Positions 1-64,000 of a DNA stretch of 64,000 nt are shown here, in pieces. The position numbers and the translations under genes are program-made. Origin of the DNA: Deltaproteobacteria bacterium (lineage in GTDB: Bacteria > Myxococcota > Myxococcia > Myxococcales > Anaeromyxobacteraceae); assembly GCA_016214955.1 (NCBI GenBank), contig JACRMN010000015.1, positions 62,001-126,000 of the forward strand. Reading direction: 5' to 3'. Numbering within the stretch: the first letter of the stretch is position 1; every line of letters starts with the position of its first letter. The notes below the pieces were generated by a model that had not been told where the DNA came from, searched no databases, and saw only the letters and a list, made by a program, of their open reading frames with translations.

Positions 1-333
1 GCGCCCCAGCAGCACCACCGAGCGGTAGTTCACCGAGTGGTGCATCGCCGAGCGGGCCAGCACCAGCCCGTCGAGGAGCGTGACGGTCACGCAGACCGGG
101 GCCCCGGCGCCCAGCTCCTGGAGCAGCCGGCTCCCGGGGGCTCCGTGCAGCACCAGCCGGTCGCCCATGCGCGCGTACGACATGGGGATGACGTAGGGCT
201 GCCCCTCGTGGGCGAAGCCCACGTGGCAGACCAGGCCCTCGTCGAGGATGGCCTCGATGACGTCCCGCTCGTGGCTGCCTCGGTCGGGCAGGCGGCGGTG
301 GGTGGTGCGCAGCGTGGGGACGATCGGCTTCAT
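1..333 (-). CDS. Pyridoxamine 5'-phosphate oxidase-related FMN-binding protein (3' end outside window)
   Basis: Reading leftward from the ATG at 333 gives 111 residues that run off the window edge, so the C-terminus is missing. The N-terminus has the layout of the PNPOx-like split-barrel flavin-nucleotide-binding family. It has a T-x-R-T-x-H-R-R-L-P-D-R-G entry segment, a strand ending CHVGFAHEGQPYVIPMSYA, and the family hallmark MHHSVNYRSVVLLG near residues 96-109. Such proteins bind FMN or F420 and are often annotated NimA-like, but the real substrate is usually unknown. There is no clear Shine-Dalgarno. The family call is secure; any specific reaction is not. Confidence 0.8.
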   Translation of the reverse strand, partial: MKPIVPTLRTTHRRLPDRGSHERDVIEAILDEGLVCHVGFAHEGQPYVIPMSYARMGDRLVLHGAPGSRLLQELGAGAPVCVTVTLLDGLVLARSAMHHSVNYRSVVLLGR

Positions 334-483
334 GGCGGGCACCTCGGGGCCAGGCGGCAACATGCCACTCGGCTCGCGGCCGGAGAAGGCGTGGGCGCCC
401 CGAATCCCTCCGCGCCCGGCCGGCTCCCACCGCCGAGCCGCACGGCCGGATGCCCCACCCCCGCCACCACCGGGAGATCTCTC

Positions 484-843
484 ATGAAGCGCGCCTGGTT
501 GCCCCTCTTCCTGCTCCTCGCCCTCCCCGCGCCCGCCGCCCGCGCGGCGCCGCAGGCCCCGGCGGCCAGGGCGAAGCCGCGCCTGGTCTTCTTCATGAAC
601 CCGCACGGCCGGCCCTGCCAGATGCAGGACCAGATCCTGCGCGACATGGGCGCGGAACTGGGACCGCGCGTCGAGGTGGTGTACCTCAAGACCACCGAGC
701 CGCGGGACATCGACCTCTTCCGCCAGTACGGCATCCGCTCGCTGCCCATGCTGCTCGTCACCGACGCCGCCGGGAAGGAGCTGCGGCGCGCGACGCCGGG
801 CATCCAGTCGCCCGCGCAGGTGCGACAGCTGGTCGGCGGCTGA
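484..843 (+). CDS. Secreted thioredoxin-fold protein with a single active-site cysteine
   Basis: A 119-residue protein with a Sec signal peptide (KR followed by a hydrophobic Leu/Ala stretch, cleavage near the ARA region around residue 21) and a thioredoxin fold. After the first beta strand, LVFFMNP, comes HGRPCQMQ. The usual CxxC is therefore reduced to one cysteine preceded by Gly-Arg-Pro, and the cis-Pro loop is RSLPMLLV. A GGGAG ribosome site precedes the ATG by 7 nt. Only 3 nt separate it from the CcdA-like gene, so the pair probably works together in periplasmic thiol transfer. With one Cys it would act by a monothiol mechanism or serve as a binding protein. The fold is confident; the function is inferred from the neighbour. 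Confidence 0.75.
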   Translation: MKRAWLPLFLLLALPAPAARAAPQAPAARAKPRLVFFMNPHGRPCQMQDQILRDMGAELGPRVEVVYLKTTEPRDIDLFRQYGIRSLPMLLVTDAAGKELRRATPGIQSPAQVRQLVGG

Positions 844-846
844 GCC

Positions 847-1494
847 ATGGCCGTCGGTCTCGCAGACGTCGCCCTCTCCTTCGGCGCCGGCCTCGCCAGC
901 GTGGCCAGCCCCTGCGTGCTGCCGGTGGTGCCCATCATCGTGGCCGGGCGCGCCGAGGAGCACCGCGCCCGGCCGGCACTGGTGGTGGCGGGCATCGCCG
1001 TGTCCTTCGTGGCCATGGGCGTGCTGGTGAGCCTGTTCGGCGCCACGGTGGGGCCGGCGGTGCCGCAGCTGGAGAAGCTGGTGGGCGGGCTGGTGCTGCT
1101 CTTCGGTGCGCTGCTGCTGCTCGACGTGAATCCGTTCAAGCGCTTCACCCTGTTCCAGCGGCTCGGCCCCTCGGGCGACGGCCGCTGGTCGGGCCTGCTC
1201 CTCGGCCTCTCGCTGGGTCTGGTCTGGATCCCCTGCGTCGGCCCCATGCTCTCCTCGGTGCTGGCCATGGTGGCCACCAGGGGGACGCTGTCCGCGGGAG
1301 TGGGGCTCTTGCTGGCGTACGCAGCCGGATTCGCCGTGCCGATGCTCGCGGTGGGCTACGGCTCGCAGGCGCTCCGGCAGCGGGTGCGGGCCGTGGCGGC
1401 GCGGCCGGCGCTGGTGCGCTGGGGCTCGGGCCTGCTGCTGGTGGCCTTCGGCCTCGTCATCCTCACCCAGGGCATGCTCTTCGCGGGGATGTAG
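847..1494 (+). CDS. CcdA/DsbD-type membrane thiol transporter
   Basis: A 215-residue polytopic membrane protein with about six transmembrane helices. It carries the two cysteine motifs of the CcdA/DsbD transmembrane family: ASPCVLPVVP near residue 23 and IPCVGPML near residue 121. These cysteines pass electrons from cytoplasmic thioredoxin to extracytoplasmic thiol proteins, for example in cytochrome c maturation or disulfide reduction. The length matches free-standing CcdA. It starts 3 nt after the stop of the single-Cys thioredoxin gene, which is the likely recipient of the electrons. Confidence 0.88.
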   Translation: MAVGLADVALSFGAGLASVASPCVLPVVPIIVAGRAEEHRARPALVVAGIAVSFVAMGVLVSLFGATVGPAVPQLEKLVGGLVLLFGALLLLDVNPFKRFTLFQRLGPSGDGRWSGLLLGLSLGLVWIPCVGPMLSSVLAMVATRGTLSAGVGLLLAYAAGFAVPMLAVGYGSQALRQRVRAVAARPALVRWGSGLLLVAFGLVILTQGMLFAGM

Positions 1495-1546
1495 CGGCCT
1501 GCGCCGCGCGGAGAGCCGGAAGGCACCGGCCCCCGCGGGGCCCCTC

Positions 1547-1562
1547 TGCACGCATCCGTGCA
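1547..1562. promoter_or_regulatory. Short perfect palindrome upstream of the GST gene
   Basis: TGCACG-CATC-CGTGCA is a perfect 6-bp inverted repeat with a 4-nt centre, about 60 bp before the glutathione S-transferase start. A second weaker one (GAGCA/TGCTC) follows near 1580-1600. It may be an operator or a small hairpin; no partner regulator is nearby. Confidence 0.3.
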
Positions 1563-1622
1563 TCCTCGGCACGGGTCGAGCATCATTCCCTGCTCGAACC
1601 CCATCCCCAAGGGAGCACCTCG

Positions 1623-2234
1623 ATGAAGCTCTACTACGGCACCGGCGCCTGCTCGCTCTCCCCCCACATCGCCCTGCGCGAGCTCGGGCTCCCCTTCGAG
1701 CTCGTGAAGGTGGACACCAAGGCGGGCAGGACGGAGACGGGCACCGACTACCGGACCGTGAACCCCAAGGGCGCCGTCCCCACGCTGGAGCTGGACGACG
1801 GGCAGCGGCTCACCGAGGGGCCGGCCATCGTGCAGTACCTGGCCGACCGCAAGCCCGGGGCGGGGCTGGCCCCGCCGGCCGGCACCATGGAGCGGTACCG
1901 GCTGCAGGAGTGGCTCAACTACGTCACCTCCGAGCTGCACAAGCGCTTCGGCTCGCTCTTCAGCCCCAGGCTCCAGCCCGAGTGGAAGGCGGTGGTCCGC
2001 GAGCAGCTCGCCGAGCAGCTCGCCTTCGTGGCCGGCTCGCTGGAGGGCAAGCAGTACCTGCTGGGCGGCAGCCAGCCCACCGTGGCCGACTTCTACCTCT
2101 GGGTGGTGCTCTCCTGGGGCCGCTTCGTCGAGGTGGACATCGGCCGCTGGCCCGTGCTCAAGGAGTACTTCAAGCGCATCCTGGCCCGGCCGGCAGTCCA
2201 GGAGGCCCTGCGCGCCGAGGGGCTGGCGAAGTAG
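1623..2234 (+). CDS. Beta-class glutathione S-transferase
   Basis: 203 residues, the usual size for a bacterial cytosolic GST. The N-terminal thioredoxin-like domain has Tyr5 and the beta-class Cys10 in YYGTGACSLSPH, followed by the cis-Pro segment KGAVPTLEL and the glutathione-binding TEGPAIVQYLAD. The helical C-terminal domain has the N-capping/hydrophobic staple region PTVADFYLW. The ATG is preceded by AAGGGAG at 7 nt. The protein would conjugate or reduce electrophiles with glutathione in the cytoplasm. It converges on the monooxygenase-like gene with a 6-nt gap. Confidence 0.92.
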   Translation: MKLYYGTGACSLSPHIALRELGLPFELVKVDTKAGRTETGTDYRTVNPKGAVPTLELDDGQRLTEGPAIVQYLADRKPGAGLAPPAGTMERYRLQEWLNYVTSELHKRFGSLFSPRLQPEWKAVVREQLAEQLAFVAGSLEGKQYLLGGSQPTVADFYLWVVLSWGRFVEVDIGRWPVLKEYFKRILARPAVQEALRAEGLAK

Positions 2235-2240
2235 CGGCCC

Positions 2241-2543
2241 TCAGAAGCCCTTCACCGCCACCTGCTGGTGATCGACGATCGGCGGCCCGCCCTGGAAGAA
2301 GGGGCCGACGAGCTTGCGCCACTCCTGGAACTCGGGGGCGCCGCGGAAGTGGACCATGTGGTCCTCCAGCGCCTCCCAGCCGACCACCAGCCGGTACTTG
2401 GTGGGCGTCTCGACGGTGCGGTGCAGCTCCATCGAGCGGCAGCCCCTGGAGCGCTGGAAGAGCGGCACCGCCTGCCGCACCGCCGCCTCGAACTCCTTCT
2501 CCGCGCCGGGCCGCACGTGGATCTCGGCGATCTCGTAGACCAT
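2241..2543 (-). CDS. Antibiotic-biosynthesis-monooxygenase (ABM) fold protein
   Basis: The ATG at 2543 has AAAGGA at good spacing and gives 100 residues. A longer reading would start inside the stop region of the upstream gene. The sequence has the dimeric ferredoxin-like ABM pattern: an opening beta strand EIAEIHVRPGAEKEFEAAV, a central CRSMELHRTVETPTKYRLVVGWE, and a helix with H-x2-F-R. Relatives are small cofactor-free monooxygenases or YgiN-like quinol oxidases. Being the third gene after an SDR and a quinone oxidoreductase suggests a role in quinone or aromatic electrophile handling, which is an inference. Confidence 0.8.
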   Translation of the reverse strand: MVYEIAEIHVRPGAEKEFEAAVRQAVPLFQRSRGCRSMELHRTVETPTKYRLVVGWEALEDHMVHFRGAPEFQEWRKLVGPFFQGGPPIVDHQQVAVKGF

Positions 2544-2566
2544 GGTTCCGTCCTTTCGGTTGCGGG

Positions 2567-3544
2567 TCACTTCACCAGCAGGGCCACCTTGCCGGTGACC
2601 TTGCGGTCGAGGATGGCCCGCAGCGCCTCGCCGGCGCGGGCCAGGGGATAGCGGGCCGAGATCAGGGGACGGAGCTCGCCGCGCGCCAGCCTGCCGAAGA
2701 GCGCGGCCATGTTGGCCTGGTGCTCCCGCGGCTGGCGGGCCGCCATCTCCCCCCAGTAGACGCCGACGATGCTGTAGCCCTTGAGCAGCGGGAGGTTGAG
2801 CGGGACGCGCGGGATCTCGCCGCCGGCGAAGCCGACGACCAGGTAGCGCCCGTTCCAGGCCATGAGCCGCAGCGCCGGCTCGGCCCAGGCGCCGCCCACG
2901 GCGTCGTAGACCACGTCCACGCCCCGCTGCCCCACCAGCGCCTTGACCGCGTCGCGCCAGCCGGCCTGGCCGTAGTCCACCAGCTCGTCCGCGCCCTGCC
3001 TGCGGCAGACGGCGAGCTTCTCCGCCGAGGAGGCCGCGGCGATGACGCGGGCGCCGAGCTGCTTCCCCAGCTCCACCGCCGCCAGCCCCACCCCGCCCGC
3101 GGCGCCGAGCACCAGCAGCGTCTCGCCCGGCTGCAGGTGGGCTCGGTCCTGCAGCGCGTGCCAGGAGGTGCCGTAGGCCATGGCGAAGCAGGCGGCCACC
3201 ACCGGGTCCAGGCCCGGGGGCAGCCGGAGCACGTGGGTGCCCTCGGCCACCGCCTCCTCGGCGAAGGCACCCCAGCCGGCGAATCCCACCACCGGGTCGC
3301 CGGGCGCCAGGTGCCGGACCTCGGACCCCACCTCCTGCACCACGCCGGCGAACTCCGCACCCGGGGTGAACGGCAGCGCGGGCTTGAGCTGGTACTTGCC
3401 CTGGATGACGAGCGTGTCGGGGAAGTTCACGCCGGCCGCAGCCACCGCCACCCGCACCTGGGCCGGACCGGGGCGCGGCGAGGGCACCTCCTCGACCGAC
3501 AGCCCTTCCGGAGGCCCGAGCGCCTTGCAGACGACCGCCTTCAT
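2567..3544 (-). CDS. Zinc-independent MDR family NADPH:quinone oxidoreductase
   Basis: 325 residues of the medium-chain dehydrogenase superfamily. The N-terminal catalytic half contains AAGVNFPDTLVIQGKYQ and GAEFAGVVQEVG typical of Qor. The Rossmann half has the nucleotide-binding VLGAAGGVGLAAVELGKQLG near residues 145-165 and the YDAVGG segment. The zinc-ligand cysteines of alcohol dehydrogenases are absent, as in quinone oxidoreductases. It probably reduces quinones or enones with NADPH in the cytoplasm. Its start overlaps the SDR stop by 4 nt (ATGA), so the two are translationally coupled. Confidence 0.9.
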   Translation of the reverse strand: MKAVVCKALGPPEGLSVEEVPSPRPGPAQVRVAVAAAGVNFPDTLVIQGKYQLKPALPFTPGAEFAGVVQEVGSEVRHLAPGDPVVGFAGWGAFAEEAVAEGTHVLRLPPGLDPVVAACFAMAYGTSWHALQDRAHLQPGETLLVLGAAGGVGLAAVELGKQLGARVIAAASSAEKLAVCRRQGADELVDYGQAGWRDAVKALVGQRGVDVVYDAVGGAWAEPALRLMAWNGRYLVVGFAGGEIPRVPLNLPLLKGYSIVGVYWGEMAARQPREHQANMAALFGRLARGELRPLISARYPLARAGEALRAILDRKVTGKVALLVK

Positions 3545-4401
3545 GCGCGCTCCTTCCCGGCCGGGCCGGCCGCGGGGTCGGGCCAGGCGCCGGCGGCCAG
3601 CACCTCGGCGTTGCGCTGCTCGATGGCCAGGCGGATCTTGGCGTGGGTGAAGACGTGGAGGGCGTCCCGCTCGACGCCGCGCAGCGCCGCCGCCGCGATC
3701 TGGTCGGGCCCGAGCCGGCCCGAGCGGACCGCGTGGCTGAGCCTCTCCTGGGCGGCGCGGGCGGCCGCCGAGGGTGGCGCGCCGCTCGCCAGCTCCGGCG
3801 GGCGCACCCGCTCCGAGGCGTCGATTCCGGTGGGGAAGAAGGCCGGGCAGAGCACCGTGATGCCTACGCGGCTGCGGGCGGCGGCGAGCTCGCGGGCCAG
3901 GGTCTCGGAGAGCACCACCACCCCGTGCTTGGAGACGGCGTAGGCGCCCAGGCCCGGCTCGCTGAGGAAGCCGGCCGCCGAGGCGGTGTTGACGATGCGG
4001 CTCGGCCCCGGCTGCGCCTCGAGGCGCGGCAGGAAGGCGGCCACGCCGTGGACCACACCCCAGAGGTTGACCCCCAGCACCCACTGCCAGTCGCCGGCGG
4101 TGGTCTCGGCGAGGGGCCTGGCCACGCCCACGCCGGCGTTGTTGAAGAGGAGGCGCACCGGGCCCGGGCCGGCGAAGGCGCGCCCGGCCAGCGCCTCCAC
4201 GTCGGCGGCCCGCGAGACGTCGGCGCGCTGCAGCGCCACCTCGCCGGCCGGGAGCGACGCCGCCGCCGCGCGGAGCGCCGCCTCGTCCACGTCGGCGAGG
4301 AGGAGCCGCATGCCCCGCGCCAGGCACTGCCGCGCCAGGGCCAGGCCCAGGCCGCCGCCCGCGCCGGTGATCACCGCCACGTCACCCCGGGCGATCTCCA
4401 T
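3541..4401 (-). CDS. Short-chain dehydrogenase/reductase (SDR)
   Basis: A classical SDR of about 286 residues. The cofactor motif TGAGGGLG is near the N-terminus, NNAGVG is in the mid-domain, and the catalytic Ser and YAVSKHG (YxxxK) follow. I prefer the ATG at 4401 over the one at 4413. A TATCAT hexamer at 4410-4415 sits 8 nt upstream, there is no Shine-Dalgarno, and the family rarely has the extra four residues. It heads a three-gene operon with the quinone oxidoreductase and ABM protein. The substrate is unknown. Confidence 0.88.
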   Translation of the reverse strand: MEIARGDVAVITGAGGGLGLALARQCLARGMRLLLADVDEAALRAAAASLPAGEVALQRADVSRAADVEALAGRAFAGPGPVRLLFNNAGVGVARPLAETTAGDWQWVLGVNLWGVVHGVAAFLPRLEAQPGPSRIVNTASAAGFLSEPGLGAYAVSKHGVVVLSETLARELAAARSRVGITVLCPAFFPTGIDASERVRPPELASGAPPSAAARAAQERLSHAVRSGRLGPDQIAAAALRGVERDALHVFTHAKIRLAIEQRNAEVLAAGAWPDPAAGPAGKERA

Positions 4402-4495
4402 GGTGGCGGCCATGATAGCGGGATGGCCGGCCCGGCGCCGAGGGCAGGCACCCGCCCGGGCCCGGCCCAGCCGTGCGCACCGGCCGGTCCGCGGC

Positions 4496-4501
4496 TAGAG
4501 T
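4496..4501 (+). promoter_or_regulatory. -10-like hexamer for a probable leaderless eamA mRNA
   Basis: TAGAGT ends 9 nt before the GTG at 4511 and no ribosome-binding sequence lies between. If used as a -10 element, transcription would begin at or within a few nt of the start codon. No clear -35 is visible. Confidence 0.4.
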
Positions 4502-4510
4502 ACGCCCCCC

Positions 4511-5401
4511 GTGCGCGCCCGCGACCTCCTCCTCGCCCTGCTGGTGGTCGCGCTCTGGGGCGTGAACTTCGTGGTCATCAAGGTCGGGCTGCGCGGCGTC
4601 TCGCCGTTCGTCCTCGGCGGCCTGCGCTTCCTGCTCGCCTCCTTCCCCGCCGTCCTCCTCCTGCCGCGCCCCCGCGTGCCCTGGCGCATCACCCTGGGCT
4701 TCGCGGCTGCCAGCTTCCTGGGCCAGTTCTCGCTCCTCTTCTGGGCCATGAAGGTCGGCATGCCGTCGGGGCTGGCCTCGCTGGTGCTGCAGTCGCAGGT
4801 GTTCTTCACCGCCATCCTGGCCGCGCTCTTCCTCGGCGAGAGGCCGCGCCGGGTGCAGATCGCCGGCACGGTGCTGGCCGCTTGCGGCCTGGGCTACATC
4901 GGCCTTCGCAGCGCCGGCGCCTTTCCCCTGGCCGGCTTCGCGCTCACCCTGGCGGCGGCCCTCGCCTGGGCGGCCGGCAACCTGGCGAGCCGCGCCCTCT
5001 CGCGCCACGGGCCGGTGAACGGCCTGGCCTTCGTGGTCTGGGCGGGGCTGTGGCCCATCGTCCCCTTCTTCGCCCTGGCCTGGGCCTTCGAGGGGGGCGA
5101 GGCGGTGACCGCGAGCCTCCGCGCCCTGGGTCCCTCCTCCTGGGCGGCGGTGGCCTACCTGGCCTGGGCGGCGACGCTCACCGGCTACGGCCTGTGGAAC
5201 CGGCTGCTGGCCCGCTACCCGGCGGCGCAGGTGACGCGCTTCACGCTGCTGGTGCCGGTGGTGGGCCTGTTCTCGGGCGCCATCTTCCTCGGCGAGCGGC
5301 TCACCGGCGACCAGCTGCTCGGCAGCGGACTGGTGGTGGCGGGGCTGGCGCTGCCGATCCTGGCCGGGCAGGTGGCGCGGCCGACCGGGGCGGCGAGGTA
5401 G
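4511..5401 (+). CDS. eamA: EamA-type DMT-superfamily metabolite exporter
   Basis: 296 residues with ten predicted transmembrane helices in two EamA repeats. The sequence follows E. coli EamA (O-acetylserine/cysteine exporter) closely: VALWGVNFVVIKVGL at the start, GMPSGLASLVLQSQVFFT in the first repeat and TRFTLLVPVVGLFSGAIFLGERLTG in the second. It would export cysteine-pathway metabolites from the cytoplasm, or more generally amino-acid-like solutes. The start is GTG with no Shine-Dalgarno and a -10-like hexamer just upstream. The family is certain; the substrate comes from homology. Confidence 0.88.
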   Translation: MRARDLLLALLVVALWGVNFVVIKVGLRGVSPFVLGGLRFLLASFPAVLLLPRPRVPWRITLGFAAASFLGQFSLLFWAMKVGMPSGLASLVLQSQVFFTAILAALFLGERPRRVQIAGTVLAACGLGYIGLRSAGAFPLAGFALTLAAALAWAAGNLASRALSRHGPVNGLAFVVWAGLWPIVPFFALAWAFEGGEAVTASLRALGPSSWAAVAYLAWAATLTGYGLWNRLLARYPAAQVTRFTLLVPVVGLFSGAIFLGERLTGDQLLGSGLVVAGLALPILAGQVARPTGAAR

Positions 5402-5404
5402 GCT
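5399..5404 (+). promoter_or_regulatory. -10-like hexamer before the MutS-like gene
   Basis: TAGGCT, whose first three bases are also the eamA stop codon, ends 6 nt before the GTG at 5411, and no Shine-Dalgarno is present. An almost identical hexamer-spacer-GTG arrangement precedes the TSUP gene at 60496. Confidence 0.35.
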
Positions 5405-5410
5405 GCACGG

Positions 5411-7198
5411 GTGCACGACCCTCACGCCGAGCTGCAGCGCCGCCTGGCGGCGCGCCAGGCCGCCGTCGCCGACCGCGATCGGGCCGACGCGCGCATCGGC
5501 ACCCTGCGGCTCGCGGTCTTCGCCGCCGCGGTGGGAACCGGCTGGCTCTCGCTGGCGCAGCGGCAGCTCGCGGCCTGGTGGCTCCTGGCGCCGCTCCTGG
5601 CCTTCGTCGCGCTGGTGTTCTGGCACGACCGCGTCATCGCCGCCCGCGCGCTCGCCCGGCGCGCCGCCGCGTTCCACGAGCGGGCGCTGGCCCGGCTCGA
5701 CGGGCGCATCGCCGGCACCGGCACCCCCGGCGACGGCCTGGCCCCGCCGGAGCACCCCTGCGCCGCCGACCTGGATCTCTTCGGCCCGGGCTCGGTGTTC
5801 GAGCTGCTCTGCGCCGCGCGCACCAGGCCCGGCGAGGAGCGGCTCGCCGCCTGGCTGCTGCAACCTGCGGCGCCCGACGCGCTCCGGGCCCGGCAGCGGG
5901 CGGTCGCCGCGCTGGCGCCGCGGCTCGACCTGCGGGAGGAGCTGGATATCCTGGGCGACGAGGTGCGCGCGGCGGTGGACGCCCGCGCCCTGGCAGGCTG
6001 GGGCGCGGCCGCTCCGCTCGCGCCCGCCGGGCTGCTCCCGGGTGCGCTGGCGATGGCCGCGGCCACGGTGGCGGCCGCCGCCGGCTGGGCCGCCGGGCTC
6101 TTCGGCGGGCTGCCCCTGGCGGCGGCGCTCCTCGCCCAGTGGGCGCTCTCCCGCTCGGTGCGCGAGCCGGTGGCCCGGACGCTCGCCGCCCTCGACAGGC
6201 CCGCCGCCGAGCTTCGGGTGCTGGCGCTGCTGCTGGCGCGCCTGGAGCGCGAGCCCTTCGACGACGAGCGGCTCCGCGCGCTGCAGGCGACGCTGCGCGG
6301 CGGCCGGCGCCCCGCCTCGGCGCGGATCGCGGCGCTGGTGGCCGCGTCCGCCCGCATCGAGTGGGCCCACAACCAGTTCTTCGCCCCCATCGCCTTCGGC
6401 CTCTCCTGGCGCCCGCTGCACGCGGCACTCGTGGAGCGCTGGCGGCTGGCGCACGGCCGCGAGATCGGCGCCTGGCTCGACGCCATGGCCGAGCTGGAGG
6501 CGCTTTCCTCGCTGGCGGGGCGAGCCTACGAGCACCCGGCCGATCCCTTCCCGGAGATCGTGGAGCCGGGGCCTGACCGGCACGCGCTGCTGGAGGGCGA
6601 GGCGCTGCGCCACCCGCTGCTCCCGCAGGCGGTGCCCAACGACGTGCGGCTCGGCGGCGACGGCCCGCGGGTGCTCCTGGTCTCGGGCTCCAACATGTCG
6701 GGGAAGTCGACCTACCTGCGGACCGTGGGCGTGAACGTGGTGCTGGCGCTGGCCGGGGCGCCGGTGCCGGCCGCGCGCCTGCGGCTCACGCCGCTGGCGG
6801 TCGGCGCCACGCTCCGCATCCAGGACTCGCTCCAGGCCGGCCGCTCCCGCTTCTACGCCGAGATCACCCGGCTGCGGCAGATCTCCGACCTGGCCGCGGG
6901 CGAGGTCCCGCTCCTCTTCCTCCTCGACGAGATCCTGCACGGCACCAACTCCCACGACCGGCGCATCGGGGCCGAGGCGGTCATCCGGGCGCTTGCAGCG
7001 CGCGGGGCGGCCGGCATCGTCACCACCCATGACCTGGCGCTCACCGCGCTCGCCGGGGCCGACGGGTCGCTCGCCAACGCTCACTTCGAGGACCAGGTGC
7101 GCGACGGCCAGATCGCCTTCGACTTCCGCCTCCGGCCCGGAGTGGTCACCCACTCCAACGCGCTGGCGCTGATGCGCGGGGTGGGGCTGGAGGTGTAG
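5411..7198 (+). CDS. Membrane-anchored MutS-family ATPase (non-canonical)
   Basis: 595 residues. Two N-terminal hydrophobic segments (around residues 35-75) and another pair near 200-235 precede a MutS-type lever/clamp region. The C-terminal ABC ATPase domain has Walker A GSNMSGKST near residue 426, LQAGRSRFYAEI as the signature-like region, Walker B LLFLLDEILHGTNS near 500 and the TTHD switch near 538. The mismatch-recognition and connector domains of true MutS are absent. It belongs to the small membrane-associated MutS homologues of unknown function, so a role in mismatch repair should not be assumed. Confidence 0.88.
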   Translation: MHDPHAELQRRLAARQAAVADRDRADARIGTLRLAVFAAAVGTGWLSLAQRQLAAWWLLAPLLAFVALVFWHDRVIAARALARRAAAFHERALARLDGRIAGTGTPGDGLAPPEHPCAADLDLFGPGSVFELLCAARTRPGEERLAAWLLQPAAPDALRARQRAVAALAPRLDLREELDILGDEVRAAVDARALAGWGAAAPLAPAGLLPGALAMAAATVAAAAGWAAGLFGGLPLAAALLAQWALSRSVREPVARTLAALDRPAAELRVLALLLARLEREPFDDERLRALQATLRGGRRPASARIAALVAASARIEWAHNQFFAPIAFGLSWRPLHAALVERWRLAHGREIGAWLDAMAELEALSSLAGRAYEHPADPFPEIVEPGPDRHALLEGEALRHPLLPQAVPNDVRLGGDGPRVLLVSGSNMSGKSTYLRTVGVNVVLALAGAPVPAARLRLTPLAVGATLRIQDSLQAGRSRFYAEITRLRQISDLAAGEVPLLFLLDEILHGTNSHDRRIGAEAVIRALAARGAAGIVTTHDLALTALAGADGSLANAHFEDQVRDGQIAFDFRLRPGVVTHSNALALMRGVGLEV

Positions 7199-7240
7199 GG
7201 CGCGTCATCGCGCGTGTGGCGATGGCGCCGCCATGCGCCG

Positions 7241-7753
7241 CTACAGCGAGATCACCAGGCAGGTCTCGGTGCCGTGCGCGTAGAGCTTGCCGTCCTCGCC
7301 CAACAGCCTCCCCTCGGCGGTGGCGATGGTCCGCCCGACGTTGACCACCTTGCCCTCGGCCCGCACCGCGCCGGTGGCGGGGAGCACGGGGCGCACCAGG
7401 TTGAGCTTGAACTCCACGGTGGTGTAGCCCTGCCCCGCCTGCAGCGCCGTCTGCACCGCGCAGGCCATGGCGGCGTCGAGGAGCGTCGCCATCCAGCCTC
7501 CGTGAACGGTGCCCGCCGGGTTCAGGTACTCCCACCGCGGCGTCCCCTGGAACACCGCCCGGCCCGGGTCGGCTTCCACCAGGTAGCAGGAGAGCGTGTC
7601 GGCGATGGGCGGCCGCGGCAACCGCCCGTCGATGATGCGGCGCAGGTACTCGAGGCCGCTCACCGCCTTCACCTGCTCCAGGGTGGTCACGCCCGGCCCG
7701 GTGGTGCGGGCCATCTTGCGCTCCAGCTCCTCGGTCCATGGGCTCGCCGCCAT
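7241..7753 (-). CDS. PaaI-family hotdog thioesterase
   Basis: 170 residues starting at the ATG preceded by GGAGG with good spacing. The hotdog-fold core has the PaaI signature NPAGTVHGGWMATLLDAAMACAV, in which HGG and the following Asp form the acyl-CoA thioesterase site, followed by the strand YTTVEFKLNLVRP. It probably hydrolyses aromatic or short-chain acyl-CoA in the cytoplasm. An N-terminal helical extension of about 60 residues is longer than in minimal PaaI. It is transcribed away from the ATP-grasp gene. Confidence 0.88.
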   Translation of the reverse strand: MAASPWTEELERKMARTTGPGVTTLEQVKAVSGLEYLRRIIDGRLPRPPIADTLSCYLVEADPGRAVFQGTPRWEYLNPAGTVHGGWMATLLDAAMACAVQTALQAGQGYTTVEFKLNLVRPVLPATGAVRAEGKVVNVGRTIATAEGRLLGEDGKLYAHGTETCLVISL

Positions 7754-7916
7754 GCCGCACCTCCGGGTGAGCGGCGACCATGCCAGAGTCTCCGCCGCCC
7801 GGTCGAGCGGGGCTCCTCCGGGGGCCGCCCCCTTGATCCCCCTTCCCCCCTCGGGCCACACTCCGCCTCCCTCGCCCCGCAGGCCCCGCGCCACCGTCAC
7901 CGGAGACCCCCGGGAC

Positions 7917-9080
7917 ATGAACTTCGTCTTCCTCTCTCCCCACTTCCCGCCCAACTTCTACCGCTTCTGCGTCGAGCTCCGCCGCGCCGGTGCCACCGTC
8001 CTCGGCATCGCCGACGCCCCCTTCGACGACCTGCGCCCCGAGCTGCGCGGCGCCCTCCACGAGTACTACCGGGTGGGCGACATGAACGACTACGGCCAGC
8101 TGGTCCGGGCGCTGGGCCACTTCACGAACCGTCACGGCAAGCTCGACCGCATCGACTCGCTCAACGAGCACTGGCTCGAGACCGAGGCCCGCCTGCGCAC
8201 CGACTTCAACCTCGACGGGGTGCGCGTCGAGCGCATCCTCGACTGGAAGAAGAAGTCTCGGATGAAGGCCACCTACCGGGCCGCCGGCATCCGGGTGGCG
8301 CGCGGGGCCGTGCCCCACTCGCTGGCCGAGGCCCAGGTGCTGGTGGGCGAGACCGGCTTCCCGGTGGTGGCCAAGCCCGACATCGGCGTCGGGGCCATGG
8401 CCACCTGGAAGCTCCACGACCAGGCGGAGCTGGCCAGCTTCTTCGCCGGAAAGCCGCCGGTGGACTACATCATCGAGGAGTTCATCCGCGGGCGCATCTT
8501 CTCCTTCGACGGCCTCACCGACAGGGACGGCGAGCTGGTCTTCTGCACCGGCCACGTCTACAGCCAGGGCATCATGGAGACCGTCAACGAGGACCGCGAC
8601 GTCTTCTACCACTCGTTCCGCGAGGTGCCGGCCGACCTGGAGGAGGCGGGCCGCAGGACCGCCCGCGCCTTCGGCGTGAGGGAGCGCTTCTTCCACTTCG
8701 AGTTCTTCCGCTCCGACGACGACGGCAAGCTCACGGCGCTGGAGGTGAACATGCGTCCTCCCGGCGGGCTGACCATGGACATGTTCAACTACGCCAACGA
8801 CTTCGACCTCTACCGCGGCTGGGCCGAGCTGCAGGTGAACGGCCGCTTCTCCGAGAGGTGGTCGCGCCCGTACCACTGCGGCTACGTGGGGCGGAAGGAC
8901 GGCAAGCCCTACGTCCATTCCCACGAGGAGATCGTGGCCCACCTGGGAACGAAGCTGGTGCACCAGGAGCGCATCCAGTCGGTCTTCCGGCCGGCCATCG
9001 GCGACCAGGGCTACCTGGTCCGCTCCACGCGCGAGGAGGACATCCTCGAGGCGGCCCGCTACATCCACCTGAAGCGCTGA
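7917..9080 (+). CDS. ATP-grasp ligase paired with an esterase
   Basis: 387 residues. The start MNFVFLSPHFPPNFYRF is typical of a distinct ATP-grasp carboxylate-amine ligase family with a Rossmann-like pre-ATP-grasp domain. The ATP-grasp fold follows, with GFPVVAKPDIGVGA (phosphate loop), DYIIEEFIRG (adenine-binding hinge) and the metal-binding FHFEFFR...ALEVNMRPPGG. Such enzymes activate a carboxylate as acyl phosphate and couple it to an amine or thiol. The reaction of this family is not known to me. It is followed after 13 nt by an alpha/beta-hydrolase, suggesting synthesis and trimming of a small amide or ester product. Confidence 0.85.
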   Translation: MNFVFLSPHFPPNFYRFCVELRRAGATVLGIADAPFDDLRPELRGALHEYYRVGDMNDYGQLVRALGHFTNRHGKLDRIDSLNEHWLETEARLRTDFNLDGVRVERILDWKKKSRMKATYRAAGIRVARGAVPHSLAEAQVLVGETGFPVVAKPDIGVGAMATWKLHDQAELASFFAGKPPVDYIIEEFIRGRIFSFDGLTDRDGELVFCTGHVYSQGIMETVNEDRDVFYHSFREVPADLEEAGRRTARAFGVRERFFHFEFFRSDDDGKLTALEVNMRPPGGLTMDMFNYANDFDLYRGWAELQVNGRFSERWSRPYHCGYVGRKDGKPYVHSHEEIVAHLGTKLVHQERIQSVFRPAIGDQGYLVRSTREEDILEAARYIHLKR

Positions 9081-9093
9081 GGAAGGACCGCCA

Positions 9094-9828
9094 GTGAACT
9101 TCGAGCACCACCGCTGGTGGAGCCCCAGCCTCGGCCACGACATGGAGCTGCGGCTCTACGGCCGCTCCGGGAAGCCCGTCGTCGTCTTCCCCAGCTCGGG
9201 CGGGCGCTACTTCGAGTACCACGACTTCGGCATGGTGGAGTCGGTGCGTCCCTTCCTCGAGGCCGGCAAGATCTCGCTCTGCTGCATCGACAGCGTCGAC
9301 GCCCAGTCGTGGATGAACGGCGGCCTCCACCCCGCAGACCGGGCCCGGCGCCACCAGGACTACGACCGCTACGTCATCGAGGAGCTGGCGCCGTTCCTGC
9401 GCGGCATCTTCCCCGGGCGCGGCGCGCTGGCCACCGGCTGCAGCATGGGAGCCTTCCACGCCGCCAACTTCTTCTTCCGCCACCCGGATCTCTTCGACGC
9501 GGTGATCGCCCTCTCCGGCCTGTACCAGATGCGGAGCTTCCTGGGCGACTACATGGACGAGAACGTCTACTTCAACACCCCGCTCGCCTACCTGCCCCAC
9601 CTCGAGGACCCCTGGTACCTGAACCGCTACCGGCGGAGCCAGATCGTGATCTGCGTGGGCCAGGGCGCCTGGGAGGAGGACATGGTGGCCGACACCCGGG
9701 CCCTGGAGGGCATCCTGCGCCACAAGGAGGTGCCGGCCTTCGTCGACTACTGGGGCCACGACGTGAACCACGACTGGCCCTGGTGGCGGAAGCAGATGCC
9801 CTACTTCCTCTCCCGGCTCTCTCTCTGA
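9094..9828 (+). CDS. Putative esterase (alpha/beta hydrolase, PF00756-like)
   Basis: 244 residues, GTG start with GGAAGGA 8 nt upstream. It has the esterase-D/antigen-85-like fold: the strand KPVVVFPSSGGRYFEY, the nucleophile elbow GCSMGAFHA with Ser near residue 116, and a late His in GHDVNHDWPWW. No signal peptide is visible, so it is cytoplasmic. Tight spacing to the ATP-grasp gene indicates one operon and a joint pathway. The substrate is unknown. Confidence 0.85.
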   Translation: MNFEHHRWWSPSLGHDMELRLYGRSGKPVVVFPSSGGRYFEYHDFGMVESVRPFLEAGKISLCCIDSVDAQSWMNGGLHPADRARRHQDYDRYVIEELAPFLRGIFPGRGALATGCSMGAFHAANFFFRHPDLFDAVIALSGLYQMRSFLGDYMDENVYFNTPLAYLPHLEDPWYLNRYRRSQIVICVGQGAWEEDMVADTRALEGILRHKEVPAFVDYWGHDVNHDWPWWRKQMPYFLSRLSL

Positions 9829-9872
9829 TCCGGCGCGGCCAGGCGCCGCCCCACCGCCGGCTCGACCTTGTC

Positions 9873-9878
9873 TATGCT
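9873..9878 (+). promoter_or_regulatory. -10-like hexamer for a probable leaderless DsbA-like gene
   Basis: TATGCT lies 7 nt upstream of the ATG at 9886, and the spacer GCCGCCC contains no Shine-Dalgarno. The same TATGCT-GCC arrangement occurs before the PAS gene at 61310. Confidence 0.45.
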
Positions 9879-9885
9879 GCCGCCC

Positions 9886-10536
9886 ATGCGCCTGGCCCTG
9901 GCCCTCTCCTGTCTGCTGCTCGCCGCCTGCGAGCCCACCATGCCCGCCGACACCACGCCGGCGCGGATGAAGGTGCCCGTCGGATCCGCGCCGGTCCTGG
10001 GGCCGGCCGACGCCTGGGTGACGGTGGTGGTCTTCGCCGACCTGGAGTGCCCGCACTGCGCCGCCGAGCACCCGGTGCTGCTGGAGCTGGCGCGCCTCCA
10101 GCCCGCCGACGTCCGGCTGGTGTGGAAGCACTTCCCGCTCCCGGCCGGTCCCCACTCTCGCAGCGCCGCCATCGCCACCGAGTGCGCCAGGGCCCAGGGC
10201 CGGTTCTGGGAGATGGCCGACCTCGTCTTCCAGCACCGCAGCGCGCTCCTGCCGGCCAACCTGGCCTCCTACGCGCTTCAGGCCGGGTGCAGCGAGGCCG
10301 ACTACTCGGCCTGCATCGCCGGGACGGCGGCTGCGGCGGCGGTGAACGCCGACCGGGCGCAGGGCCTGGTGCTGGGCGTCCAGGGCACCCCCACGGTGGT
10401 GGTGAACGGCCAGGTCTTCGTCGGCGCCCATGACCTCGCCACGCTCCGGGCGGCCGTCGAGGCGGCCCGCGCCGCCGCCATCGCCAGCGGCGTCCCCCGC
10501 GCCGACTACTACGACCGGGTCGTCCTGGGGCCGTGA
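9886..10536 (+). CDS. DsbA-family thioredoxin lipoprotein
   Basis: 216 residues from the ATG at 9886. Earlier in-frame starts would place extra residues before an otherwise standard lipoprotein signal (MRLALALSCLLLAAC). The lipobox Cys is followed by a thioredoxin fold with the active-site motif ECPHCAAEH, a DsbA-type helical insertion, and the cis-Pro segment GVQGTPTVVVNGQVFVG. It resembles the DsbA/BdbD-like oxidoreductases that oxidise or isomerise disulfides outside the inner membrane. No partner DsbB is in the window. Confidence 0.9.
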   Translation: MRLALALSCLLLAACEPTMPADTTPARMKVPVGSAPVLGPADAWVTVVVFADLECPHCAAEHPVLLELARLQPADVRLVWKHFPLPAGPHSRSAAIATECARAQGRFWEMADLVFQHRSALLPANLASYALQAGCSEADYSACIAGTAAAAAVNADRAQGLVLGVQGTPTVVVNGQVFVGAHDLATLRAAVEAARAAAIASGVPRADYYDRVVLGP

Positions 10537-10559
10537 CGGGGCGAGCCGCCGAGGCCTCC

Positions 10560-10600
10560 TTGATGCGCCCTTGATGCGGCCCCGCCGCTTCTTGACCCCG
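10560..10600 (+). promoter_or_regulatory. 11-bp-spaced direct repeats upstream of the KimA-like permease
   Basis: TTGATGCG occurs at 10560-10567 and 10571-10578, exactly 11 bp apart, with a further TTGA at 10592. Direct repeats with one-turn spacing are typical of OmpR/KdpE-type response regulator sites. A KdpE-like regulator is encoded 2.4 kb downstream. Confidence 0.4.
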
Positions 10601-10651
10601 GGGTGATCCGGGGGCGACGAGGATCGGAGCAGGCGTCCGGAGCCGCCTGCC

Positions 10652-12703
10652 ATGACCCTCGCCACCGCACCCGACCCCGCGCCGTCCCCGCCTCCCGCCC
10701 CCGGCTCGCCGCCCGCCGCCGCGCCGGAGCCCCGCCTCGGCCTGCGGCGGCTGCGACGCGCGCTCTTCGGCGCGCCGCGCGACCTCGCCAGCCCCGCCAC
10801 CTACCGCCACGTCTCGCTGGTGGCGCTCCTCGCCTGGGTGGGGCTCGGCGCCGACGGCCTCTCCTCCTCCGCCTACGGCCCGGAGGAGGCCTTCCGCGCC
10901 ATCGGCGCCCACCACTACCTGGCGGTGGCCCTGGCGCTGGCCACCGCCGGCACGGTGCTGGTGATCTCGCTGGCCTACGCCAGCATCATCCAGCACTTCC
11001 CCTTCGGCGGCGGCGGCTACGTGGTGGCCACCCGGCTCCTGGGCCCGGCGCCGGGCGTGGTCTCGGGCGCGGCGCTGCTGGTGGACTACGTGCTCACCAT
11101 CTCGGTCTCCATCGCCGCCGGCGGCGACGCGGTGTGGAGCTTCCTGCCGCCCGGCTGGGCCGCCTGGAAGCTGCCGGCGGAGATCGCCGTCATCGCGCTC
11201 CTGGTGCTTCTCAACCTCCGCGGCGTCCGCGAGTCGGTGGCAACGCTGGCGCCGATCTTCGCCCTCTTCCTGCTCACCCACCTGGTTCTCCTCGTCGGTG
11301 CGGTGGGCAGCCACCTGGGCGACGTGCCCCGCCTCGCCGCCGAGGTGCGCAGCGAGGCCCTCGCGGCGGTGCGCAGCCAGGGGGGCGCCGCCGTCTTCGG
11401 CCTCTTCCTCTTCGCCTACTCCATGGGCGCCGGCACCTACACCGGCATCGAGGCGGTCTCCAACGGCCTGGCCATCATGCGCGAGCCCAAGGTGGCCACT
11501 GCCCGCCGGACCATGGCCTACATGGCCGTTTCGCTGGCGCTCACGGCCGGCGGCATCCTGGTGGCCTACCTGCTCTTCCGCGTGGTGCCCGCCGAGGGCA
11601 AGACCATGAACGCCGTGCTCCTCGAGGCCTTCGCCGGAAGCTGGACCGCGGGCGGGATCCCGGTGGGGCGCGGCTTCGTGATGGTGTCGCTGGCGGCCGA
11701 GGCGGCGCTGCTCTTCGTGGCCGCCCAGGCCGGCTTCCTCGACGGGCCCCGGGTGATGGCCAACATGGCCTCCGACTCCTGGCTGCCGCACCGCTTCGCC
11801 CAGCTCTCCGAGCGGCTGGTGGTGCGCGACGGCGTGCTGCTCATGGGGGCCGCCTCGCTCCTCACCCTGGTTGTCACGCGCGGTGACGTCACCCACCTGG
11901 TGACCATGTACTCCATCAACGTCTTCCTGACCTTCTCGCTCTCCCAGGCCGGGATGGTGCGCTTCTTCTGGCGCCGCCGGACCGGCGGCCGGGGCCGCGG
12001 CCTGTGGCTGCACGGGGTCGCCTTCACCCTCTGCGCCGGCATCCTCACCGGCATCGTCTACGAGAAGTTCGGCACCGGCGGCTGGATCACGCTGCTCGTC
12101 ACCTGGGTGGTGGTGGGGGTCTGCTGGCTGGTGCGGCGCCACTACCGCGACGTCCAGGCCGGGCTGCGCCGGCTCGACACGGTGCTCACGGCGGTGGCCC
12201 AGAGCACCCCGGCCCCGCCCCGCGAGCTCGTGCCGTCGGCGCCCACGGCGGTGCTGCTGGTCGGCTCCTACGCCGGCCTGGGCGTGCACTCGCTGCTCTC
12301 GCTGCACCGCACCTTCCCCGGCACCTTCAAGAACGTGATCTTCGTCTCGGTGGGCGTGGTGGACGCTGCCGCCATGCGGGGCATCGAGGAGGTGGAGCGG
12401 GTGCGGGAGCGGACCGAGGAGTCGCTGCGCCGCTACGCCGAGCTGGCGAGGCGCCTGGGCTTCGCCTCCGGGTGGCGCGCCGGGGTGGCCACCGAGGCGC
12501 TGGGCGAGGCCGAGAAGCTGTGCCTGGCCCTGGCCCGGGAGTACCCGCGAACGGTGGTGTTCGCCGGCAAGCTGGTCTTCCGGGAGGAGCGCTGGTTCCA
12601 GCGGCTCCTGCACAACGAGACCGCCTACGCGCTGCAGCGCCGGCTCCAGTTCGCCGGCCTCCACGCCATGGTGCTCCCGGTGCGGGTGCTGGAGCAGGGG
12701 TAG
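10652..12703 (+). CDS. KimA-like APC-superfamily permease
   Basis: 683 residues. An Ala/Pro-rich cytoplasmic N-terminus is followed by about twelve transmembrane helices and a soluble C-terminal domain of about 170 residues. Segments GLGADGLSSSAYGPEE, FPFGGGGYVVATR, LLVDYVLTISVSIAAG and TYTGIEAVSNGL match the KimA (YdaO) potassium-uptake branch of the APC superfamily more than amino-acid permeases. It would import K+ or a related cation, driven by H+. The orphan KdpE/KdpD-like pair nearby supports a potassium link, which is an inference. It starts with ATG 115 bp after the DsbA-like gene. Confidence 0.8.
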   Translation: MTLATAPDPAPSPPPAPGSPPAAAPEPRLGLRRLRRALFGAPRDLASPATYRHVSLVALLAWVGLGADGLSSSAYGPEEAFRAIGAHHYLAVALALATAGTVLVISLAYASIIQHFPFGGGGYVVATRLLGPAPGVVSGAALLVDYVLTISVSIAAGGDAVWSFLPPGWAAWKLPAEIAVIALLVLLNLRGVRESVATLAPIFALFLLTHLVLLVGAVGSHLGDVPRLAAEVRSEALAAVRSQGGAAVFGLFLFAYSMGAGTYTGIEAVSNGLAIMREPKVATARRTMAYMAVSLALTAGGILVAYLLFRVVPAEGKTMNAVLLEAFAGSWTAGGIPVGRGFVMVSLAAEAALLFVAAQAGFLDGPRVMANMASDSWLPHRFAQLSERLVVRDGVLLMGAASLLTLVVTRGDVTHLVTMYSINVFLTFSLSQAGMVRFFWRRRTGGRGRGLWLHGVAFTLCAGILTGIVYEKFGTGGWITLLVTWVVVGVCWLVRRHYRDVQAGLRRLDTVLTAVAQSTPAPPRELVPSAPTAVLLVGSYAGLGVHSLLSLHRTFPGTFKNVIFVSVGVVDAAAMRGIEEVERVRERTEESLRRYAELARRLGFASGWRAGVATEALGEAEKLCLALAREYPRTVVFAGKLVFREERWFQRLLHNETAYALQRRLQFAGLHAMVLPVRVLEQG

Positions 12704-12753
12704 CCGGGCCGTATTCGCCCACCCCGGGGGGAGACTCGGCGCGCTGCCCGGCG

Positions 12754-12759
12754 TAGGAT
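12754..12759 (+). promoter_or_regulatory. -10-like hexamer before the small ORF
   Basis: TAGGAT ends 5 nt before the ATG at 12765, with no Shine-Dalgarno between. This is consistent with a leaderless transcript. Confidence 0.3.
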
Positions 12760-12764
12760 GGTGC

Positions 12765-12968
12765 ATGAGCCGCGAACTCCCGCAGCCGCGCCCCGTTGCT
12801 CCGCCGATCACCTTCGAGGTCGGCAAGCACCGCGTCCGCGTGGGAGGGCAGCCCGGCACCTGGCAGGTGAGCGTGGACGAGCGCTCCCTCGATCGCACCT
12901 ACGCCACCGCCGCCGACGCCTGGGAGGCCGGCGTCCGCGAGGCCGACAGGCAGGACCGCGCCGTCTGA
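12765..12968 (+). CDS. Small hypothetical protein (67 aa)
   Basis: An unrecognised 67-residue acidic/basic mixed protein with no signal peptide or membrane helix. The segment FEVGKHRVRVGGQPGTWQV followed by a short helix rich in Ala/Asp/Arg suggests a small beta-beta-beta-alpha domain. It lies between the permease and the convergent kdpE-like gene. Codon use matches the neighbours, and a -10-like hexamer precedes the ATG. It is probably a real gene; the function is unknown. Confidence 0.55.
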   Translation: MSRELPQPRPVAPPITFEVGKHRVRVGGQPGTWQVSVDERSLDRTYATAADAWEAGVREADRQDRAV

Positions 12969-13017
12969 GCATGGTTCGCCGCTCGAGCGGCTCGTCTCCT
13001 GGTCGCGCCCGATCCTC

Positions 13018-13737
13018 TCAGCCGCCCTGGCTCTCGCCGGGCGGCCGATCGGCCATCCGGTAGCCGACGCCGGGCTCGGTGAGCAGGAGGCGCGGCCGGG
13101 CCGGGTCCTCCTCCAGCTTGCGCCGCAGCTCGGCCATGTAGACCCGCACGTAGTGGGTCTGGCTCGCCTGGCCCGGCCCCCACACCTCCACCAGGATCTG
13201 CCTGTGGGTCAGCACCTTGCCGGCGTTGCGGGCCAGGAGCAGCAAGAGCTTGAACTCGATGGGCGTCACCTTCACGTCGCGCCCGCCGAGCTGCACCTCG
13301 TGCCGGGCCTGGTCGATGCGCAGCTGCCCCACCTCCAGCACCGGCCCGGGCTGCTCCCCCGGCGCCCGCGCGGCCCGCCGCAGCGCCGCGCGGATGCGGG
13401 CCAGCAGCTCCTCGGCGCCGAAGGGCTTGGTCAGGTAGTCGTCGGCGCCGGCGTCGAGGGCCCTCACCTTGTCCTCCTCCCGGCCGCGGGCCGAGAGGAC
13501 CAGCACCGGCCGGGCCGACCAGGCGCGCAGCCGCGTGAGCAGCTCCACCCCGTCGCCGTCGGGGAGCTGCAGGTCGAGGACCACCAGGTCCGGGTTGTGG
13601 CTGGTGGCGAGCTGCTCGGCCTCGCGCAGCGTCCCCGCCTCCACCAGCCGGTAGCCGCGCGAGCCCAGCGCGGCGCGCAGGAAGCGGCGCACCGGCAGCT
13701 CGTCCTCCACCAGCAGCAGCAGGGGCTCGGCGGTCAC
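13018..13737 (-). CDS. kdpE: KdpE-like OmpR-family response regulator
   Basis: 239 residues. The receiver domain has acidic residues in VEDE, the phosphorylatable Asp in VVLDLQLPDGDG near residue 54 and Lys in LTKPFG. The C-terminal winged helix contains PIEFKLLLLLARNAGKVLTHRQIL and the KdpE hallmark THYVRVYMAELRRKLE. It is transcribed after the KdpD-like kinase gene with a 13-bp gap. KdpE regulators control potassium transporters. No kdpFABC is in the window, so the KimA-like permease is the most obvious local target. Confidence 0.88.
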   Translation of the reverse strand: MTAEPLLLLVEDELPVRRFLRAALGSRGYRLVEAGTLREAEQLATSHNPDLVVLDLQLPDGDGVELLTRLRAWSARPVLVLSARGREEDKVRALDAGADDYLTKPFGAEELLARIRAALRRAARAPGEQPGPVLEVGQLRIDQARHEVQLGGRDVKVTPIEFKLLLLLARNAGKVLTHRQILVEVWGPGQASQTHYVRVYMAELRRKLEEDPARPRLLLTEPGVGYRMADRPPGESQGG

Positions 13738-13750
13738 CGCGGCGATCCTC

Positions 13751-15286
13751 TCACACCGCCTCCCGCTCCGGGGGCACCTCGGGCGGCGCGCCGGCGCCGG
13801 GGAGGGTGAGCCGGAAGACGGCCCCCGGGTCGCCGCGCTGGGCGGTGAGCGTCCCGCCGTGGACCTCGGCGATGGCCCGGGCGATGGCCAGCCCCAGGCC
13901 GGCGCCGCCGACGCCCGGGTGGCTGCCGCGGCTGAAGCGCTCGAAGAGCCGCTCCGGCTCCGCCTGCCCGAAGCCCGGCCCGCGGTCGGCCACCTCCACC
14001 TCGGTGGCCTCGTCCGCCTGCCGGCAGCGGATGGTCAGCGGCGTGCCCGGCGGTGTGTACTTGGCCGCGTTCTCCAGCAGGTTGAGGAAGAGCTGGCCGA
14101 GAAGCACCGGGTCGGCGTGCACCAGCGCGGCCGCACCCTCCACCTTCACCGGCCTGTCGCCGAGGAGCCGCTCCACCCGTGCCAGCGCTGCGCCCAGCAC
14201 CTCCTCGAGCGGCACCCACTCGCGCCGCGGCGCGGCCCCGCCCTGCAGCCGGGTCATGTCGAGCAGGTTGGCCACCAGCCGCTCCATCCGCTCGGCCTCC
14301 TCGCAGACGGTCTCGAGCAGCTCGGCCCGCTGCGCCGGCGGCAGCGCCGGATCGCCGCGCAGCGCGGTGGCGGCACCGGTGATGGCGGCCAGCGGCGTGC
14401 GCAGGTCGTGGGAGACGCTGGAGAGGAGGGCGCTGCGCTGCTCCTCTGCGCTGGCGCGCCGCTCCGCCTGGCGCGCCTCCTCCCCGAGCCGCACCCGCAG
14501 GAGCGCCGAGGCCACTTGCTGCGCCAGCGCCTCGACGAGCGGCGTGCGCTCGGCGTCACTCCCGTCCTCGGCCCAGGGGGCTACGCCCAGCACGCCCACC
14601 GGCTCCAGGCCGGCGAGGAGCGGCAGGCAGAGCAGCCCGTCGGCCGCGCCGGCAGGGCGGCCCGAGGCCAGCGCCGAGCGGGCCCAGGACGTGAGCTCCG
14701 GCGAGGGAGCGCCGCCCTCCGCGGCCGCGAGCTCGAGGGTGCCGGCCTCGCCGCGGAGCAGCACGGCCGCCGAGCCGCCGAAGGCGCTGGCGGCGAAGCG
14801 GGCCGCCGCCTGGCAGACCGCCGCGGCGCTCGACGCCGACGCCAGGGCGCTGGCGAGGCCGTACTGGGCCAGCGCCCGCTCCTCGCGACGCAGCGCCGCC
14901 TGGCGCTCCTGGCGGAGCCCGGAGGTGAGCGAGCTCACCACCACCCCGGCCGCGAAGAGCATGGCGAAGGTGAGGAGGTAGCGAGCGTCGCCGATGTCGA
15001 AGGTGAAGGGGGGCGGGACGAAGAAGAAGTCGTAGCAGCCCACCCCCAGCGCCGCGGCCAGCAGCGACGGCCGCTTCCCGAGGAAGGCCGCCGCCACGCT
15101 GACGGCCAGCAGGAACAGCATCTCCACGTCCGGCACCGAGAACCGGTACCGGGCCACCCAGGCCACGCCGGTGGTGGCGGCCACGAGGAGCGCCGCCCAG
15201 CCGTAGCCGGCCGCGCCGCGCGGAGCCCCCGGAGGCGGGGTCAGGGGCCGGGGAGGTGCTCCGGGCTCTCGGGGCGCGCCGGGCAA
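13751..15286 (-). CDS. KdpD-like sensor histidine kinase lacking the KdpD/USP sensor domains
   Basis: About 511 residues from a tentative TTG; no earlier ATG is in frame. A compact membrane domain follows the DUF4118 pattern of KdpD (YDFFFVPPPFTF, then four helices). After it come a GAF domain, HisKA with SSVSHDLRTPLAAITG near residue 292, and HATPase with LLENAAKY, DRGPGFG and GGAGLGLAIARAI. Full KdpD has about 900 residues with an N-terminal KdpD domain and USP domain. Both are missing here, so the K+/c-di-AMP-sensing input must differ. It forms an operon with kdpE. Confidence 0.85.
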   Translation of the reverse strand: MPGAPREPGAPPRPLTPPPGAPRGAAGYGWAALLVAATTGVAWVARYRFSVPDVEMLFLLAVSVAAAFLGKRPSLLAAALGVGCYDFFFVPPPFTFDIGDARYLLTFAMLFAAGVVVSSLTSGLRQERQAALRREERALAQYGLASALASASSAAAVCQAAARFAASAFGGSAAVLLRGEAGTLELAAAEGGAPSPELTSWARSALASGRPAGAADGLLCLPLLAGLEPVGVLGVAPWAEDGSDAERTPLVEALAQQVASALLRVRLGEEARQAERRASAEEQRSALLSSVSHDLRTPLAAITGAATALRGDPALPPAQRAELLETVCEEAERMERLVANLLDMTRLQGGAAPRREWVPLEEVLGAALARVERLLGDRPVKVEGAAALVHADPVLLGQLFLNLLENAAKYTPPGTPLTIRCRQADEATEVEVADRGPGFGQAEPERLFERFSRGSHPGVGGAGLGLAIARAIAEVHGGTLTAQRGDPGAVFRLTLPGAGAPPEVPPEREAV

Positions 15287-15436
15287 GGCAGGTGCATTGG
15301 AGCACGACGGCCCCGGGGCGGTCGAGGCCGGCCGGGGGGCGTCGATTCCCTGGGCCCGGTGGCGCCCCGGGGCGGCGCGGGTCGCGGCCAGGCCGACAGG
15401 TCCCGCACCGCCACCTGGGACTGCTCCGGCGGCCCG

Positions 15437-15628
15437 CTAGCGCTTCGCGGCCGGGCAGGTGCTGAGACCCAGCACCTTGTAGATCGGGCAGAAGCCGATG
15501 GCGCCGGTGACGAGGGGGACGATGCCGATGAGCCCGAGCATGCTCTTCGGGCCCACCACGGTGAGCGAGAGCAGGGCGAGGCCAAGGGCGATGCGGATGG
15601 CGCGATCCAGGGTGCCTTCGTTGGTCAT
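15437..15628 (-). CDS. DUF2892 / YgaP-type small membrane protein
   Basis: 63 residues: a short N-terminal amphipathic part (TLDRAIRIALGLALL), two transmembrane helices, and a C-terminal GFCPIYKVLGLSTCP with the conserved paired cysteines of the YgaP transmembrane (DUF2892) family. In YgaP this module anchors a rhodanese. Here it is free-standing. Its start is preceded by AGGAAGCACCCC, a plausible ribosome site. The function is unknown. It is divergent from the ECF sigma gene. Confidence 0.85.
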   Translation of the reverse strand: MTNEGTLDRAIRIALGLALLSLTVVGPKSMLGLIGIVPLVTGAIGFCPIYKVLGLSTCPAAKR

Positions 15629-15741
15629 GGGGTGCTTCCTCCTTGCTCCCGGAGAGTCGCGGGGGGCGCCCGGGGATTCGCGGACACCCGCCGGGAGCCC
15701 CGGCGGCGCGGCCCGAATCCTCCGGCCGCGGCGCGACTCTC

Positions 15742-16332
15742 ATGGGCGTGGAGCCCGGAACGAGTGACGAGGAGCTGATCCGCCTCGCGGCCGAGGGCGA
15801 TCGCCGCGCCTTCGAGGCGCTGGCCATCCGCCACGAGCTGGCACTCCACCGCTACGCCACCCGCTGCTGCGGCTCGCGCCGCGAGGCCGAGGACGCCCTC
15901 CAGGACGGGCTCCTGGCCGCCTGGCGCGGGGCACGCACCTTCCGCGGCGAGGCCTCGGCCCGCACCTGGTTGTTCCAGGTGCTGGTGCACGCCTGCCGCC
16001 GGCGCCTGCGGCGCCGCGCCGGGGAGCCGGATCGGCACGACGACCTGACCGCCGCCGACCCGCTGCCGTCGGGCGAGCGCGCGCCCGACGAGCAGGTGGC
16101 CGATGCCCAGCTCTCCGCGGCGCTGGAGCGGGCGCTCGCCGAGCTTCCGGACGAGGCGCGCGAGGTGCTGCTCCTGCGCGACGTGGAGGGGCTCCCGGGC
16201 GACGAGGCCGCCGCGGCGCTGGGGATCGGGCTCGCGGCCATGAAGAGCAGGCTCCACCGCGCTCGGCTGGAGCTGAAGGAGCGGGTCGAGGCGCGCCTGC
16301 GCCCGCGCCTGCACCCGGAGGTGTCGCCATGA
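15742..16332 (+). CDS. ECF-type RNA polymerase sigma factor
   Basis: 196 residues from the ATG at 15742. Region 2 has DEELIRLAAEGDRRAFEALAIRH, the core-binding/-10 reading segment EAEDALQDGLLAAWRGARTFRGEA and TWLFQVLVHACRRRLRR. Region 4 has LPDEAREVLLLRDVEGLPGDEAA and the helix-turn-helix LGIGLAAMKSRLHRARLEL. There is no region 3, as in ECF sigma factors. Its stop overlaps the start of a zinc-finger anti-sigma gene (ATGA), so the two are coupled. Confidence 0.93.
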   Translation: MGVEPGTSDEELIRLAAEGDRRAFEALAIRHELALHRYATRCCGSRREAEDALQDGLLAAWRGARTFRGEASARTWLFQVLVHACRRRLRRRAGEPDRHDDLTAADPLPSGERAPDEQVADAQLSAALERALAELPDEAREVLLLRDVEGLPGDEAAAALGIGLAAMKSRLHRARLELKERVEARLRPRLHPEVSP

Positions 16333-16595
16333 AGCTCGAGAACGAGATCACCGTCGCCGGCCTCTCCTGCGGCCAGGTCCTGGATCGGCTCTCCGACTAC
16401 CAGGACGGCGACCTCTCCCCGGCGGAGCGCACGCAGGTGGAGGCCCACCTGCGCGGCTGCGATCGCTGCGCCCGGTTCGGCGGCGAGTTCCGGGTGGTGG
16501 TGGACGCGCTCCGCTCGCGCCTGGCGCGTACGCCCCCGGTGCCCCGCGACTTCCGCGAACGGCTGCGGCGGGCCCTGGACTCGGAGCGGCCCTAG
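16329..16595 (+). CDS. Zinc-finger (zf-HC2) anti-sigma factor, soluble
   Basis: 88 residues. The ZAS/zf-HC2 motif is visible as LSCGQVLDRLSDYQDGDLSPAE followed by HLRGCDRCARF, giving the H-x3-C-x2-C zinc site that holds an ECF sigma factor inactive. It ends after a short helix (RDFRERLRRALDS) without a transmembrane segment, so it is a cytoplasmic, possibly redox-responsive anti-sigma like RsrA/ChrR-type proteins. It overlaps the sigma gene by 4 nt. Confidence 0.9.
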   Translation: MKLENEITVAGLSCGQVLDRLSDYQDGDLSPAERTQVEAHLRGCDRCARFGGEFRVVVDALRSRLARTPPVPRDFRERLRRALDSERP

Positions 16596-17069
16596 CAGGC
16601 TGCTGAAATGGTCCTCCGTGAGGCGGTGCGGGTCCTGTCGGCCTCGCCGCCACCCGCACCGCCGCAAGTGCGACGGCGCCGCTTGTCCAGGTAGGAGGCT
16701 GCACAGCAGCGGGCAACCCTCCAGGGCCTCCGGGACCAGTTCTCGGCAGTTCCAGCTGCCAGCGTGGGGCCACCTATGGCTCCCCCCCCCGTGCGCGCTC
16801 ATCGCGCTGAGGAGGCTGACGTAGGCGGGGCCTGGCGCCGAAGCGCCAGCGGTCCGACCTCGATCTGCGCCGCCCCATCGGACCGCGGACCGGCGACGTT
16901 TGTGCCCTCACCAGGGGCAGGAACGTCGCCGGAGGGCGGTGCCGACCCCCTGCCTGCGCCACAAACGGTTCACGAGCACGGGGCGGCGCTGCCCCTTCGA
17001 CACCGACGCTGGCGTCGGCCGCCAGCGAGGCGCCAGGCCCCGCCGAAGCCGCACGTGTTGAAATGGCTC
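16596..17069. other. Non-coding interval between convergent genes, flanked by short direct repeats
   Basis: 474 bp between the anti-sigma and TorD-like genes, with no credible coding frame. TGCTGAAATGG (16601-16611) and TGTTGAAATGG (17056-17066) form a near-identical direct repeat about 455 bp apart at the two edges. The right half holds the structured element described separately. It may be a degenerated insertion, but no transposase remnant is recognisable. Confidence 0.6.
16824..17044. repeat. 220-bp multi-hairpin element bounded by perfect 16-bp inverted repeats
   Basis: Outer arms 16824-16839 and 17029-17044 are perfect 16-bp reverse complements (GGCGGGGCCTGGCGCC). Inside are CTGGCGC-CGAA-GCGCCAG (16832-16849), GCGGTCCGA/TCGGACCGC (16849-16857 and 16878-16886), an 11-bp stem CCGGCGACGTT/AACGTCGCCGG (16890-16900 and 16922-16932) enclosing TGCCC/GGGCA, and CCGACGC-TG-GCGTCGG (17003-17018). 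Such a nested set could be a structured RNA, a MITE-like or REP-composite element, or a bidirectional terminator region. Confidence 0.6.
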
Positions 17070-17717
17070 CTAGGACTCGCGGCCCGCCACCGCCGGGCAG
17101 CCGCCGCCCAGCGGGTCGCACTCCGGCCCCGGCTCGCAGGCGGGCGCGGACGGCGGCGCCTCCGGCAGGCGCGCCGCCAGGGCGCCGGCGGCGCGGGCCA
17201 GGTAGGAGGGCGCGTCCTCGGGGAGCTTCCGCGCGAGCCGGGCGCCGGCGATGGCCACGTGCTCCACCAGGAAGCGGGCCCGGGCCTCGCGCGTCACCTC
17301 GGCCGCCTCGGCCTGGCCGCCGGCGCGGGCGTAGGCCTCCTTGAGGAAGAGGAAGGCGACGAAGTCGCACTCCACCGCCAGGTGGTCGGCGGGCTCCTCG
17401 GCCCTGGGCGCGAAGCCGAAGGCGGCGTAGCGGCTCGCCAGGTCGGCGAGGATGCGGCCCGGGTCCTGGAAGCCGGCGTGGGCGGCGGCGCGCGGCGAGG
17501 CCCGGCCGCCGGCGCCGAGCAGCGCGTGATAGGCCCCCTCGCTGGCCTCGGCCGCCTCGCCGGCCGCGGTGCGGAGCTGCCGGTCGGGCGCCTCCGGGGC
17601 CAGCGCGGCCAGCTCCTCCCGCCAGCCCGGCCGCGGGCGCGAGAGCAGGAGCGCCAGCAGCCGCCACTCGGTCGCGGCCGCCAGCTCCGGCGTCAGGTCG
17701 GCGCCGGGGGCGCTCAC
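17070..17717 (-). CDS. TorD/NarJ-family molybdoenzyme assembly chaperone
   Basis: 215 residues from a GTG that overlaps the stop of the gamma-subunit gene by 4 nt. It is an all-helical TorD/DmsD-like protein: ATEWRLLALLLSRPRPGW at the start, a Tyr/Ala-rich middle (SEGAYHALLGAGG), then the conserved acidic helix DHLAVECDFVAFLFLKEAYAR near residues 110-130 and FLVEHVAIAGARLARKL. It would bind the TAT signal and apo-catalytic subunit during cofactor insertion. It ends with a Cys-rich tail (CEPGPECDPLGGGCP) not typical of the family. It is the last gene of the respiratory operon. Confidence 0.87.
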   Translation of the reverse strand: MSAPGADLTPELAAATEWRLLALLLSRPRPGWREELAALAPEAPDRQLRTAAGEAAEASEGAYHALLGAGGRASPRAAAHAGFQDPGRILADLASRYAAFGFAPRAEEPADHLAVECDFVAFLFLKEAYARAGGQAEAAEVTREARARFLVEHVAIAGARLARKLPEDAPSYLARAAGALAARLPEAPPSAPACEPGPECDPLGGGCPAVAGRES

Positions 17718-18574
17718 TTGCCGCCCTCCAGCGCCAGCGGGATCCAGCCGGTGCGCATCTTGCGGGCGCCCACCTCGCCCTGCCCCCCCTGCCACACCGC
17801 GAAGGCCACCTGGCTGCGCTTCCCCGGCTCGAGGCCGGCCGGGAGCGGCCGCACCAGGACCACCGCCCAGCCGCCGGGCGTCGCCTTGCCGGCGCCGCTC
17901 GACACCTGCTGCTCCGACGGCGAGAGCGTGCCCGGGCCGGTGGCCCGGAGGTCCTGCACCGGCCGCGGGCGCGGGCCGGCCATGGGGTTGCCCAGGGCGC
18001 GGGCCGGCGCGAAGCGCCTGGCCATCGCCGCCTGCTCCGGGGAGCCGGCCGCCAGCGAGGCCGCCTCGAACGGATAGTGATCGACCCTGGCGTTGGGGTA
18101 GAGGGCGGCGAGCGTGTCGGGCCGCCCGTCGACCATCGCCTGCCAGGCGGCGCGCCAGTAGGTGATCTCCACCGGCAGTCCGGCCTCGCCCATCATGGGG
18201 TTGGGCGCCTCGGGCGCGGCGCGGGCCGGAAGCTGCACCGCCACGGCGTCGCTGAAGCGGGCCGGGATGACGGTGTCGGCGTGGCCCGGGGAGGACCATG
18301 CCAGGCGGAAGGCCACCCGCTTGCCGTCGGTGAGGGACTGGGCCTCCAGCGAGACGGTGCTGGGGGCGAGGAGGCGCGGCTCGACCACGTCCTGCGGCAG
18401 GAGCGCCGCGGCGTGGACCGGCGCGGCGCGCCAGGCCGGGTCGTCGGGCCCCTCGGGGAGCGCCGCCACCCGGAGCGCCCTCACCTCGGCCGGCGAGACC
18501 GGCCGCTGCGGGGCCTGGCTGCAGGCCAGCGCCAGGGCGAGGAGGGGAGCGAGGCTGCGGAGCGTCGGGGCCAT
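17714..18574 (-). CDS. Haem b-binding gamma subunit (ethylbenzene dehydrogenase/DdhC-like)
   Basis: 286 residues with an N-terminal lipoprotein-like or Sec signal (ALALACSQA). The body matches the EBDH/DMSDH/chlorate-reductase gamma fold (PF09459-like). It has the strand VAFRLAWSSPG, a Met-containing loop PNPMMGEAGLPVEITYWRAAWQ and the late AVWQGGQGEVGARKMRTGW, whose Met and Lys are candidates for the axial haem b ligands known from EbdC. This subunit would pass electrons between periplasmic cytochrome c and the beta subunit's Fe-S chain. Its presence marks the enzyme as periplasmic type II. Confidence 0.85.
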   Translation of the reverse strand: MAPTLRSLAPLLALALACSQAPQRPVSPAEVRALRVAALPEGPDDPAWRAAPVHAAALLPQDVVEPRLLAPSTVSLEAQSLTDGKRVAFRLAWSSPGHADTVIPARFSDAVAVQLPARAAPEAPNPMMGEAGLPVEITYWRAAWQAMVDGRPDTLAALYPNARVDHYPFEAASLAAGSPEQAAMARRFAPARALGNPMAGPRPRPVQDLRATGPGTLSPSEQQVSSGAGKATPGGWAVVLVRPLPAGLEPGKRSQVAFAVWQGGQGEVGARKMRTGWIPLALEGGK

Positions 18575-18586
18575 GGCCGCCTCCCC

Positions 18587-19717
18587 TCAGGTCACGTTGG
18601 CCGGCGCCACGCCGCGCCGCGGGTCGAAGGAGGTGAGCACCTGCACCGGCTCCCGGATCGGCACCTTCACCACCTCGTGCCCCCTGTCGTCGTAGCCGTA
18701 CATGGTCTCGCCGCGCCGCTTGAACCTGTGGACGATCTGCTCGGTGGAGCCGAAGAGCGCCAGCAGGCCGGCCAGGTCGGGGTCGGTGGCCGCCTTCCTG
18801 TAGGTGGCCAGCGCCTCGTGCACGCCCGGGCCGAACATCTGCTCCAGGAAGGGCAGCGGGGCGTGGAGCGGCGGCACGTAGTAGACGTTGGGCTCGAGCC
18901 CCAGCTGCGGGAAGAGCGGCAGCGCCACCTTGCGCACGTGCACCAGGTAGTCGATGGGGTTCTCGGGGTCGGCCTTCTCCGGCAGGTGCACGAAGCCGGC
19001 GCAGCGGATCTTGCCGATGCAGTTCAGGAAGCACTGCGGCGCCAGGTTCTGCTCGATCTTGGGGAAGCAGGCCAGGCACTTCTCCGAGGTGCCGGTCATG
19101 GGGTTGAAGAAGACCTTCTTGTAGGGGCAGGCCTTGACGCACTCCTGGTAGCCGCGGCAACGCCCCTGGTCCACCAGCACGATGCCGTCCTCGGGCCGCT
19201 TGTAGATGGAGCCGCGCGGGCAGGAGGCCAGGCAGGCCGGGTAGGTGCAGTGGTTGCAGATGCGGGCCAGGTAGAAGAACCAGGAGAGGTGCGGGACCTG
19301 GTACCAGGCGCCGTCGACGATCTGCTGGCCGGCGCAGTCGTCCTCGCCCACGTTGGGGTGGGCGTAGTCGATCTCCGCCGGGCGCCAGCCCAGCGCTCGC
19401 TCGCCGGCCTCGGCCGCCTCGAAGATGGTCCGGCCCTTGTACTGCTTGCCCTCCCAGGGCTGGGGCCCGAGCTTCTCGAGGAGCTTCACGTCCCAGCCCA
19501 GCGGGTAGTAGCCGTAGGGCTTCGACTCGACGTTGTTCCAGAGCATGTACTCCTGCCCCTTGCCGCTGGTCCAGGTGGTCTTGCAGGCGAGCGTGCAGGT
19601 CTGGCAGGCGATGCACTTGTTGACGTCGAAGACCGCCGCGAACTGCCGCCGGGGCCGCGACTCCGGGTACCAGTAGGACATCGAGCGGCCGATCTGCCAG
19701 TTGCGCACCAGCGACAT
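18587..19717 (-). CDS. NarH-like iron-sulfur beta subunit
   Basis: 376 residues with four cysteine clusters in the NarH order. These are C35-x2-C-x2-C-x3-C ([11 protein letters not shown]), [29 protein letters not shown] and [10 protein letters not shown]...[11 protein letters not shown]. As in NarH, one cysteine is replaced by an aromatic residue (CRGYQEC, against CRGWRMC in NarH). This predicts three 4Fe-4S and one 3Fe-4S cluster. It connects the molybdenum subunit with the gamma subunit. There is no signal peptide, so it is expected to be exported bound to alpha. The gap to alpha is 2 nt. Confidence 0.93.
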
Positions 19718-19719
19718 GG

Positions 19720-22700
19720 TCAGGCTCCCTTCTTCTTCGAGGTGACGAACGAGCCGGCCAGGTAGCTCTTGAGGCCGGGGCTCTCGTAGCGCGGGCGCAG
19801 CCCCTCGGCGGCCGGGCGCCACAGCCCCTGGCCGCCCATGCCGCCGGGCTCGGCCTTGCTGATCTTCACGATGGCCTCGCGCGGCGCGCCGGTGGGGCAG
19901 TGGACGTCGGGCAGGAAGCCCTTGCCGATCTCCTGGCCGAAGAGGGCCTTGCGCACCAGCGAGTCGGTCATCCAGGTGGGCTTCAGCCAGCCGCGGGTGG
20001 CCGACTGGTGCGAGCCGGAGCGGAACATCGCCTGGTAGCCGGTGCGCGGGTTCCTGGCCAGGCCGTCGGCGCGGGTCTGCGCGCCCTCGTAGGAGCCCGG
20101 GGTCCCCCCGTACATGTTGAACCACATGCGGGTGATGCCGCGCGGCGTGCCCGGGTAGTAGCGGGCGCGGCACATGAGCCGGGCCCACTGGTGATCCTTG
20201 TCGCCGGGCTTGTAGCCGCGGAAGGGGCGGTCGGAGGGATCGGAGTCCACCCAGACGTAGTCGCCGTCCTCGACCCCCAGCTCCCTGGCGTCCTCCGGGT
20301 TCACGTCCACGTACCCCTCGGTCACGAAGGGCATGCGCTTGTCGTGCCGGTGGATGTCGCCGAAAGGCCCGAAGAGGATGGCGATCATGTCCGAGTCGAC
20401 CGGCATGGTGTGGGCGCCGTGCCGGTACTTGGGCGTGTGGAAGATCCAGCGGTAGCCGTCCTTGAAGAGCGGGTGGGGCGAGCGCTTGAGGTCCGGCCAG
20501 GCCTTCACCACGTTGCGCCCCTGGCGCACCTCGTTGGAGAGGTCGTCCCTGGCCACCCCGTAGGCCTCCGGCCCCTTGGGGCGCAGGAAGGGGTGCGGCG
20601 CCGAGACGATGACGTTGGGCTCGTAGAAGGTGGAGTCGATGGGCTCGCGGTGCACCGGCAGGTTCTCGCCGGCGTCGATGAACTCGCCCTCGTCGCGGTA
20701 GAACTCGAGCCTTCCGCTCTTGGTGTACCAGGGGCGCGACTCGTGCACCTGCTCCCAGCCCACCGCCTTGGGGTAGGTGCGGTTCATCATCATCACCGGC
20801 ACGCCGCTCCGGGCCTTCCGGTGCAGGTCGCCGAAGTCGTAGCCGCGGGTCAGCGAGGAGTGGTCCAGCACCCGCTGCAGGTAGACGTCGGTCTTGCCCT
20901 CGTCGACGAAACGGAAGAGGTCGTCGAAGCGCCGGTCGCCGGTGGCCTTCGCCATCTCGTGGGCCACCAGCGAGAGCACCTCGATGTCGCCCCTGGTCTC
21001 GAAGGGCCGCGGGTGGGGCGTGGCCGGGAACACTGTCAGGAACGGGTTGGTCACCGAGGCGCACATGTCGGGGTGCTTGAGCTCGGCCCAGGAGTCCACC
21101 GCGAAGACCACGTCGGCCCATTCACAGGAGGTGGACCACCACCACTCCTGCACCGCGATCATCTCCATCTTGGGGAGCTGGTTGACCACGGTGTTGTAGT
21201 GCCACTTGACGTTGCCGAGGATGGAGTTGGCGTTGGCGAACCACATCGACTTGGTGGGCGTGGGCATGTGCGTCTTGCCCGTCACCATGGTCTTCCCCAT
21301 CTTCAGGGGGTGGTCCTCGTGGTTGTAGTAGTGGGCCGACTCGGCCCTCCAGTACTGCTTCGGGCGGGCGGGCTTCTTCGGGTCGAGCTCCAGGTCGAAG
21401 GGGTTCTCGTTGATGTACTGGGGCACGCCGTTGAAGAGGGCGGTGCGGTAGTTGCCGGCGTAGCTGCCGACGTTGCCGCCGATGCGGCCCACGTTGCCGG
21501 TGAGCGCCGCCAGCAGGAACAGGGCCCGGTCCTTGTTGTCGTTGTTGAAGAACTGGTTGGGCCCCATGCCCACCGCGAAGAGCGTGGTCCCGGGCTGCCT
21601 GGCGATGTCGCGCGCCAGCGACTCCACCGCCGCCGCCGGCGTCCAGGTGATCTCCTCGGTGGTCCTGGGGTCGAAGTGGGCCAGGTACTCGCGGATGACG
21701 TCGAAGACCGGGCGGCAGGAGACCTTGCTGCCGTCCCGCAGCGTCACCTCCACCGCGCCCTCCAGCAGCGGCTCCTGCACGCGGCTCCGGGCCCCCACCT
21801 CGTCGCGGCTGATGGCCCGCGGGGCCTTGCCCTTCTGGTCCCACCAGACGTAGTCGCCCCAGTCGTTGCGGAGCTTCTCGGGGATGACCATGTCGCGCTG
21901 GAAGCCGGGCGCGGGGACGGACTCTCCCGCCTTCGGCACCTGGGTCTGGTTGCCGAGCCGGGCCGGGGCGCCGCCGAAGACCTCCTCGGCCTTCAGCAGC
22001 TTCAGGTTGTCGGCCCGCACCAGGAGCGGCAGGTCGGTGAAGCGGCGCACGTAGTCGGCGTCGAAGAGCTTCTCCTTCACCACCACCGCCGCCATCCCCA
22101 GCGCCAGCGCCGGGGTCACGCCCGGCCGGCACACCACCACGTCGTCGGCCTTGGTGGCGGTGGCCGAGTACTCGCAGGCGATGACCACCACCCGCGTGCC
22201 CTTCATCCGCGCCTCGGTGAGCCAGTGGGCGTCGGGCATCTTGGTGGCGATCCAGTTCATGCCCCAGACGACCACCGTCCGGGCGTGCTCGACGGCGTGC
22301 AGGTCGAACTCCACCGTCTGCTGGCCGGTGACCATGGGGTGGCCGGGCGGCAGGTCGGTGTGCCAGGAATAGTTGTCGAAGCCGCGGCCGCCGATGGCCT
22401 GGTCGGGCCCGAGGTTGCGGAGCTTGGCGTCGAGGAGCGCCATGGCGTTGGCGAGCCGGTAGAGGCCGAAGACGCGGGTGATGCCGAGGAGCGGCATGCC
22501 CCCGCGGAACTTCATCACCTGGGTGCCGGCCCCCTTCATGGCCTCGACCATCTCGGGCTCGTAGTGCTGCTCCAGGAGCCTCCGCTTCCCCTCCTCGCCC
22601 GAGTAGGTGGTGGCGATGTTCACCAGCGACGCGGCCACCAGGCTGGCCGCCTCCTGGTGCGTGACCCGCACCCACTCGTCGCGCCCGCGGTTGAAGTACT

Positions 22701-23166
22701 CCACCGGCGGGCGCCCGTCGGCGCCGCGGGGGAAGCCCTTCTGCACCCAGGCCTGGAATCCCTTGCGCACCATGGGGTGCCGCACCCGGCGGTCGCCGTA
22801 GAAGCGGCGGGTCAGCGCCAGCCCCTTCTGGCAGACGCGCGGGTCCCAGCGGGCCGAGGACCTGGTGCCGTAGAGGTCGGTGGCCTCGCCGTACCTCATC
22901 GTCGGGCCGATGCGCAGCACCGAGCCGGAGCGCACGTAGGCGTTGAGGATGCAGTTGTGGGTGTCGTTGGGGGCGCAGAGGAAGGTGAAGGTGGAGTCGT
23001 ACTTCCACAGGTCGCGGTAGGTGCTCTCCCAGCCGCGGTCCGGGTAGCGGGCCAGCGGGTTCTCCACCGCCTCGAGGCCGAAGGCCCGGGTGGCCGAGGC
23101 CGCCAGGGCGCCGAAACCGGCGGCCCGCAGCGCCTCGAGGAATTCGCGCCTGGTGAAGTCGCTCAT
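19720..23166 (-). CDS. NarG-like type II DMSO-reductase-family molybdenum catalytic subunit (alpha)
   Basis: 1148 residues. A twin-arginine signal [21 protein letters not shown] opens the protein, so it is exported folded. The FS0 cluster region reads C64-x3-D68-x3-C72 with C112 further on; NarG has H-x3-C-x3-C with a later Cys, so Asp appears to replace one cysteine and Cys the histidine. The Mo site lies in [15 protein letters not shown], whose Asp aligns with the Mo-ligating Asp of NarG. Later MGD-binding segments ([28 protein letters not shown]) are present. It resembles archaeal-type periplasmic NarG and related oxyanion enzymes. The substrate (nitrate, selenate, chlorate or another) cannot be decided. 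It overlaps the cytochrome gene by ATGA. Confidence 0.92.
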
Positions 23167-24848
23167 GGCCTCTTCTCCCGGTCCTTCGGCTCGAAGCTGC
23201 GCAGGAAGGTGACGACGTCCTCGATCTCGGAGGGGGCGAGCGCCCGGCGCGCCGGCGTGGGCCGCTCGAAGCCGAGCATGGCGGTGCCGCGGCGCCCGGC
23301 GCGGATGGTCTCGGCGAGGTAGCGGTCGCTGGCGGAGCGGAGCAGCACCGGGTTGGCGAGCATGGGCCCCTCGCCGCCCTGCCCCCGGGCGCCGTGGCAG
23401 CCGGCGCAGGCCGAGGCGTAGAGCCGCTCGCCCCGCGCCGCGTCGCCGCGCGCCCAGCGGGCCGGGCGCGGGTCGGGCTGGTAGGCCGGGCCCAGGCTGC
23501 GCAGGTAGCGCACCAGGGTGGCGATCTCGGCCGGGCGCAGCCCGCCCTCGGCCTCGCCCCAGGCCGGCATGCGGCGCCCGGGCCGGCCCGAGCGCACCGT
23601 CTCGGCGATGAAGTCGTCGGAGGCGATGGCCAGGAAGTCGGGGTTGCCGATGGCCGGGAAGGGCGCCATCCCCGGGTAGCGCATCCCCTCCCCTCCCTGG
23701 CCGTGGCAGGCAGCGCAGAAGGTGCCGTAGAGGGTGGCGCCGTCGGTGGCGAACTCCCTCTCGCCCAGCTTCTCGGCCCGCACCCGGTCGCGCGGGTGGA
23801 AGCTGTTGGAGAGCGAGGAGCGGCGCAGGGAGAGCAGGTAGAGCGTGAGCTGGTCGATCTGCGGCTCGGAGAGCCCCAGCTCCGGCATCAGCGAGCCGGG
23901 CGTGACCCGGGCCGGCGCCCGGAAGTGCTCCTGGAACCAGCTGGCCAGGGTGCGCTCGCCGCGGACGCCGCCCCAGGCCCGCTGGCCGGGGTCGCGCTGG
24001 CCCACGCGGGTGAGGTCGGGGCCGTCGGCGCCGCCCACCCCGCCCACGGCGTGGCAGCCGCGGCAGCCCAGCGAGTGGAAGAGGGCCTTGGCCTCGGTGA
24101 GGCCCGGGGCGCCGACCCGCGAGGCCAGGTAGACGTCGAGCGCGGCGCGCTCCTCCTCGGGCACGCCGGCGAAGGCGCTGCGCCACGGGCCGGCGGGGGC
24201 CTCGTCCCGCTCGCGCAGGTGGTGGGCGTGCCAGTCGGCGCGCCAGCCGCGGGCGCCGGCGCGCGACAGGTCCGGCCCCTCGAGCCCGCCCTGGCCGCCG
24301 GGGCGCAGGGTGCCGCCGCGCCCGTCGAGCCGGTGGCAGGACAGGCAGTCGTGCCGCTCGAAGGCGTCGCGCCCGCGCGCCAGGAGGGCGGCGCTGGGGA
24401 CCGCGAGGTGGGTGTGGCAGGTGCCGCAGGCGGCGTAGAAGTAGCGGCGCGGCAGCATGGGCTCCGGCCAGTGCTCCACCTGGCCGTGGGCGTCGGCGGC
24501 CGTGGTGGCCCGCCCCTGCCCGCCGTGGCAGGTGGTGCAGCCGAAGGCGGCCGGGTCGTGGACCACCGGCGGGTGGGGCGCGAGCGCCTTGTCGCCGGGC
24601 AGCCCCCTCTCGCCGGGCGCCATGCCCAGGTGGCAGCTGACGCAGCGGTCGGCCACCGCCAGCTCCGGCAGCACCACCTGGCGGAGCTCGACGCCGAAGC
24701 CCTCGGCCTCGGCGGGCGGGAGCCGGGACCGGGCGGCGCGCTGCACCCGGCGCCACTCGGCGAGGAAGTTCTCGGCCACCGCCGCCCAGCCCAGCACCAG
24801 GAGCGTGCCCAGGGACGACCAGAGGAGCAGGTGCTTGTAGAAGCGCAT
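23163..24848 (-). CDS. Membrane-anchored heptahaem c-type cytochrome
   Basis: 561 residues with one N-terminal hydrophobic helix (residues 7-27) that acts as uncleaved anchor or signal. Seven CxxCH haem motifs are present in order: CVSCH, CTTCH, CGTCH, CLSCH, CRGCH, CAACH and CAGCH. The last three sit in monohaem cytochrome c-like domains ([19 protein letters not shown] and [21 protein letters not shown]), each followed by a Met-containing axial-ligand region. The protein looks like a tri/tetrahaem N-terminal part fused to three cytochrome c modules. It would shuttle electrons from the Rieske/cyt b complex to the periplasmic molybdoenzyme. The 13-nt gap to the cyt b gene and the 4-nt overlap with alpha indicate one transcript. 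Confidence 0.92.
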
Positions 24849-24861
24849 GGCGAAGGCGCTC

Positions 24862-26406
24862 CTAGTGGCCGGGCCACTGGCTGGGCCACCAGTAGAAGTC
24901 CCAGTTCGGGCCGCGGAAGTGGACGCCGATGACGGTGAGCACCAGGAAGCCCACCGCGAAGCAGGTGAAGAGGCCGAGGGCCCCGGCCCGGGTCGAGTCG
25001 TGGCGGCGCACCAGCCACACCGACCAGGCGGCGTAGGCGGCGGTGAGCACCGTGCCGGGGTTGACCAGCGTGATGAGGAGCTGGGGGGCCTTGGGCCACC
25101 ACTCCCGGATCCACCCGTAGTGGATGGCGAAGGCCTCGATGCCCACCACCGCCAGGAGACCGTAGACGGCCGAGAGGGCCACCAGGCGCCCGCCACCCGG
25201 CCCGCCGAACCAGAGCCCGGTGCCCTCGCTCTCGCGGTCCAGGAAGGGGATGAGCCCCAGCCCCACCAGCACCACGGTGGGGATGCCGATGCCGCCCATG
25301 AAGGCCGAGTGGGCCACCAGCTCCTGCAGCCCGAGGAAGTACCAGGGGGCCTTGGCCGGGTTCTCGGGCACGGCCGGGTTGGCGAGCTCCTTGAGCGGCG
25401 CGTCGGCCAGCACCGAGAGGAGCACGCACAGCAGCACCGAGAGCATCAGCGCCGCCGACTCGGCCAGCAGCAGGTGGGGCATGGCGGGCACGGTGCCCTC
25501 GGGGCCGCGCCCCACCGCCGCCGTCTTCCCCTTCACCAGCGCCGCCAGCGAGTAGGTCTTCTGCGGCGCCTCGGTGAACACCGGCCAGGTGCCCTGGGGC
25601 GCCGGGCCGAGCCGGGCCTCGGCGTCGGCCGGCCGCACCAGGCCGCCGTCCTTTCGCACCCGCCAGAAGTGGACCGCCAGCAGGGTGCAGAGCGCCAGCG
25701 GCAGCACCATGACGTGGAGCAGGTAGAAGCGGATGAGCGCCTCCTCCCCCACGGTGTCGGAGCCGAGCAGGAGCTCCTTCTGCAGCCCGCCGGCGTCGAG
25801 CCAGGCGGTGATGCCCAGCGCGTCGGTCACCTCGCGCGGCGACTGGGCGATGTTGGCGCCGATGGTCACCGCCCAGTAGGCGAGCTGGTCCCAGGGCAGG
25901 AGGTAGCCGGTGAAGCTGAGCCCCAGGGTGATGGCCAGCAGCAGCATGCCCACCACCCAGTTCAGCTCCCGCGGGGCCCGGTAGGCGCCGGTGTAGAAGG
26001 CGCGGGCCATGTGCAGGAGCACGCCCACCACCATGAGGTTGGCGGCCCAGCGGTGGATGTTGCGGATGAAGCGGCCGGTGGGGACGACGAAGTGCAGGTC
26101 CTTGATGCTGTCGTAGGCCAGCGCCGTCGAGGGCTTGTAGTACACCATCAGCAGGATCCCGGTGACCAGCGCCACCAGGAAGGTCGAGAGGGTCATCACC
26201 CCGAGCCCCAGGGTGAAGGTGGGGCGCAGGCTCCAGCGGTGCACGCGGGCCGGGTGCAGGTGCAGGAAGACGTTGCCGAAGACGAAGCTCGCGCGGGTGC
26301 GATCGCTCACCGGCCTGCCGCTGCGGAAGAGCGAGTCGCGCAGCCGGCGGGGTGCGGCCCGCAGGTTGTCGCCGAAGCGGCGCAGCGCCGGCGCGGGCGC
26401 GGTCAC
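24862..26406 (-). CDS. Cytochrome b of a bc-type quinol oxidase complex (b6 and subunit IV parts fused)
   Basis: 514 residues from a GTG overlapping the Rieske stop. The first half is cytochrome b6-like with the two bis-His haem pairs, HRWAANL...LLH (13 residues between) and HVMVLPLA...AVH (14 residues between), and the quinol-site region GYLLPWDQLAYWA. The second half is subunit IV-like, with NPAVPENPAKAPWYFLGLQEL containing the APWY variant of the PEWY loop. It ends with about six extra hydrophobic segments. The complex would oxidise menaquinol and drive proton translocation. Confidence 0.92.
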   Translation of the reverse strand: MTAPAPALRRFGDNLRAAPRRLRDSLFRSGRPVSDRTRASFVFGNVFLHLHPARVHRWSLRPTFTLGLGVMTLSTFLVALVTGILLMVYYKPSTALAYDSIKDLHFVVPTGRFIRNIHRWAANLMVVGVLLHMARAFYTGAYRAPRELNWVVGMLLLAITLGLSFTGYLLPWDQLAYWAVTIGANIAQSPREVTDALGITAWLDAGGLQKELLLGSDTVGEEALIRFYLLHVMVLPLALCTLLAVHFWRVRKDGGLVRPADAEARLGPAPQGTWPVFTEAPQKTYSLAALVKGKTAAVGRGPEGTVPAMPHLLLAESAALMLSVLLCVLLSVLADAPLKELANPAVPENPAKAPWYFLGLQELVAHSAFMGGIGIPTVVLVGLGLIPFLDRESEGTGLWFGGPGGGRLVALSAVYGLLAVVGIEAFAIHYGWIREWWPKAPQLLITLVNPGTVLTAAYAAWSVWLVRRHDSTRAGALGLFTCFAVGFLVLTVIGVHFRGPNWDFYWWPSQWPGH

Positions 26407-26900
26407 GCCTTCACCCTGGTGCCCGGCGGGACGGCGGCGCCCTCGTCCACCACGTAGCTGCCGGCGCCCAGGGAGGAGACCGCCAGCCACTGGAGCGGCT
26501 TGGGGGCCGGGCCCTTCAGCACCGCGCCGTCGGGGGCGAAGCGCGAGCCGTGGCAGGGGCAGTCGAAGCCCGCGGGCGAGGGCTGGACGATGCAGCCGAG
26601 GTGGGTGCAGACCCGGGAGACGGCGTAGACGCCCAGGCCGTCGCGCACCAGCACCACCGGCCGCCCCGGCGCCAGGAAGGGCTCGCCGGGCGCCAGCGAC
26701 TCGGGCAGCGACACCCGGAACTTCTTGGAGGGCGAGGGCAGCACCGCCGCCTTGGGCAGCCTCAGCATCCCCAGGGCGGCGAAGGCCAGGGTGGCCAGGG
26801 CCGACCAGGTGGCGGCCAGGCCCAGGAAGTCGCGGCGCGGGATGGGCTCGGGGTCGAGGCGCGAGCGTTCCACGGCCTCGGCCGGGGCGGCCTTGCTCAT
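26403..26900 (-). CDS. Rieske 2Fe-2S protein of the bc-type complex
   Basis: 165 residues with a twin-arginine-like signal anchor PRRDFLGLAATWSALATLAFA. The two Rieske loops are CTHLGC (near 97-102) and CPCHGSRF (near 114-121), giving Cys/His plus Cys/His ligation and the disulfide cysteines. A Pro-rich end of the cluster domain (KGPAPKPLQWLAV) follows. It passes electrons from quinol at cytochrome b to cytochrome c. Both neighbours overlap it by 4 nt. Confidence 0.95.
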   Translation of the reverse strand: MSKAAPAEAVERSRLDPEPIPRRDFLGLAATWSALATLAFAALGMLRLPKAAVLPSPSKKFRVSLPESLAPGEPFLAPGRPVVLVRDGLGVYAVSRVCTHLGCIVQPSPAGFDCPCHGSRFAPDGAVLKGPAPKPLQWLAVSSLGAGSYVVDEGAAVPPGTRVKA

Positions 26901-28807
26901 GACGGGCTCCAGGTGGCGGTGAAGGTGATCCGCTCCATGGTGATGGCGTCCACCGGGCAGCGCATCTCGCAGAGCGCGCAGCGGATGCAGCGGTCCTCGT
27001 CCTTGAGGATGGCCGAGTGGGCCCCGCGGTCGAGGCCGGCGGCCTCCAGGGCGGCGTCCAGCTCGGGCGCGGGCGCCAGGTCGGAGAGGGGCACGAGCTT
27101 GAGGCACAGCGTGGGGCAGACGTCGGCGCAGCCGCCGCAGAGCACGCAGCGCGTGCCGTCGAACACCGGGGTGACGCCGCAGTCGAGGCAGCGCGAGGCC
27201 TCGCGCCGCGCCTCGCCCTCGCCGTACCCGCGCTCCACCAGCCGCTCGGGGTGGTGGAGCCGCTCCTCCGGCTCCAGCACCGGCACCGGCACGCGCCGGA
27301 TGCGCTCGTAGCCCTGCTCGCGCCGGTAGCGCTCCAGGGTCTGGTGGGCCCCCAGCATCCCGGGGGCGAGGCGCCGGCCGGTGACGTGCTCGTAGACCGA
27401 TCGGGCGGCCCGCTTGCCCGAGGCCACCGCGTCGATGACCAGCCGCGTGCCGTGGGCCAGGTCGCCGGCCACGAAGACGCCGGGGGCGGTGGAGGCCAGC
27501 GTGGCCGGGTCCACCTGCGGCCAGCCGGGCCGGTGCTGCACCACGTCCTCGCCGCCCTGGGCCAGGAAGGAGAGGTCGGTGGCCTGCCCCGCCGCCACCA
27601 GCACCGTGTCGCAGGGCAGCTCTCGCTGGTCGGCCTCGTCGAAGACGGGGGCGAAGCGGCGGGCCGGGTCGTACACCCGCAGGCAGCGCTTCACCCGCAG
27701 GGCGCGGACCGCGCCGCCGGCGTCGCGCTCGATGGCCACGGGCCCGAGCCCGCCCAGCCGCTCCACCCCCTCCTCGTCCCCCTCCCGGATCTCGACGGTG
27801 TCCGCCGGCATCTCCTCCAGCGTCTCCAGCGACACCAGCCGGACCCGCCGCTCGCCCGGCTGGCGCGCCGCGGTGCGCGCGGCGTCGTAGGCCATCTGCC
27901 GGAGCACGGTGCGGGCCACGTCGTAGGCCACGTTGCCGCCGCCGATGACGACCACCTCGCGCCCCAGCGGCACCTGCTGGCCCAGCGACACGGCCCGCAG
28001 GAAGTCGACGCCGCCGTACACCCCCGGTCCCTGCTCGCCGGGCAGCCCCAGGCTCCGGGGCCGCTTGGCGCCCACGGCCACCACCACCGCCCGGAAGTCG
28101 CGGCGCAGCTCGGCGAAGGAGACGTCCTTGCCCACCGCGGTGCTGCAGCGGATCTCCACCCCCAGCGCCTCGATGACCGCCACCTCGCGGCGGATGAGCT
28201 CGCGCGGCAGCCGGTAGGCGGGGATGCCCAGCGCCAGCATGCCGGCCGGCACCGGCTCGCTCTCGAAGACCACCGGACGGAAGCCGAGCAGCGCCAGGTC
28301 GTGGGCGCAGGCCAACCCGGCGCAGCCGGCGCCGACGACGGCGATGCGCTCGCCCGCGGCCCGCTGCACCCCGGCGGTGAAGCCGCGGAGCAGGGCCGCC
28401 ATCTCGTCGGCGTCGGCGCCCACCTCGGGGAGGTGGGCCCGGACCGCCGCCAGGGCCTCGGCCGGCTCGCGGGCCTCGACGCCGTGCCGCTCGCAGGCGA
28501 AGCGCTTCAGCGCCCGGATGGAGATGGGCTGGTCGGCGCCGATCCAGGAGCCATCCTCGCCGGTGCGGGGGATCTTGCCGCGGCGGCAGGCGGCCTCACA
28601 GGGGGCGGCGCAGATGCGGCCGCAGATGGAGGCGAAGGGGTTGGGGCCGCGGGCGATGAGGTAGGCAGCCTCGTCGTCACCGGCGGCGATGGCCCGCACG
28701 TAGCCGCGGGCGTCGGTGTGGACCGGGCAGGCCACCTGGCAGGACACCAGCCCCCGGTGGTGCTGGGGCCCGGGCACCTCCACTCGCAGTGTCCCTGCTT
28801 CCGCCAT
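26897..28807 (-). CDS. GltD-like FAD/NAD(P) oxidoreductase with N- and C-terminal Fe-S domains
   Basis: 636 residues. The N-terminal Cys-rich domain (CQVACPVHTDARGYV, ICGRICAAPCEAACRRGK) binds 4Fe-4S clusters as in GltD/NfnB-type proteins. It is followed by a FAD Rossmann (IAVVGAGCAGLACAHDLALLG) and a NAD(P) Rossmann (VVVIGGGNVAYDVARTV), then GVFVAGDLAHGTRLVIDAVASGKRAA. The C-terminus has ferredoxin motifs CVLCGGCADVCP and CIRCALCEMRCP. It probably feeds electrons from NAD(P)H or ferredoxin toward the quinone pool or Rieske complex, an inference from operon position. Rieske/cyt b operons in several anaerobes carry similar flavoproteins. Confidence 0.88.
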   Translation of the reverse strand: MAEAGTLRVEVPGPQHHRGLVSCQVACPVHTDARGYVRAIAAGDDEAAYLIARGPNPFASICGRICAAPCEAACRRGKIPRTGEDGSWIGADQPISIRALKRFACERHGVEAREPAEALAAVRAHLPEVGADADEMAALLRGFTAGVQRAAGERIAVVGAGCAGLACAHDLALLGFRPVVFESEPVPAGMLALGIPAYRLPRELIRREVAVIEALGVEIRCSTAVGKDVSFAELRRDFRAVVVAVGAKRPRSLGLPGEQGPGVYGGVDFLRAVSLGQQVPLGREVVVIGGGNVAYDVARTVLRQMAYDAARTAARQPGERRVRLVSLETLEEMPADTVEIREGDEEGVERLGGLGPVAIERDAGGAVRALRVKRCLRVYDPARRFAPVFDEADQRELPCDTVLVAAGQATDLSFLAQGGEDVVQHRPGWPQVDPATLASTAPGVFVAGDLAHGTRLVIDAVASGKRAARSVYEHVTGRRLAPGMLGAHQTLERYRREQGYERIRRVPVPVLEPEERLHHPERLVERGYGEGEARREASRCLDCGVTPVFDGTRCVLCGGCADVCPTLCLKLVPLSDLAPAPELDAALEAAGLDRGAHSAILKDEDRCIRCALCEMRCPVDAITMERITFTATWSPS

Positions 28808-28845
28808 GCACTCTCCCGCCGTGCCGCGCCGCGCTCGCGCCTGCG

Positions 28846-29250
28846 CTAGGACCCGCCCTGGATGTCCTCCACCGTCGTCCGCTCCAGGAAGTCCAGGTAG
28901 GGCTCCTTGACCTTTCGCCAGGCCTGGTGGGCCGAGCAGGCGCCCGAGCTGCGGCAGGCCTTGCCGGGCCGCAGGAGGCAGCCGGGCCGGGCGCGCGCTC
29001 CCTCGAAGGGCCCGACCACCTCGATGAGCCTGATGCGCGAGGCCGGGCGCGCCAGGCGGTAGCCGCCCCTGGCGCCGCGGCTGGCGGTGAGCACGCCGGC
29101 GCGCGCCAGGGTGGCCAGCACCTTGGAGAGGTAGTGGGAGGGGATGCGGATCTTGCGCGCCATGTCGCGGCCCAGCACCGCCTGCTCGCGGGGCCGGCCG
29201 GCGAGGAAGGCGATGGCGCGCAGCGCGTGGGTGGCCGAGGCGCCGAACAT
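28846..29250 (-). CDS. Rrf2-family Fe-S transcriptional regulator (IscR/NsrR-like)
   Basis: 134 residues from an ATG with GGAGG just upstream. The winged helix is MFGASATHALRAIAFLA through SHYLSKVLATLARAGVLTASRGARGGYRLAR. The cluster-binding cysteines are C91, C99 and C105 with H108, close to the IscR pattern (three Cys and a His two residues further on). It would sense iron-sulfur status, NO or redox. It is the first gene of the respiratory operon, 38 bp before the flavoprotein, and a 24-bp palindrome sits upstream of its own start, so autoregulation with the whole operon is likely. Confidence 0.9.
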   Translation of the reverse strand: MFGASATHALRAIAFLAGRPREQAVLGRDMARKIRIPSHYLSKVLATLARAGVLTASRGARGGYRLARPASRIRLIEVVGPFEGARARPGCLLRPGKACRSSGACSAHQAWRKVKEPYLDFLERTTVEDIQGGS

Positions 29251-29270
29251 CAGCCTCCTCCACTCCGGCA

Positions 29271-29294
29271 ATAATGGATATCGATGTCCACAAT
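29271..29294. promoter_or_regulatory. Candidate Rrf2 operator controlling the respiratory operon
   Basis: An AT-rich 24-bp interrupted palindrome in an otherwise GC-rich region: AT-n2-TGGA-n-ATCGAT-n-TCCA-n2-AT. It lies 21 bp upstream of the rrf2 start codon, in the divergent region shared with the hybrid kinase gene. Position and dyad symmetry suit a dimeric Rrf2 protein overlapping the promoter. Confidence 0.55.
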
Positions 29295-29494
29295 GGAACG
29301 GTTGCCGATCGCGGCCGCGGCTGTCAAGGCGCCGGCCCGGCGGCGGCCTCTCCGGGGCGCGGCGGCCCTGCGGATCCGGCAGCGCCGCGCGCGGAGGCGC
29401 ACCCATCGTGGGGAGAGGCTCGCTCCTCGGCACTCTCCGGAGGGGCTTTCCGGCAACCCGGCATATGATCCGGCCTGCCCCGAGGGGCTCCCGC

Positions 29495-32101
29495 ATGCGG
29501 CGACTGGCGACGCTCGGCACCCGGACACAGCTCCTCCTCCTGGCGGCGCTGGTGGCCCTGCCCACGCTGGGCATCCTGCTGGGCTCCAGCCTGCGCCTGC
29601 GCCAGGAGGCGCTGGCCCGCGCCCGGGTCCAGGCCCAGCGGCTCGCCGACACGCTGGCCGCCGAGCACGAGACGGTGGCGGCCGCGGCGCAGCAGCTCAC
29701 GCTGGTGCTGGCCCAGGTGGACGGCATCCGCGCCGGCGACCCCTCGATCCGGCTCATGCTGGCCGAGCTGGTCCGCCTCAACCGCGCCTTCCTCGACGTC
29801 CTGGTGGCCGACCGCGGCGGCCTCGTCTGGGCACAGGCAGCGGGCATCGAGGGGCAGCCGGTGGGCGAGACCCGCTGGTTCCGCAGGGCGCTGGCGGGCG
29901 GGCGCTTCGCCGCCGGCGAGTACGCGGTGAGCCGCGCCACCGGCCGGCCCACCATCCACTTCGCCGCCCCGTACCACGACGCCGACGGTGGGGTGGCCGG
30001 GGTGCTGGCGGTGGCGCTGGCGCTCGACGCCTACCGCTCCATCCTGGAGCGGACCCCGCTGCCGGCGCAGTCGAGCTACCTGCTGGTGGACCACCGGGGC
30101 ACCATCGTGGCCCGCTCCGCCGACGCCGACCGCTGGGTGGGCCGGCCCTTCACGCCCCGGACCTTCACGGGCATGGTGGCCGGGCCGGACAGCGGCACCA
30201 GCATCGGCATGACGATGGTGGGCGACGAGCGGGTGGTCGCGTGGCGGAAGCTGCGCCTCCCGGGCGAGGAGGTGCCCTACCTGTACGTGCGCGTCGGCAT
30301 CCCGGTGGCGGCGGTGCTGGCCGACGCCAACCGGGAGCTCGTCCGCAACCTGGCGCTATGGGCCGCCCTCCTGGCGCTGGCCCTCTCGCTGGTGGTGTGG
30401 GCCGGGAAGCGCTGGATCGTGGACCGGCTGGCGCTGCTGGAGGCGGCCTCGGCCCGCATGGCCGCGGGCGATCTCGCCTCTCGCGTCGGCGAGCAGGTGC
30501 AGGGCGGCGAGCTGGGGCGCCTGGCCACCTCCTTCGACCGCATGGCGGCCGAGCTCCAGGCCCGCGAGCAGGCGCTGGCCCAGAGCGAGCGCGGCTACCG
30601 CGACGTGCTCGACGGCACGGTGGACGCCATCTTCGTGCACGACGCCGTCACCGGCCGGATCCTCGACGTCAACCGCGGCGTGGAGCGGCTCTTCGGCCAC
30701 ACCCGCGAGGCGCTGCTGCAGGGCACGGTGGAGTCGCTCTCCACCGGCGAGCCGGGCTTCGGGCAGGAGGAGGCGCTCGCCAACATCCGCCGGGCGGCCG
30801 CCGGGGAGGCGCAGCTCGTCGAGTGGCGCTCGCGGCGCAAGGGGGGCGAGCCCTTCTGGTCGGAGGTCCGGCTCTCCGCGGCCACCATCGGCGGCACCCT
30901 GCGGGTGCTGGCCACGGTCCACGACATCACGGCGCGCAAGGCGGCCGAGGCCGAGGCCCGGGGGCTCCAGGCCCAGCTGCTCCAGGCGCAGAAGATGGAG
31001 CTCGTCGGGCGGCTGGCGGGCGGCGTGGCCCACGACATCAACAACATGCTCTCGGTGGTGCTGGGCGAGGCCGAGCTCCTGCGCGCCGAGCTGCCGCCGG
31101 GCCACCCGGGCCAGGCGGCGCTCGCGCAGATCGCCGCCGCAGGCACCCGGAGCCGCGACATCACCCGGCAGCTCCTGGCCTTCTCGCGCAGGCAGGTGGT
31201 GGCGCCGCGCCGGCTCTCGCCCGCCGAGCACCTGGCCGGCTCCCGCAGCACCCTGGTGCGGCTCATCGGCAGCGACGTGCGGCTCACCTTCGCCGTGCCC
31301 GCCGACACCTGGCCGGTGGTGGTGGATCCGTCGCAGCTCGACCAGGTGCTCATGAACCTGGTGGTCAACGCCCGCGACGCCATGCCCCGCGGCGGCAACC
31401 TCCGCATCGAGACCGGCAACGTGGTGGTCGAGCCCGGGCCGGCCCTGCGGCCCGACAGGCAGGCGGGCGAGTACGTGCGCATCTCGGTGATCGACGACGG
31501 CGCCGGCATGGACGCCGAGACGCTGGCCCACGTCTTCGAGCCCTTCTTCACCACCAAGGGCGAGGGGCGCGGCACCGGCCTCGGGCTGGCGACGGTGTAC
31601 GGCATCGTCTCCCAGGCCGGCGGCTTCCTCGACGTCGAGAGCGCCCCGGACCGCGGCTCGGCCTTCCACGTCCACCTGCCGCGCTCGGCGGGGCCGGTGG
31701 AGCCACCCGCGGAGGAGGGCGCGCGGGCCCGGCCTGGCACCGGCACGGTGCTGCTGGTGGAGGACGACCCGGCGGTGCGCCAGACGGCGACGCGGATGCT
31801 GGCGGTGCTGGGCTACGAGGTGCTGGCGGCGAGCACGCCGGAGGAGGCGCTGGCCCTGTGCCGCGAGCCGTCGCGGCGCATCGACCTCCTGCTCAGCGAC
31901 GTGGTCATGCCCGGCATGCGGGGACCCGAGCTCCGCGAGCGCGTCGAGCTGCTCCGGCCCGGCCTCCCCACCGTCTTCATGTCGGGCCACGCCGCCGACG
32001 GGGTGCTGCCGCCGGGCCCGGGCTCCGGCCGCGTCTGCTTCCTGCAGAAGCCCTTCACCGGCAGCGACCTCTCGGCCCGCCTGCGCGAGGCGCTGGGCTA
32101 G
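29495..32101 (+). CDS. Hybrid sensor histidine kinase (Cache-HAMP-PAS-HisKA-HATPase-REC)
   Basis: 868 residues from the ATG at 29495, which has GAGGGG at 7 nt; an ATG at 29465 is possible. Two transmembrane helices flank a periplasmic double-Cache region (about 45-290). Then follow HAMP, a PAS domain (GYRDVLDGTVDAIFVHD...), HisKA with GGVAHDINNMLSVVLGEAELL (His near 512), and HATPase with NLVVNARDAMP, DDGAGMD and GRGTGLGLATVYGI. A C-terminal receiver has its Asp in LLSDVVMPGM near residue 802. It is a membrane sensor of an extracellular small molecule. It is divergent from the molybdoenzyme operon, so a role in sensing its substrate is possible but unproven. Confidence 0.92.
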   Translation: MRRLATLGTRTQLLLLAALVALPTLGILLGSSLRLRQEALARARVQAQRLADTLAAEHETVAAAAQQLTLVLAQVDGIRAGDPSIRLMLAELVRLNRAFLDVLVADRGGLVWAQAAGIEGQPVGETRWFRRALAGGRFAAGEYAVSRATGRPTIHFAAPYHDADGGVAGVLAVALALDAYRSILERTPLPAQSSYLLVDHRGTIVARSADADRWVGRPFTPRTFTGMVAGPDSGTSIGMTMVGDERVVAWRKLRLPGEEVPYLYVRVGIPVAAVLADANRELVRNLALWAALLALALSLVVWAGKRWIVDRLALLEAASARMAAGDLASRVGEQVQGGELGRLATSFDRMAAELQAREQALAQSERGYRDVLDGTVDAIFVHDAVTGRILDVNRGVERLFGHTREALLQGTVESLSTGEPGFGQEEALANIRRAAAGEAQLVEWRSRRKGGEPFWSEVRLSAATIGGTLRVLATVHDITARKAAEAEARGLQAQLLQAQKMELVGRLAGGVAHDINNMLSVVLGEAELLRAELPPGHPGQAALAQIAAAGTRSRDITRQLLAFSRRQVVAPRRLSPAEHLAGSRSTLVRLIGSDVRLTFAVPADTWPVVVDPSQLDQVLMNLVVNARDAMPRGGNLRIETGNVVVEPGPALRPDRQAGEYVRISVIDDGAGMDAETLAHVFEPFFTTKGEGRGTGLGLATVYGIVSQAGGFLDVESAPDRGSAFHVHLPRSAGPVEPPAEEGARARPGTGTVLLVEDDPAVRQTATRMLAVLGYEVLAASTPEEALALCREPSRRIDLLLSDVVMPGMRGPELRERVELLRPGLPTVFMSGHAADGVLPPGPGSGRVCFLQKPFTGSDLSARLREALG

Positions 32102-32102
32102 G

Positions 32103-33752
32103 CTAGCGGCTCCCCGTTCCGGCGCCCTGCAGCGAGCGCTGGCGGGCGGCCTCGAACTCGTCGCCGGGATTCCAGCGCGGCATCTCCTCGGCCTCGGCCA
32201 CGCGGCGGCCCACCAGGAAGACGGCCCGGGCGTCCTCGGCGATGCCCGAGAAGTCCCAGTCGTCGTCGTACTCGTCGCTCGTCTGGTGGTAGTGGTGCGC
32301 CAGCCACTCGTCGCCCACCTTGCGGCCCCAGCCCTCGGGCCTGCCCACGAAGTCGATGCCGCCGCGCAGGTCGATGGCCGGCACGCCCTGCTTGGCGAAG
32401 CTGAACTGGTCGGAGCGGTAGTAGCTGCCGCGGTCGGGGAAGAGGTCGCCCACCATGGTGCGCCCCTGGACGCGCGCCACCTCGGCCACCATCGCGTCGA
32501 GCGAGGACTTGCCCAGCCCGCCCACCACCAGGTCGCGCACCCGGCCGAAGGGCAGGAGGCCGTCGACGTTGAGCACCGCGGCGATGCGGCTCACCGGCAC
32601 CGGCGGGTGGGCGGCCAGCCACTCCGAGCCCAGCAGCCCCTGCTCCTCGCCGGCCACCAGCGCGAAGATCACCGAGCGGCGCGGCGGCTCGGGCAGCGCC
32701 CGGTAGGCGCGGGCCATGGCCAGCACCGCGGCGCAGCCGGTGGCGTTGTCGAGGGCGCCGTTGTAGACGGCGTCCTCGCCGGGCCGGGCGCCGCGGCGCA
32801 TGCCCAGGTGGTCGTGGTGGGCGGTGTGCACCACCACCTCCTGCGCCAGGGCCGGGTCGCGCCCCGGGAGCCGGGCCAGCACGTTGGCGCTCTCGGTGGT
32901 GCGCAGCGTGCTCTCGATGCGGGCCGAGAGCCGGACCCCCAGCGGCACCGGCCGGAAGTCCCGCCGCTGGGCCGCGGCCCGCAGCGCGTCGAGGTCGTGG
33001 CCGCCGAGGGCGGCGAGGCGGCGCGAGGCCTCCTCGGTGGCCCAGGCGCGGAGCTGCACCCGGGGCTCGCCTGCGGCCGGCAGCTCGAAGGAGTCCTTGG
33101 TCCAGGAGGTCTGCACCACCTTCCACGGGTAGGCGGCCGAGGGGGTGGTGTGGATGATGACCACGCCGGCGGCGCCGTGGCGCGCCGCCTCCTCGTACTT
33201 GTAGCTCCAGCGGCCGCGGTAGGTGCGCCGCTTCCCCTCGAAGAGCGCCGGGTCGTCCTCGGGGTCGCTGTTCATCACCAGCAGCACCTTGCCGCGGACG
33301 TCGATCTTGAAGTCGTCCCAGCCGTATTCGGGCGCGGTGATGCCGTAGCCGGCGAAGACCAGCTCGGCGTCCTTCACCTCGGCCACGCTCGCCTGCACGC
33401 CGGGCACCGCCACCACGTCGTCCCAGCCGCGCAGGTCGAGCCGCCGCTTCCCGGAGCGGAAGGTGAAGCGCGCCGGCGGCCGCGCCTCGATGGCCACCAG
33501 CGGCACCTTCTGGAGGAAGCCGCCGCCGGGGGCGGCCGGCTCGAGCCCCATGCCGGCGAGCTGGGTGGCCAGGAACTCCTGCGCCAGCCGGTCGCCGCGG
33601 GTGCCGGGGCCGCGCCCCTCCAGGAGGTCGCTCGCCAGGAAGCGGGTGTCGGCGCGCAGCGAGGCCTCGGTGACGGCCGCCTGGGCCGCTGCCTCGGCGG
33701 GCGTGAGCGCCGGCTGGGCGAGGAGCAGGGCGAGCGCGAGGGCGGCGGTCAT
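32103..33752 (-). CDS. Secreted M28-family zinc peptidase
   Basis: 549 residues with a Sec signal (ALALALLLAQPAL). A protease-associated insert (AELVFAGYGITAPEYGWDDFK...KVLLVMNSDP) sits in the N-terminal half. The catalytic core has the zinc and active-site motifs HTAHHDHLG, YNGALDNATG (bridging Asp), LVAGEEQGLLGS (general-base Glu and Zn Glu) and VLNVDG, with a late His in HHYHQTSDEYD. Such enzymes are aminopeptidases or carboxypeptidases acting outside the cytoplasm. The GGAGG ribosome site is 4 nt before ATG. It converges on the kinase gene with a 1-nt gap. Confidence 0.92.
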   Translation of the reverse strand: MTAALALALLLAQPALTPAEAAAQAAVTEASLRADTRFLASDLLEGRGPGTRGDRLAQEFLATQLAGMGLEPAAPGGGFLQKVPLVAIEARPPARFTFRSGKRRLDLRGWDDVVAVPGVQASVAEVKDAELVFAGYGITAPEYGWDDFKIDVRGKVLLVMNSDPEDDPALFEGKRRTYRGRWSYKYEEAARHGAAGVVIIHTTPSAAYPWKVVQTSWTKDSFELPAAGEPRVQLRAWATEEASRRLAALGGHDLDALRAAAQRRDFRPVPLGVRLSARIESTLRTTESANVLARLPGRDPALAQEVVVHTAHHDHLGMRRGARPGEDAVYNGALDNATGCAAVLAMARAYRALPEPPRRSVIFALVAGEEQGLLGSEWLAAHPPVPVSRIAAVLNVDGLLPFGRVRDLVVGGLGKSSLDAMVAEVARVQGRTMVGDLFPDRGSYYRSDQFSFAKQGVPAIDLRGGIDFVGRPEGWGRKVGDEWLAHHYHQTSDEYDDDWDFSGIAEDARAVFLVGRRVAEAEEMPRWNPGDEFEAARQRSLQGAGTGSR

Positions 33753-33877
33753 GGTTCCTCCGTTGCGGGGGACCGGCGATGCTTAGCGCGATCGGACGCG
33801 CCGTGCGAGCCCTCGCCCATGCTCCCTCCGCCCCGAAAACTCGCCAGGCCCGGGAAGGGCGAGGAGAATCGCTCGCC

Positions 33878-34489
33878 ATGAGCCTCGTGTGGGTGCTGCT
33901 GGTGGCCGTCTCGGTGGCCTTCGCCGCTGCCACCGGCCGGATGGACGCGCTCACCGCCGCGGCGGTGGAGTCGGCCGGCCGCGGCGTGACCCTGGCGCTC
34001 GGGCTCGTCGGCGTGATGTCGCTCTGGCTGGGGCTGATGCGCATCGCCGAGGAGGCGGGGCTGGTGGCGATGGTGGGGCGGGCCGCGCGACCGGTGCTGG
34101 CGCGCCTCTTCCGCGACGTGCCGGCGGACCACCCGGCCCACGGCGCCATCGTCATGAACGTGGCCGCCAACGTGCTGGGCCTGGGGAACGCGGCCACGCC
34201 CTTCGGGCTCAAGGCCATGGCGGCGCTGGAGGAGCTCAACCCGCACAAGGGCACCGCCACCGACGCCCAGGCCCTCTTCTGCGCCCTCAACAGCGCCTCG
34301 GTCCAGATCGTCCCGGCCACGGTCATCGCCCTGCGGGCCTCGGCCGGCGCCCGCCAGCCGGCCGACATCCTCGGGGCCACGCTGGTGGCCTCGGCCTGTG
34401 CCACCGCGGTGGCGCTCCTGGCTGCGCGGCTGCTGCGGCGGCTGTACCCGGTGCCTCCCTCCCCGGCGCCCGGTACGGAGGCCGGGTGA
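33878..34489 (+). CDS. spmA: SpmA-like nucleoside-recognition membrane protein
   Basis: 203 residues with about four or five membrane helices. It matches spore maturation protein A closely: GRGVTLALGLVGVMSLWLGLMRIAEEAGL, LFRDVPADHPAHGAIVMNVAANVLGLGNAATPFGLKAM and LNSASVQIVPATVIALRA. In Bacillus, SpmA/SpmB affect spore core dehydration. In non-sporulating bacteria the Gate/nucleoside-recognition domain is thought to act in transport. It overlaps spmB by GTGA. Confidence 0.92.
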   Translation: MSLVWVLLVAVSVAFAAATGRMDALTAAAVESAGRGVTLALGLVGVMSLWLGLMRIAEEAGLVAMVGRAARPVLARLFRDVPADHPAHGAIVMNVAANVLGLGNAATPFGLKAMAALEELNPHKGTATDAQALFCALNSASVQIVPATVIALRASAGARQPADILGATLVASACATAVALLAARLLRRLYPVPPSPAPGTEAG

Positions 34490-35022
34490 TCACCGCCGCC
34501 CTCGAGACCGTCTCGCGCTGGGCGGTGCCGCTGCTCCTGGCCGGGATCCCGCTCTACGCCATCGCGCGCGGGGTGAAGGTGTACCCGGCCTTCCTGGAGG
34601 GCGCCAAGGAGGGCTTCCAGGTGGCGGTGCGCATCATCCCGGCCCTGGTGGCGGTGCTGGTGGCGCTGGGCATGCTGCGGGCCTCGGGCGCCCTCGACGG
34701 GATCGCCCGGCTGGTGGGCCCGGCGGCCGAGGCGCTCGGCATCCCGGCGAGCGCGCTGCCCATGGTGCTGGTGCGGCCGCTCTCCGGCGGCGCGGCGCTG
34801 GGCGTGGTGGGCGACGTGCTGCGCGCCGAGGGGCCCGACAGCCACGCCGGCCGGCTGGTCTCGGTGATGGCCGGCTCCACCGAGACCACCTTCTACGTGC
34901 TGGCGGTCTACATGGGCTCGGTGGGGATCTCGCGCTACCGGCAGGCGCTGCCCGCCGGCCTGCTGGCCGACGCCGCCGGCTTCGCCGCCTCGGTGCTGGT
35001 GGTAAGGGCCCTGTTCGGCTGA
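34486..35022 (+). CDS. spmB: SpmB-like nucleoside-recognition membrane protein
   Basis: 178 residues from a GTG overlapping the spmA stop. It has the SpmB signature segments IPLYAIARGVKVYPAFLEGAKEGF, RIIPALVAVLVALGMLRASGALD and GSTETTFYVLAVYMGSVGI. It works with SpmA as a two-component membrane protein. Its role in this organism is unknown; in a myxobacterium a link to spore maturation is possible but only by analogy. Confidence 0.92.
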   Translation: MITAALETVSRWAVPLLLAGIPLYAIARGVKVYPAFLEGAKEGFQVAVRIIPALVAVLVALGMLRASGALDGIARLVGPAAEALGIPASALPMVLVRPLSGGAALGVVGDVLRAEGPDSHAGRLVSVMAGSTETTFYVLAVYMGSVGISRYRQALPAGLLADAAGFAASVLVVRALFG

Positions 35023-35097
35023 CGCCCCTCGACGGGCGTGCACCACCGCCGTGGCCTCGGCCCGGCGCCGTGGTATGGGAACCGCCACGAGGCCCCC

Positions 35098-36066
35098 ATG
35101 CACCGGACCGCCCGCGCCCTCCTCCTCCTCTTCCCCCTCCTGGCCCTCTCCTGCAGCACCGCCGCCGGCCTGCGGCGCGCCGAGCTGCGCCGCAACCTCG
35201 ACCAGGCCCGGCTCTCGCGCACCCCCGCCGAGATCTGGCCAGAGCTGCTCCGCTTCCTCCACGAGCGCGGCTACCCGCTGGTGGGCGAGGACCCGGCGGT
35301 GCTGGGGCTGCCCACCCAGGGCACGCTGGGCAAGCTCTTCTCGCCCGGCCACGAGACCCGCGTGCGCACCGACGGCAGCCGCATCCTGGAGACCAACGTG
35401 GAGCTGCGCAGCCGCACCCGCGTGCGGGCCGAGGCGCTGGCCGTGCCGGGCGGGGGCAGCTCGCTGCGCATCGTGGTGCTGCAGCAGGCGGACATGAGCC
35501 CCTCCGAGTTCACCGAGGGCAGGGACGAGGAGCTGGAGGTCGCCATCCTGGAGCGGCTCGACCCGGTGATCGCCGCCCAGGTGCAGGGCATCGCCGCGCC
35601 CCAGGCGGCCGCGGCCACCGCCGGCCGCGACGGCTGGGCGGCGGTGCGCCACCTGGTGGGCACCTGGACCGGCACCGGCCCGGGCGGCGCCGCCGTGCGC
35701 TGGCGTTTCGACTTCGCCAGCGACGCCCAGTACCTGGAGGTGAGGGGCACGCCGCTGCTCTTCGCCGGTCCGGTGGCCCGCCCCGGCCAGCACGAGGAGC
35801 TGGGGCGCATCTCGCGAGACGGCACCGGGAAGCTCACCTGGCGCCAGTTCACCGCGGGTGGACGGGTGGATCAGTACCAGCCGGACCCGGGGCGGCCCGA
35901 GGCGCTGGTCTTCGTGGCCACCGCGCCCGAGAGCCTGCCCGGCGGCCGCATCCGGCTGACGCTGGGCAGGGACGGCGACGAGGAGATCCTCGCCATCCTG
36001 GAGCTGGCCGAGCCGGGCAAGGACTTCGCCGTGGCCGGGGAGGTCCGGCTGAAGCGGTCGAAGTAG
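35098..36066 (+). CDS. Lipoprotein of unknown function with a C-terminal lipocalin-like beta domain
   Basis: 322 residues. The start is a lipoprotein signal, LLLLFPLLALSC, with the lipobox Cys near residue 19. Residues about 20-160 form a mixed alpha/beta region I do not recognise (EIWPELLRFLHERGYPLVG). Residues about 180-322 look like a small beta-barrel of the lipocalin-like or DUF1579 kind: HLVGTWTGTGPGG..VRWRFDFASDAQYLEV, then successive beta strands to the end. It follows spmB by 75 bp and may share its transcript. Confidence 0.65.
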   Translation: MHRTARALLLLFPLLALSCSTAAGLRRAELRRNLDQARLSRTPAEIWPELLRFLHERGYPLVGEDPAVLGLPTQGTLGKLFSPGHETRVRTDGSRILETNVELRSRTRVRAEALAVPGGGSSLRIVVLQQADMSPSEFTEGRDEELEVAILERLDPVIAAQVQGIAAPQAAAATAGRDGWAAVRHLVGTWTGTGPGGAAVRWRFDFASDAQYLEVRGTPLLFAGPVARPGQHEELGRISRDGTGKLTWRQFTAGGRVDQYQPDPGRPEALVFVATAPESLPGGRIRLTLGRDGDEEILAILELAEPGKDFAVAGEVRLKRSK

Positions 36067-36146
36067 CGCTCCTCTTCCCGGCCCCGCCCCCCGCTCCGGC
36101 TCCGGAGGGTTTCTGGGGTACCCTTCGCCCCGGGACGCACGCGCGA

Positions 36147-38024
36147 ATGGCCCACCAGGCAGACCCCTTCCCGGAGATCGAGGCGGAGGCGGAGCGGCAG
36201 AAGACCGCCCTGCTCTACCGGAGCGCGGGCATCGCCCAGTCGGTGACCGTGGTCAACGCGACGTTGCTCGCCGCGGTCAACGCCTCCCTGCACGCCTCGC
36301 CGAGCGCGGCGCTCGCCTGGTGGTCCCTGGCCGTCGCCATCGCCGCGGCGCGCTGGGTGCTGGCGCGCCGCTTCCGGGCGGCCCGCCCGGACGCGGTCGC
36401 CGCCGCGGCCTGGCGGCGGAGCTACGTCCGCGTCACGGCGCTCAGCGCCGTCACCTGGGGGACGGGCGGCGTCCTCTTCATGTGGAACGCGCCCGACGGC
36501 GCGCGCCTGTTCTCGGGGCTGGTGCTCTCCGGGATGGTGGCCGGGGCCGTCCCGCTGCTGGCGCCGGTGCCGGCGGCCTTCCGGGCGTTCGCGCTGCTCG
36601 TCGGCGTCCCGATGTCCACCGTGGTCCTGCTGCAGGCCCGGTCGCCGCTGCACTGGTCGTTCGGCGCCATGGGCTTCATCTTCCTGGCCGCCGTGCTGGC
36701 CAGCGCCCGCTACCTGCACGAGACCCTCGACACCGCCATCCGCCTCGGGCTGGAGGAAGGGCGCTTGGAGGAGGCCGCGCGCCGCGAGCGCGACTTCGCG
36801 GAGAGCCTCATCGACACGGCCCAGGCCGTCGTGCTGGTCCTCGACACCGAGGGGCGGGTGGTCCGCTTCAACCGCTTCTTCGAGGAGCTCTCCGGCCGCC
36901 GGCTGGAGGAGGTGAAGGGAGCGGCCTGGCTCGCGACCTTCGTCCCGGAGCGCGAGCGGGCCGAGGTGCAGGAGCTCATCCGCGAGGTGGTCGCCGGCGC
37001 CCAGGTGGCGCCCGGCGTTCGCGCCGTGGTGGCCCGGGACGGCCGGGAGATCCTGGTGGAGTGGTCGAGCCGCAGCCTCAGGGACGCCGCGGGGCGGGTC
37101 ACCGGCGTGCTCGCCATCGGGCAGGACGTCACCCGGCGTGAGGAGCTGGCGGCGTCGCAGCGCCTGCTCACGGCGGCGATCGAGCAGAGCAGCTCCTCCA
37201 TCATGGTGACCGACACTGCCGGCCGGATCACCTTCGTCAACGCCGCCTTCACCCGGACCACCGGCTACTCCTCCGCGGAGGTGCTCGGCGAGAACCCGCG
37301 CATCCTGAAGTCCGGCGAGACCCCGCGCGAGGTCTACCGCGACCTCTGGGCGGCTCTGGCGGCCGGGCGCGCCTGGCGCGGCGAGCTGCGCAACCGGAAG
37401 AAGAGCGGGGAGAGTTACTGGGAGGAGGCCAGCATCTCGCCCGTCGCCGACGCCAGGGGCCGCATCTCCCACTACCTGGCCGTCAAGGACGACATCACGG
37501 CGAGGAAGGCCGCCGAGGAGGAGGTCGCGCGCCTCGCCACCACCGATCCGCTCACCGGAGTGGCGAACCGGCGGCGCTTCCTCGAGTTGCTGGGGATGGA
37601 GCTGGATCGCGCCAGGCGCTTCGGCGATCGGGCCGCGCTGCTCATGCTGGACGTGGACCACTTCAAGAGCGTCAACGACACCCACGGCCACGCCGCGGGC
37701 GACGCCGTGCTCCAGCACCTCGCCGACCTCTCCCGCCGCTCGCTGCGCCGCATCGACCTCTTCGGGCGCCTGGGCGGGGAGGAGTTCGCCATCCTCCTGC
37801 CCGGGACGGACGGCGCGGGGGCGCGGCTGCTCGCCGAGCGCTTCCGGCACGCGGTGGCGGACGCCCCGGCGCAGACCGGCCGGGGAGCGATCGCGGTGAC
37901 GGTCAGCATCGGCATCGCCGAGCTCGACCCGGGCGACCCGGATCCCGACGGCGTCCTGGCCCGCGCGGACGCGGCCCTCTACCGGGCCAAGCAGGCGGGG
38001 AGGAACCGGGTGGAGATCGGGTAG
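36147..38024 (+). CDS. Membrane diguanylate cyclase with tandem PAS domains
   Basis: 625 residues. An N-terminal integral membrane sensor of about six helices (residues 25-190) resembles MASE domains. Two PAS domains follow (LIDTAQAVVLVLDTEG... and AIEQSSSSIMVTDTAG...VKDDITARKAAEEE). The GGDEF domain starts at TTDPLTGVANRRRFLE and has LMLDVDHFKSVNDTHGH and the active-site motif GGEEF near residue 543. An RxxD inhibitory site (RRID) lies five residues upstream, so the enzyme should make c-di-GMP and be product-inhibited. Confidence 0.93.
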   Translation: MAHQADPFPEIEAEAERQKTALLYRSAGIAQSVTVVNATLLAAVNASLHASPSAALAWWSLAVAIAAARWVLARRFRAARPDAVAAAAWRRSYVRVTALSAVTWGTGGVLFMWNAPDGARLFSGLVLSGMVAGAVPLLAPVPAAFRAFALLVGVPMSTVVLLQARSPLHWSFGAMGFIFLAAVLASARYLHETLDTAIRLGLEEGRLEEAARRERDFAESLIDTAQAVVLVLDTEGRVVRFNRFFEELSGRRLEEVKGAAWLATFVPERERAEVQELIREVVAGAQVAPGVRAVVARDGREILVEWSSRSLRDAAGRVTGVLAIGQDVTRREELAASQRLLTAAIEQSSSSIMVTDTAGRITFVNAAFTRTTGYSSAEVLGENPRILKSGETPREVYRDLWAALAAGRAWRGELRNRKKSGESYWEEASISPVADARGRISHYLAVKDDITARKAAEEEVARLATTDPLTGVANRRRFLELLGMELDRARRFGDRAALLMLDVDHFKSVNDTHGHAAGDAVLQHLADLSRRSLRRIDLFGRLGGEEFAILLPGTDGAGARLLAERFRHAVADAPAQTGRGAIAVTVSIGIAELDPGDPDPDGVLARADAALYRAKQAGRNRVEIG

Positions 38025-38078
38025 CGCGCCCGTCGCCCTCGCGGCCGGGTTCCTCCCGGAGCGGACCCCGGTGGGCCG

Positions 38079-38768
38079 TCAGCCTTCCGCGCCGGCGATG
38101 GCCCGGTAGGCAGCCGCTCCCAGCAGGCCGCCGACGATCGGGGCAATCCAGAAGAGCCACAGCTGGCCCACCGCCCAGCCGCCGACGAAGAGGGCAACGC
38201 CGGTGCTGCGCGCCGGGTTGACGGAGGTGTTGGTCACCGGGATGCTGATGAGGTGGATGAGCGTGAGGGCGAGGCCGATGGCGATGGGGGCGAAGCCAGC
38301 CGGTGCCCGCTTGTCCGTGGCCCCGAGGATCACCAGCAGGAAGAACATGGTCATCACCACCTCGGTCACCAGCGCCGCCAGCAGCGTGTAGCCTCCCGGC
38401 GAGTGCGCTCCGTAGCCGTTCGAGGCGAAGCCCTTCGACACGTCGAACCCCGGCGCACCGCTGGCGACGACGTAGAGGACTCCGGCCGCCGCCACCGCCC
38501 CGGCCACCTGCGCCACGACGTAGGGGGCGAGCTGGGACCCAGGGAAGCGACCTCCGGCCCAGAGGCCCACGGACACCGCGGGATTCAGGTGGCAGCCCGA
38601 GACGTGCCCGATGGCATAGGCCATGGTGAGGACCGTCAGCCCGAAGGCCACCGCAACTCCGTGCAGGCCGATTCCCACGGCGGGAAACGCGGCCGCCAGC
38701 ACCGCGCTGCCGCAGCCACCGAGCACGAGCCAGAACGTCCCCAGGAACTCCGCTCCGTATCGCTTCAT
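38079..38768 (-). CDS. aqpZ: Aquaporin Z
   Basis: 229 residues, six transmembrane helices, with both NPA boxes: [12 protein letters not shown] and [12 protein letters not shown]. The selectivity filter context matches bacterial AqpZ (Phe in the first helix, His in helix 5 near [13 protein letters not shown], Arg after the second NPA). It forms a tetrameric water channel of the inner membrane. GGAGGAGCGAGAC gives a good ribosome site. Confidence 0.95.
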
Positions 38769-38965
38769 GTCTCGCTCCTCCGGCATCGGCCCGCCAGCGG
38801 ACGAGGAGGGCCCGGGGACGCCGAGCTCCGGGCCTCCTCCCCCTTTTCCCAGGTCGCGGCGAAGCTCCGGATAGCACCCGCCGTGCCGGGGCGCCCGCCA
38901 GGGAAGCCTCGGCGCGGCCACGGGCATCGCCTGCGCCGCGCGGCGAGCCTCGGGATCGGGCCGTT

Positions 38966-38979
38966 CGCGAACGTTCGCG
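38966..38979. promoter_or_regulatory. Perfect 14-bp palindrome upstream of aqpZ
   Basis: CGCGAACGTTCGCG is a perfect 14-bp palindrome and overlaps CGTTCGCGAACG. It lies in the 244-bp gap between the small YgjV-like gene and aqpZ, about 200 bp from the aqpZ start. It could be an operator or part of the upstream operon's end. Confidence 0.35.
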
Positions 38980-39012
38980 CACGCTGGCGGGGCCGGCCGG
39001 AGCCCCTCGATC

Positions 39013-39300
39013 TCAGATCGGGGCCCCGGGCGGGCCCTGGTTCGCCGGCGTCGCCGGGCCCCCGTCCCCCTCGGAGGCGATCGGCCGGCGTACCTGCCAC
39101 GCCTTCCAGGCCGCCGCGGCAAGGACCAGCACGTTGGCCACCACCACCGGCGGGGCGCGCATCAGCGCCCCGTAGCCGACCCACATGATCGCGCCCAGCA
39201 TCTGCACCCGCACCAGCACCTCGGCCCGCGAGGAGAAGTACGAGCCCACGAAGACAGCGGTCGCGGCCCACCCCAGGGCCTCGATGAGGAACGGGGTCAC
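39013..39300 (-). CDS. Small three-helix membrane protein (YgjV/CBU_0592-like)
   Basis: 95 residues from a GTG overlapping the HAD-phosphatase stop (GTGA). Three hydrophobic helices ([47 protein letters not shown]) give a SemiSWEET-sized protein. The layout matches the YgjV/CBU_0592 inner-membrane family; no PQ-loop motif is visible. It has a polar Pro/Gly-rich tail. Function unknown. Confidence 0.65.
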
Positions 39301-40118
39301 GCGGCGTCCGCGGTGGGAGTGGCGGGCGACTGCCGGATGGTGACGCGGTCGGTCCGGGCCTTCTCCCAGCCGCGCAGCGTGAGGCCGTGGGACTCGAAGA
39401 GCTCCCGGATCTGCGGCGAGGTCCAGCCCGCCAGCTGCTCCAGGACCGGCACGACGATGCTGAAGGCGCTGTCGCTCAGCACGGTCGTCTTGGCGATCCG
39501 GGCCAGCAGCCGGTTCTCGGAGACGGCGATGGTGAATCCCCCGCGGTTGTTCACGTGCAGCATCACGTGCACGTCGGAGCTCCCGTCGCCGACGTAGATG
39601 GTCCTCTCCGGCTTGCTGTCGAGCCGGCGCTCCAGCTCCTCGACGACCGACACCTTCCCGTAGCCCGCGGAGGTGCGGAGGATCGACCGGACCTCGCCGG
39701 AACCGGGGTCGTAGTCGAGCTCGGTGCCGAAGATGTTCTCCGGCGCGACCAGGCCCGCCAGGGCAGACTGGATGACCTCCTTGGGCGCCGCCGAGACCAC
39801 GTAGAAGGAGAAGGAGACCCCGTCGACGCCGCGCGCCAGCAGGTCCACCAGGGCGGGGAGGTCGTGACGGAGGCGGACGCGACGGCCCGCCTCCACCAGG
39901 TGCTCCCGGCGGACGCCGCGGAACTCGGGGTCGTGGCGCACGAGGTACGCGAGCTCGGCGCCCTGCTGGACGAGGTTGGTGCGCGCCAGGCCGTCGACCT
40001 TCTCCTGGAAGCGGGTGGCGCCGATGATGCCGCTGAGGACCTGGCCGGAGTCGTTGAAGCTGAGCGTCTGGTCGAAGTCGGAGACCAGGAGGAAGTGCTG
40101 GGCGGATGTGGTGGACAC
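39297..40118 (-). CDS. HAD-superfamily phosphatase (phosphoserine-phosphatase-like)
   Basis: 273 residues from the GTG at 40118, chosen because AAGGAG sits 6 nt upstream. A reading from 40250 would cross the promoter region. HAD motif I is SDFDQTLSF (DxDxT nucleophile), motif II is YVVSAAP, and motif III/IV is YVGDGSSDVHVM. The helical C1 cap lies between motifs I and II. It would dephosphorylate a small metabolite; the exact substrate is unknown. It is divergent from a GntR/LacI-type regulator and coupled to the small membrane protein. Confidence 0.88.
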   Translation of the reverse strand: MSTTSAQHFLLVSDFDQTLSFNDSGQVLSGIIGATRFQEKVDGLARTNLVQQGAELAYLVRHDPEFRGVRREHLVEAGRRVRLRHDLPALVDLLARGVDGVSFSFYVVSAAPKEVIQSALAGLVAPENIFGTELDYDPGSGEVRSILRTSAGYGKVSVVEELERRLDSKPERTIYVGDGSSDVHVMLHVNNRGGFTIAVSENRLLARIAKTTVLSDSAFSIVVPVLEQLAGWTSPQIRELFESHGLTLRGWEKARTDRVTIRQSPATPTADAA

Positions 40119-40147
40119 GGGCTTCTCCTTTTCTCTGAGCGTGCGTA

Positions 40148-40259
40148 TATAACAGCTTAACGCGACGCAGCACGATGGATCCGCAGGCGACGTCGCAGAA
40201 AATGCCAATAAGTGAGCGAAGTACCGGAGACACCTTGCACCTTTCGGCAAGCTGATATA
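40148..40259. promoter_or_regulatory. Divergent promoter region with matched operator half-sites
   Basis: TATAACAGCTT (40148-40158) and AAGCTGATATA (40249-40259) are an 11-bp inverted repeat with one mismatch, 90 bp apart. Each overlaps the -10 region of one divergent gene: the HAD phosphatase to the left and the GntR/LacI regulator to the right. The interval is clearly AT-richer than its surroundings. Confidence 0.5.
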
Positions 40260-40261
40260 GC
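40256..40261 (+). promoter_or_regulatory. -10-like hexamer of the GntR/LacI regulator gene
   Basis: TATAGC lies 15 bp after TTGCAC (40235-40240) and ends 8 nt before the GTG at 40270. No Shine-Dalgarno is present, consistent with a leaderless or very short 5' end. Confidence 0.4.
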
Positions 40262-40269
40262 AATCATTC

Positions 40270-41376
40270 GTGCCTACTTCGAAGGGGCAGACGCCGCGCC
40301 ACCGCCAGGTCTACGGCGCCCTGGAGCGAGGGATCCGCTCCGGGCGCTGGCAGCGCGGCGACCGGATGCCCAGCGAGGCCCAGCTCGTCCGCGACTTCGG
40401 AGCATCCCGGATCACCGTCGGGCGCGCCGTGCGAGACCTGCAGCTGGCCGGGCTCGTCGAGCGGCGCGCGGGCTCGGGCACGTTCGTGCGCGGCACCCGG
40501 GAGCCCACCGCCCTCTCCTTCGGGCTCCTCATCCCGGACCTCGGCGAGACCGAGATCTTCGAGCCCATCTGCCGGGGCATGATGGCCTCGCCGCTGGCCC
40601 AAGCCCACGCCCTGCTGTGGGGCAGCGCCACCGCCACCGGGGCCTCGAAGGAGGAGGAGGCCTGGCGCCTCTGCCGCCAGTACATCGACAGGAAGGTGGC
40701 GGGCGTGTTCTTCGCGCCGCTCGAGTTCGCGTCGGCCCGGGACGACGTCAACGCCCGGATCGTCCAGGCCCTGGACGAGGCGGGCATCCCCGTCGTCCTC
40801 CTCGACCGCCCCGCCACGCCGTTCCCGCGGCGCGACGGCCACGACCTCGTCGGGCTCGACAACCGCCACGCCGGGTTCGTGGTCACCGAGCACCTCCTCG
40901 GCCTGGGTGCCCGCCGGATCGCCTTCGCGGCCGTCGCCCATGCGGCGGCCACCGTGGACGCCCGCGAGTCGGGCTACCGGGAGGCGCTTCGCTCGCGGGG
41001 CCTGGAAGCGGAGCCGTCGCTGGTGCGCCGCCTCGACCCGGACGACGACGACGCGGTGGTGGCACTCCTCGCGCAGGGCCGTCCCGACGCGCTGGTCTGC
41101 GCCAACGATCGGACCGCGGCCCGCGTCATGCGCACCCTGCACCGGCTCGGGCGCTCGGTTCCCGGAGACCTGCGGCTCACCGGGATCGACGACGCGGACT
41201 ACGCCGCGTTCCTGCCGACGCCGCTCACCACCCTGCGCCAGCCCACCCGCCAGATCGGGACCGCCGCCCTCGCGGCCATGCTCGACCGGGTCGCAGGCGC
41301 CGATCTGCCGACCCGCGACATCCTCCTGCACGGCGAGCTCGTCGTGCGCAGGTCGTGCGGCTCGCCCGCACGCTGA
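40270..41376 (+). CDS. GntR-type HTH fused to a LacI/periplasmic-binding effector domain (AraR-like regulator)
   Basis: 368 residues. The N-terminal 75 residues form a GntR winged helix (VYGALERGIRSGRWQRGDRMPSEAQLVRDFGASRITVGRAVRDLQLAGLV). The rest is a LacI-family sugar-binding-like domain: LSFGLLIPDLG, KVAGVFFAPLE, IPVVLLDRP, GLDNRHAGFVVTEHLLGLGARRIAF, PDALVCANDRTA and LTGIDDADYAAFLPTPLTTLRQP. It should repress in the absence of a small ligand, often a sugar. It is divergent from the phosphatase gene with shared inverted half-sites, suggesting joint autoregulated control. Confidence 0.9.
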   Translation: MPTSKGQTPRHRQVYGALERGIRSGRWQRGDRMPSEAQLVRDFGASRITVGRAVRDLQLAGLVERRAGSGTFVRGTREPTALSFGLLIPDLGETEIFEPICRGMMASPLAQAHALLWGSATATGASKEEEAWRLCRQYIDRKVAGVFFAPLEFASARDDVNARIVQALDEAGIPVVLLDRPATPFPRRDGHDLVGLDNRHAGFVVTEHLLGLGARRIAFAAVAHAAATVDARESGYREALRSRGLEAEPSLVRRLDPDDDDAVVALLAQGRPDALVCANDRTAARVMRTLHRLGRSVPGDLRLTGIDDADYAAFLPTPLTTLRQPTRQIGTAALAAMLDRVAGADLPTRDILLHGELVVRRSCGSPAR

Positions 41377-41392
41377 CGGGGCGGCCCCGGGC

Positions 41393-42550
41393 TCAGTACT
41401 TCGCCACCTTCTGGTCCACCCGGTCGGCCCAGGCCAGGATCCCCCCGGTCAGGTTGACCGCCCTCGCGAAGCCGCGCTGCCGCAGGAAGGCCACCACCTG
41501 CCCGCTGCGGGCGCCGGACCGGCAGTAGACGACCAGCTCGCGCGAGGGGTCGAGCTCGCCGAGCCGCGCCGGCACCTCGTTCATGGGGATGTGCAGGCCA
41601 CCGATGCTGCAGATGCGCAGCTCGTGCGGCTCGCGCACGTCGAGCAGCAGCGGCTCGTCGCCCGCCTGCCGCCGCGCCGCCAGCTCCTCCACCGTCATCT
41701 CCGCTCCCATGCCTCGCGCCTCCAGAGGCCCTCCGCGCGTGCCGCAGAAGGCCTCGTAGTCGATGAGGCCGGTGACCGTCGGGCGCTCGCCACAGACGGG
41801 GCAGGCGGGGTCCTTTCGGATCTTCACCTCCCGGAAGCGCATGGCCAGGGCGTCCACCAGCAGCAGCCGGCCCACCAGCGGGTCGCCCTTGCCCAGCAGC
41901 AGCTTCAGCGTCTCGGTGGCCTGGATGAGCCCCACCAGGCCCGGGAGGATGCCCAGCACCCCGCCCTCGGCGCAGGAGGGCACCGTGCCGGGCGGCGGCG
42001 GCTCCGGGTAGAGGCAGCGGTAGCAGGGGCCGCCGGGCGCGGAGAAGACGCTGGCCTGGCCCTCGAAGCGGAAGACGGCCCCGTGGACGTTGGGCTTGCC
42101 GCTGAGGACGCAGGCGTCGTTCACCAGGTAGCGGGTGGCGAAGTTGTCGGTGCCGTCCACCACCACGTCGAAGTCCTGGAGGATCTCCATGGCGTTCTGG
42201 CTGGTGAGGCGGGTCTCGAAGGGGCGGACCTGCACGTGGGGGTTCACCGCCCGCAGCCGCTCGGCCGCCGAGGCCAGCTTCTTGCGCCCCACGTCGGGCG
42301 TGCCGTGGATCACCTGGCGCTGGAGGTTGGAGACGTCCACCACGTCGAAGTCCACGATGCCCAGGGTGCCGACGCCGGCCGCGCCCAGGTAGAGCAGGAG
42401 AGGCGATCCCAGCCCGCCGGCGCCGACGCACAGCACCCGCGCCGCCTTGATGCGCTCCTGGCCGTCGCGCCCCACCTCGGGCATCACCAGGTGGCGGGCG
42501 TAGCGCTGGACCTCGTCGTCGGCGAGCGCGGAGGGCGTTGGCGTGGCCAT
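41393..42550 (-). CDS. moeB: MoeB/ThiF-type adenylyltransferase fused to rhodanese
   Basis: 385 residues. The E1-like adenylation domain has CVGAGGLGSPLLLYLGAAGVGTLGIVDFDVVDVSNLQRQ (nucleotide loop at 43-48), DGTDNFATRYLVND and PSCAEGGVLGILPG. A zinc site is formed by CYRC and CPVCG. The C-terminal rhodanese domain has VVYCRSGARS with the catalytic Cys. This MoeZ/MOCS3 architecture activates and thiocarboxylates ubiquitin-like sulfur carriers (MoaD, ThiS, CysO). The next gene is a JAMM protease that commonly works with such carriers. Confidence 0.92.
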   Translation of the reverse strand: MATPTPSALADDEVQRYARHLVMPEVGRDGQERIKAARVLCVGAGGLGSPLLLYLGAAGVGTLGIVDFDVVDVSNLQRQVIHGTPDVGRKKLASAAERLRAVNPHVQVRPFETRLTSQNAMEILQDFDVVVDGTDNFATRYLVNDACVLSGKPNVHGAVFRFEGQASVFSAPGGPCYRCLYPEPPPPGTVPSCAEGGVLGILPGLVGLIQATETLKLLLGKGDPLVGRLLLVDALAMRFREVKIRKDPACPVCGERPTVTGLIDYEAFCGTRGGPLEARGMGAEMTVEELAARRQAGDEPLLLDVREPHELRICSIGGLHIPMNEVPARLGELDPSRELVVYCRSGARSGQVVAFLRQRGFARAVNLTGGILAWADRVDQKVAKY

Positions 42551-42563
42551 GGCGGTCCTCGGG

Positions 42564-43046
42564 TCAGCCCGCGGCAGGCGCGCCGCCCGGCGTCAGGCCG
42601 GCCCCCCCGGCCTCCACCGGCAGTCCCCGCTCCACCGGCTCCTCGGCGAAGCGGCGCTCCTCCTCGCTCCCGGCGAGCACGAAGCTGCGGGTCTCGCCGG
42701 CGCAGCCGCCCTCGACGGCGGTGACCACGTAGGCGCAGCCGGGCCAGTGGGCCTCGGCCAGGTCGGCGGCCGAGGGGCGGGCCGGCCCACCGGGGTGGGA
42801 GTGGTAGAACCCCACCACCTCCTCGCCGCGCCCCCGCGCCAGCTTCAGCGCCGCGAGGAGCTCGCGCGGGTCGAGCGCGTAGCGCCGCCGCGGCGCGGGG
42901 TCGGCGTTGCGGCAGCGGAGCGCCAGCGTCACCCGGCGCTCCCCGCCCTCCGCCCGGCCCAGGAGCACGCCACAGCTCTCCTCCGGCCAGCAGTCCTCGC
43001 CGTGCCGGCGCAGCTCTTCGAGGGGCGCGGGCGCGAAGCGGATCAC
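42564..43046 (-). CDS. M67-family JAMM metallopeptidase (Mec/CysO-cysteine peptidase-like)
   Basis: 160 residues from the GTG at 43046; an ATG at 43082 would add 12 residues. The JAMM zinc site is seen as ESCGVLLGR (Glu) and VGFYHSHPGGPARPSAADL (HxH-x-Ser-Asp) near residues 80-95. Relatives remove cysteine or peptide from the C-terminus of sulfur-carrier proteins. It follows moeB's start in the same direction with a 13-nt gap, so it is a sulfur-transfer pair. The carrier gene itself is not in this window. Confidence 0.87.
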   Translation of the reverse strand: MIRFAPAPLEELRRHGEDCWPEESCGVLLGRAEGGERRVTLALRCRNADPAPRRRYALDPRELLAALKLARGRGEEVVGFYHSHPGGPARPSAADLAEAHWPGCAYVVTAVEGGCAGETRSFVLAGSEEERRFAEEPVERGLPVEAGGAGLTPGGAPAAG

Positions 43047-43170
43047 GGGTGCACCCCGGGGCGGCGCATGGCCCCGTTCCATAGCGCGCCGCCCCGCCGG
43101 GCGCAAACGGGGCCCCGGGGCGGCGCCGTGCCGCTTGCGGCGCGGGGCGGGCGCGGTTAACGAGCGCGCC

Positions 43171-44484
43171 GTGACCGACCTCGACGCAGCGCGCTGGCTC
43201 TTCGGCAGCTCCCTCGCCTTCCACATCGTCTTCGCGGCCGTGGGCGTGGCCATGCCGCTCCTCATGGTGCTGGCCGAGTGGCGCTGGCAGCGCACCGGGT
43301 CGGCGGTCCACCTGGAGCTGGCCCGCCGCTGGGCCAAGGGCACGGCGCTGCTCTTCGCCGTCGGCGCCGTCTCGGGCACGGTCATCTCCTTCGAGCTCGG
43401 GCTCCTCTGGCCGCGCTTCATGGCCTTCGCCGGACCCATCATCGGCATGCCCTTCTCGCTGGAGGGCTTCGCCTTCTTCGCCGAGGCCATCTTCCTCGGC
43501 ATCTACCTCTACGGCCGCGATCGCGTCTCGCCTCGGCTGCACCTGCTCTCCGGGGCGCTGGTGGCGGTGAGCGGCGCCCTCTCCGCCTTCTTCGTCACCC
43601 TGGCCAACGCCTGGATGAACCACCCCGCCGGCTTCGCGCTGCTCTCCGGCAAGGCCACCGGCGTGGACCCGGTGGCCGCCATGTTTCCTCCCGGCTGGGG
43701 CAACCAGGTGCTGCACGTGCTGCTCTCCTGCTACGCCGCCACCGGCTTCGCCGTGGCCGGCATCCACGCCTGGTTCCTGCGGCGCGAGCCGGGCCACCCC
43801 TTCCACCGCGCGGCGCTGGGCATCGCGCTCTCGGTGGGCGGCGCGGCGGCGCTGCTCCAGCCCCTCTCCGGCGACCTCTCGGCCCAGGGGGTGGCCCGGA
43901 ACCAGCCGGTGAAGCTCGCCGCCATGGAGGGCCACTTCCACACCCGTCGCGGGGCGCCGCTGCACCTCGGCGGCCTCCCCGACTCCGACGCCGCCGTCAC
44001 CCGCTGGTCGCTGGAGGTCCCCCGCGGCCTCTCGCTCCTCGCCTTCCACGACCCCGGCGCCGAGGTGAAGGGGCTCCTCGACTTCCCGCGCGACCGCTGG
44101 CCCAACGTGCGCAACGTCCACCTGGCCTTCCAGGTGATGGTGGGGCTCGGCACCGCCCTGGCCGCCCTCTCGCTGCTGGGGGCCCTGCTCTGGTGGCGGG
44201 GCCGGAGGGTCCCCACGCAGCGCTGGTACATGACCGCGCTCTCGGCCGCGGCGCCGGCCGGCTTCCTGGCGCTCGAGGCCGGCTGGCTGGTGACCGAGTG
44301 GGGGCGGCAGCCCTTCGCCATCCGCGAGGTGATGCGCACCGCCGACGCGGTGACCCCCATGGCCCACCTCTCGCTCCCCTTCTGGCTCTTCCTGGCGCTC
44401 TACCTCTTCCTCGGCGCGGTGACGGGGGCGCTGCTCTGGCGCCAGATCCTGCACGCCCCGCCCGCCGCCCCGGAGGCGCCGTGA
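43171..44484 (+). CDS. cydA: Cytochrome bd quinol oxidase subunit I
   Basis: 437 residues from a GTG, with about nine membrane helices. The haem ligand His is in SSLAFHIVFAAVGV, followed by GTVISFELGLLWPRF and PFSLEGFAFFAEAIFLGIYLYG. The bis-haem region and quinol-site motif GWLVTEWGRQPFAI are present. The Q-loop is short, as in the CIO-type subfamily. It reduces oxygen with high affinity at the inner membrane. It is coupled to cydB by GTGA. Confidence 0.95.
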   Translation: MTDLDAARWLFGSSLAFHIVFAAVGVAMPLLMVLAEWRWQRTGSAVHLELARRWAKGTALLFAVGAVSGTVISFELGLLWPRFMAFAGPIIGMPFSLEGFAFFAEAIFLGIYLYGRDRVSPRLHLLSGALVAVSGALSAFFVTLANAWMNHPAGFALLSGKATGVDPVAAMFPPGWGNQVLHVLLSCYAATGFAVAGIHAWFLRREPGHPFHRAALGIALSVGGAAALLQPLSGDLSAQGVARNQPVKLAAMEGHFHTRRGAPLHLGGLPDSDAAVTRWSLEVPRGLSLLAFHDPGAEVKGLLDFPRDRWPNVRNVHLAFQVMVGLGTALAALSLLGALLWWRGRRVPTQRWYMTALSAAAPAGFLALEAGWLVTEWGRQPFAIREVMRTADAVTPMAHLSLPFWLFLALYLFLGAVTGALLWRQILHAPPAAPEAP

Positions 44485-45491
44485 CCCCCGCCGACCTGCT
44501 GGGCGCGGCGCTGCTCGTCTCGCTCGTGGCCTACGCCCTGCTCGGCGGCGCCGACTACGGCGGCGGCATCTGGGACCTGCTGGCCTCCGGCCCGCGCAAG
44601 CAGGAGCAGCGGGCGCTGGTGGAGCAGGCCATCGGGCCGATCTGGGAGGCCAACCACGTCTGGCTCATCCTGGTCATCGTGGTGCTCTTCACCGGCTTCC
44701 CGGTTGCCTTCGCCGCCGTCTCCACCACGCTCTTCGTGCCGCTGACGCTCCTGCTCTTCGGCATCGTGCTGCGCGGCGCGGCATTCACCTTCCGCGCCTA
44801 CCACGCCGGCGACCGGGTGCAGGCCCGCTGGGGCCTCCTCTTCTCGGCGGCGAGCGTGGTGGCGCCGCTGCTCCTGGGCGCCTCGGTGGGCGGGCTGGCC
44901 TCCGGACGGCTGCGCGTCTCCCCCGACGGCATGCCGCTCGGCCGGCCCGGCGACTGGCTCTCCCCCTTCCCCGTGGCCACCGGCCTGCTGGCGGGCGCCC
45001 TCTTCGCCTTCCTGGCCGCCGTCTACCTGACGGTCGAGGCGCGCGGCCCGCTGCAGGAGGACTTCCGCCGGCGCGCCCTGGCCTCGGGCCTGGCCGTGTT
45101 CCTCGGCGCGCTCGGGGCGGCGCTGCTCTCGGCCCGGGAGGCGCCGCTGGTCTTCGCCGGCCTCACCGCCCGGCGCTGGTCGCTCCTCCTCCACCTCGCC
45201 ACCGGGGCCGCGGCGGTCGCCGCCCTCTGGGCCCTGTGGCGCCGCCACTTCGCCCTGGCCCGCCTGGCCGCCGCCGGCCAGGTGGCGCTCATCGTCGCCG
45301 GCTGGGGCGCCTCCCAGTACCCGTACCTGGTGGTGCCGGACATGACCCTGGCCTCGGCGAGCGCGCCGGCCGCCACCCAGCGGCTCCTCCTCGCGGCCCT
45401 GGGGCTCGGGGCCCTCACCCTCTTCCCCAGCCTCTGGCTGCTGTTCCGGGTCTTCAAGGGGCGCCGGCGGCCGGCCCCGCGATCCGGGTAG
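44481..45491 (+). CDS. cydB: Cytochrome bd quinol oxidase subunit II
   Basis: 336 residues from a GTG overlapping cydA. Eight predicted helices, with the CydB signature GGADYGGGIWDLLA near the start, IGPIWEANHVWLILVIVVLFTGFPVAFA and GASQYPYLVVPDMTLASASAP. It forms the heterodimer with CydA. No cydC/cydD or cydX-like gene is seen next to it. Confidence 0.95.
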   Translation: MTPADLLGAALLVSLVAYALLGGADYGGGIWDLLASGPRKQEQRALVEQAIGPIWEANHVWLILVIVVLFTGFPVAFAAVSTTLFVPLTLLLFGIVLRGAAFTFRAYHAGDRVQARWGLLFSAASVVAPLLLGASVGGLASGRLRVSPDGMPLGRPGDWLSPFPVATGLLAGALFAFLAAVYLTVEARGPLQEDFRRRALASGLAVFLGALGAALLSAREAPLVFAGLTARRWSLLLHLATGAAAVAALWALWRRHFALARLAAAGQVALIVAGWGASQYPYLVVPDMTLASASAPAATQRLLLAALGLGALTLFPSLWLLFRVFKGRRRPAPRSG

Positions 45492-45506
45492 ATCCTTCCG
45501 CCCGTC

Positions 45507-45531
45507 CGCGCCGGTGCGCCCGGCCGGCGCG
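45507..45531. terminator. Possible stem-loop between convergent cydB and hydrolase genes
   Basis: CGCGCCGG (45507-45514) and CCGGCGCG (45524-45531) form a perfect 8-bp stem in the 40-bp convergent gap. No U-tract follows on either strand, so it is at best a weak or bidirectional end. Confidence 0.3.
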
Positions 45532-46452
45532 CTACTTCCTCGGGCGGCCGGCGGCGGTCTCGAAGAAGCCCTCCCAGGTGAGGAACGGGGCGTAGTCGGT
45601 GTAGTCGGGGAAGGCGGCGCGGTCGAAGGTGCGGGCCAGCTCGGCGCCGCGCTGCCCGGGGTTGGCCTTCACGTGGGCCTCGCAGGCGCGGAGGAAGTCG
45701 CGGAAGCGGGCCAGGTCCTTCCTGGTGCCCACCGGGCCGTGGCCGGCCACCAGCCTCACGTCGTCGGGCACCTGCGAGAGCACCTTCTCCACGTTGGCGA
45801 TCATCCCGCCGATGCTGCCGCCCGACTCCACGTCGATGACCGGCGTGCGGCCGTGGAAGAAGAGGTCGCCGAGGTGCAGCACCTTCTGCGCCGGCAGCCC
45901 CACCATCACGTCGCCGTCGGTGTGGCCCGAGGCGTAGTGGTGGAGCTGGACCTCGGTGCCCTCGAGGTGGAGCGTCATCCGGGCCCGCTCCATCCCGTCC
46001 TCCTCGCCGAAGGTGATGGTGGGGAGGCCGCCGCGCCGCTGCGGGTCGAGCTTGGCCTGCTGGGTCAGGAGCCGCCTGCGGGTGTTGGCGTGGGCCACGA
46101 TGGCGTGGACGTGCTTCTCCAGGGTGGCGTTCCCGCCGGTGTGGTCGGCGTGGTGGTGGGTGTTGATCACGTAGCGCAGCGGCCTGTCGGTGACGCCGCG
46201 GATGGCCTCGAGGAGCGCCGGGGCGATGCGCTCGAACTGGTCGTCCACCAGCACCGCCGAGCGCTCGGTGACGAAGAGCGCCATGTTGCCGCCCTGGCCG
46301 GTGATGACCCAGGCCCCCTCGGCGAGCTTCTCCACCTTGTGGATCCTGTCGGCGCCGCCGCCCTCGCCGCCCGGGCCTCGCGAGCCCGAGTGGGCCCGGG
46401 CCGCGGCCGGCAGGCCGAGGAGCAGCGCGAGGACGAGGGGCGAGAAGCGCAT
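45532..46452 (-). CDS. Secreted metallo-beta-lactamase-fold hydrolase
   Basis: 306 residues with a Sec signal (LVLALLLGLPAAARA). The MBL zinc site is visible: THHHADHTGG, HYASGHTDGDVMV, LHLGDLFFHG and VAGHGPVG. It resembles periplasmic MBL proteins of the SoxH/quinoprotein-relay group rather than antibiotic-hydrolysing enzymes, because the lactamase-specific loops are absent. A GGAGGTCTCC ribosome site precedes the ATG. Substrate unknown. Confidence 0.88.
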   Translation of the reverse strand: MRFSPLVLALLLGLPAAARAHSGSRGPGGEGGGADRIHKVEKLAEGAWVITGQGGNMALFVTERSAVLVDDQFERIAPALLEAIRGVTDRPLRYVINTHHHADHTGGNATLEKHVHAIVAHANTRRRLLTQQAKLDPQRRGGLPTITFGEEDGMERARMTLHLEGTEVQLHHYASGHTDGDVMVGLPAQKVLHLGDLFFHGRTPVIDVESGGSIGGMIANVEKVLSQVPDDVRLVAGHGPVGTRKDLARFRDFLRACEAHVKANPGQRGAELARTFDRAAFPDYTDYAPFLTWEGFFETAAGRPRK

Positions 46453-46519
46453 GGAGACCTCCGGCGGGGAGGGCGCAGCCTACCCTCGCGCCCCGGGGCG
46501 GTTCCAGCCCGCCTCCGGG

Positions 46520-46547
46520 TTGCGGCGCGGCGGCGCGGCCCTACAAT
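46520..46547 (+). promoter_or_regulatory. Sigma-70-like promoter of a probable leaderless aldolase gene
   Basis: TTGCGG (46520-46525), a 16-bp spacer and TACAAT (46542-46547) make a recognisable promoter. The ATG at 46556 starts 8 nt after the -10, leaving no room for a ribosome-binding site. Confidence 0.55.
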
Positions 46548-46555
46548 GCCGCGCC

Positions 46556-47605
46556 ATGACCCGCACCGCCCCCCGCCGCCACTTCGCCAGCGACAACTAC
46601 GCCGGGATCTGCCCCGCCGCCTGGGAGGCCATGGCGCGCGCCAACGCCGGCCACGAGCCCGGCTACGGCGACGACGCCCACACCGCCCGCGCCGCCGACC
46701 TCATCCGGCAGCTCTTCGAGACCGACTGCGAGGTCTTCTTCGTCTTCAACGGCACCAGCGCCAACAGCCTCTCGCTGGCCTCGATGGGCCAGTCCTACCA
46801 CTCGGTGATCTGCCACGAGGTGGCCCACGTCGAGACCGACGAGTGCGGTGCGCCCGAGTTCTTCTCCAACGGGATGAAGGTGCTCACCGTCGCCGGGGGC
46901 GACGGCAAGGTGACGCCGGCGGCGGTGGAGAAGGTGGTGCGCCGCCGCACCGACATCCACTTCCCCAAGCCCCGCGCCGTGAGCCTGACCCAGGCCACCG
47001 AGCTCGGCACCGTCTACACGCCCGACGAGGTGAAGGCCGTCTGGGCCACCGCCCGCTCGCTGGGGCTGCGCATCCACATGGACGGCGCCCGCTTCGCCAA
47101 CGCGGTGGCCGAGCTCGGCGTCGCGCCCAAGGAGATCACCTGGCAGGCCGGCGTGGACGTGCTCTGCTTCGGCGGCACCAAGAACGGCATGGCGGTGGGC
47201 GAGGCGGTGGTCTTCTTCGACAAGGAGCTGGCCCGGGAGTTCGACTACCGCTGCAAGCAGGCCGGGCAGCTGGCCTCGAAGATGCGGTTCCTGGCGGCGC
47301 CGTGGGTGGGGATGCTGGAGTCCGGGGCGTGGCTCGCCAACGCGCGCCACGCCAACGCCATGGCCGAGCTGCTGCGCGGCGAGCTGGCGGCCATCCCCGG
47401 CGTGAAGCTCCTGCAGCCCCGGCAGGCCAACGCCGTCTTCGCCGAGCTGCCGAAGCCGGTTGTCGGTGCGCTGCACCAGCGCGGCTGGCGCTTCTACGAC
47501 TTCATCGCCTGGGGCGGCTCGCGCCTCATGTGCGCCTGGGACACCACCGAGGCCGACGTGCGGGCCTTCGCCGCCGACGTGCGCGATCTCCTGGTGGTGC
47601 GGTAG
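46556..47605 (+). CDS. Low-specificity threonine aldolase / beta-eliminating lyase family enzyme
   Basis: 349 residues of PLP fold type I. The segments FASDNYAGICPAAWEAMARAN, FVFNGTSANSLSLA, HEVAHVETDECGAPEF, LRIHMDGARFANAVAELG and the PLP-lysine motif CFGGTKNGMAVGEAVVFF match L-threonine aldolases. It would cleave threonine or allo-threonine to glycine and acetaldehyde, or act on another beta-hydroxy amino acid. The start lacks a Shine-Dalgarno. Confidence 0.9.
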   Translation: MTRTAPRRHFASDNYAGICPAAWEAMARANAGHEPGYGDDAHTARAADLIRQLFETDCEVFFVFNGTSANSLSLASMGQSYHSVICHEVAHVETDECGAPEFFSNGMKVLTVAGGDGKVTPAAVEKVVRRRTDIHFPKPRAVSLTQATELGTVYTPDEVKAVWATARSLGLRIHMDGARFANAVAELGVAPKEITWQAGVDVLCFGGTKNGMAVGEAVVFFDKELAREFDYRCKQAGQLASKMRFLAAPWVGMLESGAWLANARHANAMAELLRGELAAIPGVKLLQPRQANAVFAELPKPVVGALHQRGWRFYDFIAWGGSRLMCAWDTTEADVRAFAADVRDLLVVR

Positions 47606-47638
47606 CGCTGCGCCATTCGACGCACCCCATTCCTGGCG

Positions 47639-47667
47639 TTCCGGTCGGGGGTCAGCGGACCTAGACT
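47639..47667 (+). promoter_or_regulatory. Promoter candidate for tpx
   Basis: TTCCGG (47639-47644), a 17-bp spacer and TAGACT (47662-47667) lie about 60 bp before the tpx ATG. That leaves a normal leader containing GAGGAG. Confidence 0.4.
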
Positions 47668-47728
47668 CCCGGCCCACGACGGAAACCGCATGGCGCCGCC
47701 CCCCGAGCGGCCCCGAGGAGACACGCAA

Positions 47729-48226
47729 ATGGCCAACATCACGCTGGGCGGCAACCCCATCCACACCTCCGGCGAGCTGCCCAGGGTCGGGACCAAGGCG
47801 CCGGACTTCAAGCTCACCGCCAACGACCTGAAGGACCTCTCCCTCGCCGACTTCAAGGGCAAGAAGAAGGTCCTCAACATCGTCCCCTCGCTCGACACGC
47901 CGGTCTGCGCCACCTCGACCCGCCGGTTCAACGAGTCGGCCGGCAAGCTGCCCAACACCGTGGTGCTGGTGGTCTCGGCCGACCTGCCCTTCGCCTCGAA
48001 GCGCTTCTGCACCACCGAGGGGCTCGCCAACGTCACCGCCCTCTCGACCCTGCGCTCCAGCTTCGCCAAGGACTACGGCATCGCCCTGGTGGACGGCCCG
48101 CTCGCCGGCGTCACCGGCCGCGCCGTGGTGGTGCTCGACGAGAACGACAAGGTCATCCACAGCCAGCTCGTGCCGGAGATCAAGCAGGAGCCGGACTACG
48201 ACTCCGCCCTGGCCGCGCTGAAGTAG
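47729..48226 (+). CDS. tpx: Thiol peroxidase Tpx
   Basis: 165 residues from the ATG with GAGGAG 8-9 nt upstream; an in-frame reading from 47690 would add 13 poor residues. It is an atypical 2-Cys peroxiredoxin: peroxidatic Cys60 in [14 protein letters not shown] and resolving Cys94 in [11 protein letters not shown], with the Tpx start [15 protein letters not shown]. It reduces peroxides with thioredoxin. A good hairpin terminator follows. Confidence 0.95.
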
Positions 48227-48253
48227 CCCTCCCGGCCGCCGCCGACTTCCTGG

Positions 48254-48288
48254 AAGGGCCCTGCCGCGGCGGGGCCCTTCTTTTCTTT
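48254..48288 (+). terminator. Rho-independent terminator after tpx
   Basis: AAGGGCCC (48254-48261) and GGGCCCTT (48272-48279) form a perfect 8-bp stem around a GC-rich loop. They are followed by CTTTTCTTT, the clearest U-tract terminator in the window. Confidence 0.75.
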
Positions 48289-48340
48289 CCTCCGGGCGCC
48301 GCGCCGCGGAAGAGAATGCGGCATCGTTCCGGAGGGAACC

Positions 48341-49081
48341 ATGCGCCTCGCCACAGCGCTCCTCGTGCTCCTCGCCTCCCCGGCCGCCGCCGCCGACAAG
48401 GTGGCGGTGCTCCGCGTCTACGGCCCCGGCGGTCCGCTCACGCCCATCCTGGCGTGCGGCAAGGCCTTCGCCGCCGAGAGGGGCGTGCAGGTGCGGGTCG
48501 ACGGAGGGCCCGAGGCCCGCTGGCTGGAGATGGCGCAGGCCGACGGCGACCTGGTGTTCGAGGCCTCCGAGTACCAGCTCACCGACTTCATGCGGCGCCG
48601 CCCAGGCCTGCTCGACGCCGCGACCCGCCAGAGCCTCCACGACCGCCCGGCAGCCATCCTGGTGCGGCCCGGCAACCCGCGGCGCATCCAGGGGCTGGAG
48701 GACCTGGCGAAGCCGGGCGTGAAGCTCCTCGACGTGAACGGGGCCGGGCAGCAGGGGCTGTGGGAGGACCTGGCGGGGCGGCGCGGCCTCATCCCGGCGC
48801 TGCAGCGCAACATCGCCCTGAGCTTCGCCAACACCGCCGAGGCCATGAACGCCTGGAGGGACCGGCCGGAGCTGGACGCCTGGATCACCTTCGAGAGCTG
48901 GCACCACCGCATGGCGGGCCAGACCGAGCTGGTGCGGCTGCCGGCGGCCGACCAGCTGTGGCGGGGCACGCCCATCGCGCTCACGGCGCGGACCGAGCAG
49001 CGGGAGCTGGCGCTGGCCTTCGTGGCCTTCCTGAAGGGCCCGGCCTGTCACGCCACGTTCCAGAAGGCAGGGTGGCGGTGA
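48341..49081 (+). CDS. Periplasmic ModA-like solute-binding protein
   Basis: 246 residues with a Sec signal (ATALLVLLASPAAAA). It has the type II periplasmic-binding fold of the ModA/extracellular solute-binding group: VAVLRVYGPGGPLTPILACGKAFAAERGVQVRV, PAAILVRPGNPRRIQGLEDLAKPGVKLLDVNGAGQQG and PIALTARTEQRELALAFVAFLKG. No permease or ATPase genes adjoin it, so it is an orphan binding protein. Its gene overlaps the class V aminotransferase by GTGA, an unexpected pairing. The ligand is unknown; an oxyanion is plausible. Confidence 0.82.
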   Translation: MRLATALLVLLASPAAAADKVAVLRVYGPGGPLTPILACGKAFAAERGVQVRVDGGPEARWLEMAQADGDLVFEASEYQLTDFMRRRPGLLDAATRQSLHDRPAAILVRPGNPRRIQGLEDLAKPGVKLLDVNGAGQQGLWEDLAGRRGLIPALQRNIALSFANTAEAMNAWRDRPELDAWITFESWHHRMAGQTELVRLPAADQLWRGTPIALTARTEQRELALAFVAFLKGPACHATFQKAGWR

Positions 49082-50268
49082 GCGGCGCGGGGCGGCTCGG
49101 GGATCGCTCCCTCTTCCCGGACCTCGCGGCCCGCGCCTACCTCAACCACGCCGGCGCCTCGCCGCCGTCGCTGCCGGTGCTGGCGGCGGTGCGCGACTAC
49201 CTGGCCGCCACCGCCCGCGGCGGCATGGAGGGCCACCGGGCCGCGCTCCAGCTCTCCACGCGGCTGCGGGAGCGCGCGGCGGAGCTCGTCGGCGGCGCGC
49301 CGGCCGACGTGGCCCTCACCCCGGGCCTCTCCTCCGGCGTCCAGGCGGTGGCCATCGAGTACCCCTGGCGGCCGGGCGACCGGGTGGTGCTCTTCGAGGG
49401 AGAGTTCCCGGCCAACGTCACCCCCTGGCAGCAGGCGGCGGCGCTCCACGGCCTGCAGCCGACGATGCTGCCCCTCGCCGAGTGGGAGGACGGCAGCGGC
49501 CTGGGGCTGGCGCGGCTCGAGGAGACGCTGCGGAGGGGCGCGCGGCTGGTGGCGGTGTCGGCGGTGCAGTTCCGCACCGGGTACTCCATGCCGCTCGCCG
49601 AGATGGCGGCGCTCTGCGACCGCCACGGCGCCGAGCTCTTCGTGGACGCCATCCAGGCCTGCGGCGCCGTCCCCATCGACGCCCCGGCGCTGGGCATCGA
49701 CTACCTGGCCACCGGCGCCCACAAGTGGCTCATGGGAATCCACGGGGCCGGATTCCTCTGGGTGAAGCCCGGCCGGGCCGAGGCGCTCCGCCCCTGGCTG
49801 GCCGGCTGGCTGGCCCACGAGGATCCGGTGGGCTTCCTCACCCGCGGCCCGGGCCACCTGCGCTACGACAGGCCCATCCGCCGCGAGGCCGCGGCACTGG
49901 AGGGGAGCTCCAGCTCCACCTCCAGCCAGGCGGCGCTCCTGGCCTCGCTGGAGCTGCTGCTCGGGCTCGGGGTCCCGGCCATCCGCGCCCACCTCGGCGG
50001 CTGGCTCGACGGGGCCGCCGCGGCGCTCGCCGCCCGCGGCTTCGAGGTGCTCCGCTCCCCCGACCCGGCCCGCCGCTCGGGCTTCTTCTCCGCGCGGCCG
50101 CCCCCCGGCGTGGCGGCCACCCGCCTGCGCGACGGCCTCGCCGCCCGCGGCGTGGCGGTGGCCATTCCCGACGGCCTGCTCCGCATCGCCCCCCACTGGC
50201 CCAACGCCCCGGCCGAGGTGCCGGTGCTGGCGGCGGCCCTCGACGAGGTGCTGGCGGAGCGCCCCTGA
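49078..50268 (+). CDS. Class V aminotransferase (cysteine desulfurase/selenocysteine lyase-like)
   Basis: 396 residues from a GTG overlapping the binding-protein stop. It is PLP fold type I, class V: AYLNHAGASPPSLPVL at the start, HRAALQLSTRLRERAAELVG, LTPGLSSGVQAVAI, FVDAIQACGAVPID and the PLP lysine in ATGAHKWLMGIHGAGFLWV near residue 216. The active-site Cys loop of NifS/SufS is not evident, since the region reads LEGSSSSTSSQ. It may therefore be an isopenicillin-epimerase-like or other class V enzyme rather than a desulfurase. Confidence 0.85.
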   Translation: MSGAGRLGDRSLFPDLAARAYLNHAGASPPSLPVLAAVRDYLAATARGGMEGHRAALQLSTRLRERAAELVGGAPADVALTPGLSSGVQAVAIEYPWRPGDRVVLFEGEFPANVTPWQQAAALHGLQPTMLPLAEWEDGSGLGLARLEETLRRGARLVAVSAVQFRTGYSMPLAEMAALCDRHGAELFVDAIQACGAVPIDAPALGIDYLATGAHKWLMGIHGAGFLWVKPGRAEALRPWLAGWLAHEDPVGFLTRGPGHLRYDRPIRREAAALEGSSSSTSSQAALLASLELLLGLGVPAIRAHLGGWLDGAAAALAARGFEVLRSPDPARRSGFFSARPPPGVAATRLRDGLAARGVAVAIPDGLLRIAPHWPNAPAEVPVLAAALDEVLAERP

Positions 50269-50341
50269 GCCTGCCCGGCTGGCCGCGAGTTGCCCTGTCC
50301 GGCCGCCGGCGCGCTACGATGCGGCGCACGGAGGTGAACCA

Positions 50342-50887
50342 ATGGCGGCTGGCGATCATCTGCGCGTGAACAGGAACGGCGAGGTGGATCACGCCATCGA
50401 CGTGGGCGACCGGACCGTGATCCGCTGGCGCGCCGGCGTTGGCCTGGAGCGGGTGGAGCGGGCGGCGTTCGCGCCCGACGGCGCGCCCGTCGAGGTGGTG
50501 CTCCACCGCGAGCGGGTCTTCCGGCCGGCGCTGGTCGTGGCCCGCGCCTTCAGCCGCTTCTCCGAGGCGGCCTACCGCGCCATGTTCCAGAGCGCCGAGC
50601 AGTTCGCCGCCTGGTGCAAGAGCGCCCAGCTCCCGCCGGCGGCCGCCCCCGCGGCGAAGCCTGCGCGCAAGGCCGCGCCCGCCCGCAAGGCGGCCCCGGC
50701 CGCGAAGCCGAAGCCGGCCCGGGTGGCGCGCGCCAAGGCGGCGAAGAAGCCCGCCAGGCCCTCCCGGAAGGCGGCGCCCCGGAAGGCCGCCAGGGCCGCG
50801 CCGGCCCGGAAAGCCGTGCCCAAGAAGGCCGCCGTGCGCAAGGTTGCGAGGGCGAAGCCGGCCAGGAAGGGCTCGCGCAGGCGATAG
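50342..50887 (+). CDS. LRAT-like domain (catalytic Cys lost) fused to a histone-H1-like Lys/Ala tail
   Basis: 181 residues with GGAGGTGAACC before the ATG. Residues 1-95 resemble an LRAT/NC (NlpC/P60-related) domain: GDHLRVNRNGEVDHAIDVGDRTVIRW keeps the GDH and H-A-I-x-V-G-D pattern. The segment FQSAEQFAAWCKS aligns with the usual NCEHFAxWC, so the nucleophile position is Ala and the enzyme would be inactive. Residues 96-181 are low-complexity KAAPARK/AKKPAR repeats like AlgP or bacterial histone H1 proteins, which bind DNA. The two-part architecture is visible; its role is unknown. Confidence 0.65.
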   Translation: MAAGDHLRVNRNGEVDHAIDVGDRTVIRWRAGVGLERVERAAFAPDGAPVEVVLHRERVFRPALVVARAFSRFSEAAYRAMFQSAEQFAAWCKSAQLPPAAAPAAKPARKAAPARKAAPAAKPKPARVARAKAAKKPARPSRKAAPRKAARAAPARKAVPKKAAVRKVARAKPARKGSRRR

Positions 50888-50891
50888 CTGC

Positions 50892-51432
50892 GCCGGACAC
50901 ACCGGCCTCCGCCGCTGGTCCTCGGGCGGGCGCTGCGCGCGGCCGCGCGAACGTCCTCGTGACGGGGCGCCTCGCAAACGTCGGGGCGCGGACGACGGGC
51001 TGCCGCTCGCCGTTGCCGCGCCCACGACGGCTTGCTCGACGCGGACGGGCTCGCGAGCCGCGCGGACGGCAGGCGCTCCCTTGCGCCCTGCGGATGCGGC
51101 TGCGGCCGGTGTGCCGGCTGCGCGGCAGGAAGCTCGCCGGCGGACGGGCCCCTCGTCGCCGCCCGCAGCGACCGCGCGTGCGCTTCTCGGCCCGCTGCTC
51201 CCTCGGAGCGGCCTGCATCGAGCGTCGCCACGGCCGGGACAGTGAGCAGGGCGGTGGCAGTGGCAGTGGCGAAGCGAGATGCCCGGGGCTGCGGACGGAA
51301 CCGGTCCTCGGCCATTGCCGTGAGGTCGCGGCGCGAGGACGGAGACGAGGGGTCCGGGAGCCGGCCGCGCCGAAGGGGCCGAGGCCCCGCCACTCCTGCC
51401 GAGCGGCGCGGAGGACCGAAGCCCGGCCGTCT
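50892..51432. repeat. Copy A of a 0.53-kb dispersed non-coding repeat
   Basis: This stretch matches the reverse complement of 62628-63157 over its whole length. It includes a 56-bp block (51139-51194) and a 47-bp block (51196-51242) that look identical in both copies. The blocks are separated by a 1-nt indel, and further single-base and 6-nt indels occur, so no reading frame is conserved. A hairpin GCGGGCG..CGCCCGC (one mismatch in this copy) lies in the conserved core. It fills the gap between the LRAT-like and PAP2 genes. Confidence 0.85.
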
Positions 51433-51451
51433 CGGGCCGTCGGCCCGCCGC

Positions 51452-52015
51452 CTACGGAGCCCGCCGCCGGAGCAGAGCCGTCAGCACCGCCCAGGTGAGC
51501 AGTGCGACGAGGGAGCCCCAGAGCGCGCCGCCCACCACGTCGCTCGGCCAGTGCACGCCGCCGTACACGCGGGAGAGGGAGACGAGGAGCGCCACCGGGT
51601 AGGCGAACCAGGCCAGCCGCCGGTCGGCGAGGGTGGCCACCGTGGCCAGCGCGAAGAGGTTGGCGGCGTGCAGGCTGGGCATGGAGGGCACGTCGGCCGC
51701 CGGCAGCGACCAATGCACCTCGCCCATCGGCAGCGCGTAGCAGGGCCGGTGGCGGCCGAAGAGCGGGCGGATGAGCTGCGAGCCCACCGCGTCGGCGATG
51801 CCCACCGAGAGCCCCAGCGCCGCGATGGCCCGCAGCGCGCCGCGCCCCTGCGCCCGCCAGAGCAGCCCCGCCAGCAGCACCCCCACCGCCACGCCGAAGG
51901 CGTGGGACGAGAGGATCCGGGCCGCGGCGTCGAGCCAGGGGCCGCCGTCCCGCGAGATCAGGGCCAGCAGCGCGCGGTCGTAGGGCAGGGACAGGTCGGG
52001 GACGAGGACCGGCAC
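51452..52015 (-). CDS. PAP2-family membrane phosphatase
   Basis: 187 residues from a GTG, about five membrane helices. The three phosphatase motifs are RPLFGRHRP (for KxxxxxxRP), PSMPSLHAANLF (PSxH) and SRVYGGVHWPSDVVGG (SRxxxxxHxxxD). It would dephosphorylate a lipid such as phosphatidic acid, phosphatidylglycerol phosphate or undecaprenyl diphosphate. A TAGACT hexamer at 52026-52031 lies 10 nt before the GTG with no Shine-Dalgarno. Confidence 0.9.
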   Translation of the reverse strand: MPVLVPDLSLPYDRALLALISRDGGPWLDAAARILSSHAFGVAVGVLLAGLLWRAQGRGALRAIAALGLSVGIADAVGSQLIRPLFGRHRPCYALPMGEVHWSLPAADVPSMPSLHAANLFALATVATLADRRLAWFAYPVALLVSLSRVYGGVHWPSDVVGGALWGSLVALLTWAVLTALLRRRAP

Positions 52016-52066
52016 GGACGGCGGGAGTCTACCCCGGAGCCGCGCGGCCCGCGCCGCCGCCCGCCG

Positions 52067-52540
52067 CTAGCCCTCCAGGGTGGCGCGCAGGAACCAGCCC
52101 TGCTTCTCCATCTCCGTGGCCACGCCGGTGAGCAGGTCCACGGTGTCGTCGTCGCCCGCCTCCTCGGCGGTGCGCCGCGCGGCGCGCAGGCCCTCGAGGT
52201 AGCCGTCCACGCGGTCGGCCAGGTGGCGCGCCAGCTCCAGGTCGCGCACCGAGTCGGTCAGCTCCGGGATGCGCGAGCCCTTGGCCGCCTGGCGCAGGGT
52301 GCCCGTGGCGCGGCCGCCCAGCGCCACAGCCCGCTCGGCGATCTCGTCGTTGAACCCCAGCACCGCGGAGGCCACGCCGTCGAAGAGGGAGTGGAGCGAG
52401 GCGAAGTGCGGGCCCTTCAGGTTCCAGTGGGCCGCCTTGGCCTGGGTGTAGAGGTCGGTGCCGTCGGCGAGGGAGAGGTTGAGGACCTCGACGATGCGGG
52501 TGCGGTTGGGGAGAGGGAGCCGGCTCGGGGTCGCGTACAT
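52067..52540 (-). CDS. dps: Dps-family DNA-binding ferritin
   Basis: 157 residues, a four-helix ferritin-like protein. The Dps ferroxidase signature spans two subunits: AHWNLKGPHFASLHSLFDGVASAV with His and Asp ligands (about residues 37-60) and FNDEIAERAVALGG. It stores iron and protects DNA from peroxide. The ribosome site AAAGGAG is followed by the ATG at 8 nt. A Fur/PerR-like box is 63 bp upstream and the matching regulator is the next gene. Confidence 0.93.
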   Translation of the reverse strand: MYATPSRLPLPNRTRIVEVLNLSLADGTDLYTQAKAAHWNLKGPHFASLHSLFDGVASAVLGFNDEIAERAVALGGRATGTLRQAAKGSRIPELTDSVRDLELARHLADRVDGYLEGLRAARRTAEEAGDDDTVDLLTGVATEMEKQGWFLRATLEG

Positions 52541-52602
52541 GTGGGTGCTTCTCCTTTCGTGGGCGCCGGGCGGCGCAGCGCCGCTTTCGCCTTGGTCTAG
52601 AG

Positions 52603-52617
52603 TTAGACGTCGTCTAA
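52603..52617. promoter_or_regulatory. Perfect 7-1-7 Fur/PerR-type box in the dps promoter
   Basis: TTAGACG-T-CGTCTAA is a perfect 7-1-7 palindrome, the geometry of Fur-family sites. It lies upstream of dps and overlaps the most AT-rich, promoter-like part of the interval. A related box precedes the Fur-family gene itself. Confidence 0.65.
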
Positions 52618-52677
52618 ACTCCCCGCCATGGAAAAGGCGGCGAGCCCCATCGGGGCAGGCCGCCTGGCAACACCAGC

Positions 52678-53091
52678 TCAGGCCTTCTCGGCCTTGCCCT
52701 TCCTTCGCCCGCGCATCACCACCTGGTACTCGCGGACGTCGAGCCCGCGCAGCTCGGCGACGCGGCGCACGTCCACCGCGTCCCAGGGCACGTCGTGGAT
52801 GGCGCCGGTGGTCTCGTCGATGAAGTGGTGGTGGGGCTCGGTGTTGGGGTCGAACACCACGCGCCCCTCGGAGAGCGCGTGCTGCCGCAGGAGCCCCCTC
52901 GCCACGAAGAGGTTGAGCGTGTTGTAGACGGTGGCGCGAGAGATCATCGGGAAGCGCTCGCGCACCTTGCCCCAGACCTGGTCGGCCGAAGGATGGGCGG
53001 TGGTGTCGAGGACGTACTCGGCCACCGCCAGGCGCTGGGCGGAGGGCTGGATGCCATGGCTCCGCAGGGTCTCGGGGATGCTGGTGCTCAC
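52678..53091 (-). CDS. Fur-family regulator without structural-zinc cysteines (PerR/Irr-like)
   Basis: 137 residues from a GTG. The winged helix has GIQPSAQRLAVAEYVLDTTAHPSADQVWGKVRERFPMISRATVYNTLNLFVARGLL. The metal region is EPHHHFIDETTGAIHDV. The CxxC that normally holds structural zinc in Fur/PerR is replaced by E-T-T-G and there is no second CxxC. The HHH site is kept. This pattern is seen in Irr and some PerR-like proteins. Adjacency to dps and shared 7-1-7 boxes argue for peroxide or iron control of dps with autoregulation. Confidence 0.88.
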   Translation of the reverse strand: MSTSIPETLRSHGIQPSAQRLAVAEYVLDTTAHPSADQVWGKVRERFPMISRATVYNTLNLFVARGLLRQHALSEGRVVFDPNTEPHHHFIDETTGAIHDVPWDAVDVRRVAELRGLDVREYQVVMRGRRKGKAEKA

Positions 53092-53096
53092 CCCCT

Positions 53097-53111
53097 TGGA
53101 CTAAGTCTAGA
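53097..53111. promoter_or_regulatory. Fur/PerR-type box upstream of the Fur-family gene
   Basis: On the minus strand CTAGACT-T-AGTCCAA is a 7-1-7 palindrome with two mismatches. It shares the core TAGAC/GTC(T/C)A with the dps box and lies 6 bp before the regulator's GTG, so binding would block its own transcription. Confidence 0.55.
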
Positions 53112-53160
53112 CCTCGACCGCGTCAAGCTGGTCCCCCATCGGAGGGACCCGGGGGCGCGA

Positions 53161-53937
53161 TCAGGCGACGACGCCGCCCTCGATGCCCACGGTGATCTCC
53201 CGGTAGGGGATGACCTTGCCCGAGGCGGCCAGCGCCGTCCGCACCGCCGCGGCGATGCCGCCGCAGCAGGGCACCACCATCTTCACCACGGTGACGCTGC
53301 GGATGGTGCCGCGGCGCAGGATGTCGGTGAGCTTGCCCACGTAGGCCTGCACGTCGTCGAGCTTGGGGCAGCCCACCACCAGGCGCTTCCCCGCCAGGAA
53401 GTCGTCGTGGAAGCGGGCGTAGGCGAAGGGCACGCAGTCGGCGGCCACCAGCAGTTCGGCGTCCTGGAAGTAGGGCGCGCCCGGCGCGACCAGGTGGAGC
53501 TGCACAGGCCACTGCGAGAGGCGCGAGCCGTTCACCGCGGTGCGCGCCGGCGGGGCCGGCGCCTCGCCGGCCAGCACCGAGAGGCCGCGGCGCCGGGGAG
53601 CCATCTCCACCGGACGTGAACCCGGGCAGGCGGCCGCCGCGGCCGGCGGCCCGTGGCGCTCCCGCGTGGCCAGGTGGGCGTGCACCGCCACCTCGTCGAA
53701 GGCCTCGGCCTCGCGCTCCACCACCCGCAGCGCCCCCTTCTCGCAGGTGCCCAGGCAGGCGCCCAGGCCGTCGCAGAGCAGGTCGCGCACCAGCCGCACC
53801 TTGCCGTTCACCACCGCCAGCGCCCCCTCGGCGCAGGAGGGGATGCAGTCGCCGCAGCCGTCGCACTTCGCGTCGTCGATCTCGATGATCTTCCGGAGCA
53901 CGCCCCCTTCTGCCACGAAGGGCGGCGCCGGATCCAC
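53161..53937 (-). CDS. Two-cluster ferredoxin domain protein with a C-terminal cysteine-containing domain
   Basis: 258 residues from a GTG with GAGG 8 nt upstream; a later GTG at 53901 would give the more typical start LRKIIEIDDAKC. Two 4Fe-4S motifs are present, CDGCGDCIPSCAEG and CDGLGACLGTCEKG; the second is C-x5-C-x3-C, so its cluster may be partial. A linker follows, then an alpha/beta domain with ADCVPFAYARFHDDF, VVGCPKLDD and VVPCCGGIAAAV. This arrangement occurs in uncharacterised anaerobe ferredoxins. Function unknown, probably electron transfer. Confidence 0.85.
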   Translation of the reverse strand: MDPAPPFVAEGGVLRKIIEIDDAKCDGCGDCIPSCAEGALAVVNGKVRLVRDLLCDGLGACLGTCEKGALRVVEREAEAFDEVAVHAHLATRERHGPPAAAAACPGSRPVEMAPRRRGLSVLAGEAPAPPARTAVNGSRLSQWPVQLHLVAPGAPYFQDAELLVAADCVPFAYARFHDDFLAGKRLVVGCPKLDDVQAYVGKLTDILRRGTIRSVTVVKMVVPCCGGIAAAVRTALAASGKVIPYREITVGIEGGVVA

Positions 53938-53974
53938 CGGCGGCGCCTCGAATCCCGCGCCCGGCGGTCCGGAT

Positions 53975-55087
53975 TCAGTGCGGCGTGCCGGCGACGCCGC
54001 TCATCCGCTGCTCGCGCAGGATCCGCTCCAGGTCCTCGACGAGCAGCCGGATGCGCTCGGCGCCTTCGCGGGCGCCGGCCAGCGCCTCCTGGCACTCGGC
54101 CCGCTCCGCCGGCGTCATTCGCTCCAGGATCGACTGCTGGTCGGTCTCCAGCAGCTCGAGGTTGGCGACCACGCAGGCCAGCGGGTTGTTGAGCTCGTGG
54201 GCCAGGTCGCGGGCCAGCTCCGGCGTGAGGGCCAGCCGCTGCAGCACCTGGACCCGCTCCTCCAGCGCGGCGCGCTCGGTGGCGTCCTCGAGGAGGAGCA
54301 GCGCGCCGGCGCACGTGCCGGAGACGTCGAGCACGCGGCTCCCGCTGATGCGCACCCGGCGCAGGCCGCGAGCGGTGCGGGCGTCCACCTCGCGCACCAC
54401 CTTGCCGGGCGCCGAGGCCATCAGCTCCCCCACCACGCCGGTGAGCCAGCTGAACTGATCTCCGAGCACCTCGCCGTAGTAGCCGGCGCCGGGGTTGCGC
54501 TCGCCCAGCAGCAGCTCTCCGGCGGCGCAGTTCATGTTCTCCAGCGTGCCGTCCGGCCCCACGTACAGCGCCGGCCCCGGCAGCGACTCGAAGATGGTGA
54601 GGGTTCGGCTCTTCTCTCCGGCGAGGCGCCGGTCGGCGTCGCGGAGCCCGGCATCGCCGCTCAGCCGGCCCCACTCGCCGCAGAAGGCCACCTCCACCTG
54701 GTCGAAGAAGGCGGCGGCGAAGGCGGCTGCCTCGGGCTGGTCCGGCGCGCGCACGGCCAGGAGCTCGAGGTAGGTGTCGCGGTAGTGCTTGAAGAGGCCG
54801 AGGAACATGCCCAGCGGCACGCCCCGCTCCCGGTGGCGCCGGGCCTCCAGCACCGCGAAGGCCTCCTCGCAGCCGCCGAGGCCCGGCTCGCCCCGCGGCC
54901 GGCGCGGGCGCGGGTCCCGGGTCCAGGCGTCGCGCAGGGCGCAGGAGAGCCCCTCGATCGAGATGCGCCAGGCCTCCTCCAGCGTGGAGGTGAAGGGCGT
55001 GTAGCCGTACTCGGCCGCGCGGGCCCGGACCCGCCGCATCAGCCAGCGCTCGTGATCCTGCAGCCGCTCGAGGATGGAACCGTCCAT
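53975..55087 (-). CDS. RsbRD-N / PAS / HisKA protein with no ATPase domain
   Basis: 370 residues from the ATG at 55087. Residues 1-160 resemble the RsbRD N-terminal helical domain (ILERLQDHERWLMRRVRARAAEYG; LGMFLGLFKHYRDTYLELL). A PAS domain follows (ESLPGPALYVGPDGTLENMNCAAGELL), then a dimerisation/phosphoacceptor helix LARDLAHELNNPLACVVANLELLE. The protein stops about 60 residues later, with no N, G1 or G2 boxes of a HATPase domain. No frameshifted continuation is visible downstream. It may be phosphorylated by another kinase or act as a regulatory partner. It is transcribed toward the ferredoxin gene. Confidence 0.8.
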   Translation of the reverse strand: MDGSILERLQDHERWLMRRVRARAAEYGYTPFTSTLEEAWRISIEGLSCALRDAWTRDPRPRRPRGEPGLGGCEEAFAVLEARRHRERGVPLGMFLGLFKHYRDTYLELLAVRAPDQPEAAAFAAAFFDQVEVAFCGEWGRLSGDAGLRDADRRLAGEKSRTLTIFESLPGPALYVGPDGTLENMNCAAGELLLGERNPGAGYYGEVLGDQFSWLTGVVGELMASAPGKVVREVDARTARGLRRVRISGSRVLDVSGTCAGALLLLEDATERAALEERVQVLQRLALTPELARDLAHELNNPLACVVANLELLETDQQSILERMTPAERAECQEALAGAREGAERIRLLVEDLERILREQRMSGVAGTPH

Positions 55088-55243
55088 CGACCCCTGCCTT
55101 CGCACGGGCCGTGCCCGATCCCGCAGGCGCGCAGGGGCGGAACGGCCCCGCGCCACGGGGGGTTGGCCGGCGGGGGCACGAGCGCATCCACGGGGAGTCG
55201 CGGGTGCTGCACCACCCGGGGCCGCCGTCCCCCAGCGCCTGGC

Positions 55244-56179
55244 TCAGGCCCGCGCGCGGCGGACCGCCTCCTCCTGGGGAAGGAGCGCGGCCCAGAGGAA
55301 GGCGTGGACCGGCGCCGGCAGCGAGGCCTGGCGCGCCAGGCGCACCACCGCACCCGTCTGCTCGCGCAGCTCGGACGGGCGTCCGGCCACGATGTCGCGC
55401 TGCATCGAGGCGGTGGCGTCGGGAGGGAGCCGGTCCACCACCTCCACCGCGCGGGCCACGGCACCGTCGGGCAGCCTCACCCCGCGGGCCCGCGCCAGCG
55501 CCGCCACCTCCTCCATCGCCGCCACCAGCAGCTCGCGCGCCTCGCGGAGCTGGCGCAGGGCGGCGGCGGGGGCCCGGGTGACCGCGCCCACCGCGCCGAA
55601 GGGCTCGATGAAGAGGAACTTCTCCCAGACCGCGGCCTCGACGTCCGGCGCCACCACCGCGTCCACCCTGGCGGCCCGCAGCGCCGCGGCCAGCGCCTCG
55701 ACCCGCGGGCTCGACGGCGCACCGCGCCGCTCACCCAGCGTCACCTTCAGCATCTCGCCCACGTGGCGCACCTGGCCCGGACCCTCCAGCCAGGCGAGCA
55801 TGTGGCACAGGCCGCCCACCACCCGCTCCTCGCCGAGCGCCGCCGCCAGGTGTCCGGCCGCCTCCACGCCGTTCTCCAGCGGCACCGCGAAGCCGCCGGC
55901 GCGCAGCAGCGGCGCCAGGCGAGTCGCCACCTCGGGCACCTGCCAGCTCTTCACTGCCACCAGCACGGCGTCGGCCGGCGCGAGCTCGGCCGGGTCCTCG
56001 GCCGCCACCACCCGCGGCAGGTGCACGGTGGCGCGCGGGCTCTGCAGCCGCAGCCCCTCGGCCTGCAGGGCGCGGAGCTGCGCGCCGCGGGCCACGAAGG
56101 CCACCTCCTGGCCCGCGTGCTGCAGCAGGCCGCCCACCAGACCACCGACGCCGCCGGCGCCGACGATGACGAAGCGCAT
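55244..56179 (-). CDS. panE: 2-dehydropantoate 2-reductase (ketopantoate reductase)
   Basis: 311 residues from the ATG preceded by GGGAGG. The NADPH motif MRFVIVGAGGVGGLVGGLLQHAG opens the protein. AVKSWQVPEV and LENGVEAAGHL follow, with the catalytic Lys/Glu region VWEKFLFIEPFGAVGAVT and C-terminal SMQRDIVAGRPSEL...GAVVRLA. It reduces ketopantoate to pantoate in coenzyme A synthesis, although this family also includes other ketoacid reductases. No other pan genes are near. Confidence 0.88.
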   Translation of the reverse strand: MRFVIVGAGGVGGLVGGLLQHAGQEVAFVARGAQLRALQAEGLRLQSPRATVHLPRVVAAEDPAELAPADAVLVAVKSWQVPEVATRLAPLLRAGGFAVPLENGVEAAGHLAAALGEERVVGGLCHMLAWLEGPGQVRHVGEMLKVTLGERRGAPSSPRVEALAAALRAARVDAVVAPDVEAAVWEKFLFIEPFGAVGAVTRAPAAALRQLREARELLVAAMEEVAALARARGVRLPDGAVARAVEVVDRLPPDATASMQRDIVAGRPSELREQTGAVVRLARQASLPAPVHAFLWAALLPQEEAVRRARA

Positions 56180-56297
56180 GGAGCCTCCCGGACGAGCCGC
56201 GATCATCACGGCCGCGGGCGGCCCGCGCAAGCGCGGAGAGCCGCCCGCGTGAGGGGTGCGCGAGGGGATGACCGCTCACCCGCTCGGGTCTGCGCCA

Positions 56298-56325
56298 TTG
56301 CACGTCGGCGGCGCGGGCGCTAACG
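56298..56325 (+). promoter_or_regulatory. Possible promoter of the oxyanion ABC-transporter operon
   Basis: TTGCAC (56298-56303) and CTAACG (56320-56325) are separated by 16 bp. Transcription from here would start about 25 nt before the ATG at 56358, supporting that start over the upstream GTG/ATG codons. Confidence 0.35.
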
Positions 56326-56357
56326 GAGAAGGGCAGCCGCGCCGACGCGGCCTCTCC

Positions 56358-57836
56358 ATGGCACCTCCCCCCGAGCCGGCGAGCCCGCAGCCGCGGACCG
56401 AGCAGCAGCCCCTCGCCTCCTCCCTGGCGCTGCGCGCCGCCGGCCGCGCCTTCGGCGCCTTCGAGGCGCTCGCCGACGTGACGTTCACGGTGGCGCCGGG
56501 CGAGCGGGTGGCGCTCGTGGGTCCCTCCGGCGCCGGCAAGTCCACGCTCCTCGGCCTCTGCGGCGCCGCCCTCTTCGCCAGCCGCGGCGAGGTCCGGGTG
56601 CTGGGCCAGGACCCGGCGACGCTGTCGCCCGGCGGGCTGCGGGCGCTGCGGGCGCGGGTGGGCACGGTGCACCAGCAGCTCCACCTCGTGCCCCAGGCCA
56701 GCGTGCTGGAGAACGTGCTCATGGGGGCGCTGGGCCGGCGCTCCTGGATCTCGCTGGCGACGGCTCCGTTCCGGCGGAGCGAGCGGGAGGCGGTGGCTGC
56801 GGTCCTGGCGCAGGTGGGGCTGGCCGACCGGATCCACCAGCGGCTCGACAGGCTCTCCGGCGGCGAGCAGCAGCGGGTGGCGGTGGCACGGGTGCTGTGG
56901 CAGGACCCGGAGCTGGTGCTGGCCGACGAGCCCTTCGCCTCGGTCGACCCCGAGCGCTCGGCCCAGGTGGTGCGGCTCCTCACCGAGGCCGCCCGCGGCC
57001 GCACCTTGGTCCTCTCCACCCACCAGCTCGAGCCGGTGCTGCCCCACTTCCCGCGCATCGTCGGGCTGCGGGGCGGGCGGCTGCTCTTCGACAAGCCGCG
57101 GGAGCAGGTCTCGCCCGACGACCTGGCCCGCCTCTACCAGCCCGAGGAGGCCACCGCATCGCCCGAGCCGCGCCAGCTCCTCCGCGCCGAGGCGCCTGCC
57201 CGGGGCGAGCTGCTCGTCGGCGCCTCGACGGCCCCGGGCGAGTACCTCTTGCCGCGGGCCGTGCCGGCCTTCGCCGTGGCCTCGCCCGAGGTGCGGGTCA
57301 GGCTGGTGGTGCGCGACACGGCGCTGGTGCTCGCCGACCTGGGCGCTGGGCGGGTGGAGCTGGCATTCACCGGCAGTCGCAGCACCGACCCGGCGCTCCA
57401 CTTCGAGGACTTCGCCGAGGACGAGATCGTGCTGGTGGCCTCGCCTCACCTGGCCGGCCTGCCCTCCGACCCGCTCTCGCCCACCCTCGCCGGCCGCCTG
57501 CCGCGGGTGGACCGGGAGGCCGGCTCGGCCACCCGCGACGTCGTCGAGAAGCAGTTCGCCGCGCTGGGCGCGCCGCTCGACCCGAGGGCGGTGGTGTTCG
57601 AGGCCGGCAGCGTCGAGGCGCTCAAGGCAGCGGTGGCCGGCGGCGCCGGCGTGGGCTTCGCCTCGCGCCTCTCGGTGGCCGAGGAGCTGCGCACCGGCCG
57701 GCTGGTGGAGCTGCACGTCACCTCGGTGCGCATCCCGCGCCGCTTCTTCGCCGCCTGGCGGCGCGACCGGCCCCTCTCGCCCGCCGCCTGCGCCTTCCTC
57801 TCGGCCGCCCGGCGCGCAGCCGGGGGCCGGCCGTGA
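56358..57836 (+). CDS. PhnC-type ABC ATPase fused to a LysR-type effector-binding domain
   Basis: 492 residues from the ATG at 56358. Residues 20-262 are a complete ABC ATPase of the phosphonate/oxyanion type: Walker A GPSGAGKST (55-63), Q-loop near 106, signature LSGGEQQRVAVAR (166-178), Walker B LVLADEP (186-192) and H-loop His222. After a linker of about 20 residues, residues 283-485 are a LysR substrate-binding domain: GELLVGASTAPGEYLLPRAVPAF, DEIVLVASPHL and FEAGSVEALKAAVAGGAGVGFAS. No helix-turn-helix is present. The permease gene follows with a GTGA overlap. The fused domain probably senses substrate and gates transport. Confidence 0.88.
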   Translation: MAPPPEPASPQPRTEQQPLASSLALRAAGRAFGAFEALADVTFTVAPGERVALVGPSGAGKSTLLGLCGAALFASRGEVRVLGQDPATLSPGGLRALRARVGTVHQQLHLVPQASVLENVLMGALGRRSWISLATAPFRRSEREAVAAVLAQVGLADRIHQRLDRLSGGEQQRVAVARVLWQDPELVLADEPFASVDPERSAQVVRLLTEAARGRTLVLSTHQLEPVLPHFPRIVGLRGGRLLFDKPREQVSPDDLARLYQPEEATASPEPRQLLRAEAPARGELLVGASTAPGEYLLPRAVPAFAVASPEVRVRLVVRDTALVLADLGAGRVELAFTGSRSTDPALHFEDFAEDEIVLVASPHLAGLPSDPLSPTLAGRLPRVDREAGSATRDVVEKQFAALGAPLDPRAVVFEAGSVEALKAAVAGGAGVGFASRLSVAEELRTGRLVELHVTSVRIPRRFFAAWRRDRPLSPAACAFLSAARRAAGGRP

Positions 57837-59521
57837 TCGCCGCGGCCCGGGCCGCGCCACCCCCGCCCCGCCCCTGGCTCCTCTCCTGGCCCGGGCTGGC
57901 GCTGGCCGCCGCGCTGGCCCTCTCCTGGCGCCTCTCCGGCGGAAGCCTGACGCTGCTCCTCGGGCCCGACGCCCGCCGGGCCTTCGCCGACTTCGCCCGC
58001 GGCTTCTGGCCCCCGGCCCACGGCGCGGAGCTGGTCTCGGGCCTGTGGCGACCGCTCCTCGAGACAGCCGCCATCGCCGGCCTGGGCATGGCGCTCGCCC
58101 TGGCCCTGGCGGTGCCGCTCTCGCTCCTGGCGCTGGACCCGGCGGTGTGGGTGGCCTGCGGCGCCCGGCCCGGGCCCGCCTGGCGCGCCGCGCGCCGCAC
58201 CTCCCGGCTGGCGCTGGCGGTACTGCGCTCGGTGCCGGAGCTGCTCTGGGCGCTCCTCTTCGTGCGGGCGGTGGGGCTCGGGCCCACCGCCGGCGTCCTG
58301 GCCATCGGCCTCGGCTACGCCGGCGTGGTGGGCAAGGTGTACGCCGAGATCCTGGAGAGCACGCCGCGAGCCTCGGCCGCCGCGCTGGCGGGCGCGGGCG
58401 CCGGCCCGCTCCCGGCGCTGGCCCTGGGGCTCGCCCCCGCGGCGCGCCCGGTGCTCCTCTCCTACGCCCTCTACCGGCTCGACTGCGCCATGCGGGCCTC
58501 GGCGGTGCTGGGGCTGGTGGGCGCCGGCGGCGTCGGGCAGCAGCTGGAGCTGTCGCTGCGGATGCTGGCCTACGACGAGCTGGCCACCTGGGTGCTGGCC
58601 CTGTTCGCGCTCGTCTTCGCGGTGGACCTGCTCTCGCGGCTCCTGCGGCGGCGGCTCGCCGCCCGCGGCGCGCTCTTCGCCGGCAGCCCCGCGGGGCTGG
58701 CCCGCGACCTCGCCGGCGCGGCGCTGCTCGGCGGCCTGCTGGCCGGCGCTGCCCGCCTCCTGGAGCTGCGCGCCGACCTGCTCTTCTCGCGCCGGGCCCT
58801 CTCGCAGATGGGCCGCTTCCTGGCCTCGCTGGTCCCGCCGGAGCTCTCGGCGCGCCTCCTGCGCGAGCTGTTGCCGGCGGCGGCCGAGACCCTCGCCATC
58901 TCGGTGCTGGGCACGGCGCTGGCCGCGCTCCTCGGGTTCGCGCTGGCGGCCCTGGCGACGCGCCCCCCGGCGGGGCGGCTCGACGAGGCCGGGGGCCTGC
59001 CCGGGCGCGCCGGGCGCGAGGCGGTTCGGCTCGCTGCTCGCGCCGTCCAGAACCTCTTCCGCACCCTGCCGGAGCTGCTCTGGGCGCTGGCGCTGGTCTT
59101 CGCGGTGGGGCTCGGCCCCTTCGCCGGCGCGCTGGCGCTGGGGCTCCACACCGCCGGGGTGCTGGGAAGGCTCTACGCCGAGGCGCTGGAGGAGGTGCCG
59201 GCCGGCCCGGTGGCGGCGCTCCGGGCCGCCGGCGCCGGGACGGTGGGGCTGGGCCTCTTCGCGGTGCTCCCGCAGGCCTGGCCGCAGCTCGTCGCTTACA
59301 CCCTCTACCGCTGGGAGGTGAACGTGCGGGCCGCCGCCATCCTGGGCGTGGTGGGGGCCGGCGGCCTGGGGCAGCGGCTGCACGTTGCCCTGTCGGTCTT
59401 CGACCACCACCGGGCGCTGACGCTGGTGCTGGCCATCCTGGGGCTGGTGCTGGCGGTGGACGCCCTCTCGGCGGCGCTCCGCCGCCGCCTGCCGGGCGCG
59501 CCGCGCCCCTTCGGCGAGTGA
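57833..59521 (+). CDS. Tandem-fused PhnE-type ABC permease (two permease halves in one chain)
   Basis: 562 residues from a GTG overlapping the ATPase gene. Two homologous permease units are fused. Unit 1 (about residues 1-275) has ETAAIAGLGMALALALAVPLS, LRSVPELLWALLFVRAVGLGPTAGVLAIG and SAVLGLVGAGGVGQQLE. Unit 2 (about 290-562) has ETLAISVLGTALAALLGFALA, RTLPELLWALALVFAVGLGPFAGALALG and AAILGVVGAGGLGQRLH. Each has the EAA-like loop that contacts the ATPase. Most PhnE proteins are single and homodimerise; this fusion makes an asymmetric channel. It works with the ATPase-LysR protein and the binding protein at 59524. Confidence 0.9.
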   Translation: MIAAARAAPPPPRPWLLSWPGLALAAALALSWRLSGGSLTLLLGPDARRAFADFARGFWPPAHGAELVSGLWRPLLETAAIAGLGMALALALAVPLSLLALDPAVWVACGARPGPAWRAARRTSRLALAVLRSVPELLWALLFVRAVGLGPTAGVLAIGLGYAGVVGKVYAEILESTPRASAAALAGAGAGPLPALALGLAPAARPVLLSYALYRLDCAMRASAVLGLVGAGGVGQQLELSLRMLAYDELATWVLALFALVFAVDLLSRLLRRRLAARGALFAGSPAGLARDLAGAALLGGLLAGAARLLELRADLLFSRRALSQMGRFLASLVPPELSARLLRELLPAAAETLAISVLGTALAALLGFALAALATRPPAGRLDEAGGLPGRAGREAVRLAARAVQNLFRTLPELLWALALVFAVGLGPFAGALALGLHTAGVLGRLYAEALEEVPAGPVAALRAAGAGTVGLGLFAVLPQAWPQLVAYTLYRWEVNVRAAAILGVVGAGGLGQRLHVALSVFDHHRALTLVLAILGLVLAVDALSAALRRRLPGAPRPFGE

Positions 59522-59523
59522 GG

Positions 59524-60372
59524 CTACTTGAGGAGGTCGGCGCTCCGGGCTGCCTGCTCGATCATGGCGTAGTTCTCGACCCGCGTCGGGATGAACCGCC
59601 GCGTGCGCTGCAGGTCGAGGATGGCCCTGTGCTCGGGGTTGGCGGCGTCGAGCGCCAGGAAGGCGGCCCGGATCTTCTCCGCCACCCTGGGGTCGAGGTC
59701 GCCGCGGACGGTCCAGTTGTAGTCGAAGAAGTCGGGCGTGGTGTGGAAGGAGATCACCTTGGCCGGGTCGATCTTCTTCTCCTCGACCAGCTTGTTCCAC
59801 ACCGACTCGTTGACCGCACCGGCGTCCACCTTGCCGCTCTCCACCCACTTGGCGGTGGCGTCGTGGGCGCCGGAGAAGGCCACCTTGGCGAAGTCCTTCT
59901 CCGGGTCGAGCCCGGCCTGGAGCAGGAAGTAGCGGGGCATGAGGTGGCCGGAGGTGGAGGAGGGGCTGCCGAAGGCCACTGTCTTGCCGCGGAGGTCCTG
60001 GAGCCGCTGGATGCCCGAGCCGGCCCGGGCGATGAACCGGGAGTGGAAGCGGGCGTCCTCCTCGCGCTGCACCAGCGGCACCGCGGAGCCGGTGCGGCGG
60101 CGCGCCTGCACGAAGGTGAATCCGCCGTACCAGACGAGGTCCAGGTGGCCGGCGGCCAGCCCCTCGACGGTGCCGGGGTAGTCGGTGACCGGCACGAACT
60201 TCACCTCCATGCCGAGCTGCTTCTGCAGGTACTCGCCGAGCGGCCTGAACTTGCGGATGAGCTCGGTGGGCGCCTCGTCGGGGATGGCCGAGACCCGGAG
60301 CACCGGTGCGGCGGAGGCGTGGGCGGAGGCGGCGGCGAGGAGCGCGGCCGCGAGGCGGCGGATGGCGAGCAT
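59524..60372 (-). CDS. Periplasmic binding protein of the PhnD/putative selenate ABC-transporter family
   Basis: 282 residues with a Sec signal (RRLAAALLAAASAHASA). The sequence follows the PhnD-like subfamily annotated as putative selenate-binding: SAIPDEAPTELIRKFRPLGEYLQKQLG, FVPVTDYPGTVEGLAAGHLDLVWYGGFTFVQAR, VAFGSPSSTSGHLMPRYFLLQ, FSGAHDATAKWVESGKVDAG and TVRGDLDPRV. The Ser/Thr-rich loop SPSSTSGH is the expected oxyanion site. It is encoded convergently to the permease gene, 2 nt from its end, so it has its own promoter. The ligand (selenate, phosphite, phosphonate or other) is not proven. Confidence 0.9.
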   Translation of the reverse strand: MLAIRRLAAALLAAASAHASAAPVLRVSAIPDEAPTELIRKFRPLGEYLQKQLGMEVKFVPVTDYPGTVEGLAAGHLDLVWYGGFTFVQARRRTGSAVPLVQREEDARFHSRFIARAGSGIQRLQDLRGKTVAFGSPSSTSGHLMPRYFLLQAGLDPEKDFAKVAFSGAHDATAKWVESGKVDAGAVNESVWNKLVEEKKIDPAKVISFHTTPDFFDYNWTVRGDLDPRVAEKIRAAFLALDAANPEHRAILDLQRTRRFIPTRVENYAMIEQAARSADLLK

Positions 60373-60483
60373 GGGTCCCTCCCGGGGACACGACGGTGCA
60401 GCGGTCGAAGGGCGCTTCGCCCCTACCACTAGGCGAGTGCGGGCGCCGACGCCAGGGCGGGCCCCAACGGAGGCGCTCCGGGG

Positions 60484-60489
60484 TAGGCT
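60484..60489 (+). promoter_or_regulatory. -10-like hexamer before the TSUP gene
   Basis: TAGGCT followed by GCGCCG and then GTG at 60496, with no Shine-Dalgarno. The layout is nearly identical to the start of the MutS-like gene at 5411. Confidence 0.4.
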
Positions 60490-60495
60490 GCGCCG

Positions 60496-61263
60496 GTGAA
60501 CCCGGGCCCCCTCGAGATCGCGCTGCTGGCCGGCGTGGCGCTCTGCGCCGGCTTCGTGGACGCCATCGCCGGAGGAGGCGGCCTGCTCACCGTGCCGGCG
60601 CTCCTCGCCGCCGGGCTGCCGCCCCACCTGGCGGTGGCCAGCAACAAGGGCCAGTCCACCTTCGGCGCCTTCGCGGCGCTGCGGGCCTTCTGGCGCGCCG
60701 GGATGATCGACGGCGCCCGGGCGCGCCTCTCCTTCCCGCTCGGCTTCCTGGGCTCCCTGGTGGGCGCATGGCTGCTCTTGCTGGTGCGGCCCGAGGTGCT
60801 GCGGCCGGTGGTGCTGGTGCTGCTGGTGTCGGTGGCCCTCTTCGTGGGCCTGCGCCGCGGCCCGCCGCGCGCCGAGGCCCGGGTGCCGGCGCGCTGGCTC
60901 GTCCCGGTGACAGGCGCCATCGCCTTCCTCCTCGGCGGATACGACGGCTTCTTCGGCCCGGGCACCGGCACCTTCCTCATCGTGGCCTTCGTCGCCCTGC
61001 TCGGCGACACGCTCACCGGCGCCTCCGCCGCCTCCAAGGTGGTGAACTTCGCCTCCAACCTGGCGGCCCTGCTGCTCTTCGCCTGGCGGGGCGTGGTGGT
61101 GTGGCAGGTGGCCCTGCCCATGGCCGCGGCCAACCTGGTGGGCGGCCACCTGGGCGCCGGCCTGGCGGTGAAGAGGGGCGACGCGCTGGTGCGCAAGGTG
61201 GTGCTGCTGGTGGTGCTGGGGCTCTGCCTCAAGATCGCCCGCGACCTGTGGATCGCCCGCTAG
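60496..61263 (+). CDS. TSUP (TauE/SafE) family membrane permease
   Basis: 255 residues, about eight hydrophobic helices. Two TSUP repeats carry the signature glycine-rich turns VDAIAGGGGLLTVPALLAAGL and GGYDGFFGPGTGTFLIVAFVALLG, and ASAASKVVNFASNLAALLLFA. The family moves sulfite, sulfoacetate, thiosulfate or other sulfur and organic anions. It lies next to the oxyanion binding-protein gene, so an anion substrate is likely. GTG start, probably leaderless. Confidence 0.9.
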   Translation: MNPGPLEIALLAGVALCAGFVDAIAGGGGLLTVPALLAAGLPPHLAVASNKGQSTFGAFAALRAFWRAGMIDGARARLSFPLGFLGSLVGAWLLLLVRPEVLRPVVLVLLVSVALFVGLRRGPPRAEARVPARWLVPVTGAIAFLLGGYDGFFGPGTGTFLIVAFVALLGDTLTGASAASKVVNFASNLAALLLFAWRGVVVWQVALPMAAANLVGGHLGAGLAVKRGDALVRKVVLLVVLGLCLKIARDLWIAR

Positions 61264-61297
61264 GGGCGGCGGCCTGGGCGCGGAGGGGCACCGCCGT

Positions 61298-61303
61298 TAT
61301 GCT
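61298..61303 (+). promoter_or_regulatory. -10-like hexamer for a probable leaderless PAS gene
   Basis: TATGCT, spacer GCCCCC and then ATG at 61310, without a Shine-Dalgarno. It matches the arrangement before the DsbA-like gene at 9886. Confidence 0.45.
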
Positions 61304-61309
61304 GCCCCC

Positions 61310-61759
61310 ATGACCGAGCCCGCGCCCTCTGAGCTTTCCCGGCTGATCGTCGAGGGCACGCCCGACGCCATTCTCTACGCCGACCGCGATGGGCGCATCC
61401 GCCTCTGGAACGCCGGCGCCGAGCGCATCTTCGGCTTCACCGCCGCCGAGGCGGTGGGCCAGAGCCTCGACCTCATCGTCCCGGAGCGGCTGCGCGGCCG
61501 CCACTGGGACGGCTGGGACAAGACCATGGCGAGCGGCCTCACCCGCTACGGCGCGGGCGACCTGCTGGCCGTGCCGGCGCTCCACAAGGACGGGCGGCAG
61601 CTCTCCATCGAGTTCTCGATCCAGCTCCTGAAGGCGCCCGACGGCAGCGTCACCGGCAGCGCCGCCATCCTCCGCGACGTCACCGCCCGCTTCGAGCGGG
61701 ACAAGGCACTGAAGCTGAAGGTGAAGGAGCTGGAGGCGAAGGTGGGGAAGGCAGGGTAG
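61310..61759 (+). CDS. Stand-alone PAS domain protein
   Basis: 149 residues consisting of one PAS/PAC unit: LIVEGTPDAILYADRDGRIRLWNAGAERIFGFTAAEAVGQSLDLIVPERLRGRHWDGW, then GSVTGSAAILRDVTARFER. It ends in a short charged coiled coil (ALKLKVKELEAKVGK). No output domain is attached, so it must act through partners. Ligand unknown. It could bind haem or a small molecule; the WDGW segment resembles FixL-like PAS proteins but that is weak. Confidence 0.85.
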   Translation: MTEPAPSELSRLIVEGTPDAILYADRDGRIRLWNAGAERIFGFTAAEAVGQSLDLIVPERLRGRHWDGWDKTMASGLTRYGAGDLLAVPALHKDGRQLSIEFSIQLLKAPDGSVTGSAAILRDVTARFERDKALKLKVKELEAKVGKAG

Positions 61760-61822
61760 ACCCCCGGCCCCGGGACCGGCCCTGGTTCGGCGCGGATCGC
61801 GGCCGACGAGGCTTCGGGCCCC

Positions 61823-62554
61823 TCACCCGTCCCGCCGCCCCCACACGTAGGTGTACACCTCGACCAGGTCCGCCCTGCCCCTGGCATGCTCGGCCTCGAG
61901 CCGCGCCAGGCCAGCGCGGAACCTGTCTTCGGGAATGAGCCGCAGCGAGGAGTAGGCCTTCTGGCGGAACCTCTCGAGGCGCGCGCCGGTCATCGGGCTG
62001 CAGTGCGCGGTGTGGGTGGCGCCCGCCACCTTGAACCCGGCCCCCCGCATGGCCGCCTCGATGGCCTCGATGGACGGGTAGCGGGCCCGCTCCTGGGCCT
62101 CGGTCTCGGGGAAGTACCGGGTGAGCGAGCGGGTCCGGATGTCCTCGGGGGAGTCGGTGACCGTCACCACCGTGCCGCCGGGGCGCAGCACCCGGTGGGC
62201 CTCGGCGAAGTGCTCGGGGAGGCTGCCGCCGAGGTAGTGGATGACGTCCACCGAGAAGGCCAGGTCGAAGGAGCGGTCGTCGAAGGGGAAGCGGGCCGCG
62301 GCGTCCCCCTCCCGCAGGTCGAGCCGGGGACCCCGCGCCCGCGCCTCGGCGAGCATCGCCGGCGAGCGATCGAAGCCGGCCCCGTCGGCGCTCCAGGCGG
62401 CGCTGAGGGCGCGCAGGTGGTTCGCGGTGCCGCAGCCCATCTCCAGGATGCGCCCGGGCGGAACCGCCGTGCGCTCCACCAGGTGGGCCAGCACCCGTGG
62501 GCTGGCTTGCCGGTGCTCGGCGTAGCAGGAGGCGATGGCGTCGTAGTCGATCAA
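61823..62554 (-). CDS. SAM-dependent class I methyltransferase
   Basis: 243 residues from a tentative TTG at 62554. Reading further upstream would run into the repeat sequence and there is no ATG in frame near here. The family start is IDYDAIASCYAEHRQASPRVL. The SAM motifs are ILEMGCGTANHLRAL (I), GAGFDRSPAMLAEARAR (II), FDLAFSVDVIHYLG (post II/IV) and RVLRPGGTVVTVTDS (VI). It resembles UbiE/Methyltransf_11 proteins acting on small molecules. Substrate unknown. The start codon is the main uncertainty. Confidence 0.85.
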   Translation of the reverse strand: MIDYDAIASCYAEHRQASPRVLAHLVERTAVPPGRILEMGCGTANHLRALSAAWSADGAGFDRSPAMLAEARARGPRLDLREGDAAARFPFDDRSFDLAFSVDVIHYLGGSLPEHFAEAHRVLRPGGTVVTVTDSPEDIRTRSLTRYFPETEAQERARYPSIEAIEAAMRGAGFKVAGATHTAHCSPMTGARLERFRQKAYSSLRLIPEDRFRAGLARLEAEHARGRADLVEVYTYVWGRRDG

Positions 62555-62627
62555 GCTGATCAGGATTGCACGATGAGTGATGGCAGGCAACCGCGCTCCC
62601 TGCAGCGGAAGGCCGCACGCGGAGCGA

Positions 62628-63157
62628 GGCGGCCGGGCCCGGTCCTCCGCGCCCCTCGGCGGGCCGGATCTCCGGCGCGGCCGGCTCCCGGGCCCCTCGT
62701 CGCCGTCCTCGCGCCGCGACTTCGCGGCAACGGCTGGCGAGCGGCTCCGTCCGCAAAACCCGGGCATCTCGCTTCGCCACTGCCACCGCCCTGCTCGCTG
62801 TCCCGGCCGTGGCGACGCTCGATGCAGGCCGCTCCGAGGGAGCACGGGCCGAGAAGCGCACGCGCGGTCGCTGCGGGCGGCGACGAGGGGCCCGTCCGCC
62901 CGCGAAGCAGTCGCGCAGCCGGCGCGCCGGCCGGAGGCGCCCCCGCAGGGCGCAAGGGAGTACCTGCCGTCCGCGCGGCTCGGGTGCCCGTTCGCGTCGA
63001 GCAACCGTTCGTGGGCGCGGCAACGGCGAGTGGCAACCCGTCGTCCGCGCCCCGACGCTTGCGAGACGCCCCGTGCCGAGGGTGTTCGCGCGGCTCTCGT
63101 GCAGCGCCCGCCCGAGGACCTGGCGCCGGAGGCCGGCGCGTCCGGCGGAGCGGTGAG
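62628..63157. repeat. Copy B of the 0.53-kb dispersed repeat, inverted relative to copy A
   Basis: Reverse-complement counterpart of 50892-51432, lying in the 650-bp gap between the methyltransferase and pgl genes. The conserved core contains the hairpin GCGGGCG-GC-GACG with CGTC-CGCCCGC, perfect in this copy. The two copies could recombine to invert the 11.2 kb between them. No transposase or terminal inverted repeats are recognisable. Confidence 0.85.
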
Positions 63158-63194
63158 CGAACGAGAGCGCCGGAGGCCGGCGCGTCCGGCGGAG
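63123..63194. repeat. 28-bp direct repeat at the edge of repeat copy B
   Basis: A 28-bp unit beginning GCGCCGGAGGCCGGCG and ending GTCCGGCGGAG occurs exactly twice, at 63123-63150 and 63167-63194, with a 16-bp gap. The first unit lies within the end of copy B and the second lies between it and pgl. It may be a duplicated end of the repeat. Confidence 0.75.
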
Positions 63195-63204
63195 TGTGCA
63201 GCGG

Positions 63205-63981
63205 CTACCGGATCCGGCTCGCCGCCTCGGGGTCGAGGAGCCAGTGGACCTCGCCCTCGGGCCGCACCCGCGACGCCGGGAGGTCGGGCCGCCGGCCGGC
63301 GAGGACCTCGGCGACGGTGCCCGCCTTCTCGGCGCCGCTCACCAGGAAGAGCACCGCGCGGGCCGCGCAGAGGGCCGGCAGGGTCAGCGTCAGGCGCCGG
63401 GGCTGCGGCTGGCCGCCGGTGGCGGCGCAGACCAACCGGGTCCGCTCCTCCAGCGCCGGGCTCCCCGGGAAGAGCGAGGCCACGTGGCCGTCGACCCCCA
63501 TGCCCAGGATGGCGAGATCGAGGCGCGGCGCCGGTCCCAGCTCCTGCCGCAGGTCGGCCTCGTAGGCGGCGGCGGCCCGCTCCGGGTCGTCGAGCTCTCC
63601 GGCCATGCGGAAGACGTTGGCCGCCGGGATGGGCAGGCGCGCCAGCAGCGCCTCCCGCACCATGCGCGTGTTGGAGTCCGGGTGGTCGGGCGGCACGCAG
63701 CGCTCGTCACCGAAGAAGAAGAGCACCCTCTCCCAGGGCACGCCCTCGTGCTCCTCCGGCTCGGCCAGCCGGCGGTAGGTGCGGATCGGGGTGCTCCCGC
63801 CGGCGAGCGCGATGGCCGCCAGCCCCCTTGCCTCGGCCGCCCGGGTGGCGGTGCGCGCGATCTCCGCGGCCGCCAGGGCGGCCAAGGCCCCGGCATCGGC
63901 CGCCACGGTGATGCGGGGCTCCCGTGCCGCTTCCCTCGCCATGCTCGCCACGCTCGTCACCGCGCTCATTCGTTCACCCAT
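63205..63981 (-). CDS. pgl: 6-phosphogluconolactonase
   Basis: 258 residues from the ATG at 63981; the ATG at 63969 (MSAV...) is an equally possible start. It has the DevB/Pgl family pattern: IALAGGSTPIRTYRRLAE, VLFFFGDERCVPPDHPDSNTRMVREALL, DLAILGMGVDGHVASLFPGS and VLFLVSGAEKAGTVAEVL. It hydrolyses 6-phosphogluconolactone in the oxidative pentose phosphate pathway. The upstream gene, often zwf, would be beyond the window edge. Confidence 0.94.
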   Translation of the reverse strand: MGERMSAVTSVASMAREAAREPRITVAADAGALAALAAAEIARTATRAAEARGLAAIALAGGSTPIRTYRRLAEPEEHEGVPWERVLFFFGDERCVPPDHPDSNTRMVREALLARLPIPAANVFRMAGELDDPERAAAAYEADLRQELGPAPRLDLAILGMGVDGHVASLFPGSPALEERTRLVCAATGGQPQPRRLTLTLPALCAARAVLFLVSGAEKAGTVAEVLAGRRPDLPASRVRPEGEVHWLLDPEAASRIR

Positions 63982-64000
63982 CGCCGCCCGTCGCGGGCCA

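Follow-up and report, generated by a model that had tools for sequence, protein, structure and literature searches.

The intergenic region at 16792-17070 of the analysed window (the whole 64,000-nt stretch of DNA) holds a gene-less, hairpin-rich repeat that, with a probability of roughly two in three, is a non-autonomous MITE-like mobile element of ~250-400 bp, bounded by inverted repeats, that uses the TA within (C/G)TAG as its insertion site. It is flanked on the left by an anti-sigma zinc-finger gene on the plus strand, part of an ECF-sigma/anti-sigma pair and ending at 16595, and on the right by a nitrate-reductase-delta-like gene on the minus strand, ending at 17070. Both of these convergent genes terminate in TAG, and the TAG of the right-hand gene (CTA on the plus strand, 17070-17072) is the putative insertion site.

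The window copy contains two perfectly complementary 16-bp arms, GGCGGGGCCTGGCGCC (16824-16839) and GGCGCCAGGCCCCGCC (17029-17044), spaced by 189 nt. Among the 25 longest of the 35 inverted repeats found in the window (at least 14 bp, arms no more than 300 bp apart), they are the sole fully complementary pair of at least 16 bp. The plus strand between the arms contains four hairpins: hairpin 1 (16849-16886), formed by GCGGTCCGA (16849-16857) and TCGGACCGC (16878-16886) with 9 bp; hairpin 2 (16890-16932), formed by CCGGCGACGTT (16890-16900) and AACGTCGCCGG (16922-16932) with 11 bp; hairpin 3 (16934-16994), in which GGGCGGTGCCG (16934-16944) and CGGCGCTGCCC (16984-16994) make 11 pairs including G-U; and hairpin 4 (17007-17027), formed by CGCTGGCG (17007-17014) and CGCCAGCG (17020-17027) with 8 bp. 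Alternative pairings are also present, namely GCGCCGCCCC at 16867 with 16980 (10 bp) and CGCCAGCG at 16844 with 17007 (8 bp). Thus, the perfect arms, the internal stems, the convergent intergenic setting and the local hairpins able to compete with the outer pairing, all described in the sequence-only reading, are borne out. The limits of 16824-17044 given there delineate the structure correctly but not the extent of the element, as the copies remain homologous leftwards to ~16792 and rightwards to the CTA of the stop codon at 17070. Read on the minus strand from the TAG of the right-hand gene, the whole unit therefore spans 16792-17070, its left limit set by homology to the copy on contig C26 and its right limit by the CTA common to six copies. 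Outside the arms it comprises a left linker (16792-16823), common to the C26 copy and partly to that on contig C4, and, on the minus strand, a right linker with a terminal motif (GGCTCCTA on the plus strand; 17045-17070), which the six-copy alignment shows to be conserved up to the stop codon.

In the 5.3-Mb genome we found four full copies with pairwise identities of 85-92%: the window copy, C4:269728-269972 (91% identical to the window copy), C19:119695-119924 (88%) and C12:156644-156873 (88%). A covariance model built from these four retrieves them alone in the genome. Two further copies are collapsed, one at 294 kb of C26 with linkers of the window/C4 type and one at 106 kb of C3 with linkers of the C12/C19 type, so that the linkers define two subtypes, window/C4(/C26) and C12/C19(/C3). 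With its four full and two collapsed copies, the repeat is dispersed in the way of a MITE; it has the matching size of ~250-400 bp and no transposase gene of its own, and none of its reading frames persists through all four full copies, on which ground a coding origin was rejected. Weak extra matches in C5 and C30 lie inside coding-like sequence and look like chance.

Read by eye, the left and right parts of the collapsed copies are joined at GGCGT in C26 and at GAGGCG in C3, and each junction string is present on both sides of the palindrome base in full copies of the same subtype. The collapsed copies look like the products of two independent deletions, each by slippage between these direct repeats of 5-6 bp. 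Reading them instead as pre-insertion sites is less likely, because they already hold one complete palindrome arm.

Beyond this genome, the search for related copies returned little. In DNA searches of 40 relatives, no convincing copy was found, with short weak matches only, and a plasmid collection gave zero matches. The single match in a phage collection (36 nt at 89%) was dismissed as chance. Exact-pattern scans of genome and viral contigs yielded either nothing or short-pattern matches on unrelated contigs, and these latter matches were set aside as lacking the support of the covariance model.

The right end is conserved in all six copies and runs exactly to the TAG stop of a gene that differs from copy to copy: in the minus direction, each copy reads gene, TAG, then GAGCC (or GAGCG, AAGYC), the genes upstream of this junction are unrelated, and orientation relative to the right-hand gene is constant. 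Past the right end, the copies have no sequence in common. TAG accounts for 599 of the 1199 stops called in 2.04 Mb, which gives p ~0.016 for its occurrence at six of six copies. This and the other surveys of repeats and stops covered 2.04 of the 5.3 Mb and used home-made gene calls. Taken alone, the stop count is modest evidence; direct evidence comes from the end motif common to the copies, which continues into the TAG of genes that are unrelated to one another. In the same sample of this genome (G000), TAG is as frequent as TGA (599 versus 571 of the 1199 called stops), which seems unusual at such high GC.

One could suppose that a bidirectional terminator of convergent genes was duplicated along with the gene ends, given that the window, C19 and C26 copies sit between convergent genes. 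However, the gene to the left of the C12 and C4 copies does not point towards them, the sequences beyond the right end are unrelated, a terminator-like U-tract is missing, and the structure far exceeds what termination needs; we regard this explanation as very improbable.

The left ends are less uniform. In C19, an outer inverted repeat, CTAGGAGCCTGTCC / CTAGGAGCGCGTCC, lies at the very ends of the element, and TAGGAGCCnGTCC occurs only twice in 2.04 Mb, each time as an end of this family. C4 has CTAG on either side and a weak outer inverted repeat at its very ends. TA/CTAG flanks on both sides are seen in C19 and C4 and are absent at the window copy, whose left end reads CTGA and not CTA, and at C12, which has no clear outer left end. 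All full copies have the 16-bp arms, set back from the conserved right end by 25-60 nt, and the outer terminal repeat is clear only in C19. The left CTAG of C19 is not, as might be supposed, the stop of the left-hand gene, which ends 6 nt earlier.

Under the MITE-like interpretation, a transposase supplied in trans would recognize the ends of the element and insert it at TA within the tetranucleotide (C/G)TAG, a site that in this GC-rich genome is often a TAG stop codon. Because the element end begins with G, insertion within TAG would restore the stop codon, the first G of the element rebuilding the triplet and leaving the upstream protein unchanged. Transposition itself, the duplication of TA and the involvement of an IS630/Tc1-type transposase are steps that we infer, and two copies would later have collapsed through the slippage at the palindrome base described above. 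In the 2.04-Mb sample, gene calling places a stop codon at 219 of 554 CTAG sites, so that a preference for CTAG would lead to gene ends. Such preferences have precedents: IS630 is reported to prefer the TA in 5'-CTAG-3' (Tenzen and Ohtsubo 1991, as cited in PMC2170065), and MITEPsy1 is inserted at CTAG or YTAA (PMC3189936). The TAG of the right-hand gene is probably older than the insertion, because the one close ortholog found, in the relative G010, likewise ends in Glu-Ser-TAG and carries no element. Empty-site comparisons at the PPDK and C19 loci met with neighbours that were not conserved or too diverged, and in the 2.04-Mb survey, pairs of CTAG with matching inverted ends showed no genome-wide enrichment. 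Allowing up to two mismatches, we found no transposase flanked by the arms in the assembly, which is 95.6% complete. Not every MITE retains a surviving autonomous parent.

Transposase-like genes of another kind do exist in this genome, and they suggest a different origin, in which the repeat would be a REP/BIME-type unit moved by RAYT (Y1 tyrosine) transposases. RAYT-like genes, the only transposase-like genes recognized among the long repeats examined, occur in several copies (NCBIfam NF047646, E 1e-13, below the family cut-off), located at C19:89633-90292, at the ends of contigs C4 and C29 and at C26:254.8-255.3 kb; runs of GTGCCGGACATG repeats precede them, and two contigs break inside copies. 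The C4 copy of the element adjoins one such gene, a single adjacency, and immediately before the left arm stands GTAG (window, C4) or GGAG (C12, C19), tetranucleotides that recall those of REP units. Against this, no such tetranucleotide precedes the right arm, the unit is far longer than a REP, none of the remaining copies has a RAYT gene nearby, and the RAYT genes carry their own GTGCCGGACATG repeats, which are absent from the element. The RAYT locus at C19:89.4-90.5 kb carries other repeats and not that of the element. Movement of the unit by RAYT transposases thus seems improbable.

The folding of the element, a check that the sequence-only reading had proposed for both strands, is strong on each: the window copy folds at -157.4 kcal/mol on the plus strand (z -9.3) and at -155.1 kcal/mol on the minus strand (z -6.2), and among 580 stretches of 221 nt scanned on the plus strand it has the largest excess over its own shuffles. 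The second-strongest excess, at 10781-11001, falls in coding-like sequence. Strong folding, together with the constant orientation directly after a TAG stop, would fit a structured RNA, namely a minus-strand 3' UTR element behind the stop of the right-hand gene that stabilizes, processes or terminates the transcript and has spread by copying.

To some degree, comparison of the copies is also compatible with such an RNA. Of the 16 pairs of the outer stem, 13 are invariant in the four copies, two vary on both sides between the subtypes with pairing kept, and one is broken in C4. On the minus strand, only two (C19) and six (C12) of 100 versions of the window copy, mutated at random to an equal number of substitutions, fold as well as the natural copy, which is mildly better than random. 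On the plus strand, however, 41 of 100 (C19) and 21 of 100 (C12) do as well, so the internal stems are kept there no better than chance. They are mostly invariant across the four copies, their conservation is largely one of sequence identity, and some pairs are broken: the sequence of hairpin 1 is retained in all four, with C4 lacking one of two tandem CGGACCG units, and some pairs of hairpin 2 are broken in C19 and C12. Since the C19 and C12 folds are ordinary on the plus strand and only slightly better than random on the minus strand, the comparison, which is of four sequences only, favours conservation of the ends over that of an RNA fold.

Further points that speak against a structured RNA are the loss of the whole body in two copies, the small number of full copies (just four, none found in relatives) and the Rfam search, a check that the sequence-only reading had also proposed, in which the window gave no match at the gathering score. 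That reading had offered either a structured RNA or a MITE/REP-type unit; the latter half is supported by a multi-copy repeat that has inverted ends and no kept reading frame and lies between unrelated genes, while the former is unsupported, given the missing Rfam match, the near-chance plus-strand energies and only two outer pairs changed on both sides. A functional RNA is therefore less likely than a MITE-like element, and we consider it unlikely.

The genome contains further structured repeats. A second family comprises hairpin-rich intergenic repeats of ~240-290 bp that are 82-94% alike and often close to TAG stops; its copies include 51187-51439 and 62629-62852 of the window (C27:113187-113439 and 124629-124852), C27:133816-134043 and others on other contigs. 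A third family, of ~255 bp with arms GGCGGTGCGGGTCC.../...CCACCCGCACC, is likewise often near TAG stops, with full copies at C19:271507-271761 and C30:12936-13191. Its arms-only short forms occur in the window at 15371-15412 and, on the plus strand, at 16602-16665, the latter a collapsed copy next to where the left-hand gene stops and adjacent to the element described here. A separate GC palindrome, CCGGCCGGCGCGCCGGCTGCGCGG, is dispersed in the genome and also lies at the edges of members of two repeat families (C12:156.89 kb; C3:106.34 kb, locus L027; C27:113.1, 124.9 and 133.7 kb; loci L029, L032, L033 and L035). Several GTTCCACGTGGAAC palindromes, at L034, at ~132.7-132.9 kb of C30 and also at L029, presumably recall ParB parS sites. 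It is a tentative and rather doubtful extension of the MITE-like model that several hairpin-rich families, namely the present element and those of ~260 and ~255 bp, home to (C/G)TAG, rebuild the TAG stop and repeatedly collapse to their arms by hairpin slippage.

Among known systems, the RUP (repeat unit of pneumococcus) and the TA-flanked MITEs Correia/NEMIS and ERIC resemble the element in being short, non-coding, intergenic and rich in strong stem-loops, with inverted ends and TA termini (PMC2229807). The element differs from them in its greater length (~250-400 bp), its few copies, its fixed position at TAG stops and the fact that no parental IS was found, and no sequence relation to them is known. 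MITEPsy1 of Pseudomonas syringae is also a short inverted-repeat element inserted at CTAG or YTAA, but it is 100 bp long and has other ends and a probable IS5-type parent, ISPsy2 (PMC3189936). REP/BIME units with their RAYT genes share with the element the extragenic GC-rich palindromes near gene ends, and RAYT-like genes are present in this genome; in contrast to them, the element is ~250 bp long, contains four hairpins and ends in a conserved manner at TAG, and the RAYT genes here are flanked by other repeats. We found no earlier description of this miniature-element family, which would be a new family of a known, MITE-like kind, and for which the rule of landing in stop codons is plausible.

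If the insertion model holds, it would provide a simple route by which a mobile element lands in a stop codon and leaves the gene unharmed, and it would explain why the element is positioned exactly at gene ends. It would also be a caution, from a GC-rich host genome with many structured intergenic repeats, that extreme folding scores between genes can flag mobile DNA instead of functional RNA.
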